Shown: positions 1 through 42,129 of the stretch, in pieces | Layout: the number at the start of each line of letters is the position of its first letter | How positions within the stretch are numbered: the first letter of the stretch is position 1 | Assembly: GCA_003134435.1 (NCBI GenBank) | Contig: PLBE01000157.1 | Location: 1-42,129, forward strand | Direction: 5' to 3' | DNA length: 42,129 bases | DNA from: Acidobacteriaceae bacterium | Lineage (GTDB): Bacteria > Acidobacteriota > Terriglobia > Terriglobales > Acidobacteriaceae | The notes under the pieces: model-generated | What the model was told of the DNA's origin: nothing | What the model saw: only the letters and a program-made list of their open reading frames with translations | Databases searched by the model: none | Program-made: the position numbers and the translations under genes

Positions 1-856
1 CCGCCTTGATTTTGACGAAGAGCTCGAGAAAAACCTTGGTGCCCACCATCTTCTCAATATCGAGTCGGGCTGCCGTTCCAATTTTCTTCAGCATCTGACC
101 GCCCTTGCCGAGCAGAATGGCTTTCTGGCCCTCGCGTTCACAAAAGATAACAGCCGCAATCCGAGTCAATCTTGGACTCTCTTCGAACTGCTCGATCAGT
201 ACTGAAACCGCGTGCGGAACTTCTTCGTGGGTGTGCATGAGGACGTGTTCGCGGATCAACTCAGCCGCCATGAAGCGCACGGGTTGGTCGGTAATTTGCT
301 CCTCGGGAAAATAGCGAGGGCCATTGGGCAGAGCCTTCAGAACGCAGGCCAGCAGTTCGTCGAGGCCTTTTTTCTTGAGCGCGGAGATGGGAACGATCTC
401 CTTGAACTGATGCAGGGTTTGGAACTGCGCGATCAGCGGCAGCAGTTTGCTCTTGTCGGCGAGCAGATCGATTTTGTTGAGCAGCAGAAAGACAGGAGTG
501 CCTGCCTTTTTCGCCAGGTCGAGGACCATTTCGTCATCTCGATCCCACTTTCTTTTGGCGTCGGCGATCAGCAGAATCAACTCACAGCCTTCAAGCGCCT
601 CGCGCACTTCAGACATCATCTTTCGGCCGAGCGACGAGCCCGACTGATGCACTCCGGGGGTATCGATCAGGACGATTTGCCCGGCCTCGCGCGACTTCAC
701 TTTAGGCACGTTGATGATGCCCAGAATCCGGTTGCGGGTGGTCTGAGGCTTGGGCGAAATGATGGCCAGTTTCTCGCCCACGAGCGCGTTCAGCAGCGTG
801 CTCTTGCCCGCGTTGGGGCGGCCGAGAATACAAACGAATCCGGAGTGGAAGGACAT
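1..856 (-). CDS. era: GTPase Era, 3' end cut by window edge
   Basis: Era is an essential membrane-associated GTPase that binds the 3' end of 16S rRNA during 30S subunit maturation. Reading from ATG at 856-854, about 285 residues are visible and the C-terminus runs off the window. The G1 motif GRPNAGKST lies at residues 12-20, the G3 motif DTPG at 65-68 and the G4 motif NKID at 127-130. A KH-domain GKGGQMLKKIG motif near residues 255-265 fits the usual two-domain Era layout. Era is normally about 300 residues, so only a short tail is missing. It lies downstream of phoH, ybeY and a CorC-like gene on the same strand, but about 3.3 kb of opposite-strand protease sequence separates it from them, so it probably has its own promoter. 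The identification is secure. Confidence 0.97.
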   Translation of the reverse strand, partial: MSFHSGFVCILGRPNAGKSTLLNALVGEKLAIISPKPQTTRNRILGIINVPKVKSREAGQIVLIDTPGVHQSGSSLGRKMMSEVREALEGCELILLIADAKRKWDRDDEMVLDLAKKAGTPVFLLLNKIDLLADKSKLLPLIAQFQTLHQFKEIVPISALKKKGLDELLACVLKALPNGPRYFPEEQITDQPVRFMAAELIREHVLMHTHEEVPHAVSVLIEQFEESPRLTRIAAVIFCEREGQKAILLGKGGQMLKKIGTAARLDIEKMVGTKVFLELFVKIKA

Positions 857-1065
857 GAGAGTAGGGTACTAGGTTTTCGGATTGCAAAGGGCTTCCCGTT
901 GCTTCTCTCTGTGCTCGCTTCTTCTTCCCGCTGAGAGCAGCCGACTGCGGTCAAACTCACCGACCGATTTTTGGGTTCAGTGTGCTGTTTTAGCCGCCAA
1001 GCCGCTTCCTTCGCGTTGGGACAAAATGGCCCGGGTTTCCGGGTGCCGCGATAGTGCCGTAACCG

Positions 1066-1794
1066 TTGCTACCATTTGCCACCATTCACGATGGAACCTA
1101 TGGCCGCACCGACGACCGCCTCGCCAGCTACAGTTCCAAAGGGCCAACCGTGCTGGATCACGTAGTAAAGCCCGACATTGTCGGCCCCAGTAATTACGAG
1201 GTGAGCGTGATCGCGCCGGGAAGCACCTTGCTCAGCGAAAACCGGGGCAACGTCGTCCTCGGCACGGACGGTCAACCCGATTACTTCAAGCTGAGCGGCA
1301 CCAGCATGGCCACTCCGATCGTCTCGGGAGCGATTGCTCTGATGCTACAACAGAGCAGTTCGCTGACGCCGGACCAAATCAAAGCGCGGCTGATGAAGAC
1401 CGCCTATAAGACGTTTCTGACGTCGAGCGTAGCCACCGATCCCACAACTGGACAGACCTATACTTCTTACTATGACCTGTTCACCGTTGGCGCGGGGTAT
1501 CTGGACCTGGTCGCCGCCTTCAACAACAGCGATTTGGCACCGGCCACGGTAGGCTCGGCCTTGTCGCCCACGGCCACTTATAACGCCAAGAACCGGACGG
1601 TGAGCCTCTCCAACGGCAACTCGTCGGTGGCGCGAAGCTCGGTGGTTTGGGGAAGCTCAGTGGTCTGGGGCACCTCATCCAATAACGTATTTAGCGTTGT
1701 CTGGGGAACGTCGACCAACGCCACCAGCGTGGTTTGGGGCGCTTCAGTGAGCCAGGGCGATGCGGCGTTTGTAACTCCGATTGGAGAGAACTAA
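1066..1794 (+). pseudogene. 5'-truncated S8 (subtilisin-like) protease paralogue with VVWG repeats
   Basis: This open frame of about 242 codons encodes only the C-terminal half of a subtilase. It keeps the catalytic-serine block (SGTSMATP, around 1300-1320) and a tail of four SVVWG repeats, but has no signal peptide, no Asp block and no His block. It matches the second half of the intact protease at 2221-4035 nearly residue for residue (RTDDR, SYSSKGPT, DHVVKPDIV, SGTSMATP, DPTTGQTYTSYYDLFT). The only in-frame start is a TTG with no ribosome site, and a stop lies just upstream at 1060-1062. In the neighbouring frame, 1053-1073 reads AVTVAT, resembling the ITVGAM of the intact copy, so homology probably continues upstream across a frameshift. 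I infer a duplicated gene that lost its 5' part. The remaining frame is clean, so the loss may be recent. Confidence 0.8.
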
Positions 1795-1821
1795 ACCAGC
1801 CGCAACGAATCAGCGATTCGA

Positions 1822-1868
1822 AAGCCCCGCTCCTTCGCCAGGATCGCGACGGAGCGGGGCTTTTTTTG
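1822..1868 (+). terminator. Rho-independent terminator after the protease remnant
   Basis: A perfect 10-bp stem pairs 1824-1833 (GCCCCGCTCC) with 1851-1860, followed directly by seven T residues. It resembles the terminator after the intact paralogue at 4070, so the duplication seems to have included the terminator. Confidence 0.9.
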
Positions 1869-2220
1869 TCGAGTATCGATGTCACATCTCTGCTCCGATC
1901 TCCCACTCCGTTTCTTTTTAGAAGCCTACCCAGTGCGCGCGACACGGACGTCGCGAGGCTGAGGTAACGTGCGTCGTCGGTACCCCTTCGTAACCTCGTC
2001 GGGCCATCAGAGGGACATGGTTGTCGCGGCGCTCGGGGACAAACTGGCCCAAGCCAGTGGGCAGGAGACAGATTGGCCCATAAATGCAGTCGACAAACAA
2101 GGAAGTAATCAATCCATTCAATGACTTACAGACAGGTCTCATTGGTACGGCCCGTGCTATATCAGTCGTGGATTCGAGAGGTCTACAAAAAGGCCCTCGC
2201 AAGAAGAAAGGGTTGTAAAA
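1869..2220. other. Intergenic region upstream of the intact protease
   Basis: About 350 bases between the first terminator and the protease start. I find no open frame with coding character and no well-spaced promoter. A purine-rich stretch (AAGAAAGGG, around 2207-2215) just before ATG 2221 is the likely ribosome site. Confidence 0.5.
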
Positions 2221-4035
2221 ATGGAACGTACAAGAAAAGCTGGAAAGCCGGCGAAACGGGGACAACGGGGCAGTGCTGCATGGGGCAGACGATTGGCCGC
2301 ATTGGCCTTGATGCTGGTCGGCGGAATGGGCTTCGCGCAGAGCGGGGACATGACGGAGCGGGCGCAGCTTTCGCCGCGGATCGCTTCCGAACTGAACCAC
2401 CAACTGACGCAGGCACGGCAGGGGTTGGGCGGAAACAAGAATGTCCAGGTCATCGTGCAATACAAGCAAGCGCCGCAGAAGGAAACTCTGGGACGGTTGC
2501 AGAAGAACGGCGGACGGCTCGGGGCCAAACTGGACCTGATCAAAGGCGCGTCCTTCTCAGTCCCAGTCAATGCGCTGGCGGCTTTGGAGAACGATCCTGA
2601 GGTTGAGTTTGTAAGTGTCGATCATCCCGTGAAAGGGATGGACGATTACACCAACGACGCGATGAACGTCAACACCGCCTGGAACGCTGGCTACAACGGA
2701 ACCGGGATTGGCGTGGCCGTGATTGACAGCGGCATCAATCCGAACCACGTCGACTGGTGGAACATGGCTGGCACGTTTAACCGGGTGCTTTATCACCAGG
2801 ATTTTACGGGAGCGAACGAGTTCAACTCCTCGGGCTCGCTGGTGTATGACACCTACGGCCACGGCACGCACGTTGCCGGCATCATCGCTGGTACTGGCAC
2901 AATGTCAGGCGGCCAATTTGCCGGAGTTGCCAGGGACGCAAATCTGATCGATCTGCGCGCGCTGGATGGTACGGGCTCGGGCAAAGATAGCCAGGTGATC
3001 GCGGCCATTCAGACGGCGATCTCGCTGAAACCCGTCTACAACATTCGGATCATCAACCTGTCGCTGGGGCGCGGAGTTTTCGTTCCCTACGCCAAGGATC
3101 CTCTTTGCCAGGCAGTGGAATCGGCCTGGAAAGCGGGCATCGTGGTGGTCGCGGCAGCGGGCAATTATGGCCGGGTAAGCTTAAAGGGCAGCGACGGCTA
3201 CGGAACGATTACGGCGCCGGGCAACGATCCCCTGGTCATCACCGTTGGCGCGATGAAGACCATGGACACAGCGACCCGAACCGACGATCGCATCGCCAGC
3301 TACAGTTCAAAAGGGCCGACCACTTATGACCACGTCGTGAAGCCCGACATCGTCGCTCCGGGCAACATGGTGCCGTCCTTGGCCGACTTGACCAGCACGC
3401 TGGCCAGGAAGTACCCGGGCAATATGGTTCCGGGCAACTCCAACGATTATTTCATCCTGAGCGGCACCAGCATGGCGACTCCAGCAGCGTCCGGCGCGGT
3501 CGCCCTGCTGCTGGCGGCGCAGCCTTCATTGACTCCGGACCAGGTCAAGGCCCGGCTGATGAAGACCGCCTATAAGAACTTTCCAACTTACAGTGTTGCC
3601 GTCGATCCTACGACTGGGCAGACCTACACTTCTTACTACGATCTGTTCACGATTGGAGCGGGATATCTCGACGTCGCGGCAGCGCTGGCCAACAACGACC
3701 TGGCGCCGGCGACGGTGGGTGCGGCGTTATCTCCGAGCGTCTCATACAACTCCTCGAACAACACGGTTGCGCTCACCAACGGAAATTCGGTGGTGGCTGG
3801 CAGTTCGGTGGTTTGGGGAACCAAGGTCTTTTCGACCTCGGTGGTTTGGGGAACGAACGTAGCCGGCAGTTCAGTGGTCTGGGGATCGTCGGTAGTCTGG
3901 GGCACGAAGAACACTAACGCCTTCAACGTGATCTGGAGCACGACGTCTACGTCCGCCAGCAGTGTGGTTTGGGGCGCGACGACGGCCACGGCGGATGGCG
4001 AATCACTGGCCACGTCGTTAGCGGGAGAAAACTAA
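2221..4035 (+). CDS. Secreted subtilisin-like serine protease (S8) with C-terminal VVWG repeats
   Basis: This 604-residue exported peptidase should cleave proteins outside the cytoplasm. A basic N-terminus and hydrophobic core (residues about 22-40, ending GFAQ) form a signal peptide. Residues about 70-140 resemble an I9-type propeptide. The catalytic triad is visible: Asp169 in VIDSG, His214 in GHGTHVAG and Ser417 in GTSMATP. From about residue 520 the chain becomes rich in Ser, Thr, Asn and Val and carries five SVVWG motifs plus a degenerate NVIWS, at variable spacing. The function of this tail is unknown; it may be a short beta-strand repeat for surface attachment or assembly. The gene lies opposite the era cluster, next to its truncated paralogue, and ends at a strong terminator. 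The family call is secure; the substrate is unknown. Confidence 0.93.
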   Translation: MERTRKAGKPAKRGQRGSAAWGRRLAALALMLVGGMGFAQSGDMTERAQLSPRIASELNHQLTQARQGLGGNKNVQVIVQYKQAPQKETLGRLQKNGGRLGAKLDLIKGASFSVPVNALAALENDPEVEFVSVDHPVKGMDDYTNDAMNVNTAWNAGYNGTGIGVAVIDSGINPNHVDWWNMAGTFNRVLYHQDFTGANEFNSSGSLVYDTYGHGTHVAGIIAGTGTMSGGQFAGVARDANLIDLRALDGTGSGKDSQVIAAIQTAISLKPVYNIRIINLSLGRGVFVPYAKDPLCQAVESAWKAGIVVVAAAGNYGRVSLKGSDGYGTITAPGNDPLVITVGAMKTMDTATRTDDRIASYSSKGPTTYDHVVKPDIVAPGNMVPSLADLTSTLARKYPGNMVPGNSNDYFILSGTSMATPAASGAVALLLAAQPSLTPDQVKARLMKTAYKNFPTYSVAVDPTTGQTYTSYYDLFTIGAGYLDVAAALANNDLAPATVGAALSPSVSYNSSNNTVALTNGNSVVAGSSVVWGTKVFSTSVVWGTNVAGSSVVWGSSVVWGTKNTNAFNVIWSTTSTSASSVVWGATTATADGESLATSLAGEN

Positions 4036-4069
4036 CTCGCCGTTATCGATCGACGAGAACGGACAACCC

Positions 4070-4112
4070 GCCCCGCTCATTCCTGCACTGAATGAGCGGG
4101 GCGTCACTTTTC
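4070..4112 (+). terminator. Rho-independent terminator after the S8 protease
   Basis: A perfect 13-bp stem pairs 4070-4082 with 4090-4102 around a 7-base loop, followed by a T-rich run. It starts with the same GCCCCGCTC as the terminator at 1824. It also lies just beyond the 3' end of the convergent CorC-like gene and could limit read-through into it. Confidence 0.88.
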
Positions 4113-4134
4113 TCCCTACCCAGACGCACTCAGC

Positions 4135-5397
4135 TCAAATCAACTTCATCTGTTTGGGTTCGGTGGTGGTGATTCGAACGCGCTCAACCCGGCGATCGGT
4201 CGAGTCCAGGACTTCAAACCTCAGGCCTTGGTCTTCAATGATTTCGCCTTTCTTGGGAATGCGGCCGGCGATTTCGCTGACCAGGCCAGCGATGGTCGAG
4301 GACTCGTGGCCCTCCGGACGCAGACCGAAGAGTTCGTCGAGGCGGTCGATATCCATATTGCCGGGGACGATATAGGAGTGGTCGTTTTCCTGCACGACCT
4401 GGGCTTTCTCGTGCTCATCTCCGATCTCTCCTACAATTTCTTCGACCAAGTCTTCGATGGTCACCAGGCCGGCGACGCCGCCGTATTCATCGACCACGAT
4501 CGCCATGCGAACGTTACTGCGCTGCATCTCGCGCAGCAGGTCGCTGACTAACTTGCTCTCCGGAACAAAATATACATCCTTGCGCATCAGGGTCGCGACG
4601 GTGCGGGTATGTGCCTCGGAGTCGGGCACCTGGAGCACGTCCTGAGTATGGAGAATGCCTTTGATGTGATGAATCGAACCTTCGTAGACAGGGATGCGGG
4701 AGAAGGGCTTAACCCGGAGCAACTCGACAATCTTCTCGACCGTGTAATCGGAAGGGACAGCGACCATTTCGGGGCGCGGCTTCATCGCCTCGCGAACCGT
4801 TTTGCCGCTGAACTCGACGACCGACTGGATGAGTTCGCGATCGCCTTCCTGGATGATGCCTTCTTCCTGTCCGGCTTCGATCAGGGCATCGACGGCTTCG
4901 GAAGGAGTTTCGGGTTGCGCGTCGGCGTGTTCGCGGGTGAGCGCGGCGACCGACTGGCAGAACCCGAGCACCAGGGTCACCGGTAAAACCAGGTAGATCA
5001 GGACACGCAAGATCGGGACCCAGCGGGCCAGCCAGCGTCCCTGGGAGCGCGAAAAAAAGACAAAGGGAAGCAGGCGGTTAAAAACGATGATGACCAGTAC
5101 GAGGCTGAGCGTGGCTTCGAGGACTTCGTAAATGCTCCAGGCACGATCGCGAAACACGGTGAAGCCGACGATGAGGGCAATCGCCGCGGTAACCAGTTGC
5201 GCGAGAATGGCCATGGAGAGCGCGGCGCGCGCGCGGGTTACGCCGAGGCGTGGCTCGACGATCTGCTCGAAGGCGTCGATGTTGTCCTGGAAATCGCGGG
5301 AGAGGAACTTGCCGATCTCCTGGTAGAGACGGTCAACGTAAGAGACCAGGGCGAGCAGGCCAAAGAGCAGGGCGAGAGCGATGGTGACGCCGATCAT
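4135..5397 (-). CDS. CBS-domain membrane protein of the HlyC/CorC (CNNM-like) family
   Basis: A 420-residue protein with several hydrophobic segments in the first 150 residues (about 3-22, 60-82, 95-115 and 125-147), then a pair of CBS domains (about 190-310; MKPRPEMVAVPSD, RIPVYEGS, VDEYGGVAGLVTIEDLVEEIVGEI) and a C-terminal CorC/HlyC domain (about 325-410). Relatives are implicated in magnesium or cobalt efflux and resistance; the CBS pair usually senses adenine nucleotides. The VDEYGG...EDLVEEIVGEI block is diagnostic. Its ATG overlaps the ybeY stop by 4 nt (ATGA), which indicates translational coupling. A gene of this type commonly sits between ybeY and era. The exact ion is not deducible. 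Confidence 0.9.
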   Translation of the reverse strand: MIGVTIALALLFGLLALVSYVDRLYQEIGKFLSRDFQDNIDAFEQIVEPRLGVTRARAALSMAILAQLVTAAIALIVGFTVFRDRAWSIYEVLEATLSLVLVIIVFNRLLPFVFFSRSQGRWLARWVPILRVLIYLVLPVTLVLGFCQSVAALTREHADAQPETPSEAVDALIEAGQEEGIIQEGDRELIQSVVEFSGKTVREAMKPRPEMVAVPSDYTVEKIVELLRVKPFSRIPVYEGSIHHIKGILHTQDVLQVPDSEAHTRTVATLMRKDVYFVPESKLVSDLLREMQRSNVRMAIVVDEYGGVAGLVTIEDLVEEIVGEIGDEHEKAQVVQENDHSYIVPGNMDIDRLDELFGLRPEGHESSTIAGLVSEIAGRIPKKGEIIEDQGLRFEVLDSTDRRVERVRITTTEPKQMKLI

Positions 5398-5855
5398 GAC
5401 GGGCGCTTCCGGCGGGCAACGGAAGTCGTCGCTCGCTCAATCAGTCCGGGCGGGAGATGAAGTTTTGCGCGCAATTGTTTTTCGCGTCTGGCCATCTGTC
5501 CAGTGTCGCACTCGTGATCGAGGCCGCGCAGATGCAGGATGCCGTGCAACACAAGAATCTTAACTTCTTCCGCCGGAAAGTGTCCGAGAGCCCGGGCATT
5601 TCGCGCTGCGATTTCCGATGAAATGGCAATTTCACCGGCGAATTGCCTGTTCGCGCCGGGTTCGGCGGGAAACGAGAGCACGTCGGTCGCTTTGTTTTTT
5701 CCTCGAAAACGCCGGTTCAGAGCCCTCATGTCGGCGCTCGAGGTTAAGAGCACGTTGATTGCGCCCTGCAACCCCGCGGCGCGGGAGGCACGAGAGACAA
5801 AGCGGCTCAGAGCCAACTCGGTCAGATCGGCTACAGGCTTTTGAAAGATGACCAA
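5394..5855 (-). CDS. ybeY: Endoribonuclease YbeY
   Basis: YbeY is a zinc-dependent endoribonuclease for 16S rRNA 3'-end maturation and ribosome quality control. The zinc motif HGILHLRGLDHE is intact and the preceding NRRFRGKNKATDVLSFP block is typical. The frame is open back to 5993, but its first roughly 45 codons run through a palindromic element (5921-5995) and have no YbeY character. I therefore favour a TTG start at 5855 (LVIFQKP...), preceded by a GGGAGAGAG stretch, giving about 153 residues, the normal family length. The start remains uncertain. It lies between phoH and the CorC-like gene, the classic order, and overlaps the latter by 4 nt. Confidence 0.9.
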   Translation of the reverse strand: MVIFQKPVADLTELALSRFVSRASRAAGLQGAINVLLTSSADMRALNRRFRGKNKATDVLSFPAEPGANRQFAGEIAISSEIAARNARALGHFPAEEVKILVLHGILHLRGLDHECDTGQMARREKQLRAKLHLPPGLIERATTSVARRKRPS

Positions 5856-5920
5856 AGTCGTCTCTCTCCCACATCCGCACAGGCAATGCGAAAAGGAGGG
5901 TAGCGGCGCGACTCCCTTCT

Positions 5921-5995
5921 GTGTGGCACGACACTCTTGCCCGCGGCCTTTGACTTTGCCCCGACTTTTCGCGGACAAGAGTGTCCGCGCCACAC
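5921..5995. repeat. Long imperfect palindrome between phoH and ybeY
   Basis: Two arms of about 26 nt, 5921-5946 and 5970-5995, are near-perfect inverted repeats sharing GTGTGGC, ACACTCTTG and CCGCG. They would fold into a long hairpin with a loop of about 23 nt. There is no T-run, so it is not a simple terminator. It begins 7 nt before the phoH stop on the minus strand and lies in the phoH-ybeY transcript. It could be a REP-like dispersed element or an mRNA processing or stability element. Confidence 0.75.
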
Positions 5996-6002
5996 CATTC
6001 GC

Positions 6003-7028
6003 TCAATTGCGCAAGCGGGGTTCATCGGGCGGCGGAGGCAACGCAGCGGGCTTGGGCTCGAGCAACGGTAATTGCTGTTCCGCCAGCCGCGCTTTGTGTT
6101 CGTCGTAGGCGCGGATGATCCTCTGCACCAGATGATGGCGCACGACGTCGCTTTCGTCGAAGTGCACGAACGCCAGTCCGTTCACGCCCTGCAGGATATC
6201 GACGGCTTCGATCAAACCGCTGCGGCGCGCGCTAGGTAAGTCGATCTGCGTGACGTCGCCGGTGATCACCGCCTTGGAACCAAATCCCAGGCGGGTGACA
6301 AACATTTTCATCTGCTCTGAAGTTGTGTTCTGCGCTTCGTCAAGGATGACGAACGAATCGTTCAGGGTGCGTCCGCGCATAAAAGCAATGGGCGCGATCT
6401 CGATAACATTCTTTTCCAAGTAGCGTTCCACGCGCTCCGGTTCCAGCATATCAAAGAGGGCGTCATACAAGGGACGCAGATAAGGATCGATTTTCTCCTG
6501 CAACGTGCCGGGGAGAAAGCCGAGACGTTCTCCGGCTTCGACGGCGGGCCGCGCGAGGATAATCCGATTCACCTGCTTATTGAGCAGGGCGGAGATGGCC
6601 ATGGCCACGGCAAGATACGTCTTGCCGGTACCGGCGGGACCAACACCGAAGACCATGTCGTGCTTTTCGATGGCTTCGAGGTAGCGGCGCTGATTGGGGC
6701 TTTTGGGCTGGACGGTGCGGCGTCCAAAGGAACGCTGGCGTCCGGCTTCAGCCAGGCCACGCAGAGTTGCGTTCGGATCGTTGACGACCACGCGCAACAT
6801 GCTGCTCAGGTCGCCGTTGACGAACTGGTGGCCGGACTTCCGCAGGTGTTCGTAGTCGGCGAACAACTGTTCGGCGCGGGCCACGTCGCGGGGCGCGCCT
6901 TCCAGTTCAATACGATCCGAGCGCAGATCGATATTGATGTTCAGGCCGTCTTCGAGCACGTGGAGATTTTCATCGCGGGTGCCGAACAGGGTTTCGATGT
7001 CAGGAGTGAGATCAATATTTTTTTTCAT
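6003..7028 (-). CDS. phoH: PhoH-family ATPase (YbeZ-like)
   Basis: A 341-residue cytoplasmic ATPase of the PhoH/YbeZ family, thought to act with YbeY in RNA metabolism, probably as an RNA helicase-type partner. The first 100 residues hold a small KH-like region. The Walker A motif GPAGTGKT is at residues 130-137 and Walker [10 protein letters not shown] is near residue 235. [10 protein letters not shown], typical of the family, follows. The start is ATG at 7028-7026, with only a weak ribosome site. It is the first gene of the phoH-ybeY-CorC operon on this strand. The C-terminal tail is proline-rich and probably disordered. Confidence 0.95.
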
Positions 7029-7398
7029 TCAGGATTAAAGCGCCGCCTCCAGCAGCCGATCGGGCTCACGCTTGGATTCTCGTAACCGGGACGAGGTTGA
7101 CCTGGACCTGTTTCGGCGGATGCGGACCAAAATGCGCCGACGTTTCTTGCGCGCAAGGAAAAGGACCTGGAAATGGAGCAGACCGGATTGCGCACCCCAA
7201 CGACGGGGCGGTTACCAACCATTTGACATCAGCGTAGCGCGGGCGGGCGGGGGAGTCAATGGCATCGGATGCAGGGCATCGACGCAGAGGACCGTTTCCC
7301 GAGGTTGCCGGCCACACACGATGGAGGCGCACCGCCCCCCGGCGGTTGCCAAATTAGCCTGCCGTGCTTACAATGTAATTACAGAGGTATTTCTGGAC
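7029..7398. other. Divergent intergenic region between phoH and mazE
   Basis: About 370 bases without a credible gene; the short frames here show no coding character. The right end holds the mazE promoter. Any phoH promoter must lie at the left end, but I see no convincing -35/-10 pair there. Confidence 0.6.
7346..7383 (+). promoter_or_regulatory. mazEF promoter with palindrome over the -10 box
   Basis: TTGCCA (7346-7351) and TACAAT (7369-7374) are separated by 17 nt, a strong sigma70-type fit. A perfect palindrome, TGTAATTACA (7374-7383), starts at the last base of the -10 box. By analogy with other mazEF loci, it is a plausible operator for autorepression by MazE or the MazEF complex. Confidence 0.75.
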
Positions 7399-7650
7399 AT
7401 GAGGACAGAGTTGGTTCGGATCGGCAATTCCCGCGGCATTCGTATACCGAAGCCGTTGATCGAGCAATGCGGGTTCGGGGAGACCGTCGAAGTACGGGTT
7501 GAGAGCGATTGTTTGATCATCTCGCCAGAGCGCCGGCCACGCCAAGGCTGGGACGAGGCTCTCCGCGCATCTGGCCATGGCTTGCAAGACGATCTCATGC
7601 TGGAGAGCGCGGGATCGAATGAATTCGACCGTGAGGAATGGCGGTGGTGA
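7399..7650 (+). CDS. mazE: MazE-type antitoxin (AbrB/SpoVT fold)
   Basis: An 83-residue protein beginning MRTELVRIGNSRGIRIPK, the standard N-terminus of the AbrB/MazE swapped-hairpin DNA-binding domain. The C-terminal half is variable and acidic (DDLMLESAGSNEFDREEW) and should wrap the toxin. The ATG at 7399 was chosen over longer in-frame starts because the AbrB fold begins there and a promoter ends 25 nt upstream. The stop overlaps the start of the downstream toxin gene by 13 nt, typical of tightly coupled toxin-antitoxin pairs. It should neutralise MazF and repress its own promoter. Confidence 0.92.
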   Translation: MRTELVRIGNSRGIRIPKPLIEQCGFGETVEVRVESDCLIISPERRPRQGWDEALRASGHGLQDDLMLESAGSNEFDREEWRW

Positions 7651-8024
7651 GCGCGGCACATAGTTCGCAACACGGTTCGCAACACAGTTCGCAACAAGGC
7701 TCGCCAAAACGGGATCAGGTCTGGCTCGTGACGCTGGATCCCACCCATGGGTCGGAGATCCAGAAAACTCGCCCTTGTCTGGTCATCTCTCCCGATGAGA
7801 TGAACGAGTATCTGCGAGCCGTCATTATTGCTCCAATGACCACGGTCACGCGGCCGTACCCCACGCGCGTAGGAGTACGCTTTCAGGGAAAGCAAGGGCA
7901 GGTGGCGCTCGACCGACTCCGTGCCGTGGACCGGCAGCGATTGGTTCGGATGCTGGGAAAGGTCTCTGCTAAAACCGCACAGGACGTCTCCGCAACGCTG
8001 CTCGAAATGTTCAGCCGAATCTGA
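7638..8024 (+). CDS. mazF: MazF/PemK-type endoribonuclease toxin with repeat-encoded N-terminal extension
   Basis: A 128-residue mRNA interferase of the MazF/PemK family. The core begins near residue 24 (PKRDQVWLVTLDPTHGSEIQKTRPCLVIS) and contains the usual catalytic loop region plus IIAPMTT and GQVALDRLRAVDRQRL. The N-terminus has an extra stretch of about 20 residues, SSQHGSQHSSQQGS, encoded by 12-bp tandem repeats; most MazF proteins start just before the PKR motif. No better start lies nearer the core, so the extension is probably translated. The gene overlaps mazE by 13 nt and is co-transcribed with it. Confidence 0.93.
   Translation: MAVVSAAHSSQHGSQHSSQQGSPKRDQVWLVTLDPTHGSEIQKTRPCLVISPDEMNEYLRAVIIAPMTTVTRPYPTRVGVRFQGKQGQVALDRLRAVDRQRLVRMLGKVSAKTAQDVSATLLEMFSRI
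7662..7705 (+). repeat. 12-bp in-frame tandem repeat at the mazF 5' end
   Basis: Three complete units of RGTTCGCAACAM occupy 7662-7673, 7674-7685 and 7686-7697, with a partial fourth unit from 7698. The unit length is a multiple of three, so copy number could change without shifting the mazF frame. Confidence 0.85.
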
Positions 8025-8057
8025 GGGCAATGCGCGGTAGCATGCTAACATCTGCCC

Positions 8058-8285
8058 ATGGCGATGAGCGACACAAGCCCGGCGGCGCACGCTCTCCAGC
8101 TTCAGATTCAGAGCGCCATGTCGGGGGAGCAGCGTCTGCTGCTTGCGTTCGAGATGAGCTTGTTTGCCCGCGAACTCGCGCGGGAGGGGATCCGGCGGGA
8201 CCATCCCGAATGGACGGAGGCACAGGTTGCGCGGGAACTGTTAAGGCTGGCGTTTCTCCCGGAGCCGTTGCCGGCCGGGCTGTAA
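8058..8285 (+). CDS. Small conserved-looking protein of unknown function
   Basis: A 75-residue, Leu- and Arg-rich, probably all-helical protein (ALQLQIQSAMSGEQRLLLAFEMS...ELAREGIRRDHPEWTEAQVARELLRLAFLPEP). It has no transmembrane segment or signal peptide. I recall similar short proteins with the IRRDHPEW and ELLRLAFL blocks as uncharacterised in Acidobacteria and related soil bacteria, but I cannot name the family. Two starts are possible, ATG 8058 or ATG 8064. It begins 33 nt after mazF and may be transcribed with the toxin-antitoxin pair. Confidence 0.65.
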   Translation: MAMSDTSPAAHALQLQIQSAMSGEQRLLLAFEMSLFARELAREGIRRDHPEWTEAQVARELLRLAFLPEPLPAGL

Positions 8286-8434
8286 TGGCCCGATGCTACC
8301 ATGCTTCTGCTCAATCTCATCCTGCTGATCGACGTGACTTTTTCAACAGGCACGAGGCGACAGCGCTCATGACTGGGCTTAGTTGGGCAGTAGTCTTTCC
8401 GCGGGACAGTCGGCGTGGACGCCGGAGCTACAAC

Positions 8435-10039
8435 TTATGCGCCTTCTTTCTTTGCTTCCGGCAACGATGCCCACACCGCGCGGTCCTTAGCCCATGCCCG
8501 TAGCTGGGCAATTTCTTCCGCCCGCGTGACCGACAGCGGCACTGTGGACGAGAGCGCGGTCAGCAGGTCTTCCGTGCTTAATTCCTGCTTGCGGGCGAAG
8601 GCGGCGTAGAGGGCGGTTTGGACGGCGGATTCTATCTCGGCTCCCGAGAAGCCTTTGGCGGTGGCGGCTGCCTGTTCCAGGTCATAGGCAGCGGGATTGC
8701 GTTTGCGCTTGGTTAGCTGGATGGAGAATATGTTCTTGCGCTCGGCTGAGCTGGGCAGGTCTACGAAGAAGAGTTCGTCGAAGCGGCCTTTGCGGATCAG
8801 TTCTGGCGGGAGCACGGTTACGTTGTTGCAGGTGGCGGCTACGAAGACGGAGGGCTTGCGCTCCTGCATCCAGGAAAGAAACGACGCCAGCAAGCGCGAG
8901 GAAACGCCGGCATCGGCGCTGGCGGAATCGGGGCCACTTCCGGCGAAAACTTTTTCCAGTTCGTCGATCCACAAGATGCAGGGGGCGAGGCCCTCGGCTA
9001 CCCGGAAGACTTTCTGAATGCGTTTTTCGGTTTCGCCGATGAACTTGTCGTAAACGGCGGCGGTATCGAACTTCACCAGCGGCAGTTTCCATTCTCCGGC
9101 AACGGCGCGGGCGCAGAGGCTTTTGCCGCATCCCTGCACGCCCAGTAGGATGACGCCCTTCGGTGGATCGAGGCCGAATTTGAGGGCGCCTTCCTCCCAT
9201 GCCCCGCGGCGCTGCTGGAGCCAGCCTTTCAGATTGTCGAGACCGCCTACACTCGCCATGTCGTCGGTCGAGTCCACAAACTCGAGCATCTCGGAGCGCT
9301 TCAGCAAAGCCTTCTTGGAGTCCAGCACATCGGTGATGCAGTCCGGCGAAAGCGCCAGTCGCCCGACGACGGTCTGCGAAATGGCGCGTTCCGCGGCTTC
9401 TTCGGTTAAGCCGCGCAAGTTCGCGGCCATGGCGTCGACGCCGTTGGCATCGAGCTGCAGTTTCAGGGCGTGGGCTCCGGCGAGGCGTGTAAAAGTCTCG
9501 CGGATGATTTCGCGCAGGCGGTCGAGATCGGGCAGGGGCAGATCGAGAAACTCCACCAGGCTTACCAGTTCTGCGGGCATTTCGATGGCGGGGGCAGTCA
9601 ATACCAGCGTTCTTCGATTCGCGGAGAACTTCTGCCCGACATCGCGCAACCGGCGCACCACCACCGGATTGTCCATGTGGCGATGAAAATCCTTCAACAC
9701 GAAGACCGCTTCAATGGTCATGGATTCGAGGTTGGCCAGCGCCTGCACCGGGTCGGCGGTGTTGTACATGGCCGTCTTTTGAGCCGCTCCCGCATCGCTA
9801 CTGACCGAGGACCACGCGGCGCGCGACGGTGCCGGATTCGGCGGAGCGCCGACACCGCTGCCAGATCGGACCAGTCCGTCGGCGATGGTCCACTCGAAAA
9901 CTGCCAGGTTGAGGTCCGAACAGGCAGCACGAACCAACGTCAGAGCGCGTACTTCCTCAACTGTCTCCATGACGACGATGGGAGTTGAAGAGTTGAAGAG
10001 AATCTTGAGCCGGTCCAGCGGATTGACAGGCAGCTTCAT
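8435..10039 (-). CDS. AAA ATPase, Ycf46-like
   Basis: A 534-residue protein with a degenerate N-terminal domain (STPIVVMETVEEVRAL..., about 15-230) followed by a complete AAA module. Walker A GVQGCGKS lies at residues 300-307 with Lys306. Walker B CILWIDELEKVF, the sensor-1 segment FVAATCNN and an arginine-finger region (RKGRFDELFFVDLP) follow. This layout matches Ycf46-type AAA proteins known from cyanobacteria, plastids and many bacteria, whose substrates are poorly defined. I chose ATG 10039 (MKLPVNPL) over the frame-opening start at 10144, which would overlap rpsT. It is transcribed divergently from rpsT and stands alone. Confidence 0.85.
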   Translation of the reverse strand: MKLPVNPLDRLKILFNSSTPIVVMETVEEVRALTLVRAACSDLNLAVFEWTIADGLVRSGSGVGAPPNPAPSRAAWSSVSSDAGAAQKTAMYNTADPVQALANLESMTIEAVFVLKDFHRHMDNPVVVRRLRDVGQKFSANRRTLVLTAPAIEMPAELVSLVEFLDLPLPDLDRLREIIRETFTRLAGAHALKLQLDANGVDAMAANLRGLTEEAAERAISQTVVGRLALSPDCITDVLDSKKALLKRSEMLEFVDSTDDMASVGGLDNLKGWLQQRRGAWEEGALKFGLDPPKGVILLGVQGCGKSLCARAVAGEWKLPLVKFDTAAVYDKFIGETEKRIQKVFRVAEGLAPCILWIDELEKVFAGSGPDSASADAGVSSRLLASFLSWMQERKPSVFVAATCNNVTVLPPELIRKGRFDELFFVDLPSSAERKNIFSIQLTKRKRNPAAYDLEQAAATAKGFSGAEIESAVQTALYAAFARKQELSTEDLLTALSSTVPLSVTRAEEIAQLRAWAKDRAVWASLPEAKKEGA

Positions 10040-10045
10040 ATGTAT

Positions 10046-10075
10046 TTGACCCGGTGCGACTTGCTCCCGTAGAAT
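10046..10075 (+). promoter_or_regulatory. rpsT promoter
   Basis: TTGACC (10046-10051) and TAGAAT (10070-10075) are 18 nt apart, placing the start of transcription about 60 nt before the rpsT ATG. It lies in the short gap shared with the divergent AAA ATPase gene. Confidence 0.7.
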
Positions 10076-10142
10076 ACAACTTCGGTTCCTACCCGAATAT
10101 CTTCCTGGCGCAATCCAGGGCACACAAAGGTAATCAAGCCGC

Positions 10143-10406
10143 ATGGCAAATCATTTTTCGGCGCTCAAACGCGCCCGTCAGACAACGAAACGAACCGCCC
10201 GCAACCGGGCCAATGCATCGCAACTGCGCACCGCACTGCGGAACCTGCGCGAGAGTCTGGAAAAGGGCGACAAAGACGCTTCGGGACAGACGTATCGAGA
10301 GACGGTTTCCGCCCTCGATAAGGCGATCCAAAAGGGAGTTCTCCACCAGAACACCGCCTCGCGGTACAAGTCCCGGCTGTCAAAGCGGCTGGCCGCTCTT
10401 AAGTAG
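10143..10406 (+). CDS. rpsT: 30S ribosomal protein S20
   Basis: An 87-residue basic helical protein of the 30S subunit that binds 16S rRNA early in assembly. The N-terminus [22 protein letters not shown] and the C-terminal block [20 protein letters not shown] are diagnostic for bacterial S20, and the length is normal. It has its own promoter and is followed by a 343-nt region carrying the promoter of the rho unit. Confidence 0.98.
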
Positions 10407-10749
10407 ACCTCTAGAAGCAGGCGGGAGACGGGTGCCGGAAGGGTTACGTGCTTTCGGCACAGGAACTTGCAAATTCTTCTTGACCGTCCCCAGCGGTTTG
10501 TTATACTTAGGCGTTCTCAGGACACTAAGAGGCAAGTTCTTCCGGTCCCGACGAACCTCCGCCCGCGTTGTGGTGAATCCTTAGAGAATTGAGCAACTTT
10601 CGGGTTGGGCGGGGCATCTACTTGGGTAATTCTGGCAAATCCTTTTGCACCTAGCCCGAATTGCAGCTTGGCTAGCCGTAGGCGACCATCCCCTTGGGGG
10701 ACGATGGGATTAGCGGCCTAAATGATTCCTGTTGAAGGAGAAAGACCTA
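10407..10749 (+). other. Long leader region of the rho unit
   Basis: No gene is visible. After the promoter at 10480-10507 the transcript would carry about 235 nt of leader before the small gene at 10750. The stretch 10685-10709 can pair CCATCCCC with GGGG-ACGATGG. I do not recognise a known riboswitch; Rho autoregulates through its leader in some bacteria, so a regulatory role is possible but unproven. Confidence 0.4.
10480..10507 (+). promoter_or_regulatory. Promoter of the small-protein/rho unit
   Basis: TTGACC (10480-10485) and TATACT (10502-10507) are separated by 16 nt, close to the sigma70 consensus. It is the only strong promoter seen between rpsT and rho. Confidence 0.72.
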
Positions 10750-10965
10750 ATGCGATCTGATCGCGTATTTGACGCGCTACATACTTTGCGGAACCGGTAC
10801 ATGCTTTGCCAGTTGGCCTCGAAGGCAACGCGGAAATTTCATAAGCCGAACACGCGCATTCAGGAAACCATGAACGATGTTTTTGACAAGATCGCCGATG
10901 CGGAACGTCATGACATCCTGAGTGAACCCGAGAACTTTGCCGAAGCACAACGGCGAGCTGCCTAA
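10750..10965 (+). CDS. Small conserved-looking protein upstream of rho (omega-like segment)
   Basis: A 71-residue protein starting MRSDRVFDAL. ATG 10750 is supported by GAAGGAG at 10734-10740, nine nt upstream. The segment NRYMLCQLASKATRKFHKPNTRIQETMNDVF faintly recalls the RNA polymerase omega subunit (RpoZ) N-terminus, but the match is too weak to assign. It has no membrane segment. It precedes rho by 85 nt with no terminator between them, so the two are probably co-transcribed. A GC-rich hairpin (10972-10993, 8-bp perfect stem) follows its stop and lacks a T-run, so it may be a processing or attenuation element. Confidence 0.7.
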   Translation: MRSDRVFDALHTLRNRYMLCQLASKATRKFHKPNTRIQETMNDVFDKIADAERHDILSEPENFAEAQRRAA

Positions 10966-11050
10966 GCAGCTCCGCCGTGTGCCCGCACGGCGGCAAAGAG
11001 CTTTACCCCGAGAGAATCCCTCCCGAAGAAAAAACTCCACGTAGGTAAAT

Positions 11051-12301
11051 ATGACCATCGCAGAACTGAAAGAAAAGAACATTACCGAGTTGACCAAGAT
11101 CGCCCGATCGTTGGAACTGCCCGGCGCCAGCGGCCTCCGCAAACAGGACCTCATCTTCAAGATCCTGCAGGCGCAAAGCGAAAAAGAAGGACACATCTTC
11201 GCCGAAGGTGTGCTGGAGATCCTCCCTGACGGCTACGGTTTTCTGCGCTCGCCCGACTATAACTACCTGCCCGGTCCCGACGACATTTATGTGTCGCCGT
11301 CGCAAATCCGCAAGTTTGACTTGAAAACCGGAGACACCATCAGCGGACAGGTGCGGCCGCCGCATGAGGGTGAGAAATATTTTGCGCTGGTCAAAATCGA
11401 GGCGGTTAATTTTGAATCGCCCGACGAGGCGCGCAATAAGATTCTGTTTGACAACCTGACGCCGCTGTATCCGCAGGAGCGGTTGAAGCTCGAAACTGTG
11501 CGCGAGAATATCAGCGCGCGCGTAATGGACCTGCTCACACCGCTCGGCAAGGGACAGCGCGGTCTCATAGTCTCGCCGCCGCGCGCCGGCAAAACCATGC
11601 TGCTACAGAACGTAGCGAACTCGATTACGACAAACCACCCGGAAGTCGTGCTGATGGTGCTGCTGATCGACGAACGTCCGGAAGAAGTCACGGACATGCA
11701 GCGCTCGGTCAAAGGAGAGGTTATCTCGTCAACCTTCGACGAGCCCGCTGCCCGGCACGTGCAGGTGGCGGAAATGGTGATTGAAAAGGCGAAGCGATTA
11801 GTCGAGCACAAGCGCGACGTGGTGATTCTGCTGGATTCGATCACGCGCTTAGCTCGCGCTTATAACACGATTGTTCCGCCTTCAGGCAAGGTGCTCTCGG
11901 GCGGCGTCGATTCGAACGCCTTGCAGCGGCCGAAGCGTTTCTTTGGATCCGCGCGCAACATCGAAGAAGGCGGCTCGCTGACCATCATCGCGACCGCGCT
12001 GATCGACACCGGTTCGAGAATGGATGACGTGATCTTCGAAGAATTCAAGGGCACGGGCAACTCGGAAATCATCCTCGACCGCAAACTGGTCGACAAGCGG
12101 ACATTCCCCGCCATTGATATCCAGCGCTCGGGCACGCGTAAAGAGGAGCTGCTGATTCCGAAAGAAGATTTGCAGCGCATCTGGGTGCTGCGCAAAGTGC
12201 TGAACCCGTTGTCTCCGGTGGAAGCCATGGAGTTGCTGATTGAGCGGCTGGCCAAGGCCGCGACGAACAGCGAGTTTTTGGCCAAGATGAGCCAACTGTA
12301 G
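11051..12301 (+). CDS. rho: Transcription termination factor Rho
   Basis: Rho is the hexameric RNA-dependent ATPase and translocase that ends transcription of untranslated RNAs. The 416-residue length is standard. Residues about 1-45 form the N-terminal helical domain, 50-120 the cold-shock-like RNA-binding domain ([36 protein letters not shown]), and the rest the ATPase core. Walker A PPRAGKT contains Lys181; the Q-loop and secondary RNA-binding regions ([39 protein letters not shown]) are intact. The ATG is preceded by a modest ribosome site. It is probably transcribed from the promoter at 10480. Confidence 0.98.
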
Positions 12302-12307
12302 AAAACG

Positions 12308-12333
12308 TAGGGCGGGCGCCCTCGCCCGCCCAG
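12308..12333. repeat. GC-rich palindromic element after rho
   Basis: GGGCGGGC (12310-12317) pairs with GCCCGCCC (12324-12331) around the loop GCCCTC, starting 9 nt after the rho stop. A closely similar element follows the aldehyde dehydrogenase gene at 36621. No T-run follows. It resembles a REP-type dispersed palindrome. Confidence 0.7.
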
Positions 12334-12810
12334 GCCTGCGTAAAGAATAAACTCCATGCGTTTCACGCCGTGCGCTTGTAGCATCGCAGTGACGTGCGGG
12401 AAGAATGAAAGCTTACGTCTTCGGCGCAGGGGCGTCCGTACACGCCCAATATCCTCTTGCATCCAAACTCTAGCCGTCAGTGGAAGAATGGGTGGTAGTG
12501 AGCCACTCGCTCACATCTATCGATCAGCCTCTGATAATTTGAACGAATTGTTCGATACCTCGATGCCCTTCGAGATGTTTCTTACTGAAGTGGATGATCA
12601 AATATCACACACCTCAGACCGGTCCCGTGTGTCCCTGCGCAACTAGAAAGCTCAGGTCTCGTCTGTACTCCCTGCGCGGTCGCGACGAGGTCGACGCCAG
12701 TTACTTTCGTCTTTGAATCCAGCTAATTGTCCACCAGGAGTCCGCGGGAACTGTGCTACACAGTGCTTAGCGCTTCGCAAACTGCGAGTCGCTATGCAGG
12801 AGCCCGGTCG
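12334..12810. other. Intergenic region, no gene recognised
   Basis: About 480 bases after the palindrome. A frame of about 96 codons beginning near 12356 has no ribosome site, no coherent composition and no family resemblance. I see no RNA gene here. Confidence 0.5.
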
Positions 12811-13194
12811 ATGTTCAAATCCATGTGGAAGTATGTTGTCATTCTGATTTTGTCGCTCACACTCTTTGCCGTGCGGGCAGACTCCCAGTCGAAAACTACT
12901 CCGGTGAATGCGGCGCAGGTGCAGAAGATTGCTGCCGAGCGCGAGGCGGAGCACAATGGCACATCCAGCGATCCGCATCAACAATTACAGCAGGAACTGA
13001 TAACGCGCACGGTCAGTGAACGGCAATTGCAGCTCCGGATTGACACCGAGAAACTAGTGGCCCTCACCGCCGAACTTAAGCAAAACGTGGACAAAACCGG
13101 CGCCAACGTACTCTCTCTGGATGTGATCAAGAAGGCGCAGGAGATTCAAAGGCTGGCCAAAAGCGTTCAGGACAGGATGCGCAACGCGTATTGA
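12811..13194 (+). CDS. Exported small helical protein of unknown function
   Basis: A 127-residue protein. ATG 12811 is supported by AGGAG at 12798-12802. Residues about 7-24 (YVVILILSLTLFAVRADS) form a signal peptide or membrane anchor. The rest is charged and strongly helical, with long stretches suited to a coiled coil (QQLQQELITRTVSERQLQLRIDTEKLVALTAELKQ) and a C-terminal block LSLDVIKKAQEIQRLAKSVQDRM. The latter looks family-like; I recall similar exported proteins in Acidobacteria without an assigned function. It is monocistronic in appearance. Confidence 0.72.
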   Translation: MFKSMWKYVVILILSLTLFAVRADSQSKTTPVNAAQVQKIAAEREAEHNGTSSDPHQQLQQELITRTVSERQLQLRIDTEKLVALTAELKQNVDKTGANVLSLDVIKKAQEIQRLAKSVQDRMRNAY

Positions 13195-13452
13195 GCTCTG
13201 ATCGCCAGGAGAGATCAATTTTCCACTCTCCAGGATGCAAGGTTTGGGGCAAGCGCGGGCGTCCATGAAGGGACTGGATTTTAGAAAATCTCTGTTCTGA
13301 GCCACGTGTATCAGGTTGTCGCCGACGCTGGTGACTTTCGTTACCTCCTCAAGCGAGTGGCATACGGAAGTAATCTTCCAAAAGACCCTGGAATCGTCGA
13401 AATTTATACCGTTGGTGCTAGTCCCTCAGGACGTACACCCCCAGGAGGAATT

Positions 13453-14235
13453 ATGAAGTTCGCAAATCTTTCCAATTTTGTTTTCCTGCCACTGCTAGTT
13501 GGCACCTTAGCCCTAGCGCTCGCAGGATGTGGCTCAAGCAGTAATCTGGCACTGACGCAAGGCAATTGGTCGATGACTGCGGTTCCCAGCAGCGGATCGA
13601 CGTTCTACGTCGGCGGAAATCTGACGCAGACTGGAAGCGACGTGGCGGGCATGATGTACGTGGTCAACTCGAGTTGCTTCAGTTCTTCAACGACGGTAGC
13701 GTTCACGGGAACGGTCAAGGGCAAGGACGTGACGCTCACTTCGGCTTCGACCGGGGGCCAAATAGTGACGGTAACGGCTTCTGGAACCGCTTCGAGTCTG
13801 AGCGGCACTTACAGCGTAGTAGGCGGATGTGCCGATGGGGATACGGGCAGCATAAGCGCAAGCGCAGTGCCATCCATCAGCGGCACTTGGAGCGGGCCGA
13901 TCACTGGTTCGGGTGGGTCGAACGTCACGCTGGCGCTGGCGTTGACGGAGGCCGCGACTGCCTCGATGGACGGAACTTTTGCGATCACTGGCAATCTCAC
14001 GTTTACCAATTCCAGTTGCTCGGTCAACGGGACTGTGAGCAGCGCGTTCATTGCCGGCCCATACCTCCTGGTGAACGGCAGCACGAACGAAACCGACGGT
14101 AGCACGGGAGACTTCTCGTATACTCAGGTCCTCTTGAATAACCCAGCAACGCCGACGAGCATGAAGGGAACTTACGACGTGATCGATGGCCTCTGCGCCG
14201 GCGATCTGGACACGCCCACTTTCACGAAGCAGTAG
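13453..14235 (+). CDS. Putative lipoprotein with repeated beta-rich domains
   Basis: A 260-residue protein starting at ATG 13453, four nt after a consensus AGGAGGA (13443-13449). The N-terminus has a hydrophobic segment ending in the lipobox LAGC (residues about 24-27), so it should be lipid-anchored. The mature part is rich in Ser, Thr, Gly and Val, and seems to hold two related halves: GNWSMTAVPSSGSTFYVGGNLTQTG... and GTWSGPITGSGGSNVTLALALTEA.... Each has a pair of widely spaced cysteines in similar contexts (NSSCF/GGCADGD and NSSCSVNG/DGLCAGD). The function is unknown. It ends at a strong terminator. Confidence 0.82.
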   Translation: MKFANLSNFVFLPLLVGTLALALAGCGSSSNLALTQGNWSMTAVPSSGSTFYVGGNLTQTGSDVAGMMYVVNSSCFSSSTTVAFTGTVKGKDVTLTSASTGGQIVTVTASGTASSLSGTYSVVGGCADGDTGSISASAVPSISGTWSGPITGSGGSNVTLALALTEAATASMDGTFAITGNLTFTNSSCSVNGTVSSAFIAGPYLLVNGSTNETDGSTGDFSYTQVLLNNPATPTSMKGTYDVIDGLCAGDLDTPTFTKQ

Positions 14236-14251
14236 CAGTCCACGCATAGTC

Positions 14252-14288
14252 AAAACGCCGTCCAGAGATAGTGGACGGCGTTTTCTTG
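14252..14288 (+). terminator. Strong Rho-independent terminator
   Basis: A 13-bp perfect stem (14252-14264 with 14272-14284) around a 7-nt loop, with A-run and T-run flanks, so it can act in both directions. It lies between the lipoprotein gene and the 3' end of the convergent hppA. Confidence 0.93.
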
Positions 14289-14328
14289 TTTTCTACTTAA
14301 ATAGCGACCGCCATCCTCCGCAAGTTCG

Positions 14329-16797
14329 TTACTCGGAACTGATTCGCATGCCGTAGAACGACCGGTAGACGAAAGACACTGAGACGGCGAAGAAAGCCAG
14401 GGCAAAGATGTGAGTCAGCCCGGCGCCATGATCGTGCGTCAGCGAGACGGCTAATTCAACCGCCAGCAGTCCGAAGAGCGTGGTGAACTTGATCACTGGG
14501 TTCATGGCCACGGAAGAAGTATCTTTAAAGGGATCGCCCACGGTATCGCCAATCACGGTAGCGTCGTGGAGGGGCGTGCCTTTCTGCTTGAGTTTGGTTT
14601 CGACGATCTTCTTGGCGTTGTCCCACGCGGCCCCGGCATTGGCCATGAAGATGGCCTGGTAGAGGCCGAAAATCGCAATCGAGATGAGGTAGCCGATAAA
14701 AAAGAACGGCTCCACAAAAGCGAAGGCCAAGGTCCCGAAGAAGACGGCCAGAAAGATGTTGAACATTCCCTTCTGAGCGTACTTGGTGCAGATCTCGACC
14801 ACCTTCTTGCTGTCGGAGACGGACGCCTTCTCCGCGCTCTCGAGTTTAATGTTGGCCTTGATGAACTCGACCGCGCGATACGCTCCGGTGGTGACCGCCT
14901 GCATGGACGCGCCGGTAAACCAATAGATCATGGCGCCGCCCGTGATCAGGCCCAGAAAAAATGGCGCGTGTAGCAAGGAGAGCTTGGCGACGTTGTTGGT
15001 CAGTCCGTCGGTCAGGGCCATGATGATGGAAAAAATCATGGTCGTAGCGCCGACTACGGCGGTGCCGATGAGCACCGGTTTGGCGGTTGCCTTGAAGGTG
15101 TTGCCGGCGCCGTCATTTTCTTCGAGCAAGTCTTTGGCGCGCTCAAAATTGACATCGATGTTGAAGTCCTTCTTGATTTCCCCTTTGATGTTGGGAACCT
15201 GTTCGATCATGGAGAGTTCATACACGGACTGGGCATTGTCGGTAACCGGGCCGTAGGAATCCACCGCGATGGTCACCGGGCCCATGCCGAGGAAGCCGAA
15301 AGCAACCAGGCCGAAGGCAAACACGGGAGCGGCAATCATGGTGGCGGCCGCCGTGAGCCCCATGCCGCTAAACAGATAGGCAATCGACATCAGGGCAACC
15401 ATGGCCAAGCCAAGCCAGTAGGCGGAGAAATTTCCGGCGACCAGTCCGGAGAGAATGCCGAGCGATGCTCCGCCTTCCTTCGAGGAAGTCACTACTTCGT
15501 TGACGTGACGCGATTCCACCGACGTAAATGCCTTGACCAGTTCGGGGATGAGCGCTCCGGCGAGAGTGCCGCAGGAGATGATCGACGCCAGCTTCCACCA
15601 CTGCGTGAGGTCGCCGCCGAGGTTGGGAATGATGAAATAGGAAACGATGTAAGTGGCAACGATGGACACGATGGAAGTGAGCCAGACCAGCGTGGTCAGC
15701 GGAGTTTCAAAATTCATCTCCTGGGCGTTGCCGTAGCGGGCCTTGGCGATAGCGCCATTGATGAAATATGCCAGGGCGCTGGAGACCAGCATCATGATTC
15801 GCATCACGAAAATCCACACCAGCAACTGCACCTGGATGGCGGGGTCCTTTACACCCAGCAAAATGAAGGTGATGAGGGCGACGCCGGTGACGCCATAGGT
15901 TTCGAAACCGTCGGCGGAAGGGCCAACGGAGTCGCCGGCATTGTCGCCGGTGCAATCGGCGATGACGCCGGGATTGCGGGCGTCGTCTTCTTTAATCTTG
16001 AAGACGATCTTCATCAAATCCGAACCGATATCGGCAATCTTGGTGAAAATGCCGCCGGCGATACGCAGCGCCGCCGCGCCCAGCGATTCACCGATGGCGA
16101 ACCCGATGAAACAAGGGCCGGCATAGTCGCCGGGCACGAATAGCAGGATGAAGAGCATGATGAGCAGTTCGACAGATATCAGCATCATGCCGATCGACAT
16201 TCCGGCTTCGAGCGGGATCTGATAAACCGGATAAGGCTTGCCGGGGAGTGAGGCAAAGGCGGTCCGCGAGTTCGCGAAGGTATTGACGCGGATGCCAAAC
16301 CACGCCACACCGTAGCTGCCCGCGATTCCCACCAGACTGAACACCAGGATGATCACGACGCGCGGAATTTCGAAGCCCCGGAGCACGCCAAAGTAGACGG
16401 CGATAATGGTCGCGATAAAAACCCAGAGCAGCATCAGGAACTTGCCCTGCGTGATGAGGTAGGTCTTACAGGTTTCGTAAATCAGTTCCGAGATTTCGCG
16501 CATGGAGCGGTGGACGGGCAGGTTCTTCAGACGCATGAAGATGGCCATGCCAAAGCCCAGGCCAAAAACGCAGAACAGCAAGCCGATCATCAGCAAGCGA
16601 TGGCCGTCCACGCCCAGGAAAGAGACGGAGGAAAGGTCAGGCAGTTTCAGGGCCGCTTCGCCGCCAGATTCGGCGGGCTGCGCGAGCGCGGAACTGGCCG
16701 TCAGGAGCAGCAGAGAGGCCAGAGTGGAAACTTTGGCGAGGCATTTCACGGAAAAACGGCGTCCCACGGACGCAAGCTGGGCGTTCCAAGTGCGCAT
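14329..16797 (-). CDS. hppA: Membrane-bound cation-translocating pyrophosphatase
   Basis: This 822-residue integral membrane protein couples pyrophosphate hydrolysis to H+ or Na+ transport. It has about 16 hydrophobic segments. The signature region reads GGIFTKIADIGSDLMKIVFKI..., followed by EDDARNPGVIADCTGDNAGDS and VGPSADGFETYGVTG, carrying the acidic residues that bind Mg-PPi. At the site that distinguishes potassium dependence, GNTFKATAK places Lys where K+-dependent enzymes have Ala, suggesting K+-independence; ion specificity is not settled by this. An N-terminal extension ending in ALAQ looks like a cleavable signal. A good AGGAGG lies upstream of the ATG. The divergent neighbour is the trp cluster. 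Confidence 0.95.
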   Translation of the reverse strand: MRTWNAQLASVGRRFSVKCLAKVSTLASLLLLTASSALAQPAESGGEAALKLPDLSSVSFLGVDGHRLLMIGLLFCVFGLGFGMAIFMRLKNLPVHRSMREISELIYETCKTYLITQGKFLMLLWVFIATIIAVYFGVLRGFEIPRVVIILVFSLVGIAGSYGVAWFGIRVNTFANSRTAFASLPGKPYPVYQIPLEAGMSIGMMLISVELLIMLFILLFVPGDYAGPCFIGFAIGESLGAAALRIAGGIFTKIADIGSDLMKIVFKIKEDDARNPGVIADCTGDNAGDSVGPSADGFETYGVTGVALITFILLGVKDPAIQVQLLVWIFVMRIMMLVSSALAYFINGAIAKARYGNAQEMNFETPLTTLVWLTSIVSIVATYIVSYFIIPNLGGDLTQWWKLASIISCGTLAGALIPELVKAFTSVESRHVNEVVTSSKEGGASLGILSGLVAGNFSAYWLGLAMVALMSIAYLFSGMGLTAAATMIAAPVFAFGLVAFGFLGMGPVTIAVDSYGPVTDNAQSVYELSMIEQVPNIKGEIKKDFNIDVNFERAKDLLEENDGAGNTFKATAKPVLIGTAVVGATTMIFSIIMALTDGLTNNVAKLSLLHAPFFLGLITGGAMIYWFTGASMQAVTTGAYRAVEFIKANIKLESAEKASVSDSKKVVEICTKYAQKGMFNIFLAVFFGTLAFAFVEPFFFIGYLISIAIFGLYQAIFMANAGAAWDNAKKIVETKLKQKGTPLHDATVIGDTVGDPFKDTSSVAMNPVIKFTTLFGLLAVELAVSLTHDHGAGLTHIFALAFFAVSVSFVYRSFYGMRISSE

Positions 16798-17049
16798 TAC
16801 AATCCTCCTAAGAAATCCTATTCAGGGGTCACGACGCGTGCTTTGCCGCGGGGGCGTAAGTGTTAAATGGAGGATTCCGTCCGCCACCTGTGCATCCGCC
16901 ACCGGAGTTCTGAACACGCTCCGAACACGCTTCCACCGCCAGGCATAACGATAAAGAGGAGTGCCGATTTGGCCGCGTCGGAAAACTCGTGCCGTCCGCA
17001 TGGAGCCGAACTCAACTATCAGGCTACACACTCCGGCACAAAACAGTCG

Positions 17050-17079
17050 TTTATAGCACCTTGCTGGAAGTTGGGTCAA
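17050..17079 (-). promoter_or_regulatory. hppA promoter
   Basis: On the minus strand TTGACC (17079-17074) and TATAAA (17055-17050) are 18 nt apart, a strong sigma70-type match. Transcription should begin near 17043, leaving a long leader before the start at 16797. Confidence 0.72.
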
Positions 17080-17125
17080 TGATGAGTATCACATGGAATT
17101 GGGTTGGTTGGTCGTGGCCCGGACT

Positions 17126-17154
17126 CTGACTGAATCTGGGACCTTCCGTATAAT
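17126..17154 (+). promoter_or_regulatory. Promoter of the trp/aromatic cluster
   Basis: A perfect TATAAT (17149-17154) lies 17 nt downstream of CTGACT (17126-17131). The expected start of transcription, about 17161, is only about 6 nt before the trpC ATG at 17167. That leaves no room for a ribosome site or an attenuator. Confidence 0.7.
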
Positions 17155-17166
17155 GAAATAGCGGTC

Positions 17167-18006
17167 ATGCCTCCCTCCCTTGATTCCATTGTTGCGGCCA
17201 CGCGCCAGAGCCTGTCCCAGCGCTGGTCCGAGTCCGGGTCGGGCAACCAGCGAAGCTCTGATCTGAATGCGTTGGAAAGAGCGGCCGCGAAACACACTCC
17301 ACGCGGATTTCGGAATCGACTGCGGCGGGTGGCGCAGGACGGAATCGCGGTGATCGCCGAACTGAAGAAAGCTTCGCCCTCGAAGGGACTGATACGGTCG
17401 GATTTCAGACCATCGGAACTGGCGCGGGAGCTTGAACAGGCAGGTGCGGCTGCGCTGTCGGTGTTGACCAACGAACATTTTTTTCAGGGCGCGCTGGACT
17501 ATCTGCGCGAAGCCTCGTCGCACTGCACTCTACCCTGCTTGCGCAAGGATTTCATCGTCGATGAGTTCCAGATCGTGGAGGCCAGAGCCTATTTTGCCGA
17601 CGCGATTCTACTGATCGTCGCCGCCCTCGAGCAGAAAGAACTGGTCGCGTTGGCCAGGATCGCGCGCTCCCTTGACCTCGACGTTCTCTGCGAAACCCAC
17701 GACGAGCAGGAACTGCAACGCGCGCTCGACGCCGGTTGCGACCTGATCGGCGTCAACAGCCGCGATCTAAGGACCTTCGAGGTTAATCTCGAAACCGCAT
17801 GCCGGCTCGCAGGCAAGATACCCTCGACATGCGTACGGGTGGCCGAGAGCGGCATCCGGAACGGCGCGGATATCGCTCGACTGCGTTCCGCGGGCTACGA
17901 AGCCTTCCTGATCGGCGAATCTTTGATGAAGGCGAAGCACCCGCGAGAAGAGCTGATGAGATTGCGGGAGCCGACTCTGGGGTTCGGGGAAGGCATTACG
18001 AACTGA
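17167..18006 (+). CDS. trpC: Indole-3-glycerol-phosphate synthase
   Basis: TrpC closes the indole ring by converting carboxyphenylamino-deoxyribulose phosphate to indole-3-glycerol phosphate in tryptophan synthesis. The 279-residue TIM barrel shows the family blocks VIAELKKASPSKG (catalytic Lys and Glu), LPCLRKDFIVDEFQI, GVNSRDLRTFEVNLE and AESGI. The length is normal. The start ATG lies immediately after a TATAAT box, so the message is probably near-leaderless. It is the first gene of the aromatic cluster; trpF follows after 38 nt. Confidence 0.97.
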   Translation: MPPSLDSIVAATRQSLSQRWSESGSGNQRSSDLNALERAAAKHTPRGFRNRLRRVAQDGIAVIAELKKASPSKGLIRSDFRPSELARELEQAGAAALSVLTNEHFFQGALDYLREASSHCTLPCLRKDFIVDEFQIVEARAYFADAILLIVAALEQKELVALARIARSLDLDVLCETHDEQELQRALDAGCDLIGVNSRDLRTFEVNLETACRLAGKIPSTCVRVAESGIRNGADIARLRSAGYEAFLIGESLMKAKHPREELMRLREPTLGFGEGITN

Positions 18007-18044
18007 CAACCGATCGCAACGACTGATCGCTGATTGCCGACGCC

Positions 18045-18860
18045 ATGACTTGGATCAAGATCTGCGGAATCACGAACCTCGACGACGCGCTGGCCGCCGC
18101 TGAAGCGGGCGCCAACGCGTTGGGCTTTGTGTTCTATCCGAAGAGTGCGCGCCATGTCACTCCCGAAACCGCCGCCTCGATCGCCGCCAAGATGCCGCCA
18201 CACCTAGAAAGGGTTGGCGTATTCGTCAACGAGACCGTGGACCATGTAGGAGGCGTCGCCAGACAGGCCGGCCTCACGGCGGTGCAGTTGCATGGCGATG
18301 AAAATACCGATTTCAGCCGCGCGCTCTTCGACGAACTTGCCCAGCAGACAGTTGGCCGTGAGGCATCCGGCAACGGAACACGCCGGCCTATGATTTTCCG
18401 CACCTGGCCGGCGAAGATTTTCGACGCGCCGGGCGAACAATCCGTCGGATGGGACCCGGTCGCGGCTGGACTGGTCGAGGAAGACGAAGCCTACAAAGGC
18501 AAGCGAGTGCACAAGATTCACGTCGCCAAGAACGGAGACCTGTTTCTCGAGACGCACGGCTTCCGTCCGGGCGTGGTCTCGGGTGTTCTGCTTGATTCCT
18601 CGAACGACAAACGGCGGGGCGGCACAGGAGAAACCTTCGACTGGGAACGCGTCCAGCCGTGGGCCGGAATCATCAACAGCATCAGCAAACTGATCGTTGC
18701 CGGGGGCCTGCATCCGGGCAACGTGCAGGAAGCGATCCACCTGCTTCATCCCTGGGGGGTCGACGTTTCTACAGGCGTGGAAAGCGCGCCGGGCAAAAAA
18801 GATTCCCGAAGAGTCCGCGCCTTTGTGCAGGCGGTGCGGGCCATGGAAGAGGCGAACTGA
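18045..18860 (+). CDS. trpF: Phosphoribosylanthranilate isomerase, enlarged
   Basis: TrpF isomerises phosphoribosylanthranilate in the third step of tryptophan synthesis. The signature blocks are present: KICGITN with the catalytic Cys near residue 7, [27 protein letters not shown], and [16 protein letters not shown]. At 271 residues it is about 50-60 longer than typical TrpF (200-220). The extra sequence lies between QLHGDE and GGTG (roughly residues 105-180). Core catalytic residues are retained, so it should be active. It is 2 nt upstream of trpB, implying translational coupling. Confidence 0.95.
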
Positions 18861-18862
18861 CG

Positions 18863-20137
18863 ATGGCGACCGCAACGACGGGCAGTCTCAAATCGCGCAA
18901 GAACGTGGGTGCACCAGGTTCGCGCCCGTCTTTTGGGCGCGCACCTAGGCGAAGCGCCGCAAATCCTCCCGGCCGTTTTGGCGTGTATGGCGGGCGCTAC
19001 GTTCCCGAAACGCTGATGGCCGCGCTCGATGAACTGGAACGCGCCTACGAAAAAGCGAAGCGCGATCGCAAGTTCCAGCAGCGTCTCGACCTTCTGCTAA
19101 AAACCTACGCCGGACGCCCCACGCCCCTCTTCTTCGCCCGGCGCCTGACCGCGGAACTCGGCGGCGCGAGAATTTACCTCAAGCGCGAAGACCTGCTCCA
19201 TACCGGAGCCCACAAGATCAACAACTGCCTCGGTCAGGGCTTGCTGGTCGAGCGCATGGGCAAGCATCGCGTGATCGCGGAGACCGGCGCCGGTCAGCAC
19301 GGCGTCGCCACGGCTACAGTGTGCGCTTTGCTTGGTTTCGAGTGCGTGGTCTATATGGGCACGCAAGACATGCGCCGCCAGGAACTCAACGTTTTCCGCA
19401 TGAGGCTGCTGGGAGCGGAGGTTCGCGGCGTCTCTTCCGGTTCCTGCACTCTGAAAGACGCCATCAACGAAGCGATGCGCGACTGGGTCACGAACGTGCG
19501 CACCACGCATTACCTGCTCGGCAGCGTGCTCGGAGCGCATCCTTATCCGACCATGGTGCGCGACTTTCATCGCGTCATCGGACGCGAAGCACGCGCCCAG
19601 ATTCTCAAAGTCGAAGGCAGGCTTCCGAAGACCATCATCGCCTGCGTAGGCGGAGGATCGAACTCCATCGGCATCTTCTACGACTTTCTGAAAGATAAAA
19701 GAGTCCAACTCATCGGAGTCGAAGCCGGCGGGCGCGGTTCGGCGCTGGGTGAACATGCCGCGCGCTTTCGTGGCGGATCGCCGGGCGTTCTGCAGGGAAC
19801 TTATTCTTACGTACTGCAAGATGCGGCCGGCCAGATCGCGCTGACGCATTCCGTCTCCGCCGGTCTGGATTACCCGTCCATCGGCCCCGAGCACGCCATG
19901 CTCAAAGATACGGGCCGCGCCGAATACGTTCCCGCGTCTGACACCGAAGCGCTTGAAGCAACCGTGCTGCTGGCTCGAACCGAAGGAATCATTCCAGCGC
20001 TCGAATCCGCCCACGCCGTTGCCGAAGTCATCAAGCGCGCTCCGAAGATGAAGAAGTCGGAAGTTGTGATCGTGAATATCTCCGGGCGCGGTGATAAGGA
20101 CGTTGGAATTCTGCGGGAGAATGTGAGGCTGGATTAA
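18863..20137 (+). CDS. trpB: Tryptophan synthase beta subunit
   Basis: TrpB condenses indole with serine using pyridoxal phosphate. The 424-residue protein holds the PLP lysine Lys118 in HTGAHKINN and the phosphate-binding [23 protein letters not shown] and the C-terminal SGRGDKD are also present. ATG 18863 was chosen because it lies 2 nt after the trpF stop; the frame is open further upstream, but that would overlap trpF. The first 30 residues ([21 protein letters not shown]) are an unusual basic extension before the normal start of homology at [15 protein letters not shown]. The DNA for this extension contains a GC-rich inverted repeat (18908-18945). It pairs with trpA downstream. Confidence 0.97.
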
Positions 20138-20223
20138 CTCGTCAGCAATTATCGCGCGGCCCGCCTGAAAACGCGCCCACCCCTCGCTTCTGTAATCTGA
20201 CCTCTGCAATCTACAATCCCTCC

Positions 20224-20991
20224 ATGCCCTTCCACTTCGAAAATGAACCTGCGTTAGTCGCCTACGTAACCTGCGGCGACCCCGACCTCGCCACTACGCG
20301 CGAAGTCATTCTCGCAGCCATCGACGCGGGTGCGAGCGTGATTGAACTCGGAGTCCCCTTCAGCGATCCTCTCGCCGATGGTCCGGTCATCCAGCGTGCC
20401 AGCGAGCGGGCGCTTAAACACGGAACGTCGCTGCAACAGGTGCTTACGCTCGCCGCTGAGGTTCGCGAACACTCGCAATCCGTCGGGCTGGTCATTTTTT
20501 CCTACCTCAATCCCATTCAGCGCATGGGGCTCGCGAAGTTCTGCAAAGTGGCGCGACTGGCCGGGATTGATGGAGCCCTGATCACTGATTTACCCATCGA
20601 GGAATCGGCCGGGTATCTGAGCGAGGCGCGAAAGAATGACCTGGCAACGATCTTTCTGGCTGCTCCCACTTCCACCGACCAGCGTCTGAAGTCGATCGCT
20701 CAGATTTCAACGGGATTTATTTACGCCATCTCCCGCACCGGCGTCACCGGCGCGCGCCAGCAGATGACGGGAGACGCGCCGGCTTTGGTCAAGCGCATCC
20801 GACGTTTCAGCAAGCTGCCCATCGCGGTGGGCTTCGGAATCTCAACCCCGGAGCAGTTTGCGGCCGTCGGCAAATTCGCGGAAGGCGCGGTGGTCGGCAG
20901 CGCAATCGTGCAGTTGATCGAACAAAATCCCGGACGGGAAGCCGCGACTGTGGGAGAATTCGTAAGGCAGCTGTTGGCTGTTCGCTGTTAG
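20224..20991 (+). CDS. trpA: Tryptophan synthase alpha subunit
   Basis: TrpA cleaves indole-3-glycerol phosphate and passes indole to TrpB through the complex's tunnel. The 255 residues include the catalytic Glu in IELGVPFSDPLADGPVIQ, the catalytic Asp in DGALITDLPIEE, the phosphate-binding RTGVTGA and GFGIS. Length is normal. The last codons (LLAVRC then TAG) are made of CTGTTGGCTGTTCGCTGTTAG-like stuttering sequence, which resembles intergenic repeats elsewhere in the window. The trpB-trpA gap of 86 nt also contains short AATCT/GCAATC-type repeats. Confidence 0.97.
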   Translation: MPFHFENEPALVAYVTCGDPDLATTREVILAAIDAGASVIELGVPFSDPLADGPVIQRASERALKHGTSLQQVLTLAAEVREHSQSVGLVIFSYLNPIQRMGLAKFCKVARLAGIDGALITDLPIEESAGYLSEARKNDLATIFLAAPTSTDQRLKSIAQISTGFIYAISRTGVTGARQQMTGDAPALVKRIRRFSKLPIAVGFGISTPEQFAAVGKFAEGAVVGSAIVQLIEQNPGREAATVGEFVRQLLAVRC

Positions 20992-21122
20992 CTTCGGGCT
21001 TTTGCCGAAAACATGCTCGATCGTTTTCTCCGCACGCCGTTGACCGGCCGCGGACGGTTGGATTTCGGCGGGTGAGCAAGAGCCAAGACCGAATAGCCAG
21101 GTGCGAACAGCGAAGGCCTTTT

Positions 21123-21440
21123 ATGGACATTTCCGATTGGCGAAAGAAAGTCGACGAACTTGACCTCAGGCTTACAGCGTTGCTTAACGAGCGCGCCGCC
21201 GCGGTCGTCGAAATTGGACGGTTGAAGCGCAACACTAGAATGCCCATTTATGAGCCGGACCGCGAGCGCGAAGTGATTTCTAATGTGCAACGAAGCAGTA
21301 CCGGACCCTTGGCCGAACGCGATCTGGCGCAGATTTATGAACGAGTGATTGACGTGATGCGCAGCATTCAAAAAAACGAAATCGCTCCCGAGGAACCGGC
21401 GGCGCGCGAGACCGAGTTGGATTCGCAATTCGAAGATTAG
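21123..21440 (+). CDS. Chorismate mutase (AroQ class)
   Basis: A 105-residue, all-helical AroQ-type chorismate mutase that converts chorismate to prephenate. The family pattern is clear: DWRKKVDELDLRLTALLNERAAAVVEIGRLKR, then PIYEPDREREVISNV and an IYERVIDVMRSIQK helix. The start ATG 21123 follows a GAAGG-type ribosome site; upstream in-frame codons are ignored because they overlap the repeat-rich gap after trpA. It sits between trpA and the DAHP synthase gene, and feeds tyrA two genes downstream. The acidic C-terminal tail is probably disordered. Confidence 0.93.
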   Translation: MDISDWRKKVDELDLRLTALLNERAAAVVEIGRLKRNTRMPIYEPDREREVISNVQRSSTGPLAERDLAQIYERVIDVMRSIQKNEIAPEEPAARETELDSQFED

Positions 21441-21512
21441 AAGTGGAAGTAGAACTAGAGGATTCGAACTGAAGGTGCAGACTGAGGTCTGTAACAAGGA
21501 ACGAGCGTACCC

Positions 21513-22532
21513 ATGATTGTCGCAATGCAGGATTCGGCCAGTGAAGATCAGATCCAGCAGGTCATCGATCAGCTGGTTCAATACGGATTTGAAGTGCACC
21601 GCTCCACGGGAGCCCGCCAGACGGTGCTGGGCGGAGTCGGAATCCCGCATGACTTCGATACCCGCGAAGTGGAAATGCTGCCCGGAGTGCAGGAAGTTCA
21701 CCGCATCACTTCTCCGTACAAGCTGGCGGGGCGTAATTTCCGTCCCGAAGGAACCGTCGTCAAGCTGGGGAACGGGATTGAAATCGGGGGCAAGAAAATC
21801 GTGGTCATGGCTGGGCCGTGCTCGGTGGAATCCCGCGAGCAACTGTTCACGGTCAGCGAGTTGATCGCGAAAGCGGGAGCGCGGGTGCTGCGCGGCGGCG
21901 CCTTCAAGCCACGTTCTTCTCCGTATTCATTTCAAGGGTTGGGGCTTGACGGATTGAAGCTGCTGCGCGAGGCGGGCGATCATTTCAAACTGCTGGTGAT
22001 CAGCGAAGTCATGGAGATTGCGCAGATCGAACTGATGCTGCCCTATGTCGACATCTTCCAGGTGGGCGCGCGAAATATGCAGAATTTCAACCTGCTTCGC
22101 GAACTGGGCAAGGTGCGCAAACCGGTGCTGCTCAAGCGCGGCATCGCGGCCACCATCGAAGAACTGCTGTGTTCGGCGGAATATCTGCTGGCGGGCGGCA
22201 ACTACGAAATTATCCTGTGCGAGCGCGGCATTCGGACGTTCGAGACTTACACCCGCAACACCATGGACATTTCCGCGATTCCAATCATTCATAAACTCTC
22301 GCATCTGCCCATGACCGCCGACCCTTCCCACGGCACCGGTCGGCGCGATAAAGTGGCGCCGATGGCGCGGGCATCAGTAGCGGCGGGGGCGGACGCCATG
22401 CTCATCGAGGTTCACCACCAGCCGGACAAGGCGCTCTCGGACGGGGCGCAGTCGCTGTATCCGGATCAGTTTGCAAAGTTGATGGACGAGCTGCGCATGA
22501 TCGCGCCCGCGGTGGGACGGGAGATCGGGTAG
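21513..22532 (+). CDS. aroF: DAHP synthase, type I-beta
   Basis: 3-Deoxy-D-arabino-heptulosonate-7-phosphate synthase condenses PEP and erythrose-4-phosphate, the first step of the shikimate pathway. The 339-residue chain begins with a ferredoxin-like domain (residues about 1-70, VEMLPGVQEVHRI), as in type I-beta enzymes. The catalytic barrel shows MAGPCSVES (metal Cys), GGAFKPRSSPYSFQGLG, LLKRG, and TADPSHGTGRRD. The N-terminal domain is known in relatives to mediate feedback inhibition by aromatic amino acids. It follows the chorismate mutase gene by 72 nt, with an AAGGA site before ATG 21513. Confidence 0.96.
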   Translation: MIVAMQDSASEDQIQQVIDQLVQYGFEVHRSTGARQTVLGGVGIPHDFDTREVEMLPGVQEVHRITSPYKLAGRNFRPEGTVVKLGNGIEIGGKKIVVMAGPCSVESREQLFTVSELIAKAGARVLRGGAFKPRSSPYSFQGLGLDGLKLLREAGDHFKLLVISEVMEIAQIELMLPYVDIFQVGARNMQNFNLLRELGKVRKPVLLKRGIAATIEELLCSAEYLLAGGNYEIILCERGIRTFETYTRNTMDISAIPIIHKLSHLPMTADPSHGTGRRDKVAPMARASVAAGADAMLIEVHHQPDKALSDGAQSLYPDQFAKLMDELRMIAPAVGREIG

Positions 22533-22592
22533 AACTGCCCGCCAGGATTGTCAACCTTCGGTCCGCACCGTGATGACACAATTTCATTACCC

Positions 22593-23459
22593 ATGGCCTT
22601 CAAACAAGTCACCATTATCGGAACCGGCCTGATCGGGGGTTCGCTGGGGCTGGCGCTGAAGAAGCGCCGCCTAGCGGGACGAATCATTGGGTGCGACAGC
22701 GCTCCTGTCCTGGAGCGGGCGCAGGATTGCGGAGCCATCGATGCTGGAAGCACGAATCCGGCGGACGCGGTGCGGGGCAGCGATCTGGTGGTGCTGGCGA
22801 CGCCGGTGCTGCCGATTCTCGATCTGATGGGACGGCTTGGTCCGGCCCTGCCACCGAAAACGCTGGTGACCGATGTTGGCAGTACGAAGGCAGAAGTGGT
22901 GCAGCGAGCGGTCAAGTCGTTTGGGCGAAACGCCGGTCATAAGTTTCTCGGTGGGCATCCCATGGCGGGCAAAGAACACGCCGGCGTTGAGTTTGCCCAT
23001 GCCGATCTCTTCGATGGCGCGGCCTGGCTGTTTACGCCGCTTCCGGGCCAGAACGTGCACGCCGGATTGTGCGGTGAATTTATTCACTGCGCGGAAAAGA
23101 TGGGGGCCAAGGTTGCCGTCGTCGATGCGCTCGATCATGACCGCTTCTGCGCCTGGATCAGCCATCTGCCGCAGATGATCTCGACCGCCCTGGCGGCGGC
23201 GCTGGTCGATGAATTCGGGCCGGACGCTCCCGTGCTCGATATTGGCGGAAGGGCGTTGCGCGAGATGACGCGGATCTCAGGCAGTCCCTATTCGATGTGG
23301 CGCGACATCGCGATTACCAATAAGAAAAATCTGGCCGACGCGCTGCAGAAAATGGAACAGCGGCTGGCCCATATCCGGGAGAATCTGGACTCGCGTGAAC
23401 TGGCGGCGGAATTCGAGCGGGCGCACCGGTTGAGAAAGAAGCTTCCACGCAAGCAGTAA
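22593..23459 (+). CDS. tyrA: Prephenate dehydrogenase
   Basis: TyrA oxidatively decarboxylates prephenate in tyrosine synthesis. The 288 residues begin with an NAD(P)-binding Rossmann motif (IIGTGLIGGSLGLAL). TDVGSTKAEVV and the family block GGHPMAGKEHAGVEFAHADLFDGAAW follow. A helical C-terminal dimer domain has HDRFCAWISHLPQMISTALA. ATG 22593 puts the Rossmann strand at the usual place; the frame opens earlier at 22548 with a TTG that lacks a ribosome site. It ends the aromatic cluster. No ACT domain is present. Confidence 0.95.
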   Translation: MAFKQVTIIGTGLIGGSLGLALKKRRLAGRIIGCDSAPVLERAQDCGAIDAGSTNPADAVRGSDLVVLATPVLPILDLMGRLGPALPPKTLVTDVGSTKAEVVQRAVKSFGRNAGHKFLGGHPMAGKEHAGVEFAHADLFDGAAWLFTPLPGQNVHAGLCGEFIHCAEKMGAKVAVVDALDHDRFCAWISHLPQMISTALAAALVDEFGPDAPVLDIGGRALREMTRISGSPYSMWRDIAITNKKNLADALQKMEQRLAHIRENLDSRELAAEFERAHRLRKKLPRKQ

Positions 23460-23594
23460 AGAGAAGTAATCTGGTGATCTCGCAATTTTGCAATTTGACA
23501 ATCCGAACTCCGGCAGTTCCGAGGGTCCGATTTTTCACATAGCAGAATTACTCGATTACAAAATTTCCAACTGGCGCTATAGAATTCTCTTGCT

Positions 23595-24296
23595 ATGCAC
23601 AAGGTTGTGGCGAGCGCGGAAGAGGCGATCCAGGATGTCTTCGACGGGGCCACCATTATGGTGGGGGGGTTCGGGTTGTGCGGAATGCCTGAGAACCTGA
23701 TCCGGGCACTGGCGCGCAAGGGCGTAAAGAATCTGTTCACCATCAGCAACAACGTCGGTATCGATGGAGTTGGCATGGGGCTGCTGTTGGCTAACGGCCA
23801 GATCCGTCGTCACATTGGAACCTACGTCGGCGAAAATAAACTGCTCGAACAAAAAGTGCTCGACGGCACGCTGCATCTTGACCTGGTGCCGCAAGGAACA
23901 TTCTCGGAGCGGATTCGGGCGGGGGGCGCCGGCATCCCAGCATTTTTTACACCCACTGGAGTAGGGACTGTGGTGGCCGAGGGCAAAGAAACACGCGAGT
24001 TCGACGGCCGTACGTACATCATGGAGCGGGCGTTGCAGGCCGACTTCGCCTTCGTCAAGGCGTGGAAGGGCGACACCTGGGGCAACCTCGTGTATCGGAA
24101 AACCGCGCGTAATTTCAATCCTATGATGGCGACCGCAGCCAAAATTACGATTGCCGAAGTTGAACACCTGGTCGAACCGGGTGAACTTGATGCCGATCTG
24201 ATTCACACCCCCAGCGTTTATGTGAAGAGAATTTTCCAGGGCCAGTTGTTCGAAAAGCGAATCGAGAAGAGGACTGTGACGAAGGCCGCGGGATAA
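23595..24296 (+). CDS. scoA: 3-oxoacid CoA-transferase subunit A
   Basis: Subunit A of a succinyl-CoA:3-ketoacid-type CoA-transferase, used in acetoacetate and ketone-body metabolism. The 233 residues carry the type I signature GATIMVGGFGLCGMPENLI near residues 16-35, SNNVGIDGVGMGLLL, GTFSERIRAGGAGIPAFFTPTGVGT, and FNPMMATAAK. The stop is followed after 105 nt by subunit B. The gap between them holds an inverted repeat. Substrate preference cannot be told from sequence alone. Confidence 0.93.
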   Translation: MHKVVASAEEAIQDVFDGATIMVGGFGLCGMPENLIRALARKGVKNLFTISNNVGIDGVGMGLLLANGQIRRHIGTYVGENKLLEQKVLDGTLHLDLVPQGTFSERIRAGGAGIPAFFTPTGVGTVVAEGKETREFDGRTYIMERALQADFAFVKAWKGDTWGNLVYRKTARNFNPMMATAAKITIAEVEHLVEPGELDADLIHTPSVYVKRIFQGQLFEKRIEKRTVTKAAG

Positions 24297-24303
24297 ATGG
24301 AGG

Positions 24304-24366
24304 CGCTGTTCGTCGTTCGCTGTTCGCAAAACGGTTCGGACGGCGACTCGCGAACGACCAACAGCG
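24304..24366. repeat. Inverted repeat in the scoA-scoB gap
   Basis: The arms 24304-24320 and 24350-24366 match at 16 of 17 positions (CGCTGTTNGTCGTTCGC). The same stuttering GCTGTTCGC words occur at the 3' end of trpA (20972-20991) and before the chorismate mutase gene (21101-21114). Confidence 0.7.
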
Positions 24367-24401
24367 TTTCTCGTCATCACCGGGCCAGACTCGAAGGAAA
24401 A

Positions 24402-25079
24402 ATGTCAACGTTACCCAAATCCACCAAAGGCCTCGACAAACGCGACCGCATTGTGAAACGGGTTGCCCGCGAATTGCGCGACGGATTTTATGTCAACCTC
24501 GGCATCGGGTTGCCAACCCTGATTGCCAATTGTGTTCCTCCGGGGATGGATGTGATTCTGCAATCGGAGAACGGCATGCTGGGAATCGGCCCCTATCCCC
24601 TGGAAGGGACGGAAGATTCGGACCTTATTAATGCCGGCAAAGAAACGGTCAGCGAACTCGCGGGCACAGCATATTTTTCCAGCGCCGATTCCTTTGCCAT
24701 GATTCGCGGCGGCCACATTGACCTCAGCGTGCTGGGCGCGATGGAAGTGGACGAGTCCGGCAGTATTGCGAATTGGATGATTCCGGGCAAAATGGTCAAA
24801 GGCATGGGCGGTGCGATGGACCTGGTAGCCGGAGCGCGGCGGGTGATCGTTGCCATGGAACATGCCACCAAGGATGGCCTGCCGAAGATTCTGAAGAAAT
24901 GCGCCCTGCCGCTGACCGGCGTGAAGGTCGTGGACACGATTGTCACCGAAATGGCTTACATTCGAGTCACGCCGGAAGGATTGCTGCTCGAAGAGATTGC
25001 TCCCGGGCTGACGGCCGTAGATGTGCAGTTGGCGACTGAGGCGCCATTGCGGGTTAGCGCGCAACTGAAAACGATGTGA
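24402..25079 (+). CDS. scoB: 3-oxoacid CoA-transferase subunit B
   Basis: The catalytic subunit of the CoA-transferase, 225 residues. The [10 protein letters not shown] motif contains the nucleophilic glutamate, Glu56. [28 protein letters not shown] and [24 protein letters not shown] are standard. ATG 24402 was chosen because GAAGGAA lies just upstream and homology begins there; the frame is open to the scoA stop, but that stretch is an inverted repeat. It forms an obligate complex with subunit A. Confidence 0.93.
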
Positions 25080-25172
25080 GAGGGGCAGTTGTCAGCCAGG
25101 CGATTGCTCTCAGTTTTGGATCGAACTTTCGTAGCTTTCTTTGCGTATCATGATTCAAGAGGAGGTGTGTAA

Positions 25173-25382
25173 ATGATTGCCTTCCTGCTTTGGTGCTTAC
25201 TCTTCATCGTGTGCTGGCCTCTGGCGCTGATGGCGCTGATTCTCTATCCCATCGTGTGGCTGCTGTTGCTGCCATTTCGTATCGTTGGAATCTCTGTTAA
25301 TGGGGCGCTCGCGCTGGTTTGGGCGGTGGTGATGCTGCCGGCTCGGTTGCTGAGCGCCCCGTTTCGGCTCTCGCGCATTTAA
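25173..25382 (+). CDS. Small hydrophobic membrane protein
   Basis: A 69-residue protein with one long or two closely spaced membrane helices (residues about 2-37 and 43-58) and a basic C-terminus. A consensus AGGAGG about 7 nt before ATG 25173 supports translation. I do not recognise a family; its function is unknown. Confidence 0.68.
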   Translation: MIAFLLWCLLFIVCWPLALMALILYPIVWLLLLPFRIVGISVNGALALVWAVVMLPARLLSAPFRLSRI

Positions 25383-25517
25383 GAACGCCTTCATCATCAA
25401 ACTGCCGCGACTCCGGCGGCGTCATGATACCCTTCGCCAGAACACGGAACCAGCCCTTATCTCCTAGCGTATATCCTTTGGTCTTGGCAATTATGCAAGG
25501 AGGATAACGACTCTCTT

Positions 25518-25970
25518 ATGAAAATCCCTTGGGGGACAATCGTAGTTGCCACGGCTCTGGCATGGACGATTCCGGCCTGGAGTCAGTTGTCGCATGAACC
25601 GTCATCGTGTAGCGACGTCATTACATTCCAGGATATTTCAGTGGTTCCGATGGATACGGAGCGCGTCCTCCCGCACCAAACGGTCATCATGCGAAACGGC
25701 AACATCGCCTACGTCGGTCTCGCATCTTCGCTGCAATTACCGCCCAAAACGATCTTCATTGACGGGCAGGGAAAGTACCTGACGCCTGCATGGCTGACAT
25801 GCACACGCATGTAGACCGCAAGGAAATGTCGCCGCTGTTCCTGGCCGCCGGAGTGACGACGGTCCTTAACATGGGGCTGGCGTCGCCGGAGTTCGTCACA
25901 GTTACTCGCGATGAAATCTGACGCGGCGCGGTCGTGGGGCCGCGCGTTTTTGCTGCGTTTATGTCCCGTG
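25518..25970 (+). pseudogene. Broken amidohydrolase
   Basis: The 5' part from ATG 25518 encodes a signal peptide (KIPWGTIVVATALAWTIPAWSQ) and the start of a secreted amidohydrolase (ISVVPMDTERVLPHQTVIMRNGNIAYVG, FIDGQGKYLTPA). At about 25785-25795 the frame shifts by one base: the expected LADMHTHVD metal-binding motif continues in the next frame, followed by a plausible stretch (SPLFLAAGVTTVLNMGLASPEF). An in-frame TGA at about 25919-25921 interrupts it before RGAVVGPRVFAAF, and the homology stops at the 3' end of mtnA. Frameshift, nonsense codon and loss of the 3' two-thirds indicate a dead gene. An AGGAGG lies 14 nt before the start, unusually far. Confidence 0.85.
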
Positions 25971-25976
25971 ACTTGC

Positions 25977-27050
25977 TCAATGTCGTCCGCTGCTGGGCTG
26001 CGTTAGTTTGCGCTCCGCCTCCGCCAGCCTCTTCAGCGATTCCACATATGGCGACCGGGCTATGCCGCGTTCGGTGATGATGGCGCCCACGTACTTTGCC
26101 GGGGTTACATCGAAGGCCGGGTTCTCTACTTCGACTCCGTCAGGAACCATTTGTTTGCCGGCAATGTGCGTGACCTCTTTCTTGTTTCGTTGCTCGATGG
26201 GTATTCTGCTGCCGTCGGCGGTGGCTAAATCGACCGTGGAAATAGGCGCGGCTACGTAGAACGGGATGCCGTGCTCTTTGGCTAGCACAGCGACGGTGTA
26301 GGTACCAATTTTGTTGGCCACGTCACCGTTCGCGGCAATGCGGTCCGCGCCCACGACGACGGCTCCGATTTTTCCTTGCTGCATCATGACTCCGGCCATG
26401 TTGTCGGAGATGACGGTGGTGGGGATGCCGTCTTTCATCAGTTCCCACGCGGTCAGACGCGAGCCTTGCAAGAAAGGGCGCGTTTCGTCGGCGTAGACGT
26501 GAATTTTTTTCCCTGCTTCGACGGCGGCGCGGATGACTCCGAGCGCGGTGCCGTAGCCGGCCGTGGCCAAGGCACCCGCATTGCAGTGGGTGAGCACGCC
26601 GCCGCTTGATGGCATCAAGGTGGCGCCGTGGCGTCCCATGGCCTGGTTGGCGGCGATGTCTTCGGCGTGCATATGCTGGGATTCTTCGATGAGCGTCCGC
26701 TGGATTTCGGCGATGGAACAGGATTGTAAGGTTTGAAATTTCTCCGTCATGCGGCGGATAGCCCAGAACAAATTCACAGCCGTAGGCCGCGTCTGGCGGA
26801 TGTCTTCGCAAATCTGGTCGAACTCTCGGTTGAGGTCGGCGCGGTTCCCGGCTTTGGAATTTTTCACCCCGAGCGCAACGCCCATGGCGGCGGCCACACC
26901 AATGGCTGGGGCTCCGCGGACCACCATGTTGCGGATCACGTCGGCAACCTGCTGGTGAGTGGTGCAGGTCACGAACACTTCTTCAGTGGGCAGCTTGGTT
27001 TGATCGATGAAGACCACTCCACCCGGAGTCCATTCGAGAGTCTGAATCAT
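25977..27050 (-). CDS. mtnA: S-methyl-5-thioribose-1-phosphate isomerase
   Basis: MtnA isomerises methylthioribose-1-phosphate to methylthioribulose-1-phosphate in methionine salvage. The 357 residues contain [16 protein letters not shown], the catalytic Cys in [10 protein letters not shown], and the catalytic Asp in [21 protein letters not shown]. It belongs to the same fold as eIF2B subunits. ATG 27050 ([11 protein letters not shown]) fits the family N-terminus; a TTG 42 nt upstream is possible. No other methionine-salvage gene lies in the window. Confidence 0.96.
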
Positions 27051-27116
27051 AGAGCTCGCATTTCGCTTTTCGTCGTTCGGTGGATCGTTCAATGCAGAAC
27101 CTGGGGTTGCTTAAGA

Positions 27117-27722
27117 TTATCGGATAATCGGAACTTGCGGCGCCGTATCTTCGGGCAGAATGCCCCGGATTCTTGGATCGTCGGTAACCTCGATGGCACG
27201 TTTGTAGGGACGAAAGCCACATTTCATATAGAAAGTCAACGCGGTCGGGCCATCCAGAGAGCAGGTGTGCAACCAGACTCGCGTTGCCGATTGATCCCAT
27301 GCTCGGTCGAGTAACTTTGCCATAAACGGCCTGCCCAGACCCTTGCCCATCGACTCTGCAAACAATGCGAAGCTGGTGATTTCGACGTTTACGGGATCGG
27401 AACGGTCGATTTCGGCAATACCAATCTCGCTGCCTGCGCTTTCGGCCAAAAAGAATTCGGTGGTGGAACGGTGTAGCAGAGCGGTAAGTTGTTCGTCTGT
27501 CATTTGTAGACGGCTGAACCAGAACCAGCGGGCGCCAGCCCGGCGATAACGCAGGCGGTACCAATCGAGTTCGGGGTTTGATACCCGCCGCAATGCAACG
27601 AAAGCCGCTGCAAGGTCCGGGAGCGGAGGCCGGGATCGCATCTCAAGGTAGGTGACGACGGACGCGATTTTTCCTGGAGCGAGGTCGGTATATCCGTCGG
27701 GAATCACCGGTTCGTTATTCAT
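27117..27722 (-). CDS. GNAT-family N-acetyltransferase
   Basis: A 201-residue protein with a GNAT fold. The segments FFLAESAGSEIGIAEIDRS, EITSFALFAESMGKGLGRPFMAKLLDRAW (acetyl-CoA loop, GKGLGRPF in place of the usual Q/RxxGxG/A) and LHTCSLDGPTALTFYMKCGFRPYKRAIEV are characteristic. The substrate is not deducible. It is transcribed in the same direction as pyrE (upstream) and mtnA (downstream), with gaps of 30-66 nt, so the three may share a transcript. Confidence 0.86.
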   Translation of the reverse strand: MNNEPVIPDGYTDLAPGKIASVVTYLEMRSRPPLPDLAAAFVALRRVSNPELDWYRLRYRRAGARWFWFSRLQMTDEQLTALLHRSTTEFFLAESAGSEIGIAEIDRSDPVNVEITSFALFAESMGKGLGRPFMAKLLDRAWDQSATRVWLHTCSLDGPTALTFYMKCGFRPYKRAIEVTDDPRIRGILPEDTAPQVPIIR

Positions 27723-27752
27723 TTAGTTCGTTACTTCGCTGTCGATTTGGCG

Positions 27753-28325
27753 CTAATGCGATGCGCTCAGTGCCAGATGCTCTCGGCGCACGTCATTCGC
27801 GGTAAAAATCGAGATGAACCGCGCGGGCTTGGCAGATTTTTCTACGTTGGGCCGCCCTTGGGCTTCCTCACGTTCCACCAGGCACATGACACCCACGACT
27901 TCGAAACCGAATTCTCTGGCGGCAGCGATCGCTTGCACGGTGGAAGAACCCGTGGTGCAAACGTCGTCGACGATCACGACTCGGGCGCCTTTCTGCCGGA
28001 AGCCTTCGATGCGCTGGCCGGTGCCGTGCTGCTTCTCCGCTTTGCGGACGAGAAAGCCGTGGAGCGTTCCCGTGGTAACGGCGACGGCCACCACGATGGG
28101 GTCGGCCCCCATGGTGAGGCCTCCGATCGCATCGGCGTGCCAGCCTTGGGCGAGCATTTCGTCGAGAAAGACTTGACCCACGAGTTGTGCGCCGCGGGCA
28201 TCGAGGGTTGTGGTACGGCAGTCGATGTAATAATCGCTGGTGCCGCCGGAAGAGAGTTTGAAATCTCCCAGGCGAAAGGATTGGTTCGCCAGTAGTCTCA
28301 ATAGTTCTTGCCGTGCCGGGGACAT
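27753..28325 (-). CDS. pyrE: Orotate phosphoribosyltransferase
   Basis: PyrE transfers phosphoribose from PRPP to orotate in pyrimidine synthesis. The 190-residue protein has the PRPP-binding motif VVIVDDVCTTGSS and the family blocks FKLSSGGTSDYYIDCR, GGLTMGADPI and FLVRKAEKQHGTGQRIEG. ATG 28325 gives the normal length. It lies upstream of the GNAT and mtnA genes on the same strand and downstream of the uvrA-CPBP pair. Confidence 0.95.
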   Translation of the reverse strand: MSPARQELLRLLANQSFRLGDFKLSSGGTSDYYIDCRTTTLDARGAQLVGQVFLDEMLAQGWHADAIGGLTMGADPIVVAVAVTTGTLHGFLVRKAEKQHGTGQRIEGFRQKGARVVIVDDVCTTGSSTVQAIAAAREFGFEVVGVMCLVEREEAQGRPNVEKSAKPARFISIFTANDVRREHLALSASH

Positions 28326-28362
28326 GAATTTCTACAATAGCAGAAAAGCGGTTCGTGATTTT

Positions 28363-28459
28363 GAGTTCTCGGTTCCCAGTTCCCAGTTCTCAGAAAAGGC
28401 GCGCGCCGGACCACTGAAAACTAAACAACTGAAAACCGAAAACCGAAAACCGGGAACTC
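28363..28459. repeat. Stuttering inverted repeat between the CPBP gene and pyrE
   Basis: The left part runs GAGTTCTC then repeated GGTTCCCA-type words; the right part runs repeated AACCGAAA-type heptamers ending GGGAACTC. The two halves are partly complementary, so the region can fold back on itself. It fills the gap between the CPBP stop and the pyrE start. Confidence 0.7.
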
Positions 28460-29403
28460 TACTGATTCAGTCTCTCCAGATGGCGAAAGCCATCGGTCGC
28501 GGCGAACATCGCGATCGTGATCGTGCCGTTGTAGGCCATGTGGATTACGACTCCGGCGGCCACGGAGTTCGTCTTTGCTCGAACTACGGTCAGAACCAGA
28601 CCTACTAGAAAGATCACCAGCACCGGTCCCCATGAGAAGCCCAGTTGGGCGCCGTGCAGCAGCGCGAAACCAAGCGCGGTGAGGAAAACAGAAACATGCA
28701 AACCGAGACGGCGCGCCAGCACGGGATAGAGAAAGCCGCGAAAGAAAAGCTCTTCCATCAGCGGGGCCAGCGTGATGCTGAGGATCCCGAGCGCCCAGGC
28801 TTCGGTGGCGGTACGGAAGAAGCTGTCTATGGGCAGTTCTTTGGGAACAGGAAGAAAATGTGCGAGAGCCTGCAGCGCGACCGCGAGCGCGAAACCGGCA
28901 AGCACACAAAGCGAAAAGTTGGCAGGCCAGTTCCAGTGGACGGCGTTCAGAAAGTCGGGACGGCGCCGTTTGCGGGTCACGAGAATGTACATGTAGGCGA
29001 GGATAAGAAGGTAGGCGAGCGATTGTCCGGCCACGAGCACAAGCGGAATGCGGGCGATCTCCCCCATGGACGCATGGGGAAAAAAACGCCAGCGGGCAAC
29101 CAGCAGCGCGGCGAAAGCCCCTAAGATGAGGGCCACGATGGTGACCAACACGAGACGAAGGACATCCCAGCCGTTCCAGACGGGATCCTTCCATTTGGAA
29201 TGGTCCGACACACCTGGTAGAAAATCCGCGGGTTTGGCTGCGGAAGAGCAACTGGCCGTGAAGGCGAATTCGGAATTGCTGTGTCCATCAGCATCGTCCG
29301 AGCTTTGTTCGGCTTGGGTGGGCGAGGGCCTTGGTCCCCACGCGGGCGCGCCATCCGGCGTCGAGGCTGAGCCCTGCGGTCGATCATCAGGGATGGAGTT
29401 CAC
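28459..29403 (-). CDS. CPBP-family intramembrane metalloprotease
   Basis: A 314-residue membrane protein with about eight hydrophobic segments after a proline- and serine-rich, probably disordered N-terminal region of about 75 residues. The active-site motif [11 protein letters not shown] (EExxxR) and a later block with [16 protein letters not shown] (HxxN/H-type) mark the CPBP/Abi (CAAX-like) family. Substrates in bacteria are mostly unknown. The start is GTG at 29403 and overlaps the uvrA stop by 4 nt (GTGA), so translation is coupled to uvrA. Confidence 0.9.
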
Positions 29404-32255
29404 GCCATTTCCTCCGTGCCAGTGGGAGCGAGTACGCTTTTGGACAACCCATTCTTGGCGGAGCCATTTCCGTTCTTCTCCAACGCCTGAAAATATTCCG
29501 TGAGCGCGTGGCCCGTGTAAGATTTCTTTACGCGGGCTACTTGTTCAGGCGTGCCTTGGGCTACGATACGGCCGCCTTCTTCTCCGCCTTCAGGACCCAG
29601 ATCGAGGATCCAGTCAGCGTTGCGGATTACGTCGAGATTGTGCTCGATGATGATCACGGTATTTCCCAGATCGATGAGGCGGTGCAGAACGTCCAGTAAT
29701 TTGCGCACATCGTCGAAGTGCAATCCGGTGGTGGGCTCGTCCAGCAGGTAAAGAGTCTTTCCGGTCTGGCGTTTGCTCAGTTCGCGGGCAAGTTTGATGC
29801 GCTGGGCTTCGCCCCCCGAGAGCGTAACGGAAGACTGCCCCAGATGAATGTATCCGAGGCCGACGTCGACCAGGGTTTGCAGCTTCTGCTTGACCTGCGG
29901 AATGTTTTCCAGAATCTGCAGCGCATCAGCGACCGGCATCTCCAGCAGGTCGGCGATCGACGAACCGTTGTAGTGAACGGACAAGGTTTCGTGGTTGTAG
30001 CGCCGTCCGCCGCAGACTTCGCATTGCACGTATACATCAGGGAGAAAGTTCATCTCGATGCGGCGCTGTCCTTCACCCTGACAAGCTTCACAGCGTCCAC
30101 CGGGAACGTTGAAAGAGAAGCGTCCAGGCTTGTATCCACGCTCGCGCGATTCCGGGAGCATGGCGTAGAGGTCGCGAATACCGGAGAAGATGCCGGTGTA
30201 GGTGGCGGGATTGGAGCGCGGAGTGCGCCCGATAGGGGACTGATCGATGCGAATGACTTTGTCGAGCTGGTCCGCTCCGGTGATGGCTTTGTGAGCGCCG
30301 GCGTCTTCGCGGGAACGATAAAGCTGTTTGGCCAGAGCGCGGTAGAGAATGTCATTTACCAGGGTTGATTTACCGGAACCGGAAACCCCGGTCACGACGG
30401 TCATCACTCCTAGCGGAAAAACCGCGTCGACATTCTTGAGGTTGTTCTCGCGCGCGCCGAGAATGCCGATGGCTTTGCCATTAGGGCTGCGCCGCTCGGA
30501 AAGCATGGCGATATGCTGGCGTCCGGAGATGTAGGCTCCGGTGAGAGAGGCGGGCGAAGCCATGATTTCGGCGGGAGTTCCAGCGGCCACCAACTCGCCG
30601 CCATGACGGCCTGCGCCGGGTCCCAGGTCAATCACGTAGTCGGCGCGGCGGATGGTTTCTTCATCGTGTTCGACCACGAGGACGGTGTTGCCGAGGTCGC
30701 GCAGGTTTTCAAGGGCAGCCAAGAGACGGCCGTTGTCGCGGTGGTGCAAGCCGATGGAAGGCTCGTCGAGAACATAGAGGACTCCGCGCAGTTTCGATCC
30801 AATCTGGGTGGCGAGGCGGATGCGCTGGCCTTCTCCGCCGGAGAGCGTGGCAGCGGAACGGCCGAGCGAGAGGTAGCCGAGTCCGACATTGTCGAGGAAC
30901 TCGAGACGCTGCGTGATTTCGTAGGCGATCCGTCCCGCGATCGTCAACTCTCTCCCGGTCAGTTTGATCTTGCGGGCGGCATCAAGGGCGCGGGCAATGG
31001 GCAGACTGGTGAAATCGGCGATGGACATGCCGTTCACCTTTACCGCAAGACTTTCCGGACGCAGGCGCTTGCCGTGACAGACGGGACATTCGGTAGCCGA
31101 CATGAAGTCGAGCAAATACTCGCGATAGGTATCGGAGGTGGACGATTCGAGATTCTGCTTGAGATAGCCGAGAATTCCGAGAAAGCCGGTCTTGCCGCCG
31201 CGCTGCGCTTCGCCGTTTAGAAGGAGGCTCTGAATCTTGTCGGGAAACTTCTCGAAAGGCGTCGACAACTCGAACCCATAAGCTTGAACGAGCAACTGAA
31301 TGCTGCGCACCAGACTCTGCGACGAGGAACCGGGGCCGAGACCGCCATCGAGAATGGGCTTGGACCAATCCACAATCACCTTGGCAGGATCCAGATCGTA
31401 TCGGCTGCCGAGACCGTGGCACTCGGGGCAAGCGCCGTAGGAACTGTTGAAGGAGAAAGATCGCGGCTCCAGTTGTGGAAGGCTGATACCGCAGTCGGAG
31501 CAGGCCAGCCGCTCCGAGTACAGCGTCTCGTCTCCATTGACAACCGCAACCAGAACCAGACCACCTCCCAGTTTCATGGCGAGCCCGACGGACTGTTCGA
31601 GGCGGTGTTCGATTCCGGACTTCACCAGCAGGCGATCGACGACGACCTCGATAGTGTGATTCTTGCGCTTGTCGAGAGCGAGGTCGTCTTCGAGGTTGAC
31701 TAGTTCGCCATCGACCCGCGCGCGGGAGAAGCCGTGCTGGATCAGTTTCTCCATTTCTTTCTTGAATTCGCCTTTGCGGCCGCGGACGATCGGCGCCATG
31801 ATCATGACGCGATCATCGGGAGTTAACGACATGACGCGCTGCACGATCTGCTCGGCGGACTGGCGGGTGATCGGCTTGCCGCAATTCGGACAATGTGGAA
31901 CGCCAATGGAAGAGTACAGCAGGCGCAGGTAGTCGTAGATTTCCGTGATGGTGCCGACAGTCGAGCGCGGGCTGCGGCTGGTTGTTTTCTGTTCGATGGA
32001 AATCGAGGGACTGAGGCCGTCGATGGAATCGACGTCCGGACGCTCCATCTGGTCGAGAAACTGGCGGGCGTAGGCGGATAGGGTCTCGACGTAGCGGCGC
32101 TGGCCTTCGGCGTAAATGGTGTCGAAAGCGAGCGAGGATTTGCCAGAGCCGCTGAGGCCCGTGATGACGGTCAGAGTATTGCGCGGAATCTCGACGTCAA
32201 TATTCTTCAGGTTGTGCTGGCGCGCGCCGCGCACAGAAATCGAGGTGATGGCCAT
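29400..32255 (-). CDS. uvrA: Excinuclease ABC subunit A
   Basis: UvrA is the damage-recognising ATPase of nucleotide excision repair. The 951-residue protein has two ABC modules: [14 protein letters not shown] near residue 35 with [12 protein letters not shown], and [13 protein letters not shown] with [12 protein letters not shown]. Zinc-binding cysteine pairs are visible in [19 protein letters not shown] and [14 protein letters not shown]. Length and start (ATG 32255) are standard. It has its own promoter and couples to the CPBP protease gene downstream. I see no evident LexA box. Confidence 0.98.
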
Positions 32256-32338
32256 TTAACACAGCACTTATGGACTTCCGTAATATGGACGGGTCCTAAG
32301 AAATGTTGGAGAGTGGAGATACGCAGTCCGATTCCCGT

Positions 32339-32368
32339 ATCTTATTTGTTAACACTGGCGGGGGTCAA
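32339..32368 (-). promoter_or_regulatory. uvrA promoter
   Basis: On the minus strand TTGACC (32368-32363) and TAAGAT (32344-32339) are 18 nt apart. The leader would be about 75 nt. Confidence 0.6.
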
Positions 32369-32436
32369 ATGCGGATAAAGTAAGAAGTTTGCAGCCATGC
32401 GACGGACCGAGTGTGCTGCCAGCAAGGGCCGGTAAA

Positions 32437-32613
32437 GTGAACGAACTCTTCGTAGGTTTCCTGATCAGCAGTACGGCAATCTTAACTGTCGTTTTGGGCG
32501 TATTTGGCGCGTATTGCGCCATTACTGGAATATTGGCCGCTGTGAACCCGGCTCGACCGTCTACGGTTCTCTCCGCTTTGGTAACCCATCAAAACCCCGC
32601 CAGCGGCGACTAG
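32437..32613 (+). CDS. Possible small membrane protein
   Basis: From GTG 32437 the frame encodes 58 residues with one long hydrophobic segment (LFVGFLISSTAILTVVLGVFGAYCAITGILA). No clear ribosome site is seen; a longer frame opens at 32389. The surrounding 490-nt gap (32256-32751) has no other candidate. It may be real or a chance frame. Confidence 0.35.
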   Translation: MNELFVGFLISSTAILTVVLGVFGAYCAITGILAAVNPARPSTVLSALVTHQNPASGD

Positions 32614-32751
32614 ACTCGCGAGAACGCAACTTCGGCTACATCCTCCCCTTTGTCTAGAACCCTGGAGGCGGATTCGGCGTTCAGGAAAATACGAGATCGC
32701 TGCAGCGATGACCCGCTACGAACTCCTCATAATACGAGTTTCTAGAACGAG

Positions 32752-33663
32752 CTATTGTTGTTGAGGCTGTGGTTGGGGCATTACGGAGGCGCCGGGCTGG
32801 GGAGGTCTTCGCAGCATCTCCAGAATCTGCTCTGGGGTCTTGGGCCCGGCGTTGGGCTGGTTGGGATCCGATGGCTGCGCCTGTTCCTGGGCGCTCGCTT
32901 CGGGCTGCGCGGGTTGTCCAGGTTGAGCCTGATCGTCGGCGTTGTCGTCGGCGCTAGCGTCATCGTCTTTGCTATCGTCGGCTTCGGCATCCGCCGGCTG
33001 CGCGGCTATCGGTTGCGGATTTCCGGGCTGCGCAGATGCAATATTCTGCTGGCTAAAGGCCTGCGGTCCGGGAAAGCGAACCGGTGGCACCATCGGCGGA
33101 GGATTGTTTTGTGCGGTACTGTTCTGATACACGTTCGCAGCGCTCTGGGATTCGCCCGACGCCGATGACTTGGCGGTGAGAATCAGACTGGAAACAGCTG
33201 TGGGATCCGTTTCTGACCCCACCATCACATAATTGAACGCCGTGCCGTTGAGCAAAACCGCGAGCACATCCCGGGGCGCTCCCGGGCCTATGGAGGTTAC
33301 CACTCGCTCGTTAGCCCCCTGTGGAATCTCAATGGAAGCCCCGGTAAGTTTGCGCACATCGCGCAGGATTTCGCTGAGCGTTGAATTTTGAGCCGAGATC
33401 GCCAACAAACCGCCCTGGTAAGTCACCTTCGCCGGAGTAGGCGGAATCTGCTCCATCGGCATCTGGCTGAGTGGACCGCTGGGCAACGGCGGGAGCACCA
33501 ACTGGGCTTGGGCTTTCTCTTTATGGGACTTGTGGTGCCGGTGTGCGGCCGGTTTGGCGGCCGGATCGCTCGTATGGGCCGGAGTTGGCGCGGGTGTCTG
33601 CGCAAAAAGGACGGGGGCGGTGAGCAAAAGCCCCAAAATCGTCCCTCTGCCTGTACGTGACAT
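32752..33663 (-). CDS. Exported protein with a lone STN domain and disordered acidic tail
   Basis: A 303-residue protein. ATG 33663 gives a signal peptide (GTILGLLLTAPVLFAQ). A His/Lys/Pro-rich linker (residues about 20-75) precedes an STN (secretin/TonB N-terminal) domain around 85-165: VTYQGGLLAISAQNSTLSEILRDVRKLTGASIEIPQGANERV..., then APRDVLAVLLNGTAFNYVMVG. The remaining 135 residues are low-complexity, rich in Pro, Gln, Ala, Asp and Asn, with an acidic patch (ADDSKDDDASADDNADDQ). There is no secretin pore or TonB-dependent barrel after the STN domain, so it is not a truncated receptor by length alone. A role as a periplasmic scaffold or pilus-related factor is speculative. Confidence 0.78.
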   Translation of the reverse strand: MSRTGRGTILGLLLTAPVLFAQTPAPTPAHTSDPAAKPAAHRHHKSHKEKAQAQLVLPPLPSGPLSQMPMEQIPPTPAKVTYQGGLLAISAQNSTLSEILRDVRKLTGASIEIPQGANERVVTSIGPGAPRDVLAVLLNGTAFNYVMVGSETDPTAVSSLILTAKSSASGESQSAANVYQNSTAQNNPPPMVPPVRFPGPQAFSQQNIASAQPGNPQPIAAQPADAEADDSKDDDASADDNADDQAQPGQPAQPEASAQEQAQPSDPNQPNAGPKTPEQILEMLRRPPQPGASVMPQPQPQQQ

Positions 33664-33844
33664 CAGATAACCCCGTTTCCGCGAGCAATTGTCCTTAGGG
33701 GACAACCACTGCGCCCTGTTTGATTCTAACACTGCTTACAGAACGCTGGTCGCGCCCATTTCTTGCGGACAGGTGACTAAAGGCAGGGGCCGCAAAAGCG
33801 CCGTTACGTATTCCGACTCCGTTCGACCCTTAACAGCGCGTAAA

Positions 33845-34909
33845 ATGCGAGCGGAGGCCTTTCCTTTGAGTAATGCCTCGGAACTCAAGCTTGGGAATCG
33901 ACGACCCCGGCAATCATGGCTCTCGCAACCATGGTTGTGGATGTTGCTGTTAGCCGGATCGTCGGTGGGCATCCAGGCGCAGACCTGCCAGAGCGCGCCC
34001 GACATGGATGTCGCCGAGAGGTCCTCGCTCGAAAACGTGGCCCGGCGCTATTTCGAAATGTCGGCGCGCGGCGACACGGCTGGCTTGAAGCAGAACTCGA
34101 TTGCCTCAGTGGCGGCGAGCTTTGCCGGCATCGAAGCCGCGATCAAGGAGAATCAGGCCGCGTTCACGGGCGCCAACGCAACCGTTCGGCCGCCTTTCCT
34201 GTTGACGGCCGAAGGTTCGGAACCGATGGAACGCGCCGAATTTCTTTGCGGAGTCTTTGGCCCCTCGGGTCAGACGAAAGAAAGCGCGGTATTTGTCCTG
34301 AACAATCTTCCGCCCGGAAAGTACGGCGTAACCGTGCTCGACCTAAACGGCGGCAAGGAACCAAGGACCCTCACGTTTGTGCTCCAGCAGGCCTTCTCGG
34401 ACTGGAAACTGGCGGGCTTCTACGCGAAATCATCGCAGGCGGCTGGACACGATGCGGCGTGGTTCGCGCAGCGCGCGCGCGATTTCAAAGCGAAAACGCA
34501 GAATCACAGCGCCTGGTTGTATTACCGCGAGGCCATCGCCCTGGCGGCGCCGGTGGACTTCATGAGCACCCTCGGCACCGACAAACTCTATGATGAGGCC
34601 CAGGCCACCCTGCCCTCGGATGTTCCGGCGAACGGAAATGCCGTGGATCTCAGTGCCGGCGGCAAGATCTATCATCTGACCGATATTTTTCCGCTGGCCG
34701 AAGCCGGTGATTTTGATGTGGTGGTAAAGTACCAGTCCGCCGACGTCTCCAACACGGCGCGCACGTTTCAGGAAAATACCTCGGTCATCAAGGCGCTAGT
34801 CGCGAAGTACCCCGAATTCCGCGACGCTTTCGCGGGCGTCGTGGCGCGAGCGGTTGAGCCCTCCGGGCGCGACTACGGAACGCTGCTCCCGATGAAGGAC
34901 ATCAAGTAG
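33845..34909 (+). CDS. Exported protein of unknown function
   Basis: A 354-residue protein with a hydrophobic segment (LSQPWLWMLLLAGSSVGIQAQ) that acts as a signal peptide or anchor. The ATG at 33845 has no clear ribosome site; TTG 33866, with GGAGG eight nt upstream, would shorten it by seven residues and is a credible alternative. The mature part has an N-terminal helical portion (DVAERSSLENVARRYFEMSARGDTAGLKQ), a beta-rich middle (LNNLPPGKYGVTVLDLNGG) and a helical block with KTQNHSAWLYYREAIAL. I recall similar acidobacterial proteins only as hypothetical. It diverges from the STN-domain gene across a 180-nt gap. Confidence 0.75.
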   Translation: MRAEAFPLSNASELKLGNRRPRQSWLSQPWLWMLLLAGSSVGIQAQTCQSAPDMDVAERSSLENVARRYFEMSARGDTAGLKQNSIASVAASFAGIEAAIKENQAAFTGANATVRPPFLLTAEGSEPMERAEFLCGVFGPSGQTKESAVFVLNNLPPGKYGVTVLDLNGGKEPRTLTFVLQQAFSDWKLAGFYAKSSQAAGHDAAWFAQRARDFKAKTQNHSAWLYYREAIALAAPVDFMSTLGTDKLYDEAQATLPSDVPANGNAVDLSAGGKIYHLTDIFPLAEAGDFDVVVKYQSADVSNTARTFQENTSVIKALVAKYPEFRDAFAGVVARAVEPSGRDYGTLLPMKDIK

Positions 34910-34976
34910 CAACTAGCAGCGGTTCCCCGGCAGCAATTCAATCCACATCGAGCATCATCACTGACGCGCGATACCA

Positions 34977-34995
34977 GCGAGATTGTCAATCTCGC
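34977..34995. promoter_or_regulatory. Perfect 19-nt palindrome upstream of the aldehyde dehydrogenase
   Basis: GCGAGATTG (34977-34985) and CAATCTCGC (34987-34995) are perfect 9-nt inverted arms around a single T. It lies about 105 nt before ATG 35101. It could be a repressor operator or a dispersed palindrome. Confidence 0.55.
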
Positions 34996-35100
34996 CCCCC
35001 GCATTTCGCATTTGCCTTCCCCATCCCGCGGGACTACTATTTCCCCGGGTCGTTTCATCCCCACTAAAATCTCTCACCGCTTTCGGTTCACGGAGGACTT

Positions 35101-36606
35101 ATGGGCATTGCAGTTTCCCCGATTCAGATTGATTCGAACGCAAGCGACTTCATCTCCAAGCCGCGCAAGATGCTGATTGACGGCAAGTGGGTGAATGCCG
35201 CTTCCGGCAAGACGTTTCCCACCTATAACCCAGCCACGGGAGAAGTTCTGGCCCAGGTTGCGGAAGGCGATCGAGCCGACATCGATCTGGCGGTGCAGGC
35301 AGCGCGGCGTGCGTTTGACAGTGGCCCCTGGTCGCGCTTAACACCCTCCGAGCGGGGCAAACTGGTGTGGAAACTGGCCGACTTGCTGGAAGAGCATATC
35401 GAAGAATTCGCGACTTTAGAAACGCTGGATAACGGCAAGCCCCTGACCGTGGCGCGGGCGGCTGACGTTCCGCTGGCGGTCGATATGTTCCGCTATATGG
35501 CGGGATGGGCGACCAAGCTTGAGGGCACGACCATTCCGATCTCGGTGCCCTATACGCCCGGCGCTCAGTATCACGCTTACACCCTGCGCGAGCCCGTTGG
35601 GGTGGTCGGGCAGATTATCCCGTGGAATTTTCCGCTGCTGATGGCGGCCTGGAAACTGGGGCCGGCGCTGGCTTCGGGATGCACCGTGGTATTGAAGCCG
35701 GCGGAGCAGACGCCGCTTTCCGCGCTCCGTCTGGGCGAGCTGATTATGGAAGCCGGGTTCCCGGACGGCGTGGTCAACGTCGTCCCCGGATATGGCGAGA
35801 CTGCGGGCGCCGCGCTGGCGGCCCACGACCAGGTCGACAAAATTGCCTTCACTGGGTCGACGGAGGTGGGCAAGCTGATCGTGCACGCGGCGGCCGGAAA
35901 CCTGAAAAAAGTCTCGCTGGAACTGGGTGGCAAGTCTCCGAACGTGGTCTTCAAGGACGCCGACCTCGACACCGCGATTGCGGGCGCGGCCAGCGCCATC
36001 TTCTTCAATCACGGCCAATGCTGCTGCGCCGGTTCGCGCCTCTATGTGGAGCGGCCGGTCTTCGATCAGGTGGTGGAAGGCTTGTCCGCCAAGGCCAAAA
36101 AGATCAATGTCGGCCCGGGACTGGATCCGACAACCCACATGGGTCCCCTGGTCTCAGAGGAGCAACTGCAGCGCGTCTGCAACTACCTCGAGATTGGCAT
36201 GGCCGAAGGCGCCAAGGCCACGTCCGGCGGCCGCAAAATCGGAGGCAAGGGATACTTCGTCGAGCCTACCGTTCTGGTCGATACCAAGGACTACATGAAA
36301 GTCGTGCAGGAAGAAATCTTTGGGCCCGTGGTGGCGGCGATTCCGTTCGATAGCCCCGAGGAACTGCTGCCGCGCGCCAACGACACGGTCTACGGATTAG
36401 CAGCCGGCATCTGGACGAAGGACATTTCAAAAGCCCACCGCCTGGCCGCTTCGCTGCGCGCCGGAACCGTCTGGATCAACTGCTATAACATTTTCGACGC
36501 ATCCCTGCCCTTCGGCGGCTACAAACAATCGGGTTGGGGCCGCGAAATGGGAAAGGACGTTCTCGAACTCTATACGCAGACGAAGGCGGTTTGCGCGCGG
36601 CTGTAG
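35101..36606 (+). CDS. NAD(P)-dependent aldehyde dehydrogenase
   Basis: A 501-residue aldehyde dehydrogenase of the broad-specificity superfamily, oxidising aldehydes to acids. Cofactor and catalytic motifs are complete: PWNFPLLMAAWKLGPALA, FTGSTEVGKLI, ELGGKSPNVVF with general base Glu274, and FFNHGQCCCAGSRLYV with nucleophile Cys308, then EEIFGPV. It most resembles phenylacetaldehyde/retinal-type ALDH, but substrate cannot be fixed. GGAGGA (35092-35097) precedes ATG 35101. It is followed by a palindromic repeat and a terminator. Confidence 0.95.
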   Translation: MGIAVSPIQIDSNASDFISKPRKMLIDGKWVNAASGKTFPTYNPATGEVLAQVAEGDRADIDLAVQAARRAFDSGPWSRLTPSERGKLVWKLADLLEEHIEEFATLETLDNGKPLTVARAADVPLAVDMFRYMAGWATKLEGTTIPISVPYTPGAQYHAYTLREPVGVVGQIIPWNFPLLMAAWKLGPALASGCTVVLKPAEQTPLSALRLGELIMEAGFPDGVVNVVPGYGETAGAALAAHDQVDKIAFTGSTEVGKLIVHAAAGNLKKVSLELGGKSPNVVFKDADLDTAIAGAASAIFFNHGQCCCAGSRLYVERPVFDQVVEGLSAKAKKINVGPGLDPTTHMGPLVSEEQLQRVCNYLEIGMAEGAKATSGGRKIGGKGYFVEPTVLVDTKDYMKVVQEEIFGPVVAAIPFDSPEELLPRANDTVYGLAAGIWTKDISKAHRLAASLRAGTVWINCYNIFDASLPFGGYKQSGWGREMGKDVLELYTQTKAVCARL

Positions 36607-36620
36607 TGGGTCGGCTCGCG

Positions 36621-36664
36621 TAGGGACGGGCGCCCCCGCCCGTCCCAGCCGAGCGCGGCTCGGC
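36621..36664. repeat. GC-rich double palindrome after the aldehyde dehydrogenase
   Basis: GGGACGGGC (36623-36631) pairs with GCCCGTCCC (36638-36646). A second hairpin pairs 36648-36654 (GCCGAGC) with 36658-36664. The first hairpin matches the element after rho at 12310 in stem and loop. Confidence 0.75.
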
Positions 36665-36706
36665 AGCTGTCACAGGAACTCTAGAGTTCTTGATCGGTAA
36701 TTCAAG

Positions 36707-36734
36707 CGGCGGCTGCCCGGGCCGCCGTTTTTTC
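36707..36734 (+). terminator. Rho-independent terminator of the aldehyde dehydrogenase
   Basis: CGGCGGC (36707-36713) pairs with GCCGCCG (36721-36727) around a 7-nt loop, followed by six T residues at 36728-36733. It lies just downstream of the convergent tRNA-Cys gene. Confidence 0.88.
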
Positions 36735-36756
36735 TTGGGATTGTCGAGGATGAATT

Positions 36757-36830
36757 TGGAGGCGCGGGTGAGAATCGAACTCACGATAGAGGTTTTGCAG
36801 ACCTCGGCCTTACCACTTGGCTACCGCGCC
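36757..36830 (-). tRNA. tRNA-Cys (GCA)
   Basis: The minus strand folds into a cloverleaf: acceptor stem GGCGCGG/CCGCGCC, D arm with AGTGGTA, anticodon loop CTGCAAA between GAGGT and ACCTC giving anticodon GCA, and T arm with GTTCGATTC. The discriminator is T and CCA is encoded (36757-36759). It is 74 nt with CCA. Confidence 0.95.
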
Positions 36831-36998
36831 AACTATCCCCGAAAACGATTGCTAAAATAAAAAGCCCTCGCCGGGGCAGGGCTTCGAGGAACTCGGGGGG
36901 GCTCCTCGTGAATTATACCGCGAAGGCTGGGTGGAGTCAGGCGCAATTCGGTAACGGTTCGAGGTTGCAAACCCTTTCACCATCAAGAGCAAGGACCT

Positions 36999-38714
36999 TC
37001 ATTCGAACTGGATGCGAAAGGCATACGCATACTTCCCCGGGTTTTGCTCCGGCAGTTGAAGGTGCAAGCCATCGTCGCGCTGCTGAAACGCCAGTTTCGC
37101 ATTGGGACCGAGAAGCACCACATTTGCTACCTTTGATTCTGCTGGCGACGATCGTACTGGCGACGATTCTGCCGCCTGCGCCGCCAGAGCCTTCGTGCCC
37201 AAACTGTGGATGACAGCCTCGCGATTGGCGGGCCAGTTCAGTTCGATGGCATACAGGACATCGCCTTTTTTCGTGAAGCGAAAATCCTCTGCCGTGTAAG
37301 GCTTGGTATCGGTATCGTGAAACGTCCCTTCGACCACCTTGGTCGGACCTTCTCCAAAGCTTTGCCATGGACGCGTGCCATAGATCGCTTCGCCGTTGAT
37401 GCTGAGCCAGGCTCCCACGTCGCGCAGCACGCCCTGCACTTCTTCGGGAATCGTGCCGTCGGACCGGGGACCGATATTCAGCAGAAGATTGCCGTTCTTG
37501 CTCACGATATCGACTAACTGGTGGATGACAAACTCGGGCGACTTGAAGGTGTCGTTCTGAATGTAGCCCCAGGATTTCTCGCTGACGGAGGTGTCGGTCT
37601 GCCAATAGAGCGGACGAATCGCCGCGAGTTGTCCGCGCTCGACATCCAGCACGGCGGAATTTTCCTGCATGGCAAAGTCTTTGTAGTTGATGACGCCGAC
37701 TGGCCCGCCATTTTTCAGCGTGGTGTTGTAGTAGAACGCAGCAAAGCGGGCAAGATTGGCGCGCACGGCAGCGTGGCCGATCCACCAATCAAAATACATG
37801 ACTTCGGGATGATATTTCTCGACGATTTCGGCGGAGCGCGCCAGCCAGTCGTCGGCCCAGGCGGAGGAAACAAAAGTGAAGTCGTCGTCCAGCGGAGTGC
37901 CCTCCCTGTTTTCGATGCGGCGGTGCGCCGGTCCGTAAAATGCGGCGTATTGCGGATCGTTGACGTCGGAGGGAATGGCGCGGGCGGGTCCGAGAAAGAA
38001 GTTATGCTCCACGCGATGCGAAGATGCGCCCAGGTGCAGTCCTTCGGCACGCACAGCCTTCGCGAGGTCACCCATCAAGTCGCGATGGGGACCCATTCTG
38101 GCGGCGGTCCAGTCGGAAACGCCGCTGTCATACATGGCGAATCCATCATGATGCTCAAAAACCGGGACAACATACTTTGCGCCCGCTTCCTTGAAAAGGC
38201 GCGCCCATGCGGCGGGGTCGAAATTCTGCGCGTGAAATAGTGGAATGAAGTCCTTGTAGCCGAATTTGTCTTGCTCGCCGTAGGTGGCGAGGTGATGTTT
38301 GTATTCTTCCGAGCCCTCGACATACATCATCCGCGGATACCACTCGCTGCCGAAGGCGGGGACGGAATAGACGCCCCAGTGAATGAAGATCCCGAATTTT
38401 GCGTCCCGATACCACTCGGGAGCTTTGTAGTTCTGCAGCGACTCCCAATCGGGGCGAAACGGACCAGCGGCGTTGGTCCGATCGACGTCCGCGAGAATAG
38501 TTGCGCGTGCGCTCTCATACTTGGCGCTGGCGTGTTGCCAAATCTGGTCGAGCGCCGCGGGGTCTTGGGTAGCCGTCGGAGCATCGGCGGCCGACGCCTG
38601 GGCGAACATCTGCCGGTGGGTTGCGACCATGCACAAGCCCGCCCCGCAGAGCAACAGCAGTCTGGCGATGCTTCGATGAGGCATGGGCCGATTGAAAATG
38701 GACCGATTCAGCAT
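36999..38714 (-). CDS. GH29 alpha-L-fucosidase, exported
   Basis: A glycoside hydrolase family 29 enzyme that removes terminal alpha-L-fucose. The N-terminal signal (RLLLLCGAGLCMVATHRQMFAQ) suggests export. The family blocks are clear: WESLQNYKAPEWYRDAKFGIFIHWGVYSVP, GAKYVVPVFEHHDGFAMYDS, and VMYFDWWIGH with the likely nucleophile Asp. NGNLLLNIGPRSDGTIP and the C-terminal beta domain complete it. The frame opens at 38825, but the first roughly 16 codons lie inside tRNA-Gly, so I chose ATG 38714 (571 residues); ATG 38684 is also possible. The final section (NAKLAFQQRDDGLHLQLP) is a beta-sandwich tail. Confidence 0.94.
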   Translation of the reverse strand: MLNRSIFNRPMPHRSIARLLLLCGAGLCMVATHRQMFAQASAADAPTATQDPAALDQIWQHASAKYESARATILADVDRTNAAGPFRPDWESLQNYKAPEWYRDAKFGIFIHWGVYSVPAFGSEWYPRMMYVEGSEEYKHHLATYGEQDKFGYKDFIPLFHAQNFDPAAWARLFKEAGAKYVVPVFEHHDGFAMYDSGVSDWTAARMGPHRDLMGDLAKAVRAEGLHLGASSHRVEHNFFLGPARAIPSDVNDPQYAAFYGPAHRRIENREGTPLDDDFTFVSSAWADDWLARSAEIVEKYHPEVMYFDWWIGHAAVRANLARFAAFYYNTTLKNGGPVGVINYKDFAMQENSAVLDVERGQLAAIRPLYWQTDTSVSEKSWGYIQNDTFKSPEFVIHQLVDIVSKNGNLLLNIGPRSDGTIPEEVQGVLRDVGAWLSINGEAIYGTRPWQSFGEGPTKVVEGTFHDTDTKPYTAEDFRFTKKGDVLYAIELNWPANREAVIHSLGTKALAAQAAESSPVRSSPAESKVANVVLLGPNAKLAFQQRDDGLHLQLPEQNPGKYAYAFRIQFE

Positions 38715-38779
38715 GGGATGATCAGAAAAAATAGACCAGAAACAAGAAAAGCCAGCGGACTCGCTAGCCAGAAAACACA

Positions 38780-38855
<76 letters not shown>

Positions 38856-39074
38856 TCGACGCTATGAGTATAAACGAGCGCGTCCCGGCGGAGCAAACCG
38901 GCCGCTTCGGAAGCAGCGCCCCCGGAGGCCCGCACAGGATCAGAGCTCTTTGGCCAGCGGTCTCGCAAGGTCTCAGGGGATCCTGGATAATAAGGTCTGC
39001 TCGGGTAGTATGTGTCACTGAGACGGCGACTTTCGTGATCGCTCCCGCGGTTCTCAGGGAAAGGAAAGAGCACA

Positions 39075-41591
39075 ATGGCAAAGCGGCCAATCTCTCGGCG
39101 CAAGTTCCTATTGAATTCATCAGGCGCGGCGGGCCTGATGCTGGCGGGAGTCCCTCTCGCTGCCGTGCCCGCCCAGGCTGCGGCCGAAACGCTGGCCAAG
39201 TCAGCAGAGCGATCGCACGGACTAACCGAGCGAGCTCGGGCTATTCCGTCCTGCGCCTGGAAGCGAACCCTGGGCGATTTGCCCAAGGTCGCGCTGATGT
39301 CGGAAGAGGGCGTACAGCCGCAGGATCGGGCCGGCCTGAATACGCTGGCGCGGGTCAAGAAGGGAATTCCGCTGGGCGGAATTGGCGCGGGAAATTTCAT
39401 GTACAACCTCTGCGGCACATTCGGGCCATGGCAGATGAAGGCAGGAAGGTATGAAGAACGATTTCTTCCTCAAGGCGCATTTCATATCCGGGAACAGGTA
39501 GAGGGGAAACAGGCGACGGCGAGGACTCTTGCAACCGATGACGTGCTGCCCGCCTGGCCACGGCTCCAGTCCGGCGAGGGCGAATACCATGCTTTGTTCC
39601 CGCGCGGCTGGTGTAGGTACCGGCCCTTCGACACCAATATCAGCTTGGAGTTTTTCACCCCGGTCATCAAGGACAACTACCGGGAAACGTCTTTGCCCGC
39701 CTCGCTCTTCCAGTTCAGGATTCACAACCCGTTGCCATCGCCCGCCGAAGTCTCAGTCATGTTCACTTTTCCGAATGCGCCCTACACCGGACCACAGAAC
39801 ACACCGATGGGAAAGCCAAACGGGGCCGTTGATGAAACAGCGAGGGAGCGCAGGGGATTGACCAACGAATTGGCCCGCGATGCGCATCTCGGGATCACTG
39901 CGATACTGATGAAGGCCCGGCATGGAACGAATCCGCCGGAAACGGAAAACTCCGAGTGGTGCATCGCCACCAATGCCGCCGCATCGCACACCACGAGTTG
40001 GGATGGCGAAAGCGACGGAGGCGAGATTTGGCAGGGCTTCGCTGCCGACGGAAAGCTGTCGGATAAACTTTTGAGTCTGGAGAGCAAACTCCCCTCAGGA
40101 GCGCTGTGCGTAAAGGTTAGGGTTGCTCCGGGCTCTGAAGTGACTGTCCCGTTCGCACTCACCTGGTATTTTCCGCAGATTGAATTTGGACACGGCACTC
40201 GTTGGTGGCGCCGCTACACCGAGTACTATCCGGCCAAGCCCGGCCAGGCATTTGAAATCGCCAAGGAAGCCGTGCTCAAAACGGGGGAGTGGCTAAAGGC
40301 CGTCGACGCGTGGCAAGCCCCTATCGTCGAGAATCCAACTTACCCCGACTGGCTCAAGCAGAGCGTTCTGAATGAGCTGTACTACGCTACGTTCGGTGGC
40401 TCGTTTTGGGAAAATGGCTGCATCACCAAACCCAAGAGATTTGGCAATCGTCCCGGTCAGCACCTTGCGTCGGTAATGGAGTGTCAGGAATACGCCTTTG
40501 CGGAAAGCTTCGACGTTCGCCATCACGCATCCCGCAGCAACCGGGATCTCTGGCCGCAAAATGAGCGGGACATACTGCTGCTTTTCTCCGATTTCATCCG
40601 GGATTCTCCAGACGGGAGTTGTCCACACGACGCAGGCTCTATCGCCGAGGACCCATTTTTTGAATACGATGGCTACGGCCGCTGGTACAACACTTCCCCG
40701 ATGGGAATTCAAGGCCGGATTACCACTCCCTGGTCCGAACTCTCGCCCAAGTTCATCCAGCAGTGTCATGCCTATTGGCACAAGACCAAGGACGGCAAGT
40801 TTCTGGACGACGTTTGGCCGGCGCTGGTGCGAACCTATCGTTACCAGAAGACGACCGACACCGACGGCGACGGCTTGAGCGAAATGAAAAGCTCCGAGTA
40901 TAAGGAGAACAAGCTGTTCAACGCCATCCTGTGGCTGGGCGCCCTGGAAGCGCTCGAAGCGCTAGCTGAGCACAAGATGGATCAAGCTCTGCTCGAGGAA
41001 TTCACTGCAGAACGGAAGAAGGCTCAAGCCAGCACCGAAGAACAGTTCTGGAACGAAAGACTCGGCTACTACCAGTACAACGCCCATAACTCTGACATCA
41101 TGGCCGACGCCATGGTGGGCGAGCGTTACGTTGATATGACCGGTCTCCCACCGGTGGTGAACGCTGACCGCCTTACGTCACACTATCGGCAACTGTTCAG
41201 GCGCGCCGTTTTGCCGCTCAAGGATTTCGACGGCGATGGGGTTGGCGACATGGGGGCGGCGAACGCGCTTCACTCCGACTCTACCCCCGGAATTGGCGAC
41301 AGTGAGTATGCACATCAATTTGAGGTCTGGACCGGCGTCAGCTATTGCGCCGCCGCAAACCTTTACCATTGGGGCAAACGCTTTCAAGACGGCTCCCTGC
41401 AAGCCGACGCCCTGCTGCTTGCATGGGGTTTGTACTATCAGACTTGGGTGAATGAACAGACTGCCTATTGGTTCAGTACGCCGGAAGCATGGAGGCTTGA
41501 GGATCCCAGGAAGTTTCGAGCCTTGATGTACCAGCGGGCGCGCGGAATCTGGGAATTTGCGATGGAACTATGTGACCCTTATCGCTCCTGA
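39075..41591 (+). CDS. GH116 glycosidase (GBA2/glucosylceramidase-like), Tat-type signal
   Basis: An 838-residue protein of glycoside hydrolase family 116, whose members are beta-glucosidases or beta-xylosidases related to mammalian GBA2. The N-terminus ISRRKFLLNSSGAAGLMLAGVPLA is a twin-arginine signal, so it is exported folded. An N-terminal beta domain with GIPLGGIGAGNF (about 95-330) precedes the alpha-barrel catalytic domain (about 430-830). That domain shows WPQNERDILLLFSDFI, TDTDGDGLSEMKSSEY, LKDFDGDGVGDMGAANALHSDS and EVWTGVSYCAAANLYHWG, typical of the family. The two DGDG stretches look like calcium loops. AGGAAAGAG precedes ATG 39075. It may act with the nearby fucosidase in glycan breakdown. 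Confidence 0.93.
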   Translation: MAKRPISRRKFLLNSSGAAGLMLAGVPLAAVPAQAAAETLAKSAERSHGLTERARAIPSCAWKRTLGDLPKVALMSEEGVQPQDRAGLNTLARVKKGIPLGGIGAGNFMYNLCGTFGPWQMKAGRYEERFLPQGAFHIREQVEGKQATARTLATDDVLPAWPRLQSGEGEYHALFPRGWCRYRPFDTNISLEFFTPVIKDNYRETSLPASLFQFRIHNPLPSPAEVSVMFTFPNAPYTGPQNTPMGKPNGAVDETARERRGLTNELARDAHLGITAILMKARHGTNPPETENSEWCIATNAAASHTTSWDGESDGGEIWQGFAADGKLSDKLLSLESKLPSGALCVKVRVAPGSEVTVPFALTWYFPQIEFGHGTRWWRRYTEYYPAKPGQAFEIAKEAVLKTGEWLKAVDAWQAPIVENPTYPDWLKQSVLNELYYATFGGSFWENGCITKPKRFGNRPGQHLASVMECQEYAFAESFDVRHHASRSNRDLWPQNERDILLLFSDFIRDSPDGSCPHDAGSIAEDPFFEYDGYGRWYNTSPMGIQGRITTPWSELSPKFIQQCHAYWHKTKDGKFLDDVWPALVRTYRYQKTTDTDGDGLSEMKSSEYKENKLFNAILWLGALEALEALAEHKMDQALLEEFTAERKKAQASTEEQFWNERLGYYQYNAHNSDIMADAMVGERYVDMTGLPPVVNADRLTSHYRQLFRRAVLPLKDFDGDGVGDMGAANALHSDSTPGIGDSEYAHQFEVWTGVSYCAAANLYHWGKRFQDGSLQADALLLAWGLYYQTWVNEQTAYWFSTPEAWRLEDPRKFRALMYQRARGIWEFAMELCDPYRS

Positions 41592-42129
41592 GTGGGTGGA
41601 GTACTCTTGCACGCGGCGCGAGCTTGCGAGCCGAGGCTGCTGGAGCACGTGTCGTTTGCTAGAACTAAGGACGCGACGTTTCCGGTGGCGGCCGACAATC
41701 GATGGTCGTCCATTTTCGTTGTAGCGGTCTCTGAGTCGTTCCCGCACGAACGCGAAGCTGACGTGTCGATCGATCAGACGGAGCGGAGAGGTTTCAGGGG
41801 CTTGATCTCCGAGGCGGAGGTAGTAGAACAGCGCTTCAGAGCGGTCGTGGCCCCATCATGATCAGCAGGCGTCCGAACATAGATATCCGGCAAAGCATGG
41901 GACCGATTCCTACTTCTACATGCTTTCGCCAAATCTCAGCCGCTTACCAGTACCTCCGCATCGCGTGAAGCGGACTCCGATGCTGCACTTTTGCGACAGA
42001 GCTATTTCCGCGCACCGGATGCGGACATGCGTGAAGCGCACGATAAGATCGTGCGACTGGTTTTGCAAAACGGAGTGAGCAGCTGGGGATTCGCAAACTA
42101 TTGTAAAAAATGGCTCCTCAGGTAGGACT
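41592..42129. other. Region after the GH116 gene, no convincing gene
   Basis: A frame of 89 codons (41592-41861) has no ribosome site and no family resemblance. Open frames at 41883-42125 contain protein-like stretches in two frames (TDSYFYMLSPNLS; MREAHDKIVRLVLQNGVSSWGFANYCKKW), which may be a frameshifted remnant. I cannot name a family. Confidence 0.4.

Follow-up and report, generated by a model that had tools for sequence, protein, structure and literature searches.

A hexapeptide tail of acidobacterial subtilases and its genomic association with MASE9-like membrane proteins

Introduction

LapD is a membrane c-di-GMP receptor that controls the periplasmic protease LapG, a cysteine protease that is not known to carry a hexapeptide tail. 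The signals detected by MASE-type sensors are, to our knowledge, largely unknown. In general, a gene pair that stays constant while its outputs change usually indicates a receptor domain together with its partner outside the cytoplasm. Among repeat structures, the left-handed beta-helix follows the hexapeptide pattern [LIV]-[GAED]-X2-[STAV]-X, and each of its coils comprises 18 residues, i.e., three hexads. RTX repeats are GGxGxDxUx nonapeptides, PEP-CTERM/exosortase-type sorting employs a C-terminal hydrophobic helix and a basic cluster, and a regular scaffold lined with Trp repeats is similar to aromatic ligand-binding surfaces. According to a 2022 review, PdeC is processed by periplasmic proteases, and MASE1 counts among the putative sensory domains without a discernible physiological purpose (PMC8846402).

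The window, i.e., the whole stretch of 42,129 nucleotides analysed here, comes from a soil bacterium and encodes an S8 protease (subtilase) that ends in a short Trp-bearing repeat. Subtilases, hexapeptide beta-helices, and MASE domains are each already known; the tail and the pairing of a subtilase with a MASE9-type gene were not found described in a search of open-licence papers.

Results

The S8 protease of the window and its C-terminal array

The window protease is a member of Peptidase S8, with a PF00082 score of 182.6 bits against a cut-off of 21.8 and a triad assigned by motif to D169 (IDSGI), H214 (GHGTH), and S417 (GTSMATP). Its best solved relative is 3afg, a subtilisin-like serine protease. 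The best NCBIfam match is the mycosin family TIGR03921; at 131.3 bits, far below the cut-off of 278.75, the identity of a T7SS mycosin was rejected. In the Pfam search of the protein, the tail is covered by no family. The genes flanking the protease on the opposite strand are, judged by eye, presumably relatives of Era and CorC. The features of the locus are listed in Table 1.

Table 1. Positions of the protease, its parts, and its truncated paralogue in the window.
Feature	Position	Strand	Remarks
Truncated paralogue, C-terminal part of an S8 protease	1066..1794	+	four SVVWG at 1639-1740
S8 (subtilase) protease gene, 604 aa	2221..4035	+	PF00082 E=1.3e-53, residues 160-453
N-terminal signal peptide (putative)	2221..2340	+	read from sequence
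SAAWG in the n-region of the signal peptide	2272-2286	+	
Peptidase_S8 catalytic domain	2698..3579	+	
C-terminal hexapeptide array	3784..3975	+	NSVVAG, then five SVVWG and one NVIWS; 6/12-residue phase, two one-residue slips
Five SVVWG units	3805-3819, 3838-3852, 3871-3885, 3889-3903, 3961-3975	+	
NVIWS unit	3925-3939	+	
C-terminal end of the protease	3976..4035	+	...AGEN stop

The sequence-only reading had described five SVVWG motifs and one NVIWS behind the catalytic domain and the same motif in the paralogue; both statements are exact, the former for positions 3805-3975. It had also placed the repeat outside the protease domain, and this was borne out: PF00082 ends at residue 453, some 70 residues ahead of the first hexad, so that the array lies outside the catalytic fold as an element in its own right, and a conserved one. 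Two known kinds of C-terminal element were rejected. The window tail has a period of 6 without GGxGxD, unlike RTX-type repeats, and behind the array the protein is polar and acidic up to its AGEN end, unlike PEP-CTERM/exosortase-type sorting signals. Acidic ends of this type recur among the relatives, the last three residues of 73 tails being DEQ in 19, GEN in 8, GEK in 7, GDN in 5, and others in fewer.

At the opposite end of the protein, an extended n-region motif, RHSAAWGKRL or near, precedes the hydrophobic core in many array-protease signal peptides (L058, L064, L108). SAAWGxR is present in 21 of 80 frames of the relatives, and the SAAWG DNA pattern occurs at three places in the home genome, two of which are array proteases. 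By its sequence, the motif resembles that of the tail and could serve as a separate export signal.

The C-terminal location, the recurring short acidic end motif, and the conserved extended signal-peptide motif in these 21 frames would all suit a tail that an export or processing system reads or removes as a C-terminal signal for secretion or sorting or as a pro-peptide. However, neither a C-terminal hydrophobic helix nor a basic cluster follows the window array, and array length and residue type vary widely, so that a role of this kind is quite improbable.

The two copies in the window stand in tandem, the upstream one lacking its 5' part. In a tblastn comparison of the whole window protease with the paralogue, the sense alignment begins no earlier than residue 353; this 5'-truncated fragment therefore lacks Asp and His of the triad and retains the Ser part only. 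The home genome holds six S8 matches of the subfamily, all with the tail: the two of the window, C31, C33, C243, whose serines are encoded by AGC, and C140, where the repeat reads SAMWG.

Distribution of the array

One genome for each of 84,980 species was scanned across GTDB with the codon pattern V-V-W-G-x-S-V-V-W-G, with Ser as TCN, a single pattern that misses AGY-Ser, Asn, and His forms. The scan matched at least 100 stretches, and 76 of the 80 examined are tails of S8 genes; 72 of these match the catalytic-domain model, and four shortened frames match the model of the domain end. All 76 long frames match the model of the window's S8 family, and 61 of 61 members of alignment A1 (60 of the 76 loci, at least 480 aa, not open at the 3' end) match PF00082. 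The other stretches among the 80 were dropped, namely the short non-protease frames of L061 (Treponema), L081 (Prevotellaceae), and L120 (Clostridia) and the broken frame of L130. In the scan, the array occurs behind S8 domains only. The sequence-only reading had taken restriction to one protease family, with the array as part of the catalytic fold, to speak against a separate element; the scan finds the restriction, and the array lies beyond the fold.

The array records are labelled Acidobacteriota or its subgroups in 75 of the 76 cases, the exception being L103 (CAJCHZ010000077.1), labelled Betaproteobacteria, with an eight-fold NSVVWG tail; a mislabelled bin or a transfer is suggested for it. 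Within 41 genomes of relatives, the pattern was matched in 15, all of the same genus. A looser double pattern was matched in 5 of 396 genomes of the phylum, the home genome counted in, and in two of these five, S8 domains are followed by NVVWGD or HVVWGD units. At E<=1e-40, S8 homologues were present in 19 of 80 sampled genomes. A tblastn search of plasmid sequences with the tail gave no match. Three stretches of viral contigs matched the pattern, and an array-like protein end was present in one of them, L159 (IMG/VR contig IMGVR_UViG_3300047160_028968, pattern at 600-628), with NVVWGD repeats and AAGEK; the array on this viral-filed contig is perhaps host DNA or carried host sequence.

Hexapeptide period and selection

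The repeat unit is the hexapeptide xSVVWG, with one-residue slips and loops. In the window protein, the W-W gaps are 11, 11, 6, 12, and 12; in the tails of 73 anchored relatives (n=442), the gap is 6 in 259, 12 in 92, 7 and 11 in 20 each, and of another length in 51. The window gaps keep the 6/12 phase of the relatives with two one-residue slips. The spacing that the sequence-only reading had called irregular is thus largely periodic among the relatives, with peaks at 6 and 12, though slips and loops remain. Across the counted hexads (n=514), Ser occupies W-3 in 490, Val occupies W-2 in 470 and W-1 in 452, and Gly follows W in 478. The non-Trp hexads are spaced by three hexads (18 residues) in 58 of 112 gaps, by two in 33, by one in 20, and by four in 1. 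Alignment A2 of the tails comprises 55 of the 73 anchored tails, three of the 76 having been left out as unanchored or open. At the DNA level, the two-repeat pattern occurs at 2 places in the window, against a mean of 0.00 over 100 dinucleotide shuffles. Longer units around the same core exist in some homologues (L174, L165, L280), of the 13-residue GGNTIVWGSRGGGL, the 10-residue DNIVWSTGHG, and the 12-residue SGSLFGDDSIVW types.

The array is constrained, less so than the enzyme domain. In 446 SVVWG units of 76 arrays, a count conditioned on the SVVWG peptide, third codon positions are near-random, and first and second positions are fixed save for the existence of two families of Ser codons; of the 446 repeat 15-mers, 426 have no identical copy in their own array. 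Between the window array and that of its nearest relative, L131, dN is 0.18 and dS is 0.81 (dN/dS about 0.22, 61 aligned codons), compared with a dN of 0.04 and a dS of 0.42 for the catalytic domain. These values bear on the idea of a low-complexity repeat that drifts by slippage and has no separate function, for which the varying number and type of repeats and the nearly perfect arrays of some wide-phylum members could be cited. Such drift is very improbable in view of the dN/dS ratio, of synonymous sites that differ between units while the peptide, on which the count was conditioned, is kept, and of the three-hexad phase of the non-Trp units, which recurs in many tails.

The Trp position and the fold of the tail

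Beyond the SVVWG form, the tails of wider acidobacterial S8 homologues (59 distinct frames outside the home genome) share the period: at lag 6, 51 of the 59 beat all 100 shuffles in the best 60-residue stretch. Their units include Trp forms such as SVLWGS, GVIWGD, TLLWSD, AYLWSD, GYLWAD, and GALWGD and Trp-free forms such as GVLIGD, GVVLGD, GVLVSD, GTLIAD, GLTLAE, GIIFSE, and GLLMSD. The Trp position of the period-6 tails is filled by W, L, I, V, M, or F, with Trp the commonest (241 of 392 counted hexads), and a single array, that of L239, mixes W, F, and L there. Eight of the 59 tails are irregular, seven of them holding [VIL]WG in the best stretch.

Some of the Trp-free tails are recognizably close to the left-handed beta-helix (LbH). 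The tail of L189 matches PF00132 at 3.5e-11 (42.7 bits, cut-off 27); among ten wide tails compared with this family, it alone exceeds the cut-off, three fall below it, and five Trp tails give no match. Against PDB sequences, the tail of L240 matches QdtC at 7.4e-12, and the best 60 of 192 matches are mostly LbH by name; the tail of L236 has an LbH match at 7.3e-8. For the Trp form, the signals are fainter. The window protein gives no PF00132 match at E<=1; the family matches 3 of 55 Trp tails weakly, at best 2.6e-4, and unrelated families score alike on such tails (Cementoin at 9.3e-5 in one, a pectate-lyase-like family in five). The profile of the Trp tails gave chance-level matches only against PDB sequences (0.62; 6.3 for gamma-carbonic anhydrase), and a profile-profile comparison of Trp with Trp-free tails by hhalign gave no match. 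AlphaFold2 did not resolve the array, either in the window protein aligned to 60 relatives (mean pLDDT of 29-47 per ten-residue block) or in the regular tail of L112 aligned to 54 others (pLDDT of 34-50).

Set against the hexapeptide rule, the tails have the six-residue period of the left-handed beta-helix, as seen in the W-W gaps and the lag-6 test; the Gly and Val positions of the SVVWG form fit the pattern, but its [LIV] position is Trp, and the Trp-free homologous tails fit better. The kinship of the Trp form with the LbH-like Trp-free tails follows from shared position, shared period, and mixed arrays. On these sequence features, the best explanation is that the SVVWG array represents the Trp form of a hexapeptide tail closing most acidobacterial subtilases of the subfamily. 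Such a tail most likely adopts the fold of a triangular beta-solenoid, a short one with about three coils.

The MASE9-like neighbour gene

An all-against-all blastp comparison of the frames in the 76 loci revealed a second gene family in 54 loci, at any position, mostly directly behind the protease on the same strand and often overlapping it or within 20 bp. With a partner model, a MASE9-like gene was found directly downstream in 56 of the 69 close-relative loci that have at least 700 bp of downstream DNA (7 of the 76 are too short to judge); this count includes the training set, since 26 partners from these loci served to build the model. The blastp cluster was found without that model, and PF20972 (MASE9) served as an independent test. 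Both home-genome partners exceed its cut-off of 24.3, with 30.7 and 35.6 bits, and so do 2 of 4 tested stand-alone partners, the others scoring 22.3 and 22.4. At E<=1, PF20972 has four matches in the home genome: directly behind the C31 protease, directly behind the C33 protease, divergent from the C140 protease, and in C82. The C82 match lies in an HD-GYP protein with no S8 gene within its 3.5-kb locus. Of the 69 loci, 13 are without a downstream partner; in 4 of these, a gene of this type lies upstream in divergent orientation. The nearest relative L131 has no partner over 6 kb, and the window copies have no adjacent partner gene.

The coupling is also seen from the side of the partner, in a reverse test that covered 31 of 32 MASE9 matches (one had no locus). 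All seven stand-alone MASE9 genes follow an S8 gene of the window's family, four behind periodic arrays and three behind irregular [IV]WG tails. Among the multidomain MASE9 genes, 6 of 24 adjoin an S8 gene of this family, and 18 of 24 have no S8 gene within about 1.5 kb. In the wider phylum, the partner is downstream of 15 of 58 proteases with enough DNA, as counted with a partner model enlarged with wide matches beforehand; several wide partners are below the PF20972 cut-off or without a match and were called by this custom model. The partner accompanies 10 of 51 proteases with periodic tails versus 5 of 7 with irregular tails, and, at about equal frequency, 10 of 39 with Trp-rich versus 5 of 19 with Trp-poor stretches. 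The gene coupling is therefore not tied to strict hexads or to Trp.

Two further sets of neighbours were observed. Proteases with Trp-free tails in L212, L216, L237, L240, L246, and L251 are followed by a homologous gene of 305-324 aa, and the two tested of these six match the GNAT acetyltransferase family PF00583. Two recurring clusters, in 13 and 15 of the 76 loci, lie near the protease, mostly upstream (e.g., L058, L080); the one member tested from each is, in L058, an ABC transporter ATPase and, in L080, a solute-binding protein of family 5.

The output module of the partner differs between lineages while the neighbouring genes are constant; it is absent, HD-GYP, GGDEF-EAL, or a histidine kinase. 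The partner of L225 carries HD-GYP with GAF and that of L219 a histidine kinase, both with Pfam MASE9 below the cut-off. The membrane part was assigned by the custom model, not by Pfam, in L068 (HD-GYP with GAF and GGDEF) and in L229, L233, and L235 (GGDEF-EAL). Most partners in the Terriglobales loci stand alone and carry no output domain; all but one of 56 frames are shorter than 380 aa. Among 26 stand-alone partners, the nearly invariant residues (K, P, S, Q, F, N, T, W, F, P, and Y) include neither Cys nor His, so that the partners do not look like a sortase or exosortase as generally understood, which further argues against a tail read as a sorting signal.

Across 46 pairs, distances of the catalytic domain and of the partner correlate at r=0.74, the largest value of 500 permutations being 0.18. 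Beyond the catalytic domain, the tail contributes little to covariation with the partner, the partial correlation being 0.19 versus a null maximum of 0.21.

The tail types beside the partner are relevant to a stand-alone surface- or polymer-binding module, in which exposed Trp ladders on a beta-solenoid would hold the secreted protease on the cell envelope, a polysaccharide, or a mineral, with MASE9 linked via the whole protease. The partner also accompanies proteases with irregular tails, orphan copies without a partner keep the tail (the window, L131, L062), Trp is the commonest residue at its position, and Trp repeats of this kind would resemble aromatic ligand-binding surfaces. Nevertheless, many homologues have L, I, V, F, or M at the place of Trp, which suggests a core rather than a surface role, and a binding module of this kind is rather unlikely.

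Discussion

Proposed mechanism

A constant pair with changing outputs suggests an action of the subtilase on, or together with, the MASE9-type domain, a reading well supported by gene order. That the tail, as the noncatalytic hallmark of the family, is the contact with the partner is a guess with moderate support, weakened by the presence of the partner beside irregular tails. The sequence-only reading had guessed at a sorting, anchoring, or multimerising element; the MASE9 gene context is compatible with anchoring or docking without proving it.

We tentatively propose, as a possibility somewhat short of probable, that the exported subtilase docks by its hexapeptide tail onto a MASE9-type membrane sensor. 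The subtilase would be exported by its signal peptide, and the tail would dock it on the outer face of the membrane partner. The state of the protease or its substrate would then be reported into the cell, via the c-di-GMP enzymes or the histidine kinase fused to the partner in some lineages, or else the protease would be under the control of the partner. We infer both the docking and this direction of signalling. The data suggest that the tail may help to link extracellular proteolysis to intracellular signalling. The window protease would either use a partner encoded elsewhere, that of C31 or C33 in the home genome, or work alone; it may be an orphan borrowing one of these.

A strictly inside-out version of the docking model would follow LapD-LapG: depending on the c-di-GMP level in the cell, an inner-membrane protein would hold a periplasmic protease by its tail or release it. 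Some partners do carry c-di-GMP enzymes. However, 55 of the 56 partner frames are too short for a cytoplasmic output domain, and the histidine kinase output of L219 fits outside-in signalling better; by these comparisons, such a controller is improbable.

In its general form, the docking model with outside-in signalling would give MASE9 sensors a dedicated input from outside the cytoplasm, namely an exported subtilase whose tail is a hexapeptide beta-solenoid, in a pair widespread in Acidobacteriota whose outputs are swapped between none, HD-GYP, GGDEF-EAL, and histidine kinase. This generalization is possible though doubtful. If it is true, the MASE9-type sensor class gains its first candidate partner, and the Trp form becomes a Trp-cored kind of triangular beta-solenoid. 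The protease gene beside MASE9-type genes across lineages makes the question of the sensor input testable with two proteins. Meanwhile, the tail provides a natural series (W, F, L, I, V, and M at one hexapeptide position) for the Trp tolerance of the left-handed beta-helix.

Comparison with known systems

The catalytic domain and the triad motifs of the window protease are common to S8 subtilases (PF00082), T7SS mycosins included. Compared with the left-handed beta-helix repeats (PF00132) of acyltransferases and gamma-carbonic anhydrase, the array is alike in the six-residue period and in having Gly after the large hydrophobic residue and Val or Ala two before it. The window unit V-V-W-G-[TSND]-S is in phase with [STAV]-X-[LIV]-[GAED]-X-X, with Trp at the [LIV] position. 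The array differs in having Trp for Leu, Ile, or Val and in sitting behind a subtilase. The neighbour gene belongs to or borders the MASE9 family (PF20972), but it is mostly stand-alone without an output domain and lies right behind a secreted protease. As in LapD-LapG and PdeC, a membrane c-di-GMP protein appears linked with an extracytoplasmic protease; the protease here is an S8 subtilase, and the membrane domain is MASE9-like.
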